Below are positions 1 to 43,451 of a stretch of 43,451 bases of DNA, in pieces. Below the pieces are notes generated by a model. That model saw only the letters and a list, made by a program, of their open reading frames with translations, ran no database searches and had not been told where the DNA came from. A program made the position numbers and the translations under genes. Each line of letters starts with the position of its first letter. The first letter of the stretch is position 1. Origin of the DNA: Candidatus Poribacteria bacterium (lineage in GTDB: Bacteria > Poribacteria > WGA-4E > WGA-3G); the NCBI GenBank assembly GCA_022822085.1, contig JAJECK010000094.1, positions 1 to 43,451 of the forward strand, in the 5' to 3' direction.

Positions 1-2
1 CG

Positions 3-206
3 TATACACCGGAACTTCAACCTGCCGAACGCCTATGGCCTCTGTTGCGAGAGGCCATAGCGAATAAAGTTTGGACAACACTTTGTGCACTTGAAGATGC
101 AGTTGAGAAAAGGTGTCAATGGTTCTCTAAAAACAGAAAGAAAGTGCAGGCACATGTCGGTTTTCAGTGGATTTGCAAAATGGAAAAACAATATGAATCA
201 CATTAA
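3..206 (+). CDS. IS630-family transposase, C-terminal part (runs in from outside the window)
   Basis: Reading from base 3 gives 67 residues to a TAA stop at 204-206. It begins YTPELQPAERLWPLLREAI, which matches the end of DDE_3 (IS630/Tc1-like) transposases, where the third catalytic acidic residue lies in a PELNPxExxW-type motif; here the E follows QPA. The tail is basic and aromatic (KVQAHVGFQWICK), as expected for the C-terminus. The rest of the gene lies upstream of base 1, so I cannot tell whether the element is intact. A short hairpin (GGCCTCTGTTGCGAGAGGCC, about 38-57) lies inside the coding sequence. TA-targeted MITE-like elements elsewhere in the window could be mobilised by such an enzyme, but that is inference. 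Confidence 0.75.
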   Translation, partial: YTPELQPAERLWPLLREAIANKVWTTLCALEDAVEKRCQWFSKNRKKVQAHVGFQWICKMEKQYESH

Positions 207-450
207 TTTGGTATAAATGGTAAAGGATTAAATGTTTCTATTATAACCTTTTTAGAGGTTCAATGGACAGTTATTACTACTTTCAGATGCCCTAAAGCAA
301 ATAATGAAAATATGCCTTCATTGGACAAAAACAAGGAAACTATAGTAAATATAGACAAAAATAAATCACCCAGTTTCTGTTATTTTCGTGATAAGATTCG
401 TGAACTAATCTGAAGAAGTATAAAAAATAAACAGCATGAGGAAAAGCAAT

Positions 451-1410
451 ATGAAAATAGCTTTTATTGGCGTTGGTGGGATTGCTGGAAATTACCGTGG
501 GAGTCTGAGACGACTGCAACGTCCAATCGCTGCAATATGTGATATCAACGCGGATCGCGCTGCATCTGTTGCTAATGATGAAAACGCAACAGCATATACA
601 GATCACCAAGATATGCTGCAAAAAGAAAAACCGGATGTAGTCTTTACATGTATTCCTCCTGGTGCACATGATACACAAGTCGCTGATGCTGCGAAATCAG
701 GGGCTGCAGTCTTTGTTGCGAAACCGGTAGCACAGGATTTGACAACTGGAAAAAATGCTCGTGATGCAATTATAGATTCGGGTGTCATCAATCAAGTCGG
801 ATATATGGCGCGGTATAGTGATATTACTGACAAAGCGAAAGAATTAGTTAGCGATAGAGAACTTTCAATGGGAATTGGTAGATTTCTCGCTCGGATGGGG
901 GCAAGTCATCCGTGGTGGGGCAAATTTGAGGTGTCCATAGGACAGATGGTTGAACAGACAACTCATGTATTCGATCTAATTCGTTATTTTTTAGGAGATG
1001 TTGAGTCTGTCCAAGCATTCGGTATCAAAGGCGTATCCGATGATATTGCTGATTTTGAGGAGTGTACTGTCTGTAATCTGAAGTTCGAGAGTGGGGCCGT
1101 TGCCAGTATAACAAGCACTTGTGTCGCTCGTGCCCACGAGAATTTCGCAACCGAATTGGTTGGGGATGACATTTATCTCAAACTTACACACGATTTAGGA
1201 CTACGCGGACAAATTGCAGGTGAGGGGATAGAGTATAACGGTTCTGAAGCAGGATATTTTCGTCAGGTTGAGCAGTTTGTCAAAGCAGTTGCGGCAAACG
1301 ATCAGGAGTTGGTGCGTTCATCATACAGTGATGCGTTCAAGACGCTTGCTGTTACACTTGCAGCCAATCGTTCGTTAGAGACAGGACAGATTGAGCAAGT
1401 GGTTGAATAA
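451..1410 (+). CDS. Gfo/Idh/MocA-family NAD(P)-dependent oxidoreductase
   Basis: A 319-residue protein with an N-terminal Rossmann domain (IAFIGVGGIAGNY, residues 3-15) and a C-terminal Gfo/Idh/MocA alpha/beta domain. The family oxidises or reduces sugars, inositols and related polyols in the cytoplasm; the substrate cannot be read from sequence. The canonical EKP motif, whose lysine is catalytic, appears as A90-K91-P92, so the lysine is kept and the glutamate lost. The motif VEQTTHVFDLIRYFLG (around residue 170) corresponds to the active-site region that usually carries the catalytic histidine. I chose ATG 451 over ATG 436 because GAGGA (438-442) sits 8 bases upstream of it. The gene stands alone between the IS630 tail and the convergent ATPase/nuclease module. 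Confidence 0.85.
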   Translation: MKIAFIGVGGIAGNYRGSLRRLQRPIAAICDINADRAASVANDENATAYTDHQDMLQKEKPDVVFTCIPPGAHDTQVADAAKSGAAVFVAKPVAQDLTTGKNARDAIIDSGVINQVGYMARYSDITDKAKELVSDRELSMGIGRFLARMGASHPWWGKFEVSIGQMVEQTTHVFDLIRYFLGDVESVQAFGIKGVSDDIADFEECTVCNLKFESGAVASITSTCVARAHENFATELVGDDIYLKLTHDLGLRGQIAGEGIEYNGSEAGYFRQVEQFVKAVAANDQELVRSSYSDAFKTLAVTLAANRSLETGQIEQVVE

Positions 1411-1450
1411 ACCGGAATATGGATATAGTATTGACATCATGCTAACAAAT

Positions 1451-1969
1451 TCAACGTTTTGTGGATTTTTTTATTGCACCTGCTATATTGCCTTGATACC
1501 CGCATGTTGTCGTGTTAATTGGAAATCTTCCGCGCCGGAAACTGATTCTTGATATTTTAAGTCGTTCAGACTGTGCCTTATGAATTCCATCGTGAACTAA
1601 AACTGGTATCAATTCAACTTCAATATTCCTTGGTGTGAAATTGTCAACGATTCGAGCACCTTCTCGGAGTTGCGCCACTACCACTGATGCCTTTATGTCT
1701 CCACTCTTTAGTTCCATTGGTACACCAACGATACTACTCAGGGCAGTATCAATGTAGAAAAGAATAAAGTCGCATTGATTTGTCTGTGCACTGCTCGTTG
1801 GAAAAGCAAAATCAACGTCTAATACAACACGTTCAGAGGGTATATTCGCCATAGAAACTCGACATCCCTCTTTAGTATAAGATGTAGCTGTGTTATTCCC
1901 TATCCGTTGACGAATCTCCTCAAGAGCTTCATGTGGATTCACGTTTGCTCTCACCTTTCTGTTTCTCAT
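1451..1969 (-). CDS. PD-(D/E)XK nuclease-like protein, partner of the upstream ATPase
   Basis: A 172-residue protein of no family I can name. D67 in CDFILFYID, then E86-L-K88 in VPMELKSGDIK, then Q100 in VVAQLREG reproduce the D...ExK...Q order of PD-(D/E)XK nucleases. The motif sits in the expected setting: a hydrophobic strand before D67 and an ExK at the end of a strand, followed by a helix. No signal peptide or membrane segment is seen. The first 41 bases overlap the 3' end of the ATPase gene, which implies translational coupling and a shared function. I infer a nuclease effector controlled by the ATPase. It could instead be a substrate-binding protein that only shares the fold; only a structure model or alignment would settle it. 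Confidence 0.6.
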   Translation of the reverse strand: MRNRKVRANVNPHEALEEIRQRIGNNTATSYTKEGCRVSMANIPSERVVLDVDFAFPTSSAQTNQCDFILFYIDTALSSIVGVPMELKSGDIKASVVVAQLREGARIVDNFTPRNIEVELIPVLVHDGIHKAQSERLKISRISFRRGRFPINTTTCGYQGNIAGAIKKSTKR

Positions 1970-3362
1970 ACTTCTGTTGGAGATTCACTGATCGGTTATA
2001 TAGTCCTTCAGCTACATCATGGTAATCTTTAGGTGAAAATCCCTTCATTGAATCAAATGGTATTTCCTTTACAGGTACATCCTTTTGAAAATGCCATATA
2101 CCGACTTCCTCTTGTAATAACCAACTCCCTGATCCATCAAGTTCTTCATCGATTTGTCCTTCCAGAACCAAATTCCCAATTTCCTGAAGTAACCAATCAC
2201 TATGTGTGGTGATAATCACTTTGACTCCTGCCCGCACCAATCTCGCAAGAATGACAGCCATATCTGCTTGGGCACCGGGATGTAGGTGTGCCTCCGGTTC
2301 TTCGATGATGAGTGTATCTCCAGGTTGTACATATCTACGCAGAAACAGAACTAAAGGTGCAAGTTCTGATACCATTGATGAAGATTGACTTAAACGCATC
2401 TCCTCTGTTATTCCTTGCGGTTGATAGAAAAACTCAGGATATCCACTCAGTAAAGGTTTGACGATTATCTTTCCAGCGAGTACTTCAGATTCCAACGTAT
2501 TGGCAATATCAGATAACTGCTTGTTAGGTTCTTTATTTTCTTCATAAATGGGTAGCTGCTTCATGAAATCCACGATAACTGCCGAGAGCGTCGGAAGTTC
2601 TGAATTGTCTGAACGGGTAGCACGATCCATAAGAGAACTTGCCATAACTCGATGGCTCTGAATAATACCACTTCGAGAGGCGGGAAAATAATATCTTTTT
2701 AGACCATTTATGGCATAGTCAGTGAATTCATCACCATTTGTTGAATTCCATAATGTCTCATCTTCACGGGCAAGCACCAGATTAGTATTGACTGATCCAT
2801 CTGCCATAAGATCCGATTCGGTAGCCATAATGTTAAGGTCCCACCATTCTTGACTTTTATCACTAACCTGTAGGAAAACCTTCATCTCATAATCATTACT
2901 ATCTATAAACCGTATCAGGTCTGAAACTGATTTAAAATCAAAACAACGTTTGAGTTCAGTGCCAATAACTTCTGTATCTGCAAAACTTGATTGCAGGTGG
3001 TAGCGCAACGCTTGCGGAAGATCCGAATACTTGACTGGAAAACGATTAGTTATCGATTTTTTGAGGAGTTCCGTTGTAGCATTGAGCAGCTCCCTTATTG
3101 CCTTTTTCTCCTGAGGAGATACTGATGAAAAATATCTGATTCTAAGCTGATCGACTATAGAAACTAAGGAAAACGGAGTGAATCCCCTAGAGATACCGTG
3201 CAAAGCATACACTAACGTAGCAAAATAGGTTTTTCCAGTGTTACTTGGACCGACACACACCGTCAGGGGACGCAGATCAATTTTTGCATGCTCAATCGGT
3301 CCGAAATTCTTGACTTCTATTTCAACCTTTGACTGCTCTTGTGTGTCTTTGACTTCACTCAT
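1929..3362 (-). CDS. AAA/ABC-type (SMC-like) ATPase of the OLD/PtuA-like kind
   Basis: A 477-residue protein. Walker A (G38-PSNTGKT-45) follows VEIEVKNFGPIEHAKIDL, the usual first strands of SMC/RecF-type ATPases. Near the C-terminus come Walker B (LIIEEPEAHLHP, about residues 351-362) and the H-loop (IITTHSDWLLQEIGNLV, about 383-399). A helical insert of about 300 residues separates the two halves and contains YFPASRSGI. There is no TOPRIM domain, so it is not a complete OLD nuclease. ATG 3362 is preferred over TTG 3368 because GAGGA sits 7 bases upstream. The next gene overlaps its 3' end and looks like a nuclease. Such ATPase-plus-effector pairs are common in anti-phage systems (Septu and Gabija are known examples), so defence is the likely role. 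Confidence 0.8.
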   Translation of the reverse strand: MSEVKDTQEQSKVEIEVKNFGPIEHAKIDLRPLTVCVGPSNTGKTYFATLVYALHGISRGFTPFSLVSIVDQLRIRYFSSVSPQEKKAIRELLNATTELLKKSITNRFPVKYSDLPQALRYHLQSSFADTEVIGTELKRCFDFKSVSDLIRFIDSNDYEMKVFLQVSDKSQEWWDLNIMATESDLMADGSVNTNLVLAREDETLWNSTNGDEFTDYAINGLKRYYFPASRSGIIQSHRVMASSLMDRATRSDNSELPTLSAVIVDFMKQLPIYEENKEPNKQLSDIANTLESEVLAGKIIVKPLLSGYPEFFYQPQGITEEMRLSQSSSMVSELAPLVLFLRRYVQPGDTLIIEEPEAHLHPGAQADMAVILARLVRAGVKVIITTHSDWLLQEIGNLVLEGQIDEELDGSGSWLLQEEVGIWHFQKDVPVKEIPFDSMKGFSPKDYHDVAEGLYNRSVNLQQKYEKQKGESKREST

Positions 3363-3384
3363 TTTCAAATCCTCATAATGTCAG

Positions 3385-4755
3385 TTAGAAAAACGTCAAA
3401 TACGGCTTTCCTTCAATTTCTCGCAATAATAACAGCGCAAGTTCACGGGCATGATAATCACCCCACATGGATGCTTCTCCACTTGGAATTTTGCTGTCTT
3501 CAGGGACATAATCCCATCCATTCGGACGGTGATATACCGAATGCAACAGTAGTCCTTGATGCGTATCGGAAGTGGAGAGATAAGGTTCTGCGAAAAGTGT
3601 ATTGGCAACCGTTAATCCTGCTTGATAATACGAGTTGCCTGACTTTGAATCGTTATGCTTTTTATAATAATTTCCAAGCCTGATAAGCCCTTGCGCAGCA
3701 ATCGCAGCAGCGGAACTGTCCACTGGTTCATAGTCGTTATATGGATCAGCAGGTGCAGCTAAAAAATCCCCGAGTTCTACCAAACCGGGTGCGCCTGTAT
3801 CCCAATAAGGTATGCCGTCTTGTGCCGTGTTTTCAACAAAAAAGTCAGCAGTTGCTTCTGCTGCTTTCCGCATGTGTGCTGTTACTTCAGCATAACCACC
3901 GTAAGGTTCAAGATCAATTTCTGATAATGTGTCAAAAAACTCAAGTTGTTCTGCGTAGCCTGCGATAATCCATGCAAGTCCTCGCGTCCAAGTCGTAAAC
4001 GGAGAATACCCTTGCTGTGTGCTTGGGCAACGGAAGTTTCCGTCATTCGTATTGAAAATCGACTCATGCACGACACGTCCCCGTATGTCAAAAGCATCAC
4101 GACCTTCACCATAATATACATTATACCTTGCTGTAGTTTGAGAATGCTGAACGAGTCTATCTAAAAGATTTATTGCGACATCACCTTCACCCATCAGCAC
4201 AGCACCGAGTGTGTGTCCGACTGCTAATACACGCAGTGAACGGATGGTATCAGAAAACAGTGAATGTGGGCCATTAAAAGATGCGATATATCCTGTCCCA
4301 TCATTTATTTTGGTCCAACGACTGGCTTGCACGGCTGCGGATGCTTTCAATGCGATTTCATAGAAATGCATCTCATTGTCGTCCGATGGAATTGCCTCCT
4401 CACGCATCAATCTACGAAGGTTGCCGTAAGTGGAGACATTGTTAAACCCGTGGTCATGCACACCGATATGTGTGACATGGGGTGCCATCTTTTCAATCGT
4501 ATTTTTTCTGCCGATGTCAAGGAATTGCTCATCGCCGGTAGCATCAAATTGAAGGATAGCAGAACCGAATTGAAATCCTTGTGTCCACTCGGTCCACCCC
4601 CGTGTTGTATACTTACCAGCAACTGTAAAGACAGGCGTGCCCTTTTCTGGTTGCCACGTGTTTTCAATAGCCAATATTTTTTGACCTGAGTATTCAAAAA
4701 GCCGTTCTATCTGTGGTTTCAGGTCCTGAATTTGTAATGAATGATTTATCTGCAT
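3385..4755 (-). CDS. Glycoside hydrolase family 88 (unsaturated glucuronyl/rhamnogalacturonyl hydrolase)
   Basis: A 456-residue (alpha/alpha)6-barrel protein of the GH88 type. GH88 enzymes hydrate the 4,5-double bond left by polysaccharide lyases on uronic-acid oligosaccharides and so release the sugar. The two acidic residues of the family correspond to D101 in HIGVHDHGFNN and D169 in SLFSDTIRSL. CPSTQQGYSPFTTWTRGLAWIIAG (about 243-266) and HQGLLLHSVYHRPNGWDY are typical late-barrel motifs. No signal peptide is visible, so it probably acts in the cytoplasm on imported disaccharides. GAGG lies 4 bases before ATG 4755. No lyase gene is nearby; the oxidoreductases and sugar ABC transporter in the window would suit uronate use, which is inference. 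Confidence 0.85.
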   Translation of the reverse strand: MQINHSLQIQDLKPQIERLFEYSGQKILAIENTWQPEKGTPVFTVAGKYTTRGWTEWTQGFQFGSAILQFDATGDEQFLDIGRKNTIEKMAPHVTHIGVHDHGFNNVSTYGNLRRLMREEAIPSDDNEMHFYEIALKASAAVQASRWTKINDGTGYIASFNGPHSLFSDTIRSLRVLAVGHTLGAVLMGEGDVAINLLDRLVQHSQTTARYNVYYGEGRDAFDIRGRVVHESIFNTNDGNFRCPSTQQGYSPFTTWTRGLAWIIAGYAEQLEFFDTLSEIDLEPYGGYAEVTAHMRKAAEATADFFVENTAQDGIPYWDTGAPGLVELGDFLAAPADPYNDYEPVDSSAAAIAAQGLIRLGNYYKKHNDSKSGNSYYQAGLTVANTLFAEPYLSTSDTHQGLLLHSVYHRPNGWDYVPEDSKIPSGEASMWGDYHARELALLLLREIEGKPYLTFF

Positions 4756-4804
4756 GTGTCCTCGGTTGTTGGGTAAAGTAAGTTCTGTTTAGCGTTATAC
4801 TATA

Positions 4805-5293
4805 TCAATTATTTCCAAAACGTTCACATATAACTTCAATAAGATTCGTTGTGGATTTGCCCTGCACGTTGAGTCCAACGAGCACCTGACCACCGTTTTT
4901 CTCAACGATATCCTTTTCAATGAGTTGTTCCAATTTATAGTCGCCGCCTTTAACATGAATATTCGGTTTAAGATCAGCAAGCAATTCAATAGGTGTTAAT
5001 TCTGGAAAGATGACGACATAATCAACACATTCTAATCCGGCGAGCATTTCAGCGCGCTCAACATCAGGAATTAGAGGACGGTTTTCTCCTTTTAGTTCCC
5101 TGACAGAACTATCACTGTTGACTGCAACTACAAGTGCGTCCCCTTGTTGGCGTGCGGCTTGTAAATAACGAAGATGTCCCAAATGTAGAACATCAAAGCA
5201 TCCATTTGTGGTGACAACGACTTTATCTTCACTTTTCAGTCGTTGAATTATTGCAGCAAGTTCTTTGCGTTGAAATATCTTGTTTTGTGTCAT
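4805..5293 (-). CDS. rfaE2: D-glycero-beta-D-manno-heptose 1-phosphate adenylyltransferase (RfaE2/HldE C-terminal type)
   Basis: A 162-residue stand-alone cytidylyltransferase-like domain. TTNGCFDVLHLGHLRYL (residues 28-44) holds the HxGH nucleotide-binding motif (H37-L-G-H40); HVKGGDY and QGKSTTNLIEVI match the RfaE2 family. The reaction activates heptose 1-phosphate with ATP to give ADP-heptose for lipopolysaccharide core or other surface glycans, which points to a Gram-negative-type envelope. In many bacteria this domain is fused to the HldE kinase; here it is separate and no kinase gene is in the window. It is transcribed towards the GH88 gene and divergently from the EF-Tu-like gene. No strong ribosome-binding site is seen before ATG 5293. 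Confidence 0.9.
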   Translation of the reverse strand: MTQNKIFQRKELAAIIQRLKSEDKVVVTTNGCFDVLHLGHLRYLQAARQQGDALVVAVNSDSSVRELKGENRPLIPDVERAEMLAGLECVDYVVIFPELTPIELLADLKPNIHVKGGDYKLEQLIEKDIVEKNGGQVLVGLNVQGKSTTNLIEVICERFGNN

Positions 5294-5353
5294 TGTTTTA
5301 GAAGTCTATTACGCTTTGATTCGTTTGGAAACTCGGTTTCTGTTTACATATTA

Positions 5354-5382
5354 TTGCATAATCTCACTACATTTGCTATAAT
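5354..5382 (+). promoter_or_regulatory. Sigma-70-type promoter for the EF-Tu-like gene
   Basis: TTGCAT (5354-5359), a 17-base spacer, then a perfect TATAAT (5377-5382) on the plus strand. It lies about 50 bases before the ATG at 5434, which is itself preceded by AAGGAGA. This is the best promoter match in the window and argues that the degenerate EF-Tu-like gene is expressed. Confidence 0.65.
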
Positions 5383-5433
5383 AATTGATACTTCAAGAGC
5401 AATCATCCCCATTAAGAACATAAGGAGAAATAG

Positions 5434-6594
5434 ATGGACAACAAAAGAGGTAGTGCACATCTTGCTTTACCGATTTGTACACTTGGTGCGACTGACCACG
5501 GCAAAACGACTCTGACAGCAGCAATTGCAAAAGTCGTTGCCAGAATCGGTTCGATTCATTCTAAAATTGATACTCCATTTGATCAACTATTACATAATCA
5601 TTATTCTATTCGGGAAGGTGTAAGTATAACCTACCGTTCAATAGATTTCGAAACCAGTGGCAAACACTATACACAGATTGACTGCGAAACACATCTGGAT
5701 ATTGTCAAAATGCTGGTTAGTCGGGCATTTTCTATTCAAGGTGCAATTTGGGTAGTTGATGCTGTTGATGGAGTTACACCTGAATCTACCGAACATATTC
5801 GTATTGCAAACAGATTAAACACCCCTACCGTCATCTCCTTTCTCAATACACGAAACTCTGCAATTGATGATGAACTCATAGACATCTGCAAACAGGAAAT
5901 GCGCGAATTACTCACTGAAAATGGATGGGATGAAGATAACAATCCTATTATCGTTGGAGATGCAAATAAGGCATTAAAATACAAAGGTGATCGGATAGAC
6001 TCTGCCCAGTGGAAACCGATTGTTGACCTGATATTTGCCATGAATCGGTGCATGCCAAAACCCATCAATAACGATAGTCTTCCCCCAATTATGCCGATTT
6101 ATGAGATCGTTGAGGAGCAGAAAGAACGTGTAACGATTAAAGGTGAACTTGTTCAAGGACACCTTGCCGTTGGTCATGCTGTAGATATTGTCGGTAAAGG
6201 TGATAGGATCAAGACAAAATGTCTTAGCATAAAAGAGAATGAAGTTTGTGTTGAATCAGAACCGGATTGGTTGTCTGTTGGACAGGTGCTATGCCATCCG
6301 AAAACAATTAAGGCACATTCTGATTATACTGCACTTGTGTATCTTCTCACACAAGAAGAGAGTGGCACACATATCCCACTGATTGAAAATGACAAACCCG
6401 ATATACATCTGTGGAGTATTGATATATCAGCGCGTCTACATCTTCCCACAGATATATCAATCGTCTCTCCAGGTGAAAACGCTGATGTTTCATTTACACT
6501 TGAACTGCCTCTTGCCATGGAGGTAGGTACGACTTTTGAAGTAAAGAAGATGGGATCGCGTATTGGGCTCGGTGTTGTTACGTCTGTAGAATAA
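5434..6594 (+). CDS. EF-Tu-like protein with degenerate GTPase motifs (pseudo-EF-Tu)
   Basis: A 386-residue protein collinear with elongation factor Tu over all three domains: DHGKTTLTAAIAKV at the start, REGVSIT for RGITI, QEMRELLTENGWDEDNNPII for the helix before G5, a beta-barrel domain 2 (IKGELVQGHLAVGHAVDIVG) and a domain 3 ending SRIGLGVVTSVE. The P-loop G18-ATDHGKT is kept, but G3 DCPGH is D83-C-E-T-H87, G4 NKCD is N138-T-R-N141, and G5 GSALKAL is GDANKAL. Without the NKxD lysine and aspartate, normal guanine specificity is not expected. True EF-Tu motifs are nearly invariant, so this is a diverged paralogue, not the housekeeping tuf. The frame is fully open, with a good promoter and ribosome-binding site. 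A role in ribosome or tRNA regulation, or as a decoy, is speculation. Confidence 0.85.
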   Translation: MDNKRGSAHLALPICTLGATDHGKTTLTAAIAKVVARIGSIHSKIDTPFDQLLHNHYSIREGVSITYRSIDFETSGKHYTQIDCETHLDIVKMLVSRAFSIQGAIWVVDAVDGVTPESTEHIRIANRLNTPTVISFLNTRNSAIDDELIDICKQEMRELLTENGWDEDNNPIIVGDANKALKYKGDRIDSAQWKPIVDLIFAMNRCMPKPINNDSLPPIMPIYEIVEEQKERVTIKGELVQGHLAVGHAVDIVGKGDRIKTKCLSIKENEVCVESEPDWLSVGQVLCHPKTIKAHSDYTALVYLLTQEESGTHIPLIENDKPDIHLWSIDISARLHLPTDISIVSPGENADVSFTLELPLAMEVGTTFEVKKMGSRIGLGVVTSVE

Positions 6595-6620
6595 AGGACT
6601 TTTGGTAAACCTTAAATGAA

Positions 6621-7121
6621 TTGATGTGTTTGCAGTTGCGCAATTCCCTTAAAATGAGATATTATTCCCCAAGTGGTATTACCACTGCTTCTATGAAGTT
6701 TTCAAATGAAGTTAAGGAATTTAGTCTTACATTCAACTCTGATAATACATGGTCAATAAAAATTGAATTTATAAGTATATATGAATTCTTTGATCGAGAT
6801 CCACCTCTTGCAGAAGGTGTAATGCCAGATGGCACAGTTACTTTAGTATGTGTATGGTCTGGCGATTACATATTTAAAGATGAAGTTCTTAAATTAACAC
6901 TATCAAATTCAGATGTGCAAGTAACGGCTGATCCAGAAAGATTGTTAGCTGTGGTTTCAAATGATCGAACTAAAAAAGAATATGAAACAGATTTTACAGA
7001 AGGTTTTGTATCGTATCTTATGAAACCTTTTGCAGAAACAACGGCATCATTAAAAGATGGTGAACTTGTATTGATTGCAACTAATGCAGAAGGTACCACT
7101 CAAAAAATGGCTTTGGATTAA
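6621..7121 (+). CDS. Hypothetical beta-rich protein, start uncertain
   Basis: An open frame of up to 166 residues beginning 26 bases after the EF-Tu-like gene. I do not recognise it. The sequence alternates polar and hydrophobic residues in strand-like blocks (FSLTFNSDNTWSIKIEF, TVTLVCVWSGDYIF, ELVLIATNAEGTT), which suggests a small beta-barrel or lipocalin-like fold. No candidate start (TTG 6621, ATG 6624, ATG 6654 or ATG 6693) has a convincing ribosome-binding site, so it may be read through from the upstream gene or be a remnant lacking its N-terminus. Base composition is clearly more AT-rich than in the preceding genes, and this continues through the next two genes. Confidence 0.45.
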   Translation: MMCLQLRNSLKMRYYSPSGITTASMKFSNEVKEFSLTFNSDNTWSIKIEFISIYEFFDRDPPLAEGVMPDGTVTLVCVWSGDYIFKDEVLKLTLSNSDVQVTADPERLLAVVSNDRTKKEYETDFTEGFVSYLMKPFAETTASLKDGELVLIATNAEGTTQKMALD

Positions 7122-7171
7122 TTATTAATATCACTAAGTTAGAATACAATCTATCAAAATCGGAGGTTGCC

Positions 7172-7924
7172 ATGAAACTTTACAGAGTATTTTCGGCTAT
7201 GTGTTTCTTATCGTGCATATTATTTATTAGTGGTTGTGTCCTCTCAACACAATCTAAAAACAATAAACTTGCACAACATGAAATTTCGGAAACATCGGCA
7301 TATAACAGATACAAAGAAACTGTAAAACAGGACTTGAAAACACATGAAATAATACGCGTATTAGTAAATTTAGCATACTTGGAATATAAACCGAACCCAG
7401 AAGAAAGTTTAGAATATATCAAAATAGCAATGGCATATTCTAATAAGATTGACCACAAACATGACTATATAGGTCAGTTGTTTATTCTATATGCCAAGTT
7501 ACATAAACTCTTGAATAAAGATTATAAACCATTATACATACTAATAAAGGGTGAGCGTATATTAGGTCACCATATTTCAAGGGAATTAAAAAAGCGAAAT
7601 CCGTATAAGAAGCAACTGGATAGATTTAGCAATCACCAGTCTTATGTATGGGAGGTGAACAAATGCAAAAGATATATGCGAAATGCTGGATACGATGTCG
7701 GTAGAGATAAAAGAGTTAGTATATTCTGGGGTATTAGTAGGGCAATTCTTTTAAAGCCTTGTATTAGTGTAATGGTATGGCCTTACAAATTGAGAAATGG
7801 TGACGCAACACTTTCATCGGATATATACTATTATGATTTTCTATCTTATTATTTGGATTTTGCCATGGATGGTTTCGATATAACACAAATGCCAGATCAC
7901 AGATACGCTAGTAGAGCTTATTAA
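7172..7924 (+). CDS. Putative lipoprotein of unknown function
   Basis: A 250-residue protein with a clear lipoprotein signal: a basic N-terminus (MKLYR), a hydrophobic core and a lipobox ISGC ending at C22. The mature part is lysine- and tyrosine-rich, with helical segments that could form TPR-like pairs (VNLAYLEYKPNPEESLEYIKIAMAYS, about residues 64-90). I recognise no domain. CGGAGG lies 6 bases before ATG 7172. A strong intrinsic terminator follows the stop codon, so this gene ends a transcription unit. It belongs to the AT-rich stretch of unknown genes downstream of the EF-Tu-like gene. Confidence 0.65.
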   Translation: MKLYRVFSAMCFLSCILFISGCVLSTQSKNNKLAQHEISETSAYNRYKETVKQDLKTHEIIRVLVNLAYLEYKPNPEESLEYIKIAMAYSNKIDHKHDYIGQLFILYAKLHKLLNKDYKPLYILIKGERILGHHISRELKKRNPYKKQLDRFSNHQSYVWEVNKCKRYMRNAGYDVGRDKRVSIFWGISRAILLKPCISVMVWPYKLRNGDATLSSDIYYYDFLSYYLDFAMDGFDITQMPDHRYASRAY

Positions 7925-7946
7925 CTTTAACGAAAGTCGGGGAAGT

Positions 7947-7983
7947 AAAAATCCTTGAAGTTGTTTTGACTTCAAGGATTTTT
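7947..7983 (+). terminator. Intrinsic terminator after the lipoprotein gene
   Basis: A perfect 15-bp inverted repeat: AAAAATCCTTGAAGT (7947-7961), a 7-base loop, and ACTTCAAGGATTTTT (7969-7983). The right arm supplies the T-run. The A/T-rich arms could allow it to work on both strands, but there is no minus-strand gene end here. Confidence 0.85.
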
Positions 7984-8040
7984 GCGTTATATTATAACGG
8001 AATTAGTCGTTTTGAGATTTGAAATTTTTTAATTTTTTAC

Positions 8041-8070
8041 TTGACAAAAACCTGACCAATATTGCATACT
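8041..8070 (+). promoter_or_regulatory. Candidate promoter with a long leader for the 8264 gene
   Basis: A consensus TTGACA (8041-8046) with a weak CATACT (8065-8070) 18 bases downstream. The following untranslated stretch of about 190 bases is not empty: GTTTCAATC (about 8096) and GACTGAAAC (about 8135) are near-complementary, and AGTTCATGA occurs twice (about 8150-8175). A structured leader is possible but not shown. Confidence 0.35.
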
Positions 8071-8263
8071 ATTTAAATCGTGAACTTGATAGAGAGTTTC
8101 AATCATACTGCAAAGTGTGGTTTCTATTAAAACAGACTGAAACCTGAAAGTTCATGATGTGTTAGTTCATGACTACTAATAAAACATTTGAATCGAATCA
8201 ATCTTAATATTGTAAAATGTCAAATCGTTTTTATTATCAATCCAATGATAAGAGTAAAGAAAA

Positions 8264-9037
8264 ATGAAAAATTTAATGTTGAATAGTTGCATAACCATAA
8301 TCATTATCTGTATTGCGCTCTATACCATATTGAGTATAAGCAAGAGCACAGAAACTAATGATGCGGGTTATCAAATGCTATCACGCGTTGAAATTGACAA
8401 TCTAAATCAAGTTAGTAAACCTGTTAACCAAGATCACTTGGCTACCAAACCTAATTTAGACATGAAGTATACTAAAGTAGATATGACTAATGGAGATAAG
8501 GGACAACATCGCGTAATACTTGCTGAAGATCAAAATGGCAATGAAGTATACGTAAAAGTAACTGACGAACATTTTGAAAAACTAAATAAGCAAGCAGGTC
8601 GTAAATTCTATAAGAATATACGTGGCGTTTCAGGACCTCCTCCAGAAGGTCATACTTATATAATACTCCCTGATGGAAGAGCTAAACGTGGTGAAGATGG
8701 TAAGCCTATCATACATAATCGCGATAATCCTTATTTCACTATTGAAAGTCAATTGGGGTTTGCTCCTACATTAGAGGAATATCGACATTATCAATCATTA
8801 GAAAATTCTTACTCACAAGCTGTAAAAGAAGGTCAATGGAAAAAAGCCGATCAAATACGGTCAAATATCTATAATTTAAGAGAGGAATATAAAGGTCAAT
8901 TACCTTATGTTTCTGTTGCGATGTTCAGTGATAAAAGCACTGATAGTCCAGAAATTCAAGAACAAGTAAATCAAATCCTTTATAGTGAATACGCTAAACA
9001 AGGATTCAGCCATTTAATACCAAAAGAGTATAGATAA
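8264..9037 (+). CDS. Hypothetical protein with N-terminal membrane anchor
   Basis: A 257-residue protein. Residues 8-26 (SCITIIIICIALYTILSIS) form one hydrophobic segment that is either an uncleaved anchor or a signal peptide. The rest is polar and charged, with RGVSGPPPEGHTYIILPDGRAKRGEDG (about 125-151), which may be a compact beta-hairpin domain, followed by helical segments (EEYRHYQSLENSYSQAVKEG). I recognise no family. The start is supported by the purine-rich AAGAGTAAAGAA before the ATG. Composition is AT-rich, like the two genes upstream. It is probably exported or periplasm-facing. Confidence 0.6.
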   Translation: MKNLMLNSCITIIIICIALYTILSISKSTETNDAGYQMLSRVEIDNLNQVSKPVNQDHLATKPNLDMKYTKVDMTNGDKGQHRVILAEDQNGNEVYVKVTDEHFEKLNKQAGRKFYKNIRGVSGPPPEGHTYIILPDGRAKRGEDGKPIIHNRDNPYFTIESQLGFAPTLEEYRHYQSLENSYSQAVKEGQWKKADQIRSNIYNLREEYKGQLPYVSVAMFSDKSTDSPEIQEQVNQILYSEYAKQGFSHLIPKEYR

Positions 9038-9439
9038 TAAGAATAAATTATCGGAAAATTGGGATATGTTTAGGTTTAATAATAATTTTAGGTTTAATAA
9101 TTCAATCCTGGATACGGTTTATTTTTAATAGATGACTTTCTGGGTGGTGGTTATTGTCCTAATTTATCATTCTTGTCTAACCCATCGTTAAGCAGCACAA
9201 ATAACGGAACAACTTTTATTATGTATCACGATTTAGATGGAAATACTTGGTGGAATACAAGGGTTAAATTTTTATTTGCATTCATTCTTTACATGATCCA
9301 AAAACTTTATGAAGATTAAGAAATTATTTCAGTAATATGGCATCCATGTGCAGTGCGCTTACAAAGCACCAAAATCAACGGTATGAATGCCTTTTGGCAT
9401 TCCCGGAATGTGCCTATTACCGTTAAGTAGTTTTCTCAC
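9038..9439. other. Intergenic region with a possible gene remnant
   Basis: About 400 bases without a convincing gene. On the plus strand 9101-9319 is open for 72 codons (reads NPGYGLFLIDDFLGGGYCPN at the start and ends TAA) but has no start codon or ribosome-binding site at its 5' end, so it may be a remnant of a secreted or membrane protein. A direct duplication of TTTAGGTTTAATAAT is visible near 9070-9100. The 3' part holds the hairpin repeat at 9373-9404. Confidence 0.3.
9373..9404. repeat. Hairpin repeat shared with 21012-21044
   Basis: AATCAACGGTATGAATGCC followed by TTTTGGCATTCCC. The reverse complement occurs at 21012-21044 with one insertion. GAATGCC/GGCATTC forms the stem. Outer AACGGTA (9378-9384) and TACCGTT (about 9419-9425) form a second inverted pair around it, so this looks like a small MITE-type or REP-type element. 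It sits just after the hisA stop codon and could also act as its terminator. Confidence 0.6.
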
Positions 9440-10147
9440 CTATCGTGCAGCGAGAATTGTATCAGATAGGGTTAGGTCGCCTGTATACAATGCGCGTCCG
9501 ATAATTGCGCCATAAGCACCGATGCCTTTTAGTGTCTCAACGTCTGATAGTGATGTGACACCGCCTGAGGCAATCACATCCGCAGAAACAGCATTGATAA
9601 TATCCGCAGTTGCGGCAACATTAGGTCCTTTGAGCATACCATCGCTTTTGATGTCTGTGTATATAATGGTTTGGACTCCATCCATCTCTACAGCAAATTC
9701 CACCGCAGGTTTCTGTGAAACTTCTAACCATCCGTGTGTAGCAACCATGCCGTCCTTTGCATCAATACCCACAGCAATTCGTTCCCCATGTTTCGCACAT
9801 GCCTGTTTTACTAAGTCGGGTTGTTTAAGTGCTACAGTACCTAATATTGCCCGATGGACACCTAAGTCCAACACTGCATCAACTTGGTCCATACTGCGGA
9901 TACCACCACCAAGTTGCATTGGAATATCAAGCACTTCAACGATTTCACGGACAATATGAAGATTTGCTGATTCTCCTTGAAATGCCCCATCTAAATCCAC
10001 AAGATGTAAGTATTCTGCCCCGTCTGCTTGCCACTGTTTTGCCATCTCAATAGGTGAATCAGAGAAGACAGTTTCCTGTTCGGCAATCCCTTGGATGAGA
10101 TTTACACATTTTCCACCACGTAGGTCAATCGCTGGTAATATTTGCAA
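9440..10147 (-). CDS. hisA: HisA, phosphoribosylformimino-AICAR phosphate (ProFAR) isomerase
   Basis: A 235-residue TIM barrel for the fourth step of histidine biosynthesis, converting ProFAR to PRFAR. Catalytic D8 (LPAIDLRGGK) and D129 (VGIDAKDGM) are present; phosphate-binding GGGIRS (80-85) and ASGGVTSLSD are intact. The likely start is TTG 10147, because GGAAGG lies 6 bases upstream and residue 1 then falls where HisA proteins normally begin; a GTG at 10171 would overlap the upstream gene. It follows a sugar ABC permease gene by 13 bases with no other his gene in the window, so it is an orphan that appears to depend on the transporter transcript. Confidence 0.95.
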   Translation of the reverse strand: MQILPAIDLRGGKCVNLIQGIAEQETVFSDSPIEMAKQWQADGAEYLHLVDLDGAFQGESANLHIVREIVEVLDIPMQLGGGIRSMDQVDAVLDLGVHRAILGTVALKQPDLVKQACAKHGERIAVGIDAKDGMVATHGWLEVSQKPAVEFAVEMDGVQTIIYTDIKSDGMLKGPNVAATADIINAVSADVIASGGVTSLSDVETLKGIGAYGAIIGRALYTGDLTLSDTILAAR

Positions 10148-10160
10148 TGTTTTCCTTCCT

Positions 10161-11060
10161 TTATTCTTCACGAAATATTCCGAGTAATTTTAGTTGAATT
10201 ATTGAAATAATAGCTATGATGATAAATAGCACCCATCCGATTGTGGCAGCATAACCGAGACGCATGAATTGAAATCCGTTTTTGTAGAGGTACATCACGA
10301 TAGTTGTGCCAGCATCGGCAGGTTCACCACCATTTGTTAATATGTAGGGAAGGTCAAAGAGTTGGAACGAACCGATCATTGATACGACAACAACGAAGGC
10401 GATTACTGGACGTAAAGAAGGTAAGGTTATATGAATAAAGGACTGCCACCAATTTGCTCCATCAACTGCTGCGGCTTCATACAGTTCCTGCCGAATACCT
10501 TGTAATCCTGCTAAAAAGAAAATCATGTTGTATCCTGCCCACTGCCACACGCCTGTTATTATGACAGCCAGCATGACATATCTTTCATTGCTTAGCCAAC
10601 CGATTTCTTTACCAAACAACAGAAATTCGTTGTTGATCAGCCCTGCGCGTTGGTCATATATCAGATTGAATATGATAGCGACAAATACCCCTGCAACAAG
10701 TACTGGTGTGAAAAATGCAAGTCGTAGGAAGTTCTTGCCTTTCACGAACTTAGCATTTAGTAATATTGCCAAAAATAAGGCAATAGGTAGTTGTAAAAGT
10801 AATGTTCCAAGTGCGAAAAGGGTTGTATTCAGCAGCGATTTCCAAAAGATTGGATCGGCAAATAGGTCGGTGAAGTTTCCTAAACCGACAAAGATACGAC
10901 TTTGGAATCCGCGCATCTCATAGAATCCCATGATGAGCGATGAGATGAGTGGATATACCATAAAAATAGCAAACAGAATAAAAAATGGTGCTATGAAAAT
11001 ATACGGTGCATATCTCTGTTGTTGATTCCAAAAGATATATCTATTTCGTTCTGTACTCAT
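10161..11060 (-). CDS. Sugar ABC transporter permease (MalF/UgpA type)
   Basis: A 299-residue inner-membrane protein with six predicted membrane segments. The cytoplasmic EAA loop reads EAAAVDGANWWQSFIHITLP, the site that docks the ATPase. It forms one half of a type I importer for sugars or glycerol-phosphate-like substrates. ATG 11060 overlaps the TGA of the binding-protein gene by one base (TGATG), so the two are translationally coupled. The second permease (MalG type) that normally follows is absent; hisA follows instead. No CUT1 ATPase gene is in the window; a shared ATPase encoded elsewhere is common in this class. Confidence 0.9.
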   Translation of the reverse strand: MSTERNRYIFWNQQQRYAPYIFIAPFFILFAIFMVYPLISSLIMGFYEMRGFQSRIFVGLGNFTDLFADPIFWKSLLNTTLFALGTLLLQLPIALFLAILLNAKFVKGKNFLRLAFFTPVLVAGVFVAIIFNLIYDQRAGLINNEFLLFGKEIGWLSNERYVMLAVIITGVWQWAGYNMIFFLAGLQGIRQELYEAAAVDGANWWQSFIHITLPSLRPVIAFVVVVSMIGSFQLFDLPYILTNGGEPADAGTTIVMYLYKNGFQFMRLGYAATIGWVLFIIIAIISIIQLKLLGIFREE

Positions 11061-12418
11061 CAGTCTTTTATTTTCCACCGTTCTTGATCTTTTGTTATGG
11101 TTGTTCGAATTTTTTCTGCGAGTTCTGTCAATGCTTGTCGTGGTGTTTGCTTTTGTGTGACTGCAGCAAAGATCGCATCGTTTAGCAAATCAGCTGCTTC
11201 AGACCAATACGGATTCTGATATCGTGGTGGTAATTCAGGCGCGAGTTCTATAAATAACTCTCCAAGCGGTTGTCCACCTAAATATTCCAGCGGTTGCTTT
11301 AACGCTTGAGCATCCCATGCAGCTTTGAGTGGCGGAATAATCAAAGTTGTTTCGTAGCGGTTTATCAAACTCGCCCTATCAAAATAGGTGAATTTCAGTA
11401 GTTCCCATGCAAGTTCAGGATTCTCACACTGTTTTGTAATACCGATCATTGTTCCGCCGCGTGTTGTAGTGCGTCTACCATCGGTTTCCCAAGCAGGCAT
11501 ACTTATTGCTTTCCATTTGCCAGACATCTGCGGGACTTGACTTTGCAGAAGTCCAACGTACCAATCTGGTGCAAGTATGGATAGAATTTTACCATCTTGC
11601 ATCGCAGCATAGTTGCTGGGATCCCCGTGCCAGGTGCCGTAGACGGGTGTAGCGATTTGATGTTCATTAAATAGGGATGTGAAAAATTCCAATGTTTCTA
11701 TTGCTATTTCACTGTCAATGATAACGTTTCCTTGTGCGTCAAAAAAGCCCCCGCCTCTTTGTAGCAAAAGGTTCATATAATCGCTTTCAGTCTTGTTATC
11801 AAGAACGATGGCGTATTGGTCAATTTCTCCATCTCCATCAAGATCGCGTGTAGCTTTTTTAGCAGCGATAATGAAGTCATCCCAAGTTTCAATCTCAGTC
11901 ATATCAACATTCGCTGCTTTAAATAGGTCATCCCTGTATAGGAGAACGACAGGATGCAAGTCGTGTGGAATACCGAATATTTTGTCTCCATAAGACCATG
12001 GTGTAAACCGACTGATGACTAACTGGTCTAACCACCCTTCACTTTCTAAACGTGGACGTAGATCAACGAAACCGACTTCTTCTATGTCTCCTTTTAAGAA
12101 TCGTCCGATAGAATTGATCTCAACTTCAACTAAGTCGGGAGCACCGAAGTCGGACAGTAACGCGGTGAGGAGTTTATCATGCATTGTCCCACCGAAATTG
12201 ATGAGCTGTACATTTATATCAGGCTGCAAAGTTTTGTAGATTGGCAACCGTGCTTGATATTCTTCATAATGTGTCGGGGCGAACACCCAAAATTCTAATT
12301 CCTTTTCTGTTTCATCTGCAGGAGCAAATATAAAAAGACAAGAAATGAGGAAAAGAATCAACATGACCATCGGCCCTTTGCCGAGTGGAAAGTTATCCGC
12401 ATCATAAGGGAAACGCAT
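11060..12418 (-). CDS. ABC transporter substrate-binding protein, family 1 (sugar)
   Basis: A 452-residue periplasmic or membrane-anchored solute-binding protein. ELEFWVFAPTHYEEYQARLPIYKTLQPDINVQ shows the typical first strand-helix-strand of family 1 binding proteins; TRDLDGDGEIDQYAIVL, TTRGGTMIGI and CENPELAWELLKFTYF are further family signatures. The N-terminus is unusual: about 16 polar residues precede the hydrophobic segment PMVMLILFLISCLFIFAPA. The LISC could be a lipobox, but it lies inside the hydrophobic stretch, so an uncleaved anchor is equally likely. ATG 12418 is chosen because AAAAGG lies 6 bases before it; the frame is open further upstream to 12478. It heads the transporter operon. 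Confidence 0.85.
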   Translation of the reverse strand: MRFPYDADNFPLGKGPMVMLILFLISCLFIFAPADETEKELEFWVFAPTHYEEYQARLPIYKTLQPDINVQLINFGGTMHDKLLTALLSDFGAPDLVEVEINSIGRFLKGDIEEVGFVDLRPRLESEGWLDQLVISRFTPWSYGDKIFGIPHDLHPVVLLYRDDLFKAANVDMTEIETWDDFIIAAKKATRDLDGDGEIDQYAIVLDNKTESDYMNLLLQRGGGFFDAQGNVIIDSEIAIETLEFFTSLFNEHQIATPVYGTWHGDPSNYAAMQDGKILSILAPDWYVGLLQSQVPQMSGKWKAISMPAWETDGRRTTTRGGTMIGITKQCENPELAWELLKFTYFDRASLINRYETTLIIPPLKAAWDAQALKQPLEYLGGQPLGELFIELAPELPPRYQNPYWSEAADLLNDAIFAAVTQKQTPRQALTELAEKIRTTITKDQERWKIKD

Positions 12419-12648
12419 AAATTGCCTTTTATTTGAACATAGACGTGTTCTTGTCATGAATGTGAAGTTTTTGTACAATTACAATGGGCACTTATTGTAT
12501 GTCAGACCTTTGTATCCCGTCAAATACTAAACGCGTATTTGAAGTTGATTTGCCACCTATCAACAATGTTGAGGTTGGGGAAAGAGCCCATCCTACAAAG
12601 GTTAATGAAATGGACGTACAAAAACTTTACACTCTTGTCATTTTTGAC

Positions 12649-12677
12649 TTGACTTTTTGAATTATTCCAATTAAAAT
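12649..12677 (+). promoter_or_regulatory. Promoter for the FmdB/CDF genes
   Basis: TTGACT (12649-12654), 17 bases, TAAAAT (12672-12677). A second overlapping TTGACT begins at 12644. The region lies 50 bases before ATG 12728, which has GGAGG at 12713-12717. The rest of the 12480-12727 gap shows nothing I can name. Confidence 0.5.
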
Positions 12678-12727
12678 TTATCAAATCATAGTTATTTTAT
12701 CAAGAAAGAAATGGAGGATGATGCTAT

Positions 12728-13051
12728 ATGCCCACGTATGATTATAAATGTCTTGAATGTGAAAACCAGTTTGAGAAGTTTCAAGGTATTACAGCCCCGC
12801 CGCTGGAAGAATGTCCTGAATGTAGTGGCAAAGTAAAACGACTTATCGGTGCTGGTGCGGGTCTGATATTCAAAGGTTCTGGTTTCTACATCACCGATTA
12901 TCGTAGTGAAGGCTACAAAGAATCCGAAAAGAAAGATAAAAAAACAACGTCAGAGAAAAGCGACAAATCAGAAAAGAAATCCGATGCCAAGGACGACTCA
13001 AAAAGCAAGTCAAGTGACTCTGGCAAATCATCTGAAAAATCAAAAAGTTGA
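12728..13051 (+). CDS. FmdB-family zinc-ribbon protein
   Basis: A 107-residue protein. The first 60 residues are the FmdB/CxxC_CxxC_SSSS regulatory domain: MPTYDYKC8LEC11 and C29PEC32SGKVKRLI, followed by GLIFKGSGFYITDY. The paired CxxC motifs bind zinc. From about residue 62 to the end it is almost entirely K, S, D, E and G, a disordered charged tail as seen in other FmdB proteins. The molecular role of the family is poorly defined; it was linked to regulation of formamidase and amidase genes. The next gene, 30 bases downstream, is a zinc exporter, so they may share a transcript. Confidence 0.85.
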   Translation: MPTYDYKCLECENQFEKFQGITAPPLEECPECSGKVKRLIGAGAGLIFKGSGFYITDYRSEGYKESEKKDKKTTSEKSDKSEKKSDAKDDSKSKSSDSGKSSEKSKS

Positions 13052-13080
13052 ACGGACCGACATGAATATAAGGTGACACA

Positions 13081-14031
13081 TTGCACGCTTCTTCACACGA
13101 TCAACATCATCACCAGGCAGATGGACCACATGTGCATCACCATCAGCACATGTTACAAAGCAAATTCAAGTATGCACTGTTGGTTACTTTTTTTGTATTC
13201 CTTGTAGAGTTGGTTGGAGGAATTTGGTCGGGGAGTCTTGCGTTGTTGAGCGATGCTGTGCATGTGATGGCTGATGTGTTATCACTTCTGATCAGTTGGT
13301 TTGCAATTTATCTCTCAACGCGTCCTGCGACCTCCTCTCGCACCTTCGGTTATCATCGTGCTGAAGTGTTCGCTGCATTTATCAATGGTGTATCGTTAAT
13401 TGGTATCTCTGGTTGGATATTCTATGAAGCATACCAAAGATATATAACTCCAGAGGAAATTCAAGTCACCTTCATGTTTGTTGTCGCCTGTTTTGGATTG
13501 TTTGCAAACCTATTTATATTGTGGCAACTGCATGGTCATAGTCATGGTAACCTGAATGTACGTAGTGCAGTTTTACATGTGGTCGGTGATACACTTTCTT
13601 CCGTTGCAGTTGTCGTTGCAGGTTTGTTTATCTATATAACAGGATGGTATCCGATAGACGCAATCCTCAGCTTCCTAATCGGTGGAATAATCCTATTTGG
13701 GGCATTTAATGTGACCAGAGAGGCAGTTCATATTCTGCTTGAAAACACGCCAAGAAATACTGATGCACACACCGTAGCAAAACACCTGTGTGATTTGGAC
13801 CCAGTAAAAGATGTTCACGACATGCATATTTGGTCGTTGTGTTCAAACTATAGCGCATTGAGTGCGCATATAGTGCTTGATGAAAACACTACGCTTGCTC
13901 ATGACCAAATCCTTGAACAGATTAACACGGTATTACATAATCAGTTTAATATCAACCACACAACCCTCCAACTTGAACGGATTGCGTGTACACAAGCGGG
14001 TAATCTTCTGTGCAATGCACAACATTCGTAG
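13081..14031 (+). CDS. Zinc/cobalt cation diffusion facilitator (CzcD/ZitB type)
   Basis: A 316-residue cation-proton antiporter with six membrane helices. The transport site is of the zinc type: H61xxxD65 in TM2 (SDAVHVMADV) and H166xxxD170 in TM5 (LHVVGDTLSS). A histidine-rich N-terminus (SHDQHHHQADGPHVHHHQH) and an HGHSHG loop between TM4 and TM5 are metal-binding features of CzcD/ZnT proteins. The C-terminal ferredoxin-like domain (VKDVHDMHIWSLCSNYSALSAHIVL) is complete. The start is TTG 13081, with AAGGTG upstream. It exports zinc or similar divalent metals from the cytoplasm. It converges with a ferritin-like gene, leaving only 7 bases between the stop codons. Confidence 0.95.
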   Translation: MHASSHDQHHHQADGPHVHHHQHMLQSKFKYALLVTFFVFLVELVGGIWSGSLALLSDAVHVMADVLSLLISWFAIYLSTRPATSSRTFGYHRAEVFAAFINGVSLIGISGWIFYEAYQRYITPEEIQVTFMFVVACFGLFANLFILWQLHGHSHGNLNVRSAVLHVVGDTLSSVAVVVAGLFIYITGWYPIDAILSFLIGGIILFGAFNVTREAVHILLENTPRNTDAHTVAKHLCDLDPVKDVHDMHIWSLCSNYSALSAHIVLDENTTLAHDQILEQINTVLHNQFNINHTTLQLERIACTQAGNLLCNAQHS

Positions 14032-14038
14032 CACCACC

Positions 14039-14617
14039 CTAAATGTGTTCTTCCTTTAGCCTATGTGCTTTCCTAATTAGGGTGGGATCTTTTGCAAACT
14101 TTAGTGTGGCTTGCACCAGTCCATCTACATGCGATACCATATCCTTCTCCACCTGTACTATACGACTCATGAGATATGGTTGATCGCTTGCTTGTATTGC
14201 CTGCCGCATGATTGATAGCAGATATAGATAAATTGTGTCTGACTCACTTCCCTCAATTGCAATTGCAATTTCAAACGCTTCATCTAAAGATATAGTCCCA
14301 CTTTCAACTTTAGATTCGTGTGTATCCAGTGCATCCGTTATTTCTTGAATTGAAATATTGGGTAATGGTGCAATTAATGATGAGGTTTGGTCTGAAGCTG
14401 CTTCTGAAATGGTTGTGTCTTTCCCGAAAGTTTCTATACAGATTGCTCGTCCAAAGTCTACGAGTATATAGTGTTGCCATTCTTCGGTGCTCATCCGTTC
14501 CCAAAAACGCGCAATTCGCTCATCATAGTCCCCTAAAAGCAGCGCGAAGGATGCGTATAGTTTTGCTTGTCGCAGTTCAAGGTCTTGGCAAATATCAAAA
14601 AGTTCTTCTAATGTCAA
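14039..14617 (-). CDS. Ferritin-like/rubrerythrin-like protein (putative diiron four-helix bundle)
   Basis: A 192-residue, almost wholly helical protein. Potential metal ligands are spaced like a ferritin-like bundle: E14 in helix 1 (LELRQAKLYASFA), E46xxH49 in helix 2 (EEWQHYIL), E122/E125 in helix 3 (AIEGSESDTIYLYLL) and E157 with H163 in helix 4 (VEKDMVSHVDG). The last pair is spaced ExxxxxH, not the usual ExxH, so metal binding is uncertain. There is no rubredoxin-like domain. The start is TTG 14617, supported by AAGGAG 5 bases upstream. Its function is unknown; the neighbouring zinc exporter hints at metal or oxidative stress, which is inference. Confidence 0.55.
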   Translation of the reverse strand: MTLEELFDICQDLELRQAKLYASFALLLGDYDERIARFWERMSTEEWQHYILVDFGRAICIETFGKDTTISEAASDQTSSLIAPLPNISIQEITDALDTHESKVESGTISLDEAFEIAIAIEGSESDTIYLYLLSIMRQAIQASDQPYLMSRIVQVEKDMVSHVDGLVQATLKFAKDPTLIRKAHRLKEEHI

Positions 14618-14662
14618 TTTTTCTCCTTGTGTTAGTGTGATGGGGAATGTGGAGACTGTTCA

Positions 14663-15025
14663 CTAATTCCACTCAATATCATCAAGAGTTGTTGCGGTTG
14701 CCACTTGTTCTAAAAGAGCGTCAAGACGGGTATGGCTTCGCATCCTTGAGATTCTATTAGTAACCGTATCGGGAACAGTGCCGATACGCAGATCAAGTAA
14801 CTTCAAGAGAAACTCACGTTTGGCTTGTATCTGCCCGCGTTTCTCACCTTGTTCAATACCTTGTTCAATACCGCGTTTCTCACTGCGTTGTATTAGAGCT
14901 TCTGCAGCTGTCATAATAAAACTTTCTACCTCCTTATCATGAGTTTGAGATTGTAAGAGTTGTCTCAATTGTGGATGTTCTGCTTCGGGTCGTCTAAAAA
15001 ATACCAGAATATAGACATTATAACG
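14663..15025 (-). pseudogene. Rpn (YhgA-like) recombination-promoting nuclease/transposase, C-terminal remnant
   Basis: The frame from 15025 down to 14663 encodes about 120 residues, including VYILVFFRRPEAEHPQL and then a Q/E/K/R-rich helix with tandem GIEQG repeats (KRGIEQGIEQGEKRG), typical of the C-terminal half of PD-(D/E)XK Rpn proteins. The N-terminal nuclease domain is absent. The frame is closed by a stop at 15026-15028 and no good start with a ribosome-binding site exists; TTG 14968 is the only internal option. The breakpoint lies beside AACGTTATAACGTTATAA and directly before a repeat-rich interval. I read it as a decayed copy, about one third of the normal length. Confidence 0.6.
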
Positions 15026-15076
15026 TTATAACGTTTTAAGTGTGAGTTGTTATTGGCCTTTAATAAAATCTCATTT

Positions 15077-15192
15077 AGTCCCGTAGGGACGATATGTTTA
15101 TAGAAAACGCTGTCAACACCTCTCTTGAGTTCCGTAGGAATGATATCTGGATACGAATAACAGATCCATAAACATATCGTCCCTACGGGACT
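15077..15192. repeat. 51-bp palindromic unit array (locus 1): forward, degenerate forward, inverted
   Basis: AGTCCCGTAGGGACG plus ATATGTTTAT (15077-15101) has an exact 25-base reverse complement at 15168-15192, which closes a hairpin of about 116 bases. A degenerate forward copy (AGTTCCGTAGGAATGATAT) begins at 15128, 51 bases after the first. The spacer reads AACGCTGTCAACACCTCTCT, as in related arrays at 23.3 and 43.1 kb. The array stands between the Rpn remnant and a MITE-like element. Confidence 0.8.
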
Positions 15193-15306
15193 GAAGAGAT
15201 GGAAGCAAAATCAAAATCCTTAAGTTACACCTATGGGTTTCGTCCCTCAACCCAACGGACAGAGGTTATTGAATTTAATTATCAAATTCACGTTAAAACT
15301 ATATAA

Positions 15307-15451
15307 TACCAATTCTAATTATTTTTGGACCATTTTTCAGTAGGTCGGGTAGAGGCACGAAACCCGACAGGATAACCACAATCAATACAGGGCGGGTGTC
15401 ATGCCTCTACCTGACGGACGAAAAAGGGTCCATTATAAAGTAGAAATGGTA
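15307..15451 (+). repeat. 145-bp MITE-like element with TACCA(A/T)TTCTA terminal inverted repeats
   Basis: The left end TACCAATTCTA (15307-15317) pairs with the right end TAGAAATGGTA (15441-15451), 10 of 11 bases. Next to the ends are TTTGGACC and GGGTCCATTATAA. The centre holds a second hairpin (GGTCGGGTAGAGGCACGAAA and its partner). TAA flanks both sides, as at a related copy at 36381-36524, so a 3-bp target duplication is likely. It has no coding capacity. Truncated relatives ending in TAGAAATGGTA occur at 18043-18053 and 43296-43306. A piece beginning TTACACCTATGGGTTTCGT (about 15225) belongs to the same repeat complex. Confidence 0.75.
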
Positions 15452-15517
15452 TAACTTGATTACAGTCCTATGGGACAGTCTTGGCAATTCAAGAAGCATC
15501 ACATTCTATCAAAGAAA

Positions 15518-16555
15518 TTACAATTGTAGTGGCAATGAAATTGCAGCTCCTGACGACATACTCCGTGAGACTGCTTCAGTGAACTCCATATACTTAACTC
15601 CTGTGTCAAAGTCTGTGTGAGTGATGGTCTCTTCTCCTCTGATTGCGTTGACAAATTCTTGTTCCACACGCCATCCACCCTCTTCCTCTGAGGGTATATC
15701 GATCTCATTTAACGCTTCATCACCTTTTTGCCCACCATAGAGTTTGTTTCCAGAAAATCGTAGCGTTCCAAGACTGCCAAAGATAAACACCTCCGGGGCT
15801 CCAGCTAACCCCGTTACAGCAGAGATTTGCATGTGGAGTTGCGCGCCACAAGCGAGCTCACCGATAACATCAATATGTTCTGGAATTCGGACTGAACGCA
15901 TTACTCCATCTTCATCCGGACGCATTTTGACGAAGGTTTTACCGATGGCAGAAATTCGTGTTGCTTCACCGATCCATCGCATTAACGCTTCATACCAAAT
16001 CCCCATACTCATGATATTTAACCCACTAAGGTCAAAATCTTGTCTCCATTGGAACGGGGTCTCAGTGTCCAGAAACGCACCGCCTGCACGCACTTCAACA
16101 GCAAGTACATCTCCGAGATATCCCTCTGCTATCAATCGCTTTATGGTATTGTCCACCCGAAGTGTCATTGGAGAAGGTACGATTTGTGCAATTAGTTTTG
16201 ATTTTCGCCGTGCCATTAGACGCATTGCATGTGCCTCGCGAGCGTTCATTGCCATGCGTGCTTCACACATCACGTGCTTATTTGCCATGAGTGCTGACAC
16301 AGTGGCGCGGCAGTGCATGTAGGGCCATGTCCCGATAACTATTGCATTTGTTTTTTTATCGTCAATGGCTTCCTGCCAATGGTTGTAGATCTTTGGAATA
16401 CCGAACTCGTCTGCCACACGTTGTGATGATTCTTGACTGCGATTACAAACGCCGATTATCTCAACGTTTTCAATTGCTTGTAGTCCTGGAATGTGTCGTG
16501 ATTTTGTGTTTCTGCCTGCGCCGATGATACCGACTCGGACTGTTTCTGATGCCAC
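15518..16555 (-). CDS. Gfo/Idh/MocA-family oxidoreductase (second in window)
   Basis: A 345-residue protein with a Rossmann domain (VGIIGAGRNTKSRHIPG, residues 8-24) and a MocA-type C-terminal domain (GGAFLDTETPFQWRQDFDLSG; MSMGIWYEALMRWIG; GSLGTLRFSGN). The family motif EKP is replaced by E98-A99-R100, so the lysine normally needed for catalysis is missing; the HxxxxC-type spacing of the active site also differs. It may be a non-canonical dehydrogenase or a non-catalytic binder. GTG 16555 is the start, with AAGGAG 7 bases upstream. It stands alone, between a repeat cluster and a MITE-like element, with no obvious operon partner. Confidence 0.85.
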   Translation of the reverse strand: MASETVRVGIIGAGRNTKSRHIPGLQAIENVEIIGVCNRSQESSQRVADEFGIPKIYNHWQEAIDDKKTNAIVIGTWPYMHCRATVSALMANKHVMCEARMAMNAREAHAMRLMARRKSKLIAQIVPSPMTLRVDNTIKRLIAEGYLGDVLAVEVRAGGAFLDTETPFQWRQDFDLSGLNIMSMGIWYEALMRWIGEATRISAIGKTFVKMRPDEDGVMRSVRIPEHIDVIGELACGAQLHMQISAVTGLAGAPEVFIFGSLGTLRFSGNKLYGGQKGDEALNEIDIPSEEEGGWRVEQEFVNAIRGEETITHTDFDTGVKYMEFTEAVSRSMSSGAAISLPLQL

Positions 16556-16752
16556 GCCTTTGCTCCTTCACCTTTTGTGGTATAGTATCAATTTTAACGG
16601 AAATTTGGGAAACTGTCAAGAGGGAATTATTTTAGGACAATTGTCTAAATTTGGTCTCACAACAGTACCAGTGGGATCGATAGCTGTAACAAAAGACTGA
16701 TATTTTTCCCACAGGGATTTAAAAGACATTTCATTTCTCCTTCTCACTTGTT

Positions 16753-16879
16753 TTATAGTAAAATCCAAAAATATGTTTATACTCCGCGATGGGATCTCAC
16801 AGGACACCTTTGTAGGGACTGGGTTACCCAGCCCCTACGTTCTTGCCGCGTGTGCAAATAATTACGGATTTTACTATAA
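16753..16879. repeat. 127-bp MITE-like element with perfect 14-bp terminal inverted repeats
   Basis: TTATAGTAAAATCC (16753-16766) and GGATTTTACTATAA (16866-16879) are exact reverse complements. Inside is a second hairpin, GTAGGGACTGGGT/ACCCAGCCCCTAC. A relative with the same ends is at 20938-21091 but with a different inner hairpin. There is no coding capacity. Confidence 0.75.
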
Positions 16880-16898
16880 TCATAATATCCTTTACAAG

Positions 16899-17762
16899 TT
16901 AAGAGGCATCCAACTTAACCTTAGACTTCTTCCCACCGTGAATACTCGGTTCTTTACACAACATTTTCCGAAGCAGATCAAGCCCTTCATGCACATCCGG
17001 ACGCTCCGATTCTGTGATACCCAGCACTTCTGATAACAACAGCCGATCAAGCTCATGACACACAGGGTCATCATCCATCTGATTAAACGGTAACATCTTC
17101 TTATGTTTCAGTTGGTTGAAGAGCTGTTCTGCATTTGCAAGTGCCTCATCAGAGAGTTCGCGGACATCCAGTGTTGGCATTGCATCGAAAGGGGCTCGAC
17201 TCAGAACACCCCTTCCATGCTGTTGCTTACCGCTTTGATACCAGTGACAGAGTAAGCCAAACGTTGAATTGCACCACAACGTCCATACATACTCATGAAT
17301 TTTGTTATCAAAAAAGTCATTCGGAAGTTAATTTACGCCAATAGTATCTTGTTCGGTAAACATCACTGCTAACGAATTCGCATTAAACCGGAACTCCAGC
17401 TTGTAATGCACCCGACTATTGAATCTCATTATATTCTTAACTTTTTCGGCAGAATATAAGCGAGGCTGCGCGTGAGCATTTGGTGCAACAATCATCGCTC
17501 GCTGTACATCAGTTTCTACATGCCATAAGCAGGGATACATTGCAGTATCAGAGCATCCCTTTTCAATATCAAATGCTCCCCTGCCATCGCCGCCTCTTAT
17601 GTCTTTGGTGCCAATTCCTAACGTCGCAATTTCTGAAACAAGACGTATAGTGAGTTGAATATCTGCAGTTTGTCGGGGGATGCGTATTAACCCTTTAGCA
17701 AGATAATGTGCAGACTGAACAACCCCATAGGTGTCAATTTTAGTGAAAAACGTTAGTGCGTT
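16899..17762 (-). pseudogene. Frameshifted, 5'-truncated remnant resembling a DNA adenine methyltransferase/restriction protein C-terminus
   Basis: The upstream half (17762 to about 17331) reads TYGVVQSAHYLAKGLIRI, then LTIRLVSEIATLGIGTKDIRG, and ends at a stop after FTEQDTIGVN. The downstream half continues in another frame (FFDNKIHEYVWTLWCNSTFG, HWYQSGKQQHGRG, MPTLDVRELSDEAL, ...DDDPVCHELDRLLLSEVLG). NSTxGLL, then xLPxLDVRxLS, then DPxRxxLDxxL is the order found at the C-terminus of large N6-adenine methyltransferases and restriction-modification fusions. The whole 5' part is missing and the break falls at a repeat array (17764 on). I am sure it is a broken gene and only moderately sure of the family. 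Confidence 0.6.
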
Positions 17763-17763
17763 T

Positions 17764-17930
17764 TATACACCTTTCGCCCCTCTGAGGCTTGCTATTTGTG
17801 GATCAATGCGGACTATACACCTTTCGCCTCTCTGAGGCTTTGATAAATCACATATTAGCACCAGCAGTGCGGAAGGTGTATAGAACACGTATCACCCCAA
17901 AACCCAAGCATCAGCGGGGCGAAAGGTATA
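17764..17930. repeat. 50-bp palindromic unit array (locus 2): two forward, two inverted
   Basis: TATACACCTTTCGCC(C/T)CTCTGAGGCTT occurs at 17764-17790 and 17814-17840, exactly 50 bases apart. Inverted partial copies lie at 17871-17882 (GGAAGGTGTATA) and 17913-17930 (AGCGGGGCGAAAGGTATA). The head palindrome GCCTCNGAGGC differs from the AGTCCCGTAGGGAC-type arrays, but period and forward/inverted layout are the same. Downstream (17937-18053) come TAAAATCGGACTTATATAGC and a fragment with ACACCTATGGGTTTCG ending TAGAAATGGTA, sharing parts with 23980-24050 and 43230-43306. Confidence 0.7.
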
Positions 17931-18114
17931 GGGCTAAAATCGGACTTATATAGCCCTCCCACAAGAAAATATATCCTTAAATTGACACCTATGGGTTTCG
18001 CTTCGCTCTACCCGACCTACGAAATAATGCTACATCATCATTTAGAAATGGTATAAGGAACGTTTCTCATAAATATTTGTTATGGGTAGACCATCGTGAT
18101 ACACTCTCAATAAA

Positions 18115-20865
18115 CTATTCAGAGTGCAATTTTACGAGGATTTGTCGGGCATGTATGCGTGTAGCACTATCATTTGCATGAAGGTCTTTCTCAATAAGAT
18201 GGACTCCAGATTTGTCACCAAGCGATGCAAGATCGTAGGCAGCAGCACGTTGGACGTGTGGAGTGTTATGTGCTAACGATTCTTTCAACCCATCCACCGT
18301 TTCAGCTTTCTTTTGGATTTCTGTGATGTTGAAATTGGCATCAAAGTATTCTGCGTAAAACCAGGGATTCCCTAAACGGACATTTTCAATGTTACTTGTG
18401 TGCCAAATTGGCTCTAATAGATGAAAATTCTTGTGGATTTCCACAATTGATAAGTCATCCCTTATACTCAGAGGCAGTCTAATTTCTTTTGCGTGTGGAT
18501 TGTTTAGTTGCCAGAGTAATATAGCCGCTGAAATCCGTGTTTTTTTGTCATAACTACGTAGTTTGCGGTTTGCAACAGATTTTAACCATCGTAAACATGA
18601 GTCATCACCAAGTTGACTGAGAATAAGAGCAAGTTCTATAGATACCCCTTTGTTTCTTGATTGTAAAAAGGTAGTAAGTAAGGGTTTTATGTCTTGTTTA
18701 TCACCTGTTGCGCGTAATTTAGCTATTGCATCAGAAACGACTTCGTTGTAGATATTTTCTCTATCTAAGATTTGAAGCCAATCTTGAGTCATATCGGTGT
18801 CTGGATAGTTTAATAATGCCCTATGTGCAGAAACTCCTAATCTACTACGGGATGAAGATCGGACATAAATTTGTGAGGAACTCAACATTTTTAATGGTTT
18901 AATTGCGTCAGGTTTACGTAACTCACCGAGTTGAAAGCATACATGTTCTAACTGTTTTATCTCGTAATTGTTGATGTGATTTGGATCTAACATTTTGAGC
19001 ATTGAATTAAATTGCATAGGCGTAGGTGCTTTTATCTCAAAAGAGGCTTTAGGAGAAATGAGGGGTGGTTCCCATGCCATTAAGTTAGATTTCACCTGAC
19101 TGCCAAGCGGAGGAATTTTGTCTTTACTTGTCCTCTTAGGTGCAGGGGTGGGTTTCCAAGGGGATAAGAAAATTTTCAATTGAACTGAATAATTCCCTGT
19201 TTGAAAAAGATGGTAATTTTTAGAGACCGGGATAATATCTGTAAATACTTCATTGGGTTGCAGTATATTGAAAGAGTTTGGGTTAACGGGCAAGAGAATG
19301 ACTTCATCATCACCGTCTTTGACAATAGTATGATAATACTCATTTGTCATTGAAGTCCGCAATCTATTTCTTTGACCAAACACCTTTGCCATAGTTCCGT
19401 CGGGTTGTTGAATCTCTAACTTCATATAGCCACTTTCTACATCTCTTCTGAATCCAATTTTAACTGGATATTCACCTGTGTTCCTGATAGTATATTTCAA
19501 TGCAGTAGGGTGTCCATAATCATACTTTTTTGAAACCATCTCTATTTTTAGATCTAACGGGTTTTTCTCTGATAATTCGTCAATTGTGATATAAGCTGCA
19601 TTGCGTGTATTACCTCTACTATCTTTGGCAAGTTGTTCTAAGTTAGGGATCATCTCAGTAAGTTTCATTTTTCGGATAGTGTTGATTGCACTTATTCGCA
19701 CATTTGGGTTAGTATCATCCAATAATTGTGGAATGTAATTCTGTATTTCGGCATTCCAAAAAGTTCCAAACTTTGTGAGTGTTTCAACTGCCTGTAACCG
19801 AAGTTGAGAAGAGGGGTTCAGCGCGATTGTTCCGACGACCTCAATTGCCTCTGCATTGTTAAAAGTTGTCAATGCTGTCAACACTGATGTGGATGGGTTT
19901 TGTTTTGCTACATTAACTAATGCGACATAACCTTCTTGTCCCATATTTGTTAGTGCGTGGACCATTGCAGATTTTAGTTTTTCATTTTCAGTTTCAATAC
20001 ACTCCTTTTCAAAAATTGGGATGACTTCTTCATTCTTAACTTTACGCAACACATCGTGTATTCCCTGTTTTACATCAATGGCTTCAGTTACTTTTACCGT
20101 ATCCAACATTTTCTGTATACTGGAAAGTCCGAATTCTGACATACTGTTTATTACAGCCGTGGGAATGCTGCTTGCAATCCGTCTGCCAAGATCGGAATAG
20201 GGATCCATTGCTTCCAATAAAATTGATACAGTTCGTGGATCGTCAATTTGTGCAGTTTGTTGAATCGTTTCTTTTAATACTTCAATAGCATTGGTACTTG
20301 GTTGGCTGAGTATTTTAAGGAGTTCTGGTATTGCACGTTTGTCCTTAAAGTCAGCGAGACCGAATAGTAGTTCTCTGCGTCTTTCTGGTGCTGTTTTGGG
20401 ATTATTAATTTGCTCAACAAGATATGGGATAACCCGTTCATCCTTCAATTTTATTAGGACATCAATTGCAATCCTTTGTGTTTCTGGATCAGCGTCGAGG
20501 TGTTTAGCCATCAATTTTTTCGCAAATTCAGCATCGATGTTAGCCATATTATGTGCTGCCTTATCGCGTATCATATTATCCTCATTATGAATAAAAACAA
20601 CAGTAAGTGCTGACATGACGCTGGGTTCTGGATAATATTCATGTATAGCTTGAACGGCATTTTCCCGGATTCGATGGTCATCGTTCGTCAAGTTTTCAAT
20701 CAGATATGGAATGGCTTTATCACCCATAAGAAAAAGTTCATATCCCAATCGGTTTGTGTCATCCCATCTGAGTTCCAGCATGTTTAATATCCTGTTTTCA
20801 TCAGCATGTGATGCGGCACACAATATTGTTAATAACAGAGAGACTATGCTTATATAGTATTTCAT
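18115..20865 (-). CDS. Large secreted HEAT-repeat protein
   Basis: A 916-residue protein with a cleavable signal peptide (MKYYISIVSLLLTILCAASHA). Residues of about 30-440 are tandem HEAT/PBS-lyase-like repeats of about 35 residues (for example DKAIPYLIENLTNDDHRIRENAV, DERVIPYLVEQINNPKTAPERR, DKRAIPELLKILSQ, TEMIPNLEQLAKDSRGNTRNAA). A beta domain of about 180 residues follows (LKYTIRNTGEYPVKIGFRRD ... GNYSVQLKIFLSPW), resembling Ig-like or intracellular-proteinase-inhibitor-type modules. A second HEAT block closes the protein (VQRAAAYDLASLGDKSGVHLIEKDL). GGAG lies 6 bases before the ATG. It is probably a periplasmic or surface protein-binding scaffold; its partner is unknown. It is monocistronic, flanked by repeats on both sides. 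Confidence 0.8.
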   Translation of the reverse strand: MKYYISIVSLLLTILCAASHADENRILNMLELRWDDTNRLGYELFLMGDKAIPYLIENLTNDDHRIRENAVQAIHEYYPEPSVMSALTVVFIHNEDNMIRDKAAHNMANIDAEFAKKLMAKHLDADPETQRIAIDVLIKLKDERVIPYLVEQINNPKTAPERRRELLFGLADFKDKRAIPELLKILSQPSTNAIEVLKETIQQTAQIDDPRTVSILLEAMDPYSDLGRRIASSIPTAVINSMSEFGLSSIQKMLDTVKVTEAIDVKQGIHDVLRKVKNEEVIPIFEKECIETENEKLKSAMVHALTNMGQEGYVALVNVAKQNPSTSVLTALTTFNNAEAIEVVGTIALNPSSQLRLQAVETLTKFGTFWNAEIQNYIPQLLDDTNPNVRISAINTIRKMKLTEMIPNLEQLAKDSRGNTRNAAYITIDELSEKNPLDLKIEMVSKKYDYGHPTALKYTIRNTGEYPVKIGFRRDVESGYMKLEIQQPDGTMAKVFGQRNRLRTSMTNEYYHTIVKDGDDEVILLPVNPNSFNILQPNEVFTDIIPVSKNYHLFQTGNYSVQLKIFLSPWKPTPAPKRTSKDKIPPLGSQVKSNLMAWEPPLISPKASFEIKAPTPMQFNSMLKMLDPNHINNYEIKQLEHVCFQLGELRKPDAIKPLKMLSSSQIYVRSSSRSRLGVSAHRALLNYPDTDMTQDWLQILDRENIYNEVVSDAIAKLRATGDKQDIKPLLTTFLQSRNKGVSIELALILSQLGDDSCLRWLKSVANRKLRSYDKKTRISAAILLWQLNNPHAKEIRLPLSIRDDLSIVEIHKNFHLLEPIWHTSNIENVRLGNPWFYAEYFDANFNITEIQKKAETVDGLKESLAHNTPHVQRAAAYDLASLGDKSGVHLIEKDLHANDSATRIHARQILVKLHSE

Positions 20866-20937
20866 TGGTAGCTCCAGAAGTGGTTTTAATAATCAATTGT
20901 ATCAAAAACAGATTGAGTGGATCAATATATTCTGAAC

Positions 20938-21091
20938 TTATAGTAAAATCCGAAAATATGTTCACATTTCAATTAACAACAATCCCCACACCATCGCCCG
21001 CTGGCGAGGCGGGGAATGCCTAAATGGCATTCATACCGTTGATTTCTTCCTAACCTCGCTAATGTCCGGGTAATTATGGATTTAACTATAA
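20938..21091. repeat. 154-bp MITE-like element, relative of 16753-16879
   Basis: TTATAGTAAAATCC (20938-20951) and GGATTTAACTATAA (21078-21091) form terminal inverted repeats with one mismatch; both elements continue with AAAATATGTT inside the left end. The interior contains GGGAATGCCTAAATGGCATTC (21012-), shared with 9373-9404, and a GGCGAGG ... CCTCGC pair, shared with the element at 23383-23494. It ends about 50 bases before the coaE start. Confidence 0.7.
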
Positions 21092-21142
21092 ACTATGTAA
21101 AAGAATTGTGTTATTTTGGTCTATGAAGTATACTGTGTTATT

Positions 21143-21787
21143 ATGAAATCAAAAAGAAAAACGGAGCGCGGTATTATCGTCGGCGTAACCGGTGGCATAG
21201 CGTGCGGTAAAACAACGGTATCAGAATTACTGGCAGACAAAGGGGCAATTCCGATTAACGCTGACGAGATTGGCCATCAACTCCTTAAATCTGATAGTCC
21301 AGTCATTGATGAACTTGTTGAGGCATTCGGAACGGAGATACTTGATGAATCGGGAGATGTCAGCAGAAAAAAATTAGGTGCAATCGTTTTTAACGATAAG
21401 TCTGCGCGTGACCGCCTCAACGCCATTCTACATCCATTGATCATTCAACGTTCCCGGTCCCGTGCTCAGCAACTTGTGCATGAGGATCCATCTTGTGTAG
21501 TGTTGCTTGATGCCCCACTGCTCATTGAAGCAGGTGCTTATAATTCTGTCGATTTGATTGTCGTTGTAACTGCTTCAAACAAAACACAAAAACAACGGAT
21601 ATTAGAACGTAGTCAAGCACAGAACCGTCCCCTAACCGAAACCGAAGCACAAGCTCGTATTGACTCGCAAATGCCTTTATCTGAAAAGGTGAAGTATGCA
21701 GATGTCGTCATTGAAAATGAAGGTTCATTTGAAGAACTACAGCAGCAGGTAGACACATTATGGAACCAACTTCATAATGACCTATGA
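21143..21787 (+). CDS. coaE: Dephospho-CoA kinase
   Basis: A 214-residue P-loop kinase that phosphorylates the ribose 3'-hydroxyl of dephospho-CoA, the last step of coenzyme A synthesis. VGVTGGIACGKTT (13-25) is the Walker A and the following NADEIGHQLL is the substrate-binding DxxxHxL-type motif; VVLLDAPLLIEAGAYNSVDLIVVVTA and RIDSQMPLSEKVKYADVVIEN are CoaE signatures. ATG 21143 is the likely start, though no good ribosome-binding site is seen. Its 3' end overlaps the convergent modC gene by 6 bases. The terminal inverted repeat of a MITE ends 51 bases upstream, so its promoter may lie within or beside that element. Confidence 0.95.
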   Translation: MKSKRKTERGIIVGVTGGIACGKTTVSELLADKGAIPINADEIGHQLLKSDSPVIDELVEAFGTEILDESGDVSRKKLGAIVFNDKSARDRLNAILHPLIIQRSRSRAQQLVHEDPSCVVLLDAPLLIEAGAYNSVDLIVVVTASNKTQKQRILERSQAQNRPLTETEAQARIDSQMPLSEKVKYADVVIENEGSFEELQQQVDTLWNQLHNDL

Positions 21788-22867
21788 GTTATCCCATAGC
21801 AGATTAATAGCATTCGCTTTGATGACGCAGTAGACCTCCTTTCCATTACTCAGTTGGAGTTGCTCCCTTGCTTCATGCGTAATTTTAACTAAAAGTCTAT
21901 ACCCTTCAACAAGAATTGATACAATTATTTGGTCGTCAACGCCATCAATTGTGCCACGTAGAATGTTTCTTGCACTAATAGGTAAATTGGGTTCAAGAGA
22001 AATGATAATATCCTCCGCCCGAATGGCTATAGGCACAAGATTTCCTATCTCAGTCCCTATGAATGGAATTACGAGTATTTGATTCCCAATTTCTAATTCC
22101 GTTACACCTCGCTGTTTGTCTGAGTTTGCTATTGGGAGTGAGAATATATTTTCCACACCTGTCATATTTGCTATAGGTAAAGCTGATGGGGCAGTTAGTA
22201 ACTGATGTGGTTCTCCACTGGCAATGATCTCACCTTCAGAGAGGAGAAATGCCTCATCCGCCAGAGCCATTGCCTCGGAGATGGCATGTGTTACATAGAT
22301 GATTGGGACCTTATATTCGTTCTTGATGTGATGTAGATACGGAATAATTCTGCTTTTCAGTCCACTATCCAAGGATGCAAGCGGTTCATCCATCAGAAGT
22401 AGACGCGGTTCCATTGCCAGTGCACGTGCTATCGCAACACGTTGACGTTGTCCACCAGAGAGTTCATTCGGATATCGTTGAAGTAAATCTGCAATTTCAA
22501 GTGTGTCAAGCACTTGGGAAAGACTCTCTGGATTTTTACGCTGCGCTTTAGATTGACCATACCGGATATTCTTTTCTACTGTGAGATGGGGAAACAAGTG
22601 TCCTTCTTGAAATATATATCCGATTCGACGTTTGTCCGGTGGCACATTGATTTTCAAATCGGTGTCATTGAGTTTATTGTGACCAAAAACAACCCGCCCT
22701 TTATCAGGTGAGAGTGTTCCACTGATACAGTTGAGTAGCGTTGTTTTCCCACTACCAGATGCTCCCAAAAAGGCAGTTACCTTTTGTTGCAGCTCACAAT
22801 CAATATCTAATGTAAATTTACCAAGACGTTTCTTTATGTTGAGTAGAATATTAAACTTTTCCGACAT
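21782..22867 (-). CDS. modC: Molybdate ABC transporter ATPase ModC
   Basis: A 361-residue ATPase: Walker A G35-ASGSGKT, Q-loop FQEGHLFPHLTV, signature L136SGGQ140, Walker B LLLMDE (156-161), H-loop VTH. VTELEIGNQILV onwards and the last 65 residues (NILRGTIDGVDDQIIVSILVEG...) match the TOBE/mop-like molybdate-binding domain of ModC. It powers uptake through ModB. Unlike most mod operons it is separated from modB by about 1.2 kb holding a small gene and a repeat island, so co-transcription is uncertain. The ribosome-binding site is weak (TTAGG, 6 bases before ATG 22867). Confidence 0.9.
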   Translation of the reverse strand: MSEKFNILLNIKKRLGKFTLDIDCELQQKVTAFLGASGSGKTTLLNCISGTLSPDKGRVVFGHNKLNDTDLKINVPPDKRRIGYIFQEGHLFPHLTVEKNIRYGQSKAQRKNPESLSQVLDTLEIADLLQRYPNELSGGQRQRVAIARALAMEPRLLLMDEPLASLDSGLKSRIIPYLHHIKNEYKVPIIYVTHAISEAMALADEAFLLSEGEIIASGEPHQLLTAPSALPIANMTGVENIFSLPIANSDKQRGVTELEIGNQILVIPFIGTEIGNLVPIAIRAEDIIISLEPNLPISARNILRGTIDGVDDQIIVSILVEGYRLLVKITHEAREQLQLSNGKEVYCVIKANAINLLWDNS

Positions 22868-22910
22868 ATTTGCCTAACAATACAGTTGAAAAGGGAGGTT
22901 TTTCAGCGAG

Positions 22911-23210
22911 CTATTCAAAACCACCGCCATCAAATCCGCCTCCATCAAAACCACCGTCGAACCCACCATCACTTCCGCCAGAATCCACATCCCCAGAAGA
23001 ATCGTCAGAACTATCATTGTCTAACATACCACCAAGAATTACACCCGTGAGAAGGACATCTTCTGTATCATCATTTGGGTTAACGGGACCAGTACCATCA
23101 TCGTTCTTTCTCTTTCTATTTTGAGATTTACCTTTCATTGAACTTGCAATCAGTGAAACAAAAACTATGATTAATGTTATAGAGACCATAATCAAAACAA
23201 AAGTTCCCAT
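22911..23210 (-). CDS. Small membrane protein with glycine/aspartate-rich tail
   Basis: A 99-residue protein: one N-terminal membrane helix (FVLIMVSITLIIVFVSLIA, residues 4-22), a short basic stretch (KGKSQNRKRK), the hydrophobic patch VLLTGVILGGML, then a tail of SDDSSGDVDSGGSDGGFDG-type repeats ending in repeated GGGFDGGGFE. AAGGAG lies 8 bases before ATG 23210, so it is a real gene. The layout recalls YgcG/TPM-type proteins whose Gly-rich ends follow a membrane segment, but no TPM domain is present. It lies 43 bases before modC on the same strand and may be co-transcribed with it. Function unknown. Confidence 0.65.
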   Translation of the reverse strand: MGTFVLIMVSITLIIVFVSLIASSMKGKSQNRKRKNDDGTGPVNPNDDTEDVLLTGVILGGMLDNDSSDDSSGDVDSGGSDGGFDGGFDGGGFDGGGFE

Positions 23211-23243
23211 CTTTTTTCTCCTTCTATTGGATAGTACAGATTA

Positions 23244-23725
23244 AACTTGTCCGTCGGGTAGAGCGAAGCGAAACTCATAACTGTCAACTTAAGAAGATAG
23301 ATCCGCTTTAGGGATGTCTTCAGTCCCGTAGGGACGGAATGTTTATAGAAAAATGCTGTCACTACCTCTCTTTAGTCCCGTATGAAGATTAACTTATTAA
23401 TCGGGTGATTTTTCTTCTGGAGAGGACAGTTGTACTCCTGCTGGCGAGGTTTCCTAACCTCGCCACATTACCCGATTAAATTCTTAATCTTCATTAGGGA
23501 CGATATGTTTATAATATGTCGTTGGGATACAGATATCGTCCCTACGGGACTAAAGAACTGGTGCTCAACGTTCTGCTATAAACATTGCGTCCCTACGGGA
23601 CTAAAGAGGGTTTCTACATTTGAAAATTCCTTAAGTTGACACCTATAGGTAGAGCGAAGCGAAACCCGACATGATAGACATAATCATCACGTGTCGGGTT
23701 TCGTTCCTCTACCCGACCTACTTAT
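23244..23725. repeat. Repeat island (locus 3) with 51-bp unit array
   Basis: GTCGGGTAGAGCGAAGCG and GTCAACTTAAG at the left, and CTTAAGTTGACACCTA plus GTAGAGCGAAGCGAAACCCG at the right, form nested outer inverted repeats. Inside, AGTCCCGTAGGGACG-type units start at 23322 and 23374 (forward) and inverted units end at 23551 and 23602, giving spacings of 52 and 51 bases. The second forward unit is split by the element at 23383-23494. The island separates modB from the small gene and modC. Apparent open frames over it are repeat sequence, not genes. Confidence 0.75.
23383..23494. mobile_element. 112-bp MITE-like insertion inside a palindromic repeat unit
   Basis: TGAAGATTAACTTATTAATC at the left and GATTAAATTCTTAATCTTCA at the right form imperfect terminal inverted repeats. 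The element interrupts AGTCCCG-TA-GGGACGATATG exactly at the TA, which is present on both sides (23381-23382 and 23495-23496), as expected for TA-target insertion by IS630/Tc1-type enzymes. An inner hairpin (GGCGAGGTT/AACCTCGCC) resembles the one in 20938-21091. Confidence 0.7.
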
Positions 23726-23878
23726 TTAGTTTGGACTATCCACTATATGCGTTGTTACCGCTCAGGGTAATTTAGTTTTAAGAATTATAAACGACTTGTG
23801 CTAAATAACTATTTGCGAACAATTAATTCACATAAGTAGTCCGTTTGTTAGTTTAACCTATTGTTTGATATGCTCTTT

Positions 23879-23979
23879 AGTCCTGTCCGGACGATATGTT
23901 TATAGAAACTCTGCCACCCCTACTCCCTTAGTCCCGTCCGGACGATATGTTTATCTTTCTATACAGTTCGGACGGAACT
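23879..23979. repeat. 51-bp palindromic unit array (locus 4), variant core
   Basis: Forward units start at 23879 (AGTCCTGTCCGGACGATATG) and 23930 (AGTCCCGTCCGGACGATATG), 51 bases apart, each followed by TTTATAGAAAC or TTTATC. One inverted unit (GTTCGGACGGAACT) ends at 23979. The core GTCCGGAC replaces GTAGGGAC of the other loci and remains palindromic. The array ends about 80 bases before the modB stop. AAAATCGGGCTTACAAAGCC follows, shared with 17937. Confidence 0.75.
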
Positions 23980-24061
23980 CAAAATCGGGCTTACAAAGCC
24001 CTCCAACAAGATGTAATATTTTTTTAATTGACACTTACCGTTTGTGTAATTCCCGTTTATT

Positions 24062-24727
24062 TTAACGAAGTGTGATACGTTCTGTCATCCATATAGCAAC
24101 AAATGCAAGTATCGTTGAAATCAGGACTAATCGATAAGCAGTAAGATCATCACCCAGCTGCACCGATTGAAAAATTGCCAAAGCAATTGTTTGCGTTTTT
24201 CCGTGGATTTGTCCTGCCACCATCATTGTCGCGCCAAACTCCCCAAGACTTTTCGAAAATCCAAGAATACCACCACTTATTATCCCACGATACGCCATCG
24301 GCACAGTTATCGTCCAAAAGACCTTGATAGGTGAAGCACCGAGTGTTCGTGCAGCATCTTCAAGTTCTGACGGGACAGCCGCAATACCAGTCATGATACC
24401 GCGAACTAACAGCGGAAATGATATTACCGATACAGCAAGGACAACAGCGAATTGTGTAAAAATTATCTCAATATTGAATATGTTAAATAATAGACTACCA
24501 ATCGGACCATTTTTACCTAAGAGTATTAGGAGCAAATACCCACTGACTACAGGTGGTAGCACCAACGGCAACATTACCAATGTATTGAGGAAGGTCTTCC
24601 CTGGAAAATCCCGCTTTGCAAGCAGCCACCCAACCAATAGTCCTGGTGGAAACATTACAATGAGACTCAATAAGGCAACTTTGATTGATAGGAAAAGAGC
24701 AGTAACTTCAGCTGGTGTAATCCTCAT
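24062..24727 (-). CDS. modB: Molybdate ABC transporter permease ModB
   Basis: A 221-residue membrane protein with five to six helices. The EAA loop ELEDAARTLGASPIKVFWTITVP (about 141-163) and SLGEFGATMMVAGQIHGKTQT are ModB/CysT-type signatures; MLPLVLPPVVSGYLLLILLGKNG is the conserved early segment. It forms the homodimeric channel for molybdate. It starts 20 bases after the modA stop, so the two share an operon. Downstream, instead of modC, comes the repeat island. Confidence 0.95.
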   Translation of the reverse strand: MRITPAEVTALFLSIKVALLSLIVMFPPGLLVGWLLAKRDFPGKTFLNTLVMLPLVLPPVVSGYLLLILLGKNGPIGSLLFNIFNIEIIFTQFAVVLAVSVISFPLLVRGIMTGIAAVPSELEDAARTLGASPIKVFWTITVPMAYRGIISGGILGFSKSLGEFGATMMVAGQIHGKTQTIALAIFQSVQLGDDLTAYRLVLISTILAFVAIWMTERITLR

Positions 24728-24747
24728 TGTAATGAATCATGCCTTCG

Positions 24748-25551
24748 CTATTTTGCGGACGTAGCGGAAAGACATGTAAATCCGTGTTTTTCAAATATAT
24801 CAGCAACAATCGGTTTTTTTAAAAATGTGAGATATGTTTCTGCCGAAACTTTTTTGTTGCTGTTTTTTAAAATAACCGCAGGATAGACTATTTTTGAATG
24901 CGTTTCGTTGGGAAATTTGTATAGAATTTTGACCTTGTTGGTGACTTTTGTATCGGTTTCATATACCAGTGCCATGTCAACATTTCCTGATGTGAGATAT
25001 GCCAGCGTTGCACGCACATTCGTACCAAAGATCAGTTTTGGCTTTACCTTCTCCCACAATCCACATTGTTCCAACGCCTCTTTTGCGTAGCTTCCAGCGG
25101 GAACTATTTCAGGATGCCCAATCGCAATTCGCTGTATAGATGTATCCAGCAATTCTGCTATATTTTCAATATTTTTCTTTGTGTTCTTCTGAGATACAAC
25201 GACTAAACGGTTTGTCAACACATCTGTTCTGCTTTCATCTTCAAGTAAACCGAGTGCTTTTAATGCATCAACCTGAATGGGACTTGCTGAAATAAATACA
25301 TCTGCGGATGCCCCTTTTTCAATCTGACGTTGAAGCGTTGAAGATGCTGCAAAATTGTAATGCACACGAATATCTTTGTGTTCGGTAAACTGCGCTCCAA
25401 TTTCTGTCAGGGCATCGGATAGACTGATAGCAGCAAAGACAAATAATTCACGTTGTTTCTGTTTGTCAGATTTGCATCCCGATAGACAGTAGCAGATGAG
25501 TAGACTTGTAAATAAAGAATACAGAAGTACATTTCGCTGCACTATTTTCAC
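24748..25551 (-). CDS. modA: Molybdate-binding lipoprotein ModA
   Basis: A 267-residue lipoprotein: signal peptide with lipobox LSGC (C26), then the molybdate-binding fold FVFAAISLSDALTEIGAQF, ADVFISASPIQVDAL, VPAGSYAKEALEQCGLW and VRATLAYLTSGNVDMALVYETD, which hold the serines and tyrosine that contact the oxyanion in ModA proteins. It is tethered to the outer face of the cytoplasmic membrane or in the periplasm and feeds ModB/ModC. The molybdenum taken up would serve molybdopterin enzymes; none is recognisable in this window except the MoaB/CinA-type domain protein at 31.4 kb, whose link is doubtful. A good promoter lies just upstream. Confidence 0.95.
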   Translation of the reverse strand: MKIVQRNVLLYSLFTSLLICYCLSGCKSDKQKQRELFVFAAISLSDALTEIGAQFTEHKDIRVHYNFAASSTLQRQIEKGASADVFISASPIQVDALKALGLLEDESRTDVLTNRLVVVSQKNTKKNIENIAELLDTSIQRIAIGHPEIVPAGSYAKEALEQCGLWEKVKPKLIFGTNVRATLAYLTSGNVDMALVYETDTKVTNKVKILYKFPNETHSKIVYPAVILKNSNKKVSAETYLTFLKKPIVADIFEKHGFTCLSATSAK

Positions 25552-25573
25552 CCTGGTTATCTTATTTCAGTAT

Positions 25574-25602
25574 AGTCTATCAGATAACATGCCACCTGTC
25601 AA
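25574..25602 (-). promoter_or_regulatory. Promoter for modAB
   Basis: On the minus strand TTGACA (25602-25597), a 17-base spacer and TAGACT (25579-25574), about 20 bases before the modA start. The -35 box is perfect. I looked for a ModE-type palindrome and a molybdenum-cofactor riboswitch here and saw neither; the leader is too short for the latter. Confidence 0.6.
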
Positions 25603-25637
25603 GTATCATGAAGTTATGGATTTGGAATCAACTTTCC

Positions 25638-25666
25638 TTGCAATCCATGATTAATTGTGTTATCCT
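25638..25666 (+). promoter_or_regulatory. Promoter for the 25700-29411 gene cluster
   Basis: TTGCAA (25638-25643), 17 bases, TATCCT (25661-25666) on the plus strand, divergent from the modA promoter and 33 bases before ATG 25700. GGGGATA provides a ribosome-binding site. Confidence 0.5.
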
Positions 25667-25699
25667 ATCTGTAAGTAATATTCAAACGGGGATAGATCA

Positions 25700-26506
25700 A
25701 TGAAATTGGGTTTATGTACGATCGCATTTCAAGAAAAACCTTTGGAAGAGGTTATTGATATCGCTGCAGACTACGGGTTTGATGGTATTGAAGTATGGGG
25801 AAAACCGCCACATATACCACTTGAATACGATGATACCTATGTGAAAAATATTAAGGAGTTGGCGCAACAGAAAGGAGTGGCGATTTCTGCTTATGGATCC
25901 TATGTTAATCCCTTGATGGATCTTCATCAGAAACATTTTGAAGATGCTTTTAAAATTGCACACGAACTCGGCACCAATCTGGTTCGAATTTGGTCTGGTG
26001 GTGGACCTTCAAAATCTATCACACCCTACGATAAACGTATGATCCTTTTCCGTTTAGTGAGTTTGGCACAATGGGCAAATTTCCGTAGTATAATAATGGG
26101 ATTGGAGATGCACAATAACCATCTTACTGATACAGTTGATAGCATCCTTGAAATTATTGAAAACACCAATATGCCCTCTCTAAAAACATATTACCAACCC
26201 CTTTCACGGTTAGATGCTGATGAACCTCATGCAGCAGCACAACAACTTGCACCCCATGTTGTGAATATTCATGCACAGAACTTCGATGAAAATGGTAAGG
26301 CATGTCCAATAGCCGATGGTGTTGTTGACTATAGCAAGATTGTTGAAACTCTTGGAAGTGAAGGCTACGACGGATATATTCAGGTTGAATTTGTGCATGG
26401 TGATAACAAAATGGATGCATTGCAAAGGGATAGAGATTATCTTGCAAGTCTAACTACACCATTAGTTGAAGATTCCTTGAAGAATCTGGAGACTGAGTCC
26501 GTATAG
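25700..26506 (+). CDS. Sugar phosphate isomerase/epimerase family (AP-endonuclease-2/xylose-isomerase-like TIM barrel)
   Basis: A 268-residue TIM barrel beginning MKLGLCTIAFQEKPLEEVID, with DYGFDGIEVWG (29-39), GTNLVRIWSGGG (about 91-102), LEMHNNHLTDT (about 133-143; the metal-binding E and H) and a late VQVEFVHG-type strand (IQVEFVHGD, about 228-236). These enzymes bind a divalent metal and isomerise or epimerise sugars or inosose-type compounds in the cytoplasm; the substrate is not deducible. HAQNFDENGKACPIADGVVDY is the usual helix before the last metal ligand. It is the first gene of a four-gene plus-strand cluster. Confidence 0.85.
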   Translation: MKLGLCTIAFQEKPLEEVIDIAADYGFDGIEVWGKPPHIPLEYDDTYVKNIKELAQQKGVAISAYGSYVNPLMDLHQKHFEDAFKIAHELGTNLVRIWSGGGPSKSITPYDKRMILFRLVSLAQWANFRSIIMGLEMHNNHLTDTVDSILEIIENTNMPSLKTYYQPLSRLDADEPHAAAQQLAPHVVNIHAQNFDENGKACPIADGVVDYSKIVETLGSEGYDGYIQVEFVHGDNKMDALQRDRDYLASLTTPLVEDSLKNLETESV

Positions 26507-26527
26507 ACAGAGACGGTTTTTCATTAC

Positions 26528-27142
26528 ATGCGCTTGGAAGTTGGTATCATTGCCCTCCTTGAACAGACTTTAGAAATCACAGCAGAAAAACGCGCACAGT
26601 TTGAATGGCTACGGAACAAACCTGCTCCTGAATATTTCGGCGATCTATACGACAAGATAATGGAACTATACGGAGAATTCAATGGAGATTGGCATGGTAC
26701 TGTAGCAAAAGCAGACGGTTATTTAACGCCTGACGCATATTTTCCCGAACCATATAATTTTATCTTTGAATTTGATGAGTTACAGCACTTTACAAAATAT
26801 AGGGAATTGACCTTCAAGTATTATTCTGAAAAAATTCCGCTTGCCTACGAAACTGACAAATATATGTCTTTTTGCAAGGAATATCATGAAGCAGCACTGG
26901 CAAAAGGACCTGACCGATTCAGAAGGCGGACATCGGATTTTCCTTATAAGAATGGAAGGGCAGCACAAAGGGCTTTTTTTGATACATTCAGGGATTGGCT
27001 ACCCCCACGACACGGACTCAATCCCACTATAAGACTCGCAGAATTTGAGGTAAAACCTATTCTAAACGGTGAATTAACTGAAGATGCTGCGATTTCATAT
27101 ATGAAGAAACTGCTATGTGGGCGCATCACAGACATACTATAG
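26528..27142 (+). CDS. Hypothetical protein, possible restriction-endonuclease-like fold
   Basis: A 204-residue soluble protein of no family I can name. FIFEFDELQHFTKYRELTF (78-96), with E81, D83/E84, Q86 and H87, followed by PLAYETDKYMSFCKEY (104-119), resembles the order in Vsr/DUF559-type nuclease domains, where a strand ending in E-x-D precedes a conserved H and a later DxxK helix. A nuclease role is inference and weak. It starts 22 bases after the TIM-barrel gene with only a poor ribosome-binding site and lies 25 bases before the cysteine-synthase gene, so it is part of a metabolic operon. The remainder (RRRTSDFPYKNGRAAQRAFF) is basic and could contact nucleic acid. Confidence 0.6.
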   Translation: MRLEVGIIALLEQTLEITAEKRAQFEWLRNKPAPEYFGDLYDKIMELYGEFNGDWHGTVAKADGYLTPDAYFPEPYNFIFEFDELQHFTKYRELTFKYYSEKIPLAYETDKYMSFCKEYHEAALAKGPDRFRRRTSDFPYKNGRAAQRAFFDTFRDWLPPRHGLNPTIRLAEFEVKPILNGELTEDAAISYMKKLLCGRITDIL

Positions 27143-27166
27143 AAAAGGTAGGGTATATTACACTAC

Positions 27167-28096
27167 ATGGACAGCCGAACAGGTTCAACAGTGAATCTTT
27201 CTGATTATCCACTACTACAGCAAATTGGAAATACACCGCTTGTTAAAATTGATCTCTTCACAGAGGAGTTACCAAACGTTGAGATCTATGTAAAAGTGGA
27301 AACCTATAACCCTGGCGGTTCCATAAAAGATAGACCCGTCTTAAGAATGGTAACCGAGGCTATTGCATCTGGAGAACTCACACGCGATAAAGTCATATTG
27401 GACTCAAGTTCTGGAAACGCAGGGATCGCTTATGCCATGATTGGAGCCGCACTTGGATACCAAGTTGAACTCGTCATCCCAGACAATGCCAGCGAAGAAC
27501 GGAAAAAACGTATTATCTCACACGGCGCGCAGATAATATTTACTGACGCTATCCTCGGTTATGATGAAGCATTGCGAGAGGTCCAACGCAGATACGAAGC
27601 ACAACCAGAGAAATATTTTTTCAAATCGCAATATGATAATGATAATAACTGGCGCGCACATTATGATACTACAGGTGAGGAAATTTGGGAGCAAACAGAA
27701 GGGAATGTTACACACTTCGTAGCGGGTGTAGGCACAGGTGGCACTATTACTGGTGTTGGAAGACGGTTAAAAGATTATAATCCCAATATTCATGTTACCT
27801 CAATTGCACCTGATGAATTTCCCGGCATTGAAGGATTGAAAAAACTCGGCGGTTCAGAAGATATTGTTCCTGAAATTCTTGATGAAAATATAATTGATAA
27901 TCATATTCCTGCCACTATTGAAGATGCTTACGATATGTGTACCCGTCTAACAAAGAAAGGTTGGTTTGTGGGACAATCTTCAGGCGGATACCTATACGGT
28001 GCATACAAACTTGCACAAGAGGTCCAAGAAGGCGTAATCGTTACTGTATTTAATGACCTCGGTGAAAGGTATTTTAGCACGAGTTTGTGGGATTAA
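27167..28096 (+). CDS. Cysteine synthase-family PLP enzyme (CysK/CysM; possibly O-phosphoserine type)
   Basis: A 309-residue fold-type II PLP enzyme. K54 in NPGGSIKDRP is the Schiff-base lysine; SSSGNAGIAYA (80-90) is the asparagine loop, with A85 where most have T; G187-VGTGGTITG-196 binds the PLP phosphate; VGQSSGG replaces the usual GISSGA. PGIEGLKKLGGSEDIVPEI resembles the region of O-phosphoserine sulfhydrylases (mycobacterial CysM) where a basic residue recognises the phosphate. It would replace the side-chain leaving group of activated serine by sulfide. The start ATG has AAGGTAGGG upstream. The next gene is DUF1015, a family with reported serine-kinase activity, which fits the phosphoserine reading. 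The donor specificity is inference. Confidence 0.85.
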   Translation: MDSRTGSTVNLSDYPLLQQIGNTPLVKIDLFTEELPNVEIYVKVETYNPGGSIKDRPVLRMVTEAIASGELTRDKVILDSSSGNAGIAYAMIGAALGYQVELVIPDNASEERKKRIISHGAQIIFTDAILGYDEALREVQRRYEAQPEKYFFKSQYDNDNNWRAHYDTTGEEIWEQTEGNVTHFVAGVGTGGTITGVGRRLKDYNPNIHVTSIAPDEFPGIEGLKKLGGSEDIVPEILDENIIDNHIPATIEDAYDMCTRLTKKGWFVGQSSGGYLYGAYKLAQEVQEGVIVTVFNDLGERYFSTSLWD

Positions 28097-28148
28097 TGTC
28101 CGTTTAGACTGAGATTGAGATGCAAAACCTATAAGAGATTGGAATTTT

Positions 28149-29411
28149 ATGGAAACTACGGTTTTACCTTTTCAAGGCTTACGTTACAATGTAGAGAAAG
28201 TAGGTGATATCGCAGATGTAATTGCCCCACCCTACGATGTAATAAAGCCTGAAGAACGCGCTGAATTAGAAGCACGCCACCCTGAAAATATCATCCGACT
28301 AATATTGAGTCAACCACATGACGATGACACAGAAAAAAACAACCAATATACACGTGCAGCGGAATTGATGCACGGATGGATGGCAAAAAACACCCTCGTC
28401 CAAGACCCAACCCCCCATTATTACATCTACGATCAATCGTTTACTGCCCCAGATGGAAAGCATTATACGCGTCGGGCAATAATTGCCCTCGTCAAACTTG
28501 AGCCGTTTGAAAATAGGGTTATTCTCCCCCACGAAAAGACACATGCTGGGCCAAAGATAGACCGTCTCAATCTCATGCGGACTTGCCACGCTAATCTTAG
28601 TCCGATATTTCTTCTCTATCAAGATGCCAATGGTGATATTGAACAAATCATGCAGGATTGGACCGATGACAACCCGCCTGAGATAGATTGTCCGGAAACT
28701 TTTGGAAGTACACATCAATTATGGTGCATGGATAACCCCGATTCCAATAACAAAATACAGCAACTATTCTCCGCCAAACCGCTTTTAATTGCAGATGGAC
28801 ATCATAGATACGAAACTGCCCTTGCTTTTAAAGATGAGATGTCTCGGCAGAGAGGAGTAAACACAGCACTCGGATATGACTATATGATGGTGAACCTTGT
28901 TCGGATGGAATCACCCGGATTAGCCGTTTTGGCAATTCACCGATTACTCAGCGATCTGACAACCGAACAAATAAACCTTGCCATTGCGGGATTACCAGAA
29001 TTATTTGAGGTGCACGAAATTGACTCCCTTTCAAACCTTATGGATAAATTGGAGACATTTCAAGGGAAATCTCCTGCTGTTGGTATGTCCACGCCAGACA
29101 ATAAATTTCGCTTGTTAGTCCCACATTCACCTTCACAAGATCAATTAGATGTTACGCTTGTTCAAGATTCCATCATCAGCAAGTTGTTTAAGGTTGAAAC
29201 ATTAGCAGACCATATCAGTTATACCGCTTATACTGATGATGCTGTTGCGCATGTGACAGAAAGTTCTGATCGTGTGGCATTACTGATGAATCCGACACCA
29301 GTTGAGCAGGTTTTGGATGTAGCAATGGCAGGATCCGTAATGCCGCAGAAATCAACCTATTTCTATCCAAAAATGGCAACAGGGTATGTTTTAAACTTAT
29401 TGAATAGATAA
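28149..29411 (+). CDS. DUF1015-family protein (possible free-serine kinase)
   Basis: A 420-residue protein with the full set of DUF1015 motifs: APPYDVIKPEERAELEARHPENIIRLIL (26-53), TRRAIIALVKLEPFENRVILPHEKTHAGPKIDRLNLMR, LSPIFLLY, and LIADGHHRYETALAF (about 211-225). The fold is related to ParB/SerK nucleases and kinases, and members of the family have been reported to phosphorylate free L-serine; HEKT and DGHHRYET would be the active site. It is the last gene of the cluster, 52 bases after the cysteine-synthase gene. Together they could make cysteine through O-phosphoserine. No metabolic marker in the window tests this. A short 6-bp hairpin (29479-29494) lies after the stop without a T-run. 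Confidence 0.85.
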   Translation: METTVLPFQGLRYNVEKVGDIADVIAPPYDVIKPEERAELEARHPENIIRLILSQPHDDDTEKNNQYTRAAELMHGWMAKNTLVQDPTPHYYIYDQSFTAPDGKHYTRRAIIALVKLEPFENRVILPHEKTHAGPKIDRLNLMRTCHANLSPIFLLYQDANGDIEQIMQDWTDDNPPEIDCPETFGSTHQLWCMDNPDSNNKIQQLFSAKPLLIADGHHRYETALAFKDEMSRQRGVNTALGYDYMMVNLVRMESPGLAVLAIHRLLSDLTTEQINLAIAGLPELFEVHEIDSLSNLMDKLETFQGKSPAVGMSTPDNKFRLLVPHSPSQDQLDVTLVQDSIISKLFKVETLADHISYTAYTDDAVAHVTESSDRVALLMNPTPVEQVLDVAMAGSVMPQKSTYFYPKMATGYVLNLLNR

Positions 29412-29773
29412 ACCCAGACCTATGCACAAACATGGAGCGGACAGCAAATTGCACCTGCACCACTAAAAAACGCTGAAACGCTTGAAAACAAGCGAAATGT
29501 GTAAATCCTATATATTATTATTCGCAATAAGCAACCTATGACATAAATAATAGTCTGTTAATAAACTTAATACATATAACAAAAACATTGCCAGGACACG
29601 TTATCATGGTTGTGAATGCCGCGAGAGTGTATACTTTCACTCAAAAATGTTCGACTAAAATAGATTTGACATCCCTCCCAATCATAGTTAACATACACTA
29701 TATAATATTGGGAGTAGTATATCTAATATTAGGAGTTTATAAGTTTATATTTGCAATTAGTGTGCCTGTGAAA
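29412..29773. other. Intergenic region, no gene recognised
   Basis: About 360 AT-rich bases between the DUF1015 gene and the 58-residue gene on the other strand. A plus-strand open frame here (from TTG 29588) has no ribosome-binding site and runs antisense through the small gene, so I discount it. Imperfect repeats AATATTGGGAGTAG/AATATTAGGAGTTT lie near 29705-29740. I see no promoter I would defend. Confidence 0.4.
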
Positions 29774-29950
29774 CTACTTCTTTTTTTTAGGTGGATCTGA
29801 CGGTTTAGATGGTTGTGAAGGTTTATTTTCAGGCACATCTGAAGGTTTAGATGGATTAGGTTTATCTGGCAACCTATGTGGAGGCTTTCTTGGAAAATTC
29901 GGAACGTTGGCTGCATTATTATTTTTATTCTTATCATTTTTATTTTTCAT
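29774..29950 (-). CDS. 58-residue proline/lysine-rich small protein
   Basis: Too short for most gene callers, but AGGAG lies 7-8 bases before ATG 29950, overlapping the TAG stop of the upstream membrane-protein gene. The translation starts MKNKNDKNKNNNAANVPNF and continues with tandem PSKPSD and KPSQPS-type units, ending PPKKKK. About half of the residues are K, N or P; there is no hydrophobic segment. It is probably a disordered, polybasic cytoplasmic protein that is co-translated with its neighbour. Function unknown; the coupling is the evidence that it is real. Confidence 0.55.
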   Translation of the reverse strand: MKNKNDKNKNNNAANVPNFPRKPPHRLPDKPNPSKPSDVPENKPSQPSKPSDPPKKKK

Positions 29951-29960
29951 GATATATCTC

Positions 29961-30236
29961 CTAAAATTTATGGTTTTTAATAATAAACAATGCTGTTAGA
30001 AGTACTGCGGTAAAGTAAGAAAATATAGAAACATAACTTAGAAAATCTATTGCTTTTGATGAGAAAGATTTTTCATTCTCAACATCCTCATTTTCAATAT
30101 AATATCTATAGTTAAGTTCTCTTTGCTTACGGGAAGCCGATTGTGCAAATAGATATGAAAGAAGGGTAGCTGCAATTGCAACAACAAATGATATCCAAGA
30201 AAATGTTAATAAATTTAGATACTGGATATTTTTCAA
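29961..30236 (-). CDS. Small two-helix membrane protein
   Basis: A 91-residue protein with two hydrophobic helices (LTFSWISFVVAIAATLLSYLFA, about 10-31, and FLSYVSIFSYFTAVLLTALFII, about 65-86) joined by a polar, acidic loop (SRKQRELNYRYYIENEDVENEKS). The likely start is TTG 30236; no strong ribosome-binding site is seen. The stop is 10 bases before the 58-residue gene, so the two form a small operon. Their high AT content contrasts with the flanking metabolic genes. No family recognised. Confidence 0.55.
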   Translation of the reverse strand: MKNIQYLNLLTFSWISFVVAIAATLLSYLFAQSASRKQRELNYRYYIENEDVENEKSFSSKAIDFLSYVSIFSYFTAVLLTALFIIKNHKF

Positions 30237-30240
30237 ATCA

Positions 30241-30318
30241 ACTATATCTTTAGGTTTTACTCAATATGAGTTCCTTATTATACTACATCTTTAGGTTTTA
30301 CTCAATATGAGTTCCTTA
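30241..30318. repeat. Tandem 37-bp direct repeats in a divergent promoter region (operator candidate)
   Basis: ACTA(T/C)ATCTTTAGGTTTTACTC and AATATGAGTTCCTTA are repeated at 30241-30277 and 30282-30318, 36 of 37 bases identical and 41 bases apart (about four helical turns). Each copy holds the inverted repeat ACTCA-ATA-TGAGT. They fill the gap between the minus-strand small operon (start 30236) and the plus-strand hydrolase (start 30332), so a regulator binding on the same DNA face is plausible. They could instead be a recent local duplication. Confidence 0.65.
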
Positions 30319-30331
30319 AAAAAGTGAAAAA

Positions 30332-31372
30332 ATGCACAACGAAAAACACCTTGACACATTAGCATTTTCACATCACCTATACGATGAAACGCCACGCGAA
30401 CTGGAATTCCGTGCCACGACTACCGCTGAAGCGGAAGAGTGGCAGCAAGTTCTACGTGATAAACTTATAGAATTGATGGGTGGTTTTCCAACAACGAAGT
30501 GCGAATTACAACCTGAAATATTGGAGACACAAGAATTTGAGGGATATAACCGTGAAACAGTGTCGTTCCAGAGCCGTCCAAATATGGATGTCTACGGATA
30601 TTTCCTTACACCGACCCACAAAGAAATTCCCTCACCAAACGCCACTATTCTCTGTTTAGCAGGGCACGGACGCGGTGTAGATGACATCGTAGGGATTGAA
30701 GAGGATGGCACGATGCGTGAGGAATATGGTGGATATCAGAACGATTTTGCTTTACAATGTTTAGCACATGGGTATAATGTCCTTGCTATAGAACAATTCG
30801 GGTTCGGTCATCGGAGAGATGAAGTCGCGCGCGGGAGAGGCGGAGGAAGTTCCTCCTGTCAACCGAGTTCCGGAGCAGCACTGCTACTCGGACAAACGAT
30901 GATAGGTTGGAGAGTCTACGATGCCATTCGCGCCTATGATTACCTCAGTACCCGTCCTGAAGTTGATATGAACAGACTCGGTATCATGGGTATCTCAGGT
31001 GGCGGAACAACATCGTTTTACACGGCTGCAGTTGATCAACGTGTGAAGGCAGCTGTAATTAGTGGATATTTCAATACTTTCAGGGATAGCATTTTGAGTA
31101 TTAGTCATTGTATGGACAATTATATTCCGAATGTGTTAAAATATGCTGAGATGTACGACATTGCAGGATTAATCGCACCACGCGCACTTTTCGCGGAGTC
31201 CGGCACTGAAGATACGATTTTTCCGATTGATGCTACCCGACTCGCTGTTGAACGTGCAAGGTCTATTTATAAACACTTCAATGCTGAAGACAACGTAGGG
31301 CTTGAAGTGTTTGAAGCAGGACACAGTTTTTATGGAGTCGGCGCGTTTGAATTTCTAAAGAATATTTTGTAA
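30332..31372 (+). CDS. Alpha/beta hydrolase (dienelactone hydrolase/acetyl-xylan-esterase-like)
   Basis: A 346-residue hydrolase. The catalytic triad is visible: S222 in GIMGISGGGTTSF, D294 in SGTEDTIFP and H331 in EAGHSFYG. CLAGHGRGVDD (108-118) is the oxyanion-hole loop and LAIEQFGFGHRRDE the following strand. There is no signal peptide, so it is cytoplasmic. Families with this layout deacetylate or de-esterify carbohydrates or hydrolyse lactones; the substrate is unknown. It starts the 30.3-33.5 kb gene cluster, 12 bases before the next gene, downstream of the tandem repeats that may regulate it. Confidence 0.85.
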   Translation: MHNEKHLDTLAFSHHLYDETPRELEFRATTTAEAEEWQQVLRDKLIELMGGFPTTKCELQPEILETQEFEGYNRETVSFQSRPNMDVYGYFLTPTHKEIPSPNATILCLAGHGRGVDDIVGIEEDGTMREEYGGYQNDFALQCLAHGYNVLAIEQFGFGHRRDEVARGRGGGSSSCQPSSGAALLLGQTMIGWRVYDAIRAYDYLSTRPEVDMNRLGIMGISGGGTTSFYTAAVDQRVKAAVISGYFNTFRDSILSISHCMDNYIPNVLKYAEMYDIAGLIAPRALFAESGTEDTIFPIDATRLAVERARSIYKHFNAEDNVGLEVFEAGHSFYGVGAFEFLKNIL

Positions 31373-31384
31373 AAGGAGTATTAA

Positions 31385-32182
31385 GTGGCAATAGAGTTAT
31401 TTTCAATTGGCACTGAGTTGGTACTCGGTCAAATTCAGGATACCAATGCACACTGGATCGCACAGCAAATTCTACAACTCGGAGGGGAACTACGACGGGT
31501 TACCATGCTACGCGATAATTTTGATGAGATGACTGAAGCGTTGGACTCAGCCGTCCAACGTGATACCGCACTTATCCTAACAACAGGAGGACTTGGACCC
31601 ACACCAGATGATATGACTGTGGCAGTTATTGCATCACTCATCGGAACAAAAGTTATTGTCAGTGATGAGACTATTGCGGAATATCGCAAACGGCGTGAGA
31701 TGTCAGATGAAGATCCGCTTAATGAAGCATTAACTAAAATGGCAACCATGCCAGAGACAGCACAAGTCCTTCAGAATCCAGCAGGATGGGCACCGTGTAT
31801 CAGTGTGGAACATCAACAATCCACCATTATGATGATGCCAGGGCCACCGAGAGAGATGAAGGCGATCTTTGAAACACATATTCAACCCTTAATAGTCCAA
31901 CGTTACCGTGCCGAAATTAGCACAGCACGGGTTCATGTTAATATGTTTGAAGCAGAAGTTTCACCACTAATGCAAAAGGTGATGGAACGACATCCAGAAG
32001 TCTATCTAAAAGCCTATGTTTCCCTACGTGAAGTGGATGGAAACACTATGCCTGTAGATATTGTATCTACATGTGAAGATAAAGAGGAGTCTGAAAAACA
32101 GCTTAACTTAGCTATTAACTTTTTCAAGGAACTTGTCCTTGAAGCAGGAAAAACTTTCAGTTATGATGAATCATCTGAATAG
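31385..32182 (+). CDS. CinA-like protein, MoaB/MogA-type domain only
   Basis: A 265-residue protein matching the N-terminal domain of CinA: IELFSIGTELVLGQIQDTNAHWIAQQI (3-29), LTTGGLGPTPDDMT (about 65-78) and MMPGPPREMKAIFE (about 148-161). In CinA this domain hydrolyses ADP-ribose-type and NAD-derived pyrophosphates, while the C-terminal amidohydrolase deamidates NMN; that second domain is missing here. The start is GTG 31385 with AAGGAG 8 bases upstream. It lies 12 bases after the hydrolase gene. A link to the molybdopterin branch of the MoaB fold is possible but less likely than the CinA pyrophosphatase role. Confidence 0.85.
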   Translation: MAIELFSIGTELVLGQIQDTNAHWIAQQILQLGGELRRVTMLRDNFDEMTEALDSAVQRDTALILTTGGLGPTPDDMTVAVIASLIGTKVIVSDETIAEYRKRREMSDEDPLNEALTKMATMPETAQVLQNPAGWAPCISVEHQQSTIMMMPGPPREMKAIFETHIQPLIVQRYRAEISTARVHVNMFEAEVSPLMQKVMERHPEVYLKAYVSLREVDGNTMPVDIVSTCEDKEESEKQLNLAINFFKELVLEAGKTFSYDESSE

Positions 32183-32250
32183 ATTTACACATGTATTGTC
32201 AGCAACAAAGTGCATAACAATACAGATATATTTGTAAGGAGAATTTTATT

Positions 32251-32628
32251 TTGAATCGTAAACCCTCAGGAAATAGGAAAAAATCGCAAGCACGATTTTC
32301 AAACCAACGAGGAAAAAATCGGAAAAAACAACAGAAACAGAAACAGAAAAATCGACAAGATGATGCAGTTGATGTCGATCTTGAATCTGAAGATATTGAA
32401 CGCACGCCTTCTCAAAAAGATAAAATAGAGGTGGAAGGTGTTGTCGTGGAACCTTTACCGAATGCAATGTTCCGTGTAGAATTGGAGAACAAGCACAGAA
32501 TTCTTGCACATATCTCTGGTAGGATGCGGAAATTCTTCATCAAAATTGAACCTGGAGACAAAGTCACAGTAGAACTATCTCCTTACGATTTGACACGCGG
32601 ACGTATCACTTATCGGAAGACAAAGTAA
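32251..32628 (+). CDS. infA: Translation initiation factor IF-1 with long basic N-terminal extension
   Basis: Residues 57-125 are a near-complete IF-1: [40 protein letters not shown], and [22 protein letters not shown]-1 is normally about 72 residues, binds the ribosomal A site and assists initiation. Here 56 residues precede it: a stretch dominated by K, R, Q and N ([20 protein letters not shown] ...) and an acidic linker ([13 protein letters not shown]). AAGGAG lies 9 bases before TTG 32251 and no start codon is available nearer the IF-1 domain, so the extension is genuine. It could bind rRNA or mRNA; that is inference. Usual rpmJ/rpsM neighbours are absent, so this may be a second infA. 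Confidence 0.85.
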
Positions 32629-32668
32629 CATTTCAATAATATGCTGCTGCTGCCTTTAGGAAAGTGCC

Positions 32669-33487
32669 ATGGATCCTGCTACCTTAGTTTATATCAATAG
32701 TAGTCAAGAAAAAGAGATTAACAGATTACTTCAGACTATTGAAGAAAAACGTGAGCAGATTGAAGAACTCACTGTGACAATGGAAAACCTAAAGGCAGAA
32801 GTAGACCTATTTCAACATCGTTATAATGCGCATGTCGGACGTTATTATCTTGAACTTGATGAAGTTGATCTTGAGACAAAGGAATTTCGTCTTCGTCTAC
32901 AATTGCGTCGTGAAGAAATCTCTGAAGATGAGATAGAGGCACGTGTAGAATCCTGTTTCCGAGAAAATCGGGCGCGTATTAACGCAGCCAGTGAACAATC
33001 AGAACCTGAAGAAGGTACTGAAACTAACGAACTTCCAGAGGAAGAAGCGAAATATCTACAGACACTCTATAGAAAACTTGCGAAGCGGTTTCACCCAGAT
33101 AAATCCGAGGGGACTGATGAGCAGACTCGACGACTGCAACTGATGCCGCTGATCAATCGGGCATATAAGGAGAATGATGTCCAAATTCTTGAAAGGCTCA
33201 GTTTTGGAGAAACTGAGGCTACACTGCAGGCTGAAGAACCCATCGCGGAAAAAATGGAACGGCTTCATGTTGAACTACGTAGTCTGAACCGAGCAACAAG
33301 TGAATTACGTTCTGATATTAATCGGGTAAAAGCAGGGCGTACCTATCAACTCAAACAACAAGTTGAAACGGCAGAGAAGAAAGGGAATGACCTGCTAACA
33401 ACGCTCGCAGCAGATATCAAACGAAAAGTTCAGTCAAGTCGTACCCAGTTGACACGATTGAAGAATTTGTGGAGTAGAAATAAATAG
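32669..33487 (+). CDS. Coiled-coil protein with internal J-domain
   Basis: A 272-residue protein. The N-terminal 50 residues (EKEINRLLQTIEEKREQIEELTVTMENLKAE) and the last 80 (EKMERLHVELRSLNRATSELRSDINRV...) are coiled coils. Between them LYRKLAKRFHPDKSEG (133-148) contains the J-domain HPD (142-144), followed by LQLMPLINRAYKENDVQILERL. J-domains stimulate DnaK/Hsp70 ATPase, so this is probably a DnaK co-chaperone that recruits it to a partner held by the coiled coils. It lacks the G/F and zinc-finger regions of DnaJ. AGGAAAG lies 5 bases before ATG 32669. It follows infA by 40 bases on the same strand. Confidence 0.85.
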   Translation: MDPATLVYINSSQEKEINRLLQTIEEKREQIEELTVTMENLKAEVDLFQHRYNAHVGRYYLELDEVDLETKEFRLRLQLRREEISEDEIEARVESCFRENRARINAASEQSEPEEGTETNELPEEEAKYLQTLYRKLAKRFHPDKSEGTDEQTRRLQLMPLINRAYKENDVQILERLSFGETEATLQAEEPIAEKMERLHVELRSLNRATSELRSDINRVKAGRTYQLKQQVETAEKKGNDLLTTLAADIKRKVQSSRTQLTRLKNLWSRNK

Positions 33488-33567
33488 CATAATTAACCAG
33501 ACAGGACGGACGCAACTTGAGCAAAAAACAAGCAAATTTGCGTAAAAAGTCGTTATTTCAGCACATT

Positions 33568-33599
33568 TAACCCCCTAATCCCCCTTATCAAGGGGGAAT
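33568..33599. repeat. Palindromic repeat (CCCCCTAATCCCCCTTATCAAGGGGGAAT type)
   Basis: AACCCCCTAATCCCCC and TTATCAAGGGGGAA form a hairpin with CCCCCTT/AAGGGGG as stem and a 3-base ATC loop. This motif is a common dispersed palindrome in environmental bacteria. It lies about 80 bases after the J-domain gene and 60 before the SDR gene; it could terminate the former, but no T-run follows. Confidence 0.5.
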
Positions 33600-33662
33600 G
33601 CGTAAGTCCTACCAGAAATATACATTTTGTGATTTTTCACTTCATTCAGCAAGGAATAAGAT

Positions 33663-34397
33663 ATGCAACTCAAAGACAAAGTCGCTTTAATAACCGGTGG
33701 TGGCCGTGGTATCGGTAGAGCCATTGCCATTGGATACGCTGCTGAAGGTGCAAAGGTTGTTATCACCGCACGAAGCCAAGATCAACTTGATGAGGTGACC
33801 GATGTTATTTCAGCACAAAATGGTGATGTACTTGCAGTGCAAGCGGATATACGGAATCGTGCTGAGGTTGAGCACCTTGTCCAACAAACAGTAGAAAAAT
33901 ATGGACAGATAGATATTCTCGTCAACAACGCTGGCATCAATCCAAGAGGGTTCTTTTTAGATACAACTGACGAAGAGTGGGATGAAGTTTGGAAGATCAA
34001 TGTCATGGGGGTTGTTCACTGTTGTCGTGCAGTGTTGCCGATAATGCAACAGCAAGGCAGCGGCAATATTATCAACATCGGTTCTGGTATGGGACAGGTC
34101 GGTCATGCGAATCTCAGCATTTATTGTGCATCAAAAGCAGCGTTACACGGATTGACACAAGCGATTGCAGAAGAGGTGTGGGAGGATGGAATCATAGCCA
34201 ATGTCCTAATACCCGGTCCCGTCAAAACAGAACTCTCAAGACCTGTTTGGGAAGGTGACAAAATCTTTAGAGCACAAAGTGACCCGTGGAAGGAACCAGA
34301 TAAAGTTGTTGCTTCCGCGTTGTTCCTCGCTGCTCAACCGACTGATAGCGGCATGACAGGTCAGATACTTAGCATTATGCGGCGTAATAGTCCGTAA
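33663..34397 (+). CDS. Short-chain dehydrogenase/reductase (FabG-like)
   Basis: A 244-residue classical SDR: T11-GGGRGIG-18 cofactor site, N88-NAG-91, catalytic S141 (INIGSGMG), Y154-CASK-158, then PGPVKTE (about 184-190). It has an oxidoreductase role on an alcohol or ketone with NAD(P)H in the cytoplasm. The C-terminus (SGMTGQILSIMRRNSP) is slightly unusual for FabG, which ends in a GxxxxVDGG-type motif. I would not call it the fatty-acid enzyme. It stands alone after the infA/J-domain cluster and converges on the WD40 gene with 5 bases between stops. Confidence 0.9.
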   Translation: MQLKDKVALITGGGRGIGRAIAIGYAAEGAKVVITARSQDQLDEVTDVISAQNGDVLAVQADIRNRAEVEHLVQQTVEKYGQIDILVNNAGINPRGFFLDTTDEEWDEVWKINVMGVVHCCRAVLPIMQQQGSGNIINIGSGMGQVGHANLSIYCASKAALHGLTQAIAEEVWEDGIIANVLIPGPVKTELSRPVWEGDKIFRAQSDPWKEPDKVVASALFLAAQPTDSGMTGQILSIMRRNSP

Positions 34398-34402
34398 CTG
34401 TC

Positions 34403-36349
34403 CTATTTCTGTTCTGAAGTATTGGTAGTGGCTGCAATATCCCATAAGAGGACATTTCCGTCAACAGTTCCATACACAACCTGTTTTCCATCGGGGTTGA
34501 ATTTCACATTGTCTATTGCCCTTCTATACCAATACACCTCCTTTCTGTGCTTTCCAGTGGAAATATCCCATACTCGTCCGGAGCCATCAGAACCACCACT
34601 TGCAAGTGACTTTCCATCCGGACTAAATGCTACACATGTAACATTTACCTTGTGTCCTGAGAAGGTTTTCTTTATCCTACCAGTTTTAGTATCTACAAAA
34701 CGGATTGCCGACTTTTTCCATTCACCATCAAGTGCGAGTATCTTGCTATCTGGACTGAACACTAAAAAATCAACATCATCAATGTGTCTTGGTAGTTTAA
34801 ATTTAGTTCTCCCAGTTTTGGCATCCCAAATTCTGACTTTTCCATCCTCAGAACTACTCGCAAGCATTTTCCCATCAGGACTGAATGCAAGTTTGTCAAT
34901 AATACTTGTATTCTCTAACAGTATCTTTCTGCGTTTTCCGGTTTTAGTATCATATAAACCGATGGGTTCTTCATTATCACTATTGATATCAATAAACTGT
35001 CGAACAAGCAGGTAAAGATTCCATGTCGGAAGGATTGCGTCTCTACCGCCTGCTGCGAGCATTTTTCCATCTGCACTGAGTGCGATACTCCACAAGTCCT
35101 CAGTATGAGGACTGATAACTTTCTTTGTGTTTCCTGTTTCCGTATCCCATAGGTGGATAGTCCAGTAGCCATCCCCTGTAGCCAACATCTTCCCATCTGC
35201 ACTAAATGCAATGTGATCAATATACTTCGTATGTCCTTCAAGTATTGTCTTCGTTTTTCCTGTCGTTTTGTCCCATAAATGTATAGTTCCATCTTGACAT
35301 CCACTTGCGAGCGTGTGTCCATCTGGACTAACGACCGTTTTCCGGACATCCTCTGCAGGTGCCCTGAGGACTTTCATGTTGTGTGTATTTAAATCCCATA
35401 ATTTTATAGTGCCGTTCCATAACCCTATAGCAAGCGTCCAACTATCAGGACTGAAATCCATACATGCAACGCTTGATCCAACGCCTATTTTTTGCTTTTC
35501 ACTTCCAGTGTTTGTATCCCAAATTCGTATAGTTCGGTCATCACTACCACTTGCCAATATCCTCCCATTCGGACTGAGTGCCACACAACGCACCTTCTTC
35601 TCATGCCCCTTGATAATAGTTTTTGCTTCGGTTTCGTTTATATCCCAAAGTCTAATCGTCCAGTCATCACCACAACTAATTAATGTCTGTTCATCAGGAC
35701 TAAATTCTACATTTCTGACTAACCCGTTATGGCCGACATAAGTTCTTACTGCTTTGCCTGTCTTTGTATGCCACAAACGGATCGTACCGTCATTTCCACA
35801 ACTCACAAACATTTCCCCATCTTGACTAAATTCAATACAAGTGACGGGACCATCATGTCCGATATAAGTTTTTACACTGTTACCTGTGTTATAATCCCAC
35901 AATTGAATTGATCCATCAGAATTTCCATTTGCCAGTAACTTTCCATTCGGACTAAATGCTATAGAATAGACAGGTCCAGCATTTGTATTGATTGTTTTCT
36001 TTGTATTTCCCATGACTGGATCCCATATTCGGACCGTTCTGTCTTCACCGCCACTCGCGAGGAGAAGTCCACTGTTTTCTGAAGAACCATGAAATGCAAG
36101 AGCATTCACACGTTTTGTGTGTCCTGTGAGTATTTTCTTAGTTTTATCTGTTGATGTATCCCAAATTCGGATAGTATTATCTGCACTGCCACTGGCAAGA
36201 ACAGACCCATCTGGACTGAAAGCGATACAATAGACATAATCGCTATGACCATATAGTGGTGTGTAGAAGAAGTATTCTGCATAGGTATTTGGAAGAAAGG
36301 TGAGTGCAACACAGATGAAGATGATAATCGTACCTAACCGATGTTTCAT
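34403..36349 (-). CDS. Secreted 14-repeat WD40 protein (two seven-bladed propellers)
   Basis: A 648-residue protein with a signal peptide (MKHRLGTIIIFICVALTFLPNTYA) followed by 14 WD40 repeats of 40-43 residues, each of the form GHxxxVxxIAFSPDGxxLASGSxDGTIRLWD-TxTG; examples are residues 33-74, 205-246 and about 590-632. Seven repeats make a propeller, so two propellers are likely. Repeat 10 carries an insertion (NLYLLVRQFIDINSDNEEPIGLYD). There is no kinase or other enzymatic domain, so it is a binding protein on the cell surface or in the periplasm. AAGGAG is 7 bases before the ATG. Related TolB-like and secreted proteins lie nearby. Confidence 0.9.
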   Translation of the reverse strand: MKHRLGTIIIFICVALTFLPNTYAEYFFYTPLYGHSDYVYCIAFSPDGSVLASGSADNTIRIWDTSTDKTKKILTGHTKRVNALAFHGSSENSGLLLASGGEDRTVRIWDPVMGNTKKTINTNAGPVYSIAFSPNGKLLANGNSDGSIQLWDYNTGNSVKTYIGHDGPVTCIEFSQDGEMFVSCGNDGTIRLWHTKTGKAVRTYVGHNGLVRNVEFSPDEQTLISCGDDWTIRLWDINETEAKTIIKGHEKKVRCVALSPNGRILASGSDDRTIRIWDTNTGSEKQKIGVGSSVACMDFSPDSWTLAIGLWNGTIKLWDLNTHNMKVLRAPAEDVRKTVVSPDGHTLASGCQDGTIHLWDKTTGKTKTILEGHTKYIDHIAFSADGKMLATGDGYWTIHLWDTETGNTKKVISPHTEDLWSIALSADGKMLAAGGRDAILPTWNLYLLVRQFIDINSDNEEPIGLYDTKTGKRRKILLENTSIIDKLAFSPDGKMLASSSEDGKVRIWDAKTGRTKFKLPRHIDDVDFLVFSPDSKILALDGEWKKSAIRFVDTKTGRIKKTFSGHKVNVTCVAFSPDGKSLASGGSDGSGRVWDISTGKHRKEVYWYRRAIDNVKFNPDGKQVVYGTVDGNVLLWDIAATTNTSEQK

Positions 36350-36380
36350 GTCATGTCTCCTTAGTTAAAACATGATCTAA

Positions 36381-36524
36381 TACCATTTCTACTTTATAAT
36401 GGACCCTTTTTCGTAGGTCGGGTAGAGGCACGAAACCCGACATGATAACCACAATCAATACCTGTCGGGTTTCGTGCCTCTACCCGACCTACGGAAGAAT
36501 GGTCCAAAATAATTAGAATTGGTA
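36381..36524 (-). repeat. 144-bp MITE-like element, second copy of 15307-15451 in inverted orientation
   Basis: TACCATTTCTACTTTATAAT at the left and TAGAATTGGTA (36514-36524) at the right, with GGTCGGGTAGAGGCACGAAA and its inverted partner inside. Read on the minus strand it aligns end to end with 15307-15451. TAA flanks both sides, matching the other copy. It lies between the WD40 gene start and a terminator. Confidence 0.75.
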
Positions 36525-36593
36525 TAAATTACACGTTTCCTGTTTTGTTGATAGACATCGTTTGTTTCTTCATTCTTGTCATTTACACTTTGA

Positions 36594-36630
36594 TACAAAA
36601 ACGCACCGAGTGAGGTGTTCAACTCAGTGC
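36594..36630 (-). terminator. Intrinsic terminator after the third oxidoreductase gene
   Basis: On the minus strand GCACTGAGT (36630-36622), a 10-base loop, ACTCGGTGC (36611-36603), then GTTTTTG. The stem is 9 bp with one G-T pair. It lies 25 bases after the end of the oxidoreductase gene. Confidence 0.75.
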
Positions 36631-36654
36631 ATGTTGTCGGTGTAATATGCTTTA

Positions 36655-37707
36655 CTATAGTGGGAATTGCACACGTCTGCCTTCTTCTGCTGAGCGATAT
36701 GCACCTAAAATCATCTCCACTGAAACCCTGCCTGCTTCTACTGACACATCGGGTTCTGTGTCATTTTTCAAACAATCAATAAACGGACGAGGGACATCTG
36801 CTATCCGTTCACCGTGGTTATTTGGAATTGCGACTCCAAGGTCTTTCCAGGAAGGATGTCCGGTTGTCCACAATTTCAACGCGACGGCCTCCTCTGAACG
36901 TGGTATGTTGCAAGAAGGTCCATCTCCATAGTTCTGAATAACTACGCCTTTATCACCATATATTTCTGTCGTATTTTCACCAGCATGTGTAACTGATGTA
37001 TTTATCAGGATTGCCATTTCACCACTTGGAAATCGGTAAATTGCGACACCGGTATCATCAGGTGCGACATCCGTCAGGACATTATCTATTTCTGCCATAA
37101 CACTACTCGGTTTGCCCAGCATCCAATAGATAAAATCGGTGGCATGCGATGCGTCATCCATAAACATACCCATATTCTTTTCTGGGTCAATGTGCCAACA
37201 ACTCGGTCCTGTTGCAAAAATTTTGTTAAATAGGACATTGATACAGTGTCGTCTACGAAGCAAACCTATTTTCCCTAAGACTCCACTCTCAATCAACTCC
37301 TTCATTCTTATGTTTGCAGGATCGCGACGCATTTGGTGTGCCATCATAAACTTAACACCAGATTTTTCAACTGCCTCTGCAATCCTATCACAATCTTCTA
37401 AAGTAAGTGCCATCGGTTTTTGGCAAAGGATATGTTTTCCAGCAGAAGCTGCAGCTACAACCATTTCTGCATGACGATTTGTCTCACACGTCACGATTAC
37501 AGCGTCTATTTCCTTATTATTTACAACATCTTCAAGGTGAGGAGAGAAACTCATCCCGTATTGATTTGCAGCATTTTCTCCGCGATCTATGTTGTCGTCC
37601 CAGCCTGCGATAAGTTGGACATCATCAAATCCCCGCATTTTATTGCAATAAGCGTTTGCATGACCGTGTGCAAAACTTATTACACCGATACCAATTTCTG
37701 TATTCAT
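36655..37707 (-). CDS. Gfo/Idh/MocA-family oxidoreductase (third in window)
   Basis: A 350-residue protein. The nucleotide-binding start is unusual: IGVISFAHGHANAY replaces the usual GxGxxG Rossmann turn. The catalytic motif EKP is Q96-K97-P98 (ILCQKPMAL), with the lysine kept. FMMAHQMRRDPANI, SCWHIDPEKNMGMFMDDASHATDFIYWMLG and AGENTTEIYGDKGVV are typical of the C-terminal domain. ATG 37707 overlaps the stop of the PIN-domain gene by one base (TAATG), so it is probably the last gene of a three-gene unit with the toxin pair. ATG is preferred over TTG 37722. The substrate is unknown. Confidence 0.85.
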   Translation of the reverse strand: MNTEIGIGVISFAHGHANAYCNKMRGFDDVQLIAGWDDNIDRGENAANQYGMSFSPHLEDVVNNKEIDAVIVTCETNRHAEMVVAAASAGKHILCQKPMALTLEDCDRIAEAVEKSGVKFMMAHQMRRDPANIRMKELIESGVLGKIGLLRRRHCINVLFNKIFATGPSCWHIDPEKNMGMFMDDASHATDFIYWMLGKPSSVMAEIDNVLTDVAPDDTGVAIYRFPSGEMAILINTSVTHAGENTTEIYGDKGVVIQNYGDGPSCNIPRSEEAVALKLWTTGHPSWKDLGVAIPNNHGERIADVPRPFIDCLKNDTEPDVSVEAGRVSVEMILGAYRSAEEGRRVQFPL

Positions 37708-38207
37708 TAATATGTTATCCAATCTGTTAAATCCTGTTGCGAATCTGTTTCTGGATTAAAAACTAACAATCCTTCCGATTCAGTAGCACTGTTTAGATGT
37801 TGATCGGAAGATACAAGAACTAACCTATTTCCAGTATTCCAGAGATGTCCCGTGATGTCAACGGCAGAACGGAGTAACATTGCATCAACACTATTGAGCG
37901 AATATGCCTGAATCAATGGCATTGATCTGAATATCAGAGAATCCTGAATAGGAATTATATGGAAATCAGAGTTGTTGTCTAAAATTTCAGATTCTAAGTT
38001 TATATTGGCTTGAGAAAAATCATGTTCATTGATTCTTCCATCATTCTTCTTCCGAACAAATATCCAATATAACTCAGCGATACCCATTATAAAACACATC
38101 ATTTGGTTCATAGGAATGTTAGAAAAAATGAAATTTATATTTTCACTACCAGTCTCTTTAGTATAGCGTTTAACTAATGCACTTGCGTCAAAATAAAAAT
38201 AGTACAT
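37707..38207 (-). CDS. PIN-domain RNase (VapC-like toxin)
   Basis: A 166-residue PIN protein. The four acidic metal-binding residues fall at D7 (FDASALVKRY), E45 (GIAELYWIF), D108 (NSVDAMLLRSAV) and D135 (SSDQHLN), the expected order for VapC. It is slightly longer than most VapC toxins (130-140). It would cleave RNA, commonly tRNA or rRNA, when freed from its antitoxin. It starts 2 bases after the partner gene and overlaps the oxidoreductase start by one base. Confidence 0.8.
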   Translation of the reverse strand: MYYFYFDASALVKRYTKETGSENINFIFSNIPMNQMMCFIMGIAELYWIFVRKKNDGRINEHDFSQANINLESEILDNNSDFHIIPIQDSLIFRSMPLIQAYSLNSVDAMLLRSAVDITGHLWNTGNRLVLVSSDQHLNSATESEGLLVFNPETDSQQDLTDWITY

Positions 38208-38209
38208 AC

Positions 38210-38536
38210 TTATCTATATCTTTCCTTAATAATTGCCCGACTGAACTCGTTATCAATTGGACGAATTCCACTCTTTTCCATGCGTTCTTGTAATTCTTCT
38301 GCTGGAATTGGTTCACCATTGATGTCCATAATCTCAAAAACTTCTCGAACAAGTTTTGCATGTTCCTCTTTATTCTTCCCAAAATATGCCATTACTTGTT
38401 CACCTGTCCTTAATTCATCTTGCTCCTGTTTTACTACGTGATCAACAAGCACAGACACATTTTCATTCAGCTCAATAATGCCTTTTTCAAGTCTATCTAA
38501 TCGTTCTAAAACAGTATCAAGCGTAACTTTTTCCAT
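38210..38536 (-). CDS. Putative antitoxin partner of the PIN toxin, coiled-coil type
   Basis: A 108-residue protein. Residues 1-45 form a heptad-rich helix (VTLDTVLERLDRLEKGIIEL), and the C-terminus (INGEPIPAEELQERMEKSGI) is acidic-amphipathic, ending NEFSRAIIKERYR. It does not look like a classical VapB: no AbrB/MazE-type swapped-hairpin or ribbon-helix-helix domain is seen. Order (antitoxin first), gap of 2 bases and strong AAGGAGG ribosome-binding site fit a toxin-antitoxin operon. The TTITPxxx-type DNA-binding function may reside elsewhere or be lost. The role is inferred from position. Confidence 0.55.
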   Translation of the reverse strand: MEKVTLDTVLERLDRLEKGIIELNENVSVLVDHVVKQEQDELRTGEQVMAYFGKNKEEHAKLVREVFEIMDINGEPIPAEELQERMEKSGIRPIDNEFSRAIIKERYR

Positions 38537-38550
38537 TGTTAATACCTCCT

Positions 38551-40179
38551 TTATTTTTCTAACCCAATCCTCACATCCGAAATAACACCCTTCTCTCCAA
38601 CCTGCACATCTGCAGTAATTGGGCCGAGAGATGCCAACGGAAAGAGATTATCTTTCAGTTGTCTCATCAGAACAGCATCCAATTTATAGCCAGACAAAGA
38701 GGCTATCATCGTTGCTATCGGTAGAAAACGCGTTATTTCAGGGACTAATAGATTTGGCTGAATATATGTCTGTAGACTATCGGTAGAAAACGCTACTGCA
38801 CTTAGTTCAGGGGTGTCACCTGAAAATGTATCAAGAACAGACTTGATACCGGTTAGCGTTGTGCTGAAAATGAAATCGTCACCTACTACAGCGTATGCTC
38901 CAGTAAGTGCTAATAAGAAATTGAGACGGACCCTGACAGGTTGTACAGTAATCCCTTTATAGTCTTGTGTTTCAAGGAACTCAAGTGGCAGACCTGATAC
39001 AGTGATATTCATGGTCTTCAATATATCTAAGTCTGTAGCAAATGTCCCTGTTTCTTTTACCGGCACACGCAGAATTAAAGATGGGAACTTAGGGACCTCT
39101 CCTTCACTATGTGAAACTAACGCAAGAGTCATCTCTTTATTGAAATGCTGCACTATATTGAGGCCATCTGAATTCGCTTCAATTGCCAAGTTGTCGTTCA
39201 CTATTTTCGCAAACTTAGACCAATCTTGGTTTGGATTAAATGTTACCAAGGCAGTGTGATCAGGAAGATATTTGGGTTCTACCTTTTTCTCTGATTGAGA
39301 TGATTGTGGGACATCAGAATTACTATAACGACTCTGAGATATAATAACTCCATTGTCATAACGATTGCCAAATACCCAATAATCTTTACTATTTTTCCAT
39401 TGAGATAAAGTCCCTATGATTGAATCACTATTGTCCACCAGACCATTTAACAATGCAGTGAGTTGAGAAACATCAAAATAACCGGTATTTTTATCGCTAT
39501 CGTAACTACGTTGTATATCCTCTTTTATTTTATGCTTTACAAGGAATCCATCTTTTTTCCCAGCATATATATCAATCACTTCAGCCAATAGCAATGGATT
39601 TAGGCTTAAAACCCCGATCTTTCCGATGAATGTATAACTAAAATCGAGCGGGTAGCCAGTGATAGTGTTTATTGTCAGGTCGTTGTATTTTGTTTGAATC
39701 CGTTTGTATTTGGGATTTATAGCGTCAGTAGCGGTGATTGCTTCAATTGCCAGTTTTTCCGCACCACCCACTTCTGTGATGAGTAAGAAGGAAAGTTCAC
39801 CTTCACGTTGATACAATGCCAGAATTGCTTCTGTTCCAAAGTGTCCCTTGACTGCCTTCATATCAAGCCTACCCCCCATCTCATATTCCCAAACCAATTT
39901 CTGATATACCAATTGTTTCCACCAGAGCTGGTTTTTGATATAACTGAGAATGGGCATTTGAACTACCTGTTTCCCAAACTCACTTCGGTTAAAAGTATTA
40001 ACCAATCCATCAAGGTCCTTAAGGGTCAGGTAACACAATGGCGTTTCAGGCAGCAAAGTAATAAGACTCTGTTCAGGTTTCCAGAGAGCCGTTTGATGAT
40101 AAATAACTGAAAACAAAACGATAACACCTATCAATGCAATCAGAATAATGAGGAGGAGTTTTTTTCTTGTAATTTTCAT
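38551..40179 (-). CDS. Membrane-anchored DUF3352-like protein of unknown function
   Basis: A 542-residue protein. A basic start (MKITRKK) and one membrane helix (LLLIILIALIGVIVLFSVIYH, about 8-28) are followed by a large extracytoplasmic domain: LITLLPETPLCYLTLKDLDGLVNTF, ALYQREGELSFLLITEVGGA, YFDVSQLTALLNGL, and near the C-terminus TALTGAYAVVGDDFIFSTTLTGI. These patterns resemble DUF3352/TIGR-like hypothetical proteins in which repeated alpha/beta modules are found. I do not know the function. ATG 40179 has AGGTG upstream; a GTG at 40191 is possible. It starts upstream of the PIN antitoxin gene, separated by 14 bases, so it may share its transcript. Confidence 0.6.
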   Translation of the reverse strand: MKITRKKLLLIILIALIGVIVLFSVIYHQTALWKPEQSLITLLPETPLCYLTLKDLDGLVNTFNRSEFGKQVVQMPILSYIKNQLWWKQLVYQKLVWEYEMGGRLDMKAVKGHFGTEAILALYQREGELSFLLITEVGGAEKLAIEAITATDAINPKYKRIQTKYNDLTINTITGYPLDFSYTFIGKIGVLSLNPLLLAEVIDIYAGKKDGFLVKHKIKEDIQRSYDSDKNTGYFDVSQLTALLNGLVDNSDSIIGTLSQWKNSKDYWVFGNRYDNGVIISQSRYSNSDVPQSSQSEKKVEPKYLPDHTALVTFNPNQDWSKFAKIVNDNLAIEANSDGLNIVQHFNKEMTLALVSHSEGEVPKFPSLILRVPVKETGTFATDLDILKTMNITVSGLPLEFLETQDYKGITVQPVRVRLNFLLALTGAYAVVGDDFIFSTTLTGIKSVLDTFSGDTPELSAVAFSTDSLQTYIQPNLLVPEITRFLPIATMIASLSGYKLDAVLMRQLKDNLFPLASLGPITADVQVGEKGVISDVRIGLEK

Positions 40180-40292
40180 AGCGGTAGACACCTACTCTGA
40201 TGCATCAAGATTTTATTAAGATTGAAAGAACTTGAAAATTAATTCAATAACCATGGTAGGTTGGATAGAGGCACGAAACTCAAGAAAATGCC

Positions 40293-40496
40293 GCACTCCA
40301 GCGGAATGCTATGTCTATAGAAAACGATCAGCACACATTATCCACTCCAGCGGCGTGCTATGTCTATAGAAAACGGTCTGTGCACATTGTAGCACTCCAG
40401 CGGCGTGCTATGTCTATAGAAAATGATCAGCACACATTGTCGCACTCCAGCGGAGTGCGACAATGTGTCGGAAATCACGGACCACTCCGCTGGAGC
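40293..40496. repeat. 50-bp palindromic unit array (locus 5): four forward, one inverted
   Basis: CACTCCAGCGG(A/C)(A/G)TGCTATG starts at 40294, 40343, 40393 and 40443 (spacings 49, 50, 50), each followed by TCTATAGAAAA(C/T)G in the first three; the fourth lacks the tail. An inverted CACTCCGCTGGAG ends at 40496. The head palindrome is CACTCCAGCGGAGTG, unlike other loci, but the tail TATGTCTATAGAAAA matches their TATGTTTATAGAAAA. The array starts after a fragment GATAGAGGCACGAAACTC, a piece of the MITE-like elements. Confidence 0.8.
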
Positions 40497-40603
40497 AAAG
40501 AGGGTTCTGTTTTGTCCGTTGTGTCTTGATTTATTGAAAAAATTGTCCAAAGTTTAGTACCATGTTACGACAACTCCATCTTTAAATCAAATTAAATGAA
40601 AAG

Positions 40604-40626
40604 GCAGGTCCCTTTAAGGTCCCTGC
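40604..40626 (-). terminator. Probable terminator after the TolB-like gene
   Basis: On the minus strand GCAGGGACCTTAAAGGGACCTGC can fold into GCAGG/CCTGC and CCT/AGG stems separated by opposed GA/GA bases (a tandem sheared-pair candidate) and a TAA loop, followed by CTTTTCATTT. It lies 34 bases after the stop codon. Confidence 0.5.
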
Positions 40627-40659
40627 TCCGTACTTACATATTTATAAATTTTGTCTGAC

Positions 40660-41616
40660 CTACTGCTTGAATTTTCCCCACGTTACTGTTATTTTGCCTT
40701 TCGGAGATACAGATAGCACATCATCACTGATCCAATCCATAGAAAAATCATCTATAGCAGGTGTGTTGGTCAGGTTAACCATTCCCCCTGTAACGAGGTG
40801 ATAGCTGTAAATGTCATATTTCTCACGATTCGGATTTTCTTTATCCAAATGTCTTCCAGCAATTAAAATCTGTTTAAGTCCCATAAAGCATACGCCATGG
40901 ACCGACCAATTGCCAGGGAGGTTTATAAACTTACGTTTGTCATCTTTTATATTGTGAATGAAAATATTTGATCTAATAACATTCCATTTTTCATCGTGTA
41001 TTGTCACACTATACACAAGAGATTGACTATCGGGAGACCAGCGCGGATGAGCACCTAACCAGAGTTGCTGGTGTCTTCTACCGTCGGCATTCATCAGATG
41101 GATTCCTCTACCCGCATAAGCGATATATTTGCCATCAGGAGACCAAGCAGGATACACTGCCCATTCTGTGCGTGTCAGTCTTTGCAGTTCTTTTGTTTCC
41201 AGATTTATCCGCCAGATGTCAGTTTTCTCCCTTCCAGGATGGTCAAGTCGATTACTATCAAAGGCGATGTCCTTACCATCTGGAGACCAGGTAGGGTGGG
41301 ATTCAAAAGTATCTTCGTTCGTGAGTCGATGTTCATCTGTGCCGTCACTATTAATGATATATATAGCGTAAATTTGCGGCCAATTCGGCACCTCTGGAGG
41401 TTTCGCATTAAAAGCGATCTGCTTACCGTCCGGCGACCAGACAGGCCACAATCCAGGTGATGCCGTCAACCTTTGAAGATTACTGCCATCATCATCCATC
41501 ACATACAGACTTCTATTTCCATCTCGATATGATTTAAAAACGATTTTTGCGTCCGTGAGCGTGGGGATCAAGAAACAGATGAGTAGGCAGTAGCGGATGA
41601 TACGTTTGCTGTTCAT
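40660..41616 (-). CDS. TolB-like WD40-type beta-propeller (PD40 repeats), secreted
   Basis: A 318-residue protein with a signal peptide (MNSKRIIRYCLLICFLIPTLTDA) followed by PD40 repeats: LYVMDDDGSNLQRLTASPGLWPVWSPDGKQIAF, IYIINSDGTDEHRLT...WSPDGKDIAFDSN, WRINLETKELQRLT...WSPDGKYIAYAG and HLMNADGRRHQQLWL. The motif xWSPDGxxIAF is repeated four or five times. TolB-type propellers bind other envelope proteins in the periplasm. The lack of TolB's N-terminal domain makes a Pal partner unlikely. GGAGG lies 7 bases before the ATG. It resembles the 34.4 kb WD40 protein in location and export, not in sequence. Confidence 0.85.
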   Translation of the reverse strand: MNSKRIIRYCLLICFLIPTLTDAKIVFKSYRDGNRSLYVMDDDGSNLQRLTASPGLWPVWSPDGKQIAFNAKPPEVPNWPQIYAIYIINSDGTDEHRLTNEDTFESHPTWSPDGKDIAFDSNRLDHPGREKTDIWRINLETKELQRLTRTEWAVYPAWSPDGKYIAYAGRGIHLMNADGRRHQQLWLGAHPRWSPDSQSLVYSVTIHDEKWNVIRSNIFIHNIKDDKRKFINLPGNWSVHGVCFMGLKQILIAGRHLDKENPNREKYDIYSYHLVTGGMVNLTNTPAIDDFSMDWISDDVLSVSPKGKITVTWGKFKQ

Positions 41617-41647
41617 TATTTACCTCCATTTTTACGGTCTATGTGAC

Positions 41648-41677
41648 AATAGGCACGTTTGGTAAAACGTGCCTATT
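41648..41677. terminator. Bidirectional-type hairpin between two exported-protein genes
   Basis: AATAGGCACGTTT (41648-41660), loop GGTA, AAACGTGCCTATT (41665-41677): a perfect 13-bp stem. It follows the gene at 41721 and precedes the TolB-like gene. On the minus strand no T-run follows, so Rho-independent termination is less certain there. Confidence 0.6.
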
Positions 41678-41720
41678 ATTGTTCTTTGAAAAATCAAGGT
41701 ATTCATACGATCTAATTGTG

Positions 41721-42653
41721 TCATCGTGCGTCATTGACCCAGACTTTATAGGAATCCGAGTAAACAGTTCCATCCCACTTGTAAACAGTGGCGTAGATTG
41801 TATAGTAAACCGCTTGCTGATCCCCTGGTTTATTCGGATCATCGACATCCTCTGGGAACAGGTAGGTCATGTTTGCCTGTGTTTCTTCAAAACCATCGGC
41901 TATATCCATTTCAATCCATGTGCCCCAAACGCTTGTGTCACCGGGGGCTTTTACACTCCAGTTGACATCAATATACGGGGTATCCGTTTTGATCAGTGAA
42001 TGCCAAGGAACACCACCTATGGCACTGCATTCACCCGAGAAGGTGTCGCCATCCTCTCTATCGGTACCACCGAGTCCAGTTCCACCTTGAGGCCAGTGGT
42101 CAAAAGGTTCTAACTCGTGTTGTTTTATCTGATATGACTCTGTCCACCCATTCTGCGTCACATTCAGCGTTACTGTGGCTTTCGCCTTGTACCTGCCACC
42201 TGGTGGATGGGCACCATCTAAACAAGGGATATGTAAGTTGACGCTGTCAGAACCAGAAGTGTAGTAGTTAACCCAAGGCTCGTCTGCCTCATCTAAAGTC
42301 CCTCTTATCAGTGGAGCTGTTTTAGCGTCAGGGGTACACGTATAAAATTTGCCATCTTCTTTGTTCTTTTTAAAGATGTCAAGACGTACTTCAAAAGTAT
42401 AGGTACATTCCCTATGATCATTATAGTTCATCAAACTAAAGCTGCCATCGAGATAGACAACCCCTTCCCCTGTTGGATCATATTCAAGGGTATCTATATA
42501 TACGATGGCGACAACAACGACATCAGCTTTGTCAGGAGGTATAGGATGACGCTGTTCTGCTACCTGTGCAAAAACTGAAGCCGTTAGCACAATTCCAAAA
42601 CATAGGGAACATAATATCGCGAGTGGGATTTTGATTGATCTCAATCTAAACAT
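41721..42653 (-). CDS. Secreted protein of unknown function
   Basis: A 310-residue protein with a signal peptide (RLRSIKIPLAILCSLCFGIVLTASVFA). The mature part is acidic and aromatic-rich, with beta-type sequence: VAIVYIDTLEYDPTGEGVVY, CTYTFEVRLDIFKKN, GGRYKAKATVTLNVTQNG, DTPYIDVNWSVKAPGDTS and YYTIYATVYKWDGTVY. Cysteines C92, C114, C150 (approximate) could form disulfides. This suggests Ig-like or jelly-roll domains, perhaps a surface or matrix protein. I recognise no family. AAGGAG lies 6 bases before ATG 42653; an earlier start at 42677 is less likely. A strong hairpin follows the stop codon. Confidence 0.6.
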   Translation of the reverse strand: MFRLRSIKIPLAILCSLCFGIVLTASVFAQVAEQRHPIPPDKADVVVVAIVYIDTLEYDPTGEGVVYLDGSFSLMNYNDHRECTYTFEVRLDIFKKNKEDGKFYTCTPDAKTAPLIRGTLDEADEPWVNYYTSGSDSVNLHIPCLDGAHPPGGRYKAKATVTLNVTQNGWTESYQIKQHELEPFDHWPQGGTGLGGTDREDGDTFSGECSAIGGVPWHSLIKTDTPYIDVNWSVKAPGDTSVWGTWIEMDIADGFEETQANMTYLFPEDVDDPNKPGDQQAVYYTIYATVYKWDGTVYSDSYKVWVNDAR

Positions 42654-42885
42654 ATTATTCTCCTTAAATGTTAACATACTTATCAGTATGTCTGAAAGTT
42701 TATTGTGTTCCCTGCCCTTGATAGGATAACCATTTACCTATTGCCTATAAAGGACCGGGACACCCTAATTATCAAACCAAAACTCTCTGAATTACCATTG
42801 ATAAGGTATCCAAGTATGAAAGTTATGTTTACTACGTTAGTTGCATTATACACTAATATAAGCTTGTGTGCAACAACCATTATTT

Positions 42886-43306
42886 CGTCCGTCGGGTAGA
42901 AGCGGTAGCGAAACCCGACTTCTTATAGCGTCATGTCGGGTTTCGTTCCTCAACCCATAGGTGTCAACTTAAGGATTTTGATTTTGAGTGTATATCTTCA
43001 GTCCCGTAGGGACGCAATGTTTATAGAAAAACGTCATTCAAACCCTCTTTAGTCCCGTAGGGACGATATGTTTATGGACTTTTCATTGGTCCCCACATAT
43101 CGTTCCTACGGAACTCAAGAGGGGTGGTGACAGCGTTTTCTATAAACATTGCGTCCCTACGGGACTGAATGTGGGACAGTCCCAATCGTCATCCTTATTC
43201 AGAAGGGTTATAGAACAAGAAATATTTTCTTAAGTTGACACCTATGGGTTTCGTTCCTCAACCCGACCTACAGTATATTATGACAATTTGTCAATTAGAA
43301 ATGGTA
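42886..43306. repeat. Repeat island (locus 6): nested palindromes with four 51-bp units
   Basis: Outer inverted repeats are GTCGGGTAGAAGCGGTAGCG and AACCCGACCTAC; next AACCCATAGGTGTCAACTTA (about 42953) pairs with TAAGTTGACACCTATGGGTT (about 43231). The core has forward AGTCCCGTAGGGACG units at 43000 and 43051 (51 bases) and inverted units ending at 43115 and 43166 (51 bases). The right end is TAGAAATGGTA, the end of the MITE-like elements at 15307 and 36381. The overall layout equals the island at 23.2-23.7 kb. Confidence 0.8.
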
Positions 43307-43402
43307 TTAGGTATCAATACCTTCGCCAAAAATAGTTGATTAAAGTGGGCAGATGTCCTAAAGTTATATACAATTCCAAATAACTTTGAAGGACAATCAC
43401 CC

Positions 43403-43451
43403 ATGCAACAAATTATAGCACTGTTTAAGGTTTTTATTCCATATTTGTCTA
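43403..43451 (+). CDS. Start of an unidentified gene, cut by the window edge
   Basis: GAAGGACA lies 8 to 9 bases before ATG 43403, and the frame is open to the end of the window (MQQIIALFKVFIPYLS). Too short to identify; a transposase would fit the repeat-rich position but that is a guess. Confidence 0.35.
   Translation, partial: MQQIIALFKVFIPYLS

Follow-up and report, generated by a model that had tools for sequence, protein, structure and literature searches.

We report an EF-Tu paralog, here given the working name pTu, that is encoded at positions 5434–6594 of a 43,451-nucleotide stretch of DNA from Candidatus Poribacteria (the window), on the forward strand, as are its control elements and the motifs described below. 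Few bacterial proteins are as conserved as EF-Tu, of which pTu is a copy that lacks the GTP switch and the tRNA site yet is nearly universal in one order of the phylum, an order of sponge-associated Poribacteria. Judged by its residues, pTu cannot carry tRNA in the normal, GTP-driven way, and because it has been retained under selection despite the loss of these parts, it must do something else. Tentatively, we favor a non-switching, EF-Tu-shaped adaptor with a translation-related partner as the best account of its role, with a mechanism that we infer from the residues lost and kept.

An intact paralog beside canonical tuf

The pTu reading frame begins with ATG, is intact, and encodes a 386-residue protein, for which the original prediction had claimed three-domain EF-Tu collinearity. 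This is borne out by an end-to-end alignment of residues 13–385 with the EF-Tu equivalog model TIGR00485, by matches above cut-off to Pfam GTP_EFTU (PF00009) and GTP_EFTU_D3 (PF03143), and by a predicted structure in which domains 1–3 are arranged as in the EF-Tu superfamily (TM-scores of 0.86–0.89). The TIGR00485 score of 235.9 bits falls short of the curated cut-off of 522.4 bits, which places the protein outside canonical EF-Tu, and full-length identity to EF-Tu is about 31–34%. The same model is matched by all 42 orthologs in the alignment, with an E value of 2e-77 at best, and EF-Tus in the PDB match pTu at 1.7e-65 and weaker; the best-matching models are those of EF-Tu, the SelB model scoring only 50 bits.

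The promoter and ribosome-binding site that had been proposed ahead of the gene are present. The promoter (TTGCAT-N17-TATAAT; 5354–5382) consists of a −35 element, TTGCAT (5354–5359), and a −10 element, TATAAT (5377–5382), separated by a 17-bp spacer, and is followed by the ribosome-binding site AAGGAGAA (5422–5429), an AGGAG-type site being kept in most relatives. A TTGC-N19-TA[TC]AAT layout with the same 17-bp spacing is footprinted in 27 of the 29 distinct loci of family f1, which argues that the promoter is real; it was not found in the f1 loci L026 and L055, nor in families f2–f4. In f1 loci, the genes flanking pTu are rfaE2-like (divergent) and hisA (convergent), and in the other families of the order its neighbors differ. 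A search around the gene across families revealed no conserved operon partner and no translation neighbors, and no defense neighborhood was detected around this solitary gene; because the neighbors differ between families, context points to no functional partner. Codon bias, considered as a proxy for expression, is uninformative because the ribosomal-operon set does not differ from the window background. In the window, three open reading frames (166, 250, and 257 residues, none with a Pfam match) occupy positions 6621–9037 between pTu and hisA; the second has a lipobox-like N terminus, and third-position GC is 0.19–0.29. This block is found only in the window's genome, pTu adjoining hisA in the other f1 loci, and is probably an insertion.

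That pTu might be the organism's only, and hence its functional, EF-Tu can be set aside: the genome of the window, 5.63 Mb in size and 96.5% complete, has a canonical tuf immediately following fusA (G000:C119), and pTu is therefore an extra paralog and not the elongation factor. The genome has one EF-Ts gene (G000:C54:1595–2221), which resembles a short form, with positions 2–95 and 175–286 of the tsf model matched in a 224-residue frame. Single-copy pTu orthologs, 38–89% identical to the window copy and free of internal stops, are present in 71 of the 73 genomes of the order (families f1–f4), and the two genomes without one are fragmentary, being split into 590 and 880 contigs at a completeness of 86% and 78%. 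The remaining families in the class and phylum have canonical tuf only, where it is assembled, with a single exception (G043, family f7; see below). When 387 genomes were scanned, 302 of them outside the phylum and with few genomes per family (i.e., a thin sampling), no pTu relative was found among the 302: their scores with the pTu profile, about 290 bits at most, resemble those of canonical tuf, as compared with at least 375 bits for pTu and 335 bits for the G043 protein; among the genomes searched, pTu occurs only in Poribacteria. Viral contigs scanned with this profile encode no relative detectable by the method, and the matches in a phage collection, at most 33% identical, are ordinary tuf, which led us to reject a viral origin or spread of pTu. 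An ordinary bacterial tuf is present in several of these "phage" records, some of which bear Salmonella genome titles and an EF-Tu annotation.

Among pTu sequences, the 25 closest pairs give dN/dS values of 0.06–0.13, and canonical tuf pairs of the same order mostly 0.02–0.06 (both by NG86); between the window genome and family f2, identity is 54% for pTu and 85% for tuf. pTu evolves faster than tuf, yet is under clear purifying selection. It is therefore a selected core gene rather than the unique decaying copy that it might have proved to be, given its occurrence in nearly every genome of the order, its open frames, and these dN/dS values, and its occurrence together with purifying selection excludes chance and decay as an explanation. 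With a canonical tuf alongside, these results support the initial view of pTu as a candidate EF-Tu-derived pseudo-GTPase kept under selection. In the tree, the pTu proteins form one clade (SH-aLRT 100), with the G043 protein falling between pTu and all EF-Tus; pTu is an ancient EF-Tu paralog in Poribacteria, vertically inherited.

Residues of the switch, tRNA, and ribosome surfaces

Functional sites were surveyed in the 42 orthologs by E. coli EF-Tu numbering, with a reference sequence checked by its length and motif positions. The motif changes originally noted in the window protein are real: DHGKTT is kept, DCPGH has become DCETH (G3, residues 83–87; 5680–5694), NKxD has become NTRN (G4, residues 138–141; 5845–5856), and SAL has become DAN in the G5 motif DANK (residues 176–179; 5959–5970). 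The P-loop of the window protein, GATDHGKT (G1, residues 18–25; 5485–5508), is atypical within the family in its DHGKT, since Asp at D21 is found in 1 of the 42 (the window only) and Gly in 31. G2 is broken too: in the switch I region (residues 54–67; 5593–5634), which is predicted to form an ordered β-hairpin, the threonine of RGITI (T61) is Ser64 in the window protein and is Thr in none of the orthologs. Losses extend to the other sites, with G83 kept in 1/42, D138 in 8/42, K136 in 9/42 (the position, T139 in pTu, being Thr in 26/42), and S173 in 0/42 (Asp in 40, Asn in 2), and G4 varies across families (NTRN, NTGG, NQTD, NKAE, and NKAD). By contrast, G18 is kept, as are K24 (41/42), T25 (40/42, plus one Ser), D80 (42/42), and N135 (41/42). 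The canonical EF-Tu combination of D21, T61, DCPGH, NKxD, and SAL is thus absent from pTu; residues for γ-phosphate sensing, hydrolysis, and guanine reading are lost, whereas those that bind the diphosphate and Mg2+ (the P-loop Lys and Thr, and Asp80) are kept in all but one ortholog. Such loss of G-motif residues within a conserved, selected GTPase fold is what characterizes a pseudo-GTPase. In the most diverged ortholog (L068, from genome G030) the P-loop is wholly lost, in an open frame of 386 residues that keeps the domain 2 and 3 signatures.

The aminoacyl-tRNA site has fared no better. Among the residues of the canonical pocket (H66, E215, F218, T228, E259, N273, and R288), six are replaced across the 42 orthologs, and N273 is taken out together with L277 by a 14-residue deletion in domain 2, present in 42/42; in the window, the deletion site and the EPDW signature that follows it (residues 276–279) lie at 6241–6273. 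The suggestion that pTu acts on aminoacyl-tRNA is accordingly unsupported, since no ortholog has kept the aminoacyl pocket, the contact made by R288, or the segment with N273. H84 and the SGRG loop of domain 2 are not kept either, and with R288 also lost, canonical ribosome docking is unlikely. Helix D (residues 145–160; 5866–5913), which in EF-Tu contacts L7/L12 and EF-Ts (PMC5770553; PMC5574714), retains D145, E147, L148, and E155 as invariant residues (D142, E144, L145, and E152 in E. coli numbering, 42/42), with E. coli L148 replaced by Ile in 39/42; the other EF-Ts contacts (Q114, H118, M349, and M351) are not kept. With this helix retained, the suggested action on ribosomes may still hold. 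EF-Tu has 247 nearly invariant columns, of which pTu keeps 57 and has lost 121, and 53 new fixed residues mark the family, with 29 falling in domains 2 and 3. The alignment places a family signature in domain 3, EESGTHIPLIENDK (residues 308–321; 6355–6396), with an invariant H313, and further on KKM (residues 371–373; 6544–6552) stands in place of EF-Tu REG 377–379, with K371 and K372 invariant in the 42. On direct reading, the N terminus of pTu shows no evident signal peptide.

An AlphaFold model of pTu made with the family alignment has a pLDDT of 91.5, with switch I a confident hairpin, and Foldseek matches it to the open GDP form of EF-Tu (1d8t, 1efc, and 1tui) at the TM-scores of 0.86–0.89 given above. 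The genome's own EF-Tu, modeled in the same way as a control, instead matches closed GTP forms (1exm, 1eft, 1ttt, and 2c77; TM 0.83–0.86), reaches a TM-score of only about 0.53 against GDP forms, and has switch regions of low confidence. Because the control model came from a shallower alignment (21 rows) and is less confident (pLDDT 78), conformation is a soft indicator and the contrast is supportive rather than proof; the prediction supports a pTu domain arrangement fixed in an open, GDP-like state. Compared with EF-Tu (TIGR00485), then, pTu has the same fold and architecture, and differs in its broken G2–G5, its lost aminoacyl-tRNA pocket, and its predicted open conformation.

Possible roles and precedents

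In the account that we tentatively favor, pTu would have ceased GTP-driven tRNA carriage and become a non-switching, EF-Tu-shaped binding protein, with a nucleotide either bound for good as part of its structure or not required at all; the kept phosphate-binding residues would fit a permanently bound nucleotide. Its action would rest on contacts with other proteins, most probably those of the translation machinery, via helix D (the L7/L12 stalk or EF-Ts), to which the new surface of domains 2 and 3 may add a contact, and would modulate translation instead of delivering tRNA. The helix D residues could also be kept for folding alone. A more specific version, in which a permanently open pTu docks at the L7/L12 stalk (or EF-Ts), competing or cooperating there and so regulating translation across the order, strikes us as possible but rather unlikely; if true, pTu would be a new type of EF-Tu-derived regulator without a GTP cycle. 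The family could bring to light a regulator of translation in sponge symbionts that are abundant and uncultured.

EF-Tu has many moonlighting roles, and it is conceivable, though on balance unlikely, that pTu is a structural remnant, nucleotide-free or with constitutive GDP, that serves as a scaffold outside translation, for example in the cell envelope or in host contact. The absence of translation neighbors, the loss of the tRNA and canonical ribosome surfaces, and the 29 of 53 new fixed residues in domains 2 and 3 would all suit such a role, but the strong constraint on helix D and on the phosphate-binding site argues against it, as does an N terminus without an evident signal peptide.

A change of nucleotide specificity is suggested by the sporulation protein SpoIVA, a TRAFAC GTPase relative derived from Era-like GTPases, in which Ser or Thr has replaced the Lys of NKxD, the Asp is under little constraint, and an acidic residue has appeared in G5; Era was turned into an ATPase by changes of this kind (PMC7952092). 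pTu likewise has Thr at K136 (T139) in 26/42, an unconstrained D138, and Asp at S173 (D176) in 40/42, with the P-loop Lys and Thr and D80 kept, and loss of NKxD together with an acidic G5 might have turned its guanine pocket into one for adenine, to bind ATP or ADP. We consider this a serious rival, though an unlikely one: SpoIVA keeps the sensor Thr and hydrolyzes ATP (PMC7952092), whereas pTu lacks this Thr in 42/42 as well as G83 and D21, G4 varies among the pTu families, and L068 is without a P-loop.

Although the overall EF-Tu shape and an evolution faster than that of tuf would suit a decoy (the role that had been proposed) or an immunity protein against toxins or phage proteins that target EF-Tu, the known target sites are gone. 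Thr382, the target of Doc, is found in 0/42, and the GITI stretch of switch I, which Lit cleaves, is changed; moreover, the gene is vertical, order-wide, syntenic within f1, and outside any variable defense island, and no viral contig in our scan encodes a relative of the pTu profile, which leaves the decoy proposal unsupported and improbable. A specialized active elongation factor (a stress or an antibiotic-resistant EF-Tu, like Streptomyces tuf3) is more improbable still, for the full three-domain architecture and the changed drug-contact residues (Q124, G316, and A375) are accompanied by a loss of switch, catalytic, and tRNA residues that, to our knowledge, has not been reported for tuf3-type factors. 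A decaying pseudogene, to which the broken G motifs and the P-loop of L068 might point, has a negligible probability and is refuted at the order level by 71/73 genomes, uniformly open frames, dN/dS of 0.06–0.13, and the conserved f1 promoter. Selection, lost target sites, and lost residues thus led us to reject or down-weight these last three readings.

The closest precedents, aSelBL and Ski7, belong to different families from pTu. The archaeal SelB-like protein aSelBL, whose function is unknown, is also an elongation-factor paralog whose G motifs degrade variably along the phylogeny, P-loop loss included, but it is SelB-derived and has retained its ribosome patches along with the pocket for aminoacyl-tRNA (PMC3037878), whereas pTu is bacterial, EF-Tu-derived, and without the pocket. 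Yeast Ski7, derived from Hbs1, is a translational GTPase paralog that binds rather than switches and serves as an adaptor; unlike pTu, which is without the guanine-reading residues and is predicted to be open and GDP-like, it is eukaryotic, GTP-bound, and active-like (PMC4509514). Among bacteria, a survey of translational GTPases found actEF-Tu (Streptomyces tuf3) to be the only clearly distinct EF-Tu-like subfamily; it too is a second, diverged EF-Tu, but as an actinobacterial duplicate with translation-competent motifs it is a stress-expressed translation factor (PMC4342817), whereas pTu is far more diverged and, by its residues, is not competent. A search of the open literature found no description of a degenerate EF-Tu paralog in Poribacteria.

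The relative in family f7

The exception outside the order is encoded at L089:405–1661, on a contig of 4.2 kb from a MAG (G043) that is 79% complete and in which the genome's own tuf was not found, and may be a contaminant of the MAG. Its protein (INTERMEDIATE) keeps NKID and SAK as well as much of the aminoacyl-tRNA pocket (F218, T228, and E259) and has D21A, T61P, and G83D, and 23 of the 53 derived fixed residues of pTu are common to both. Its residues suggest an evolutionary intermediate between EF-Tu and pTu, and the same pattern, together with its place in the tree, suggests that guanine reading and the tRNA pocket disappeared after hydrolysis and γ-phosphate sensing had gone. The pTu family and this protein thereby constitute a natural experiment in the passage from a molecular switch to a static scaffold.
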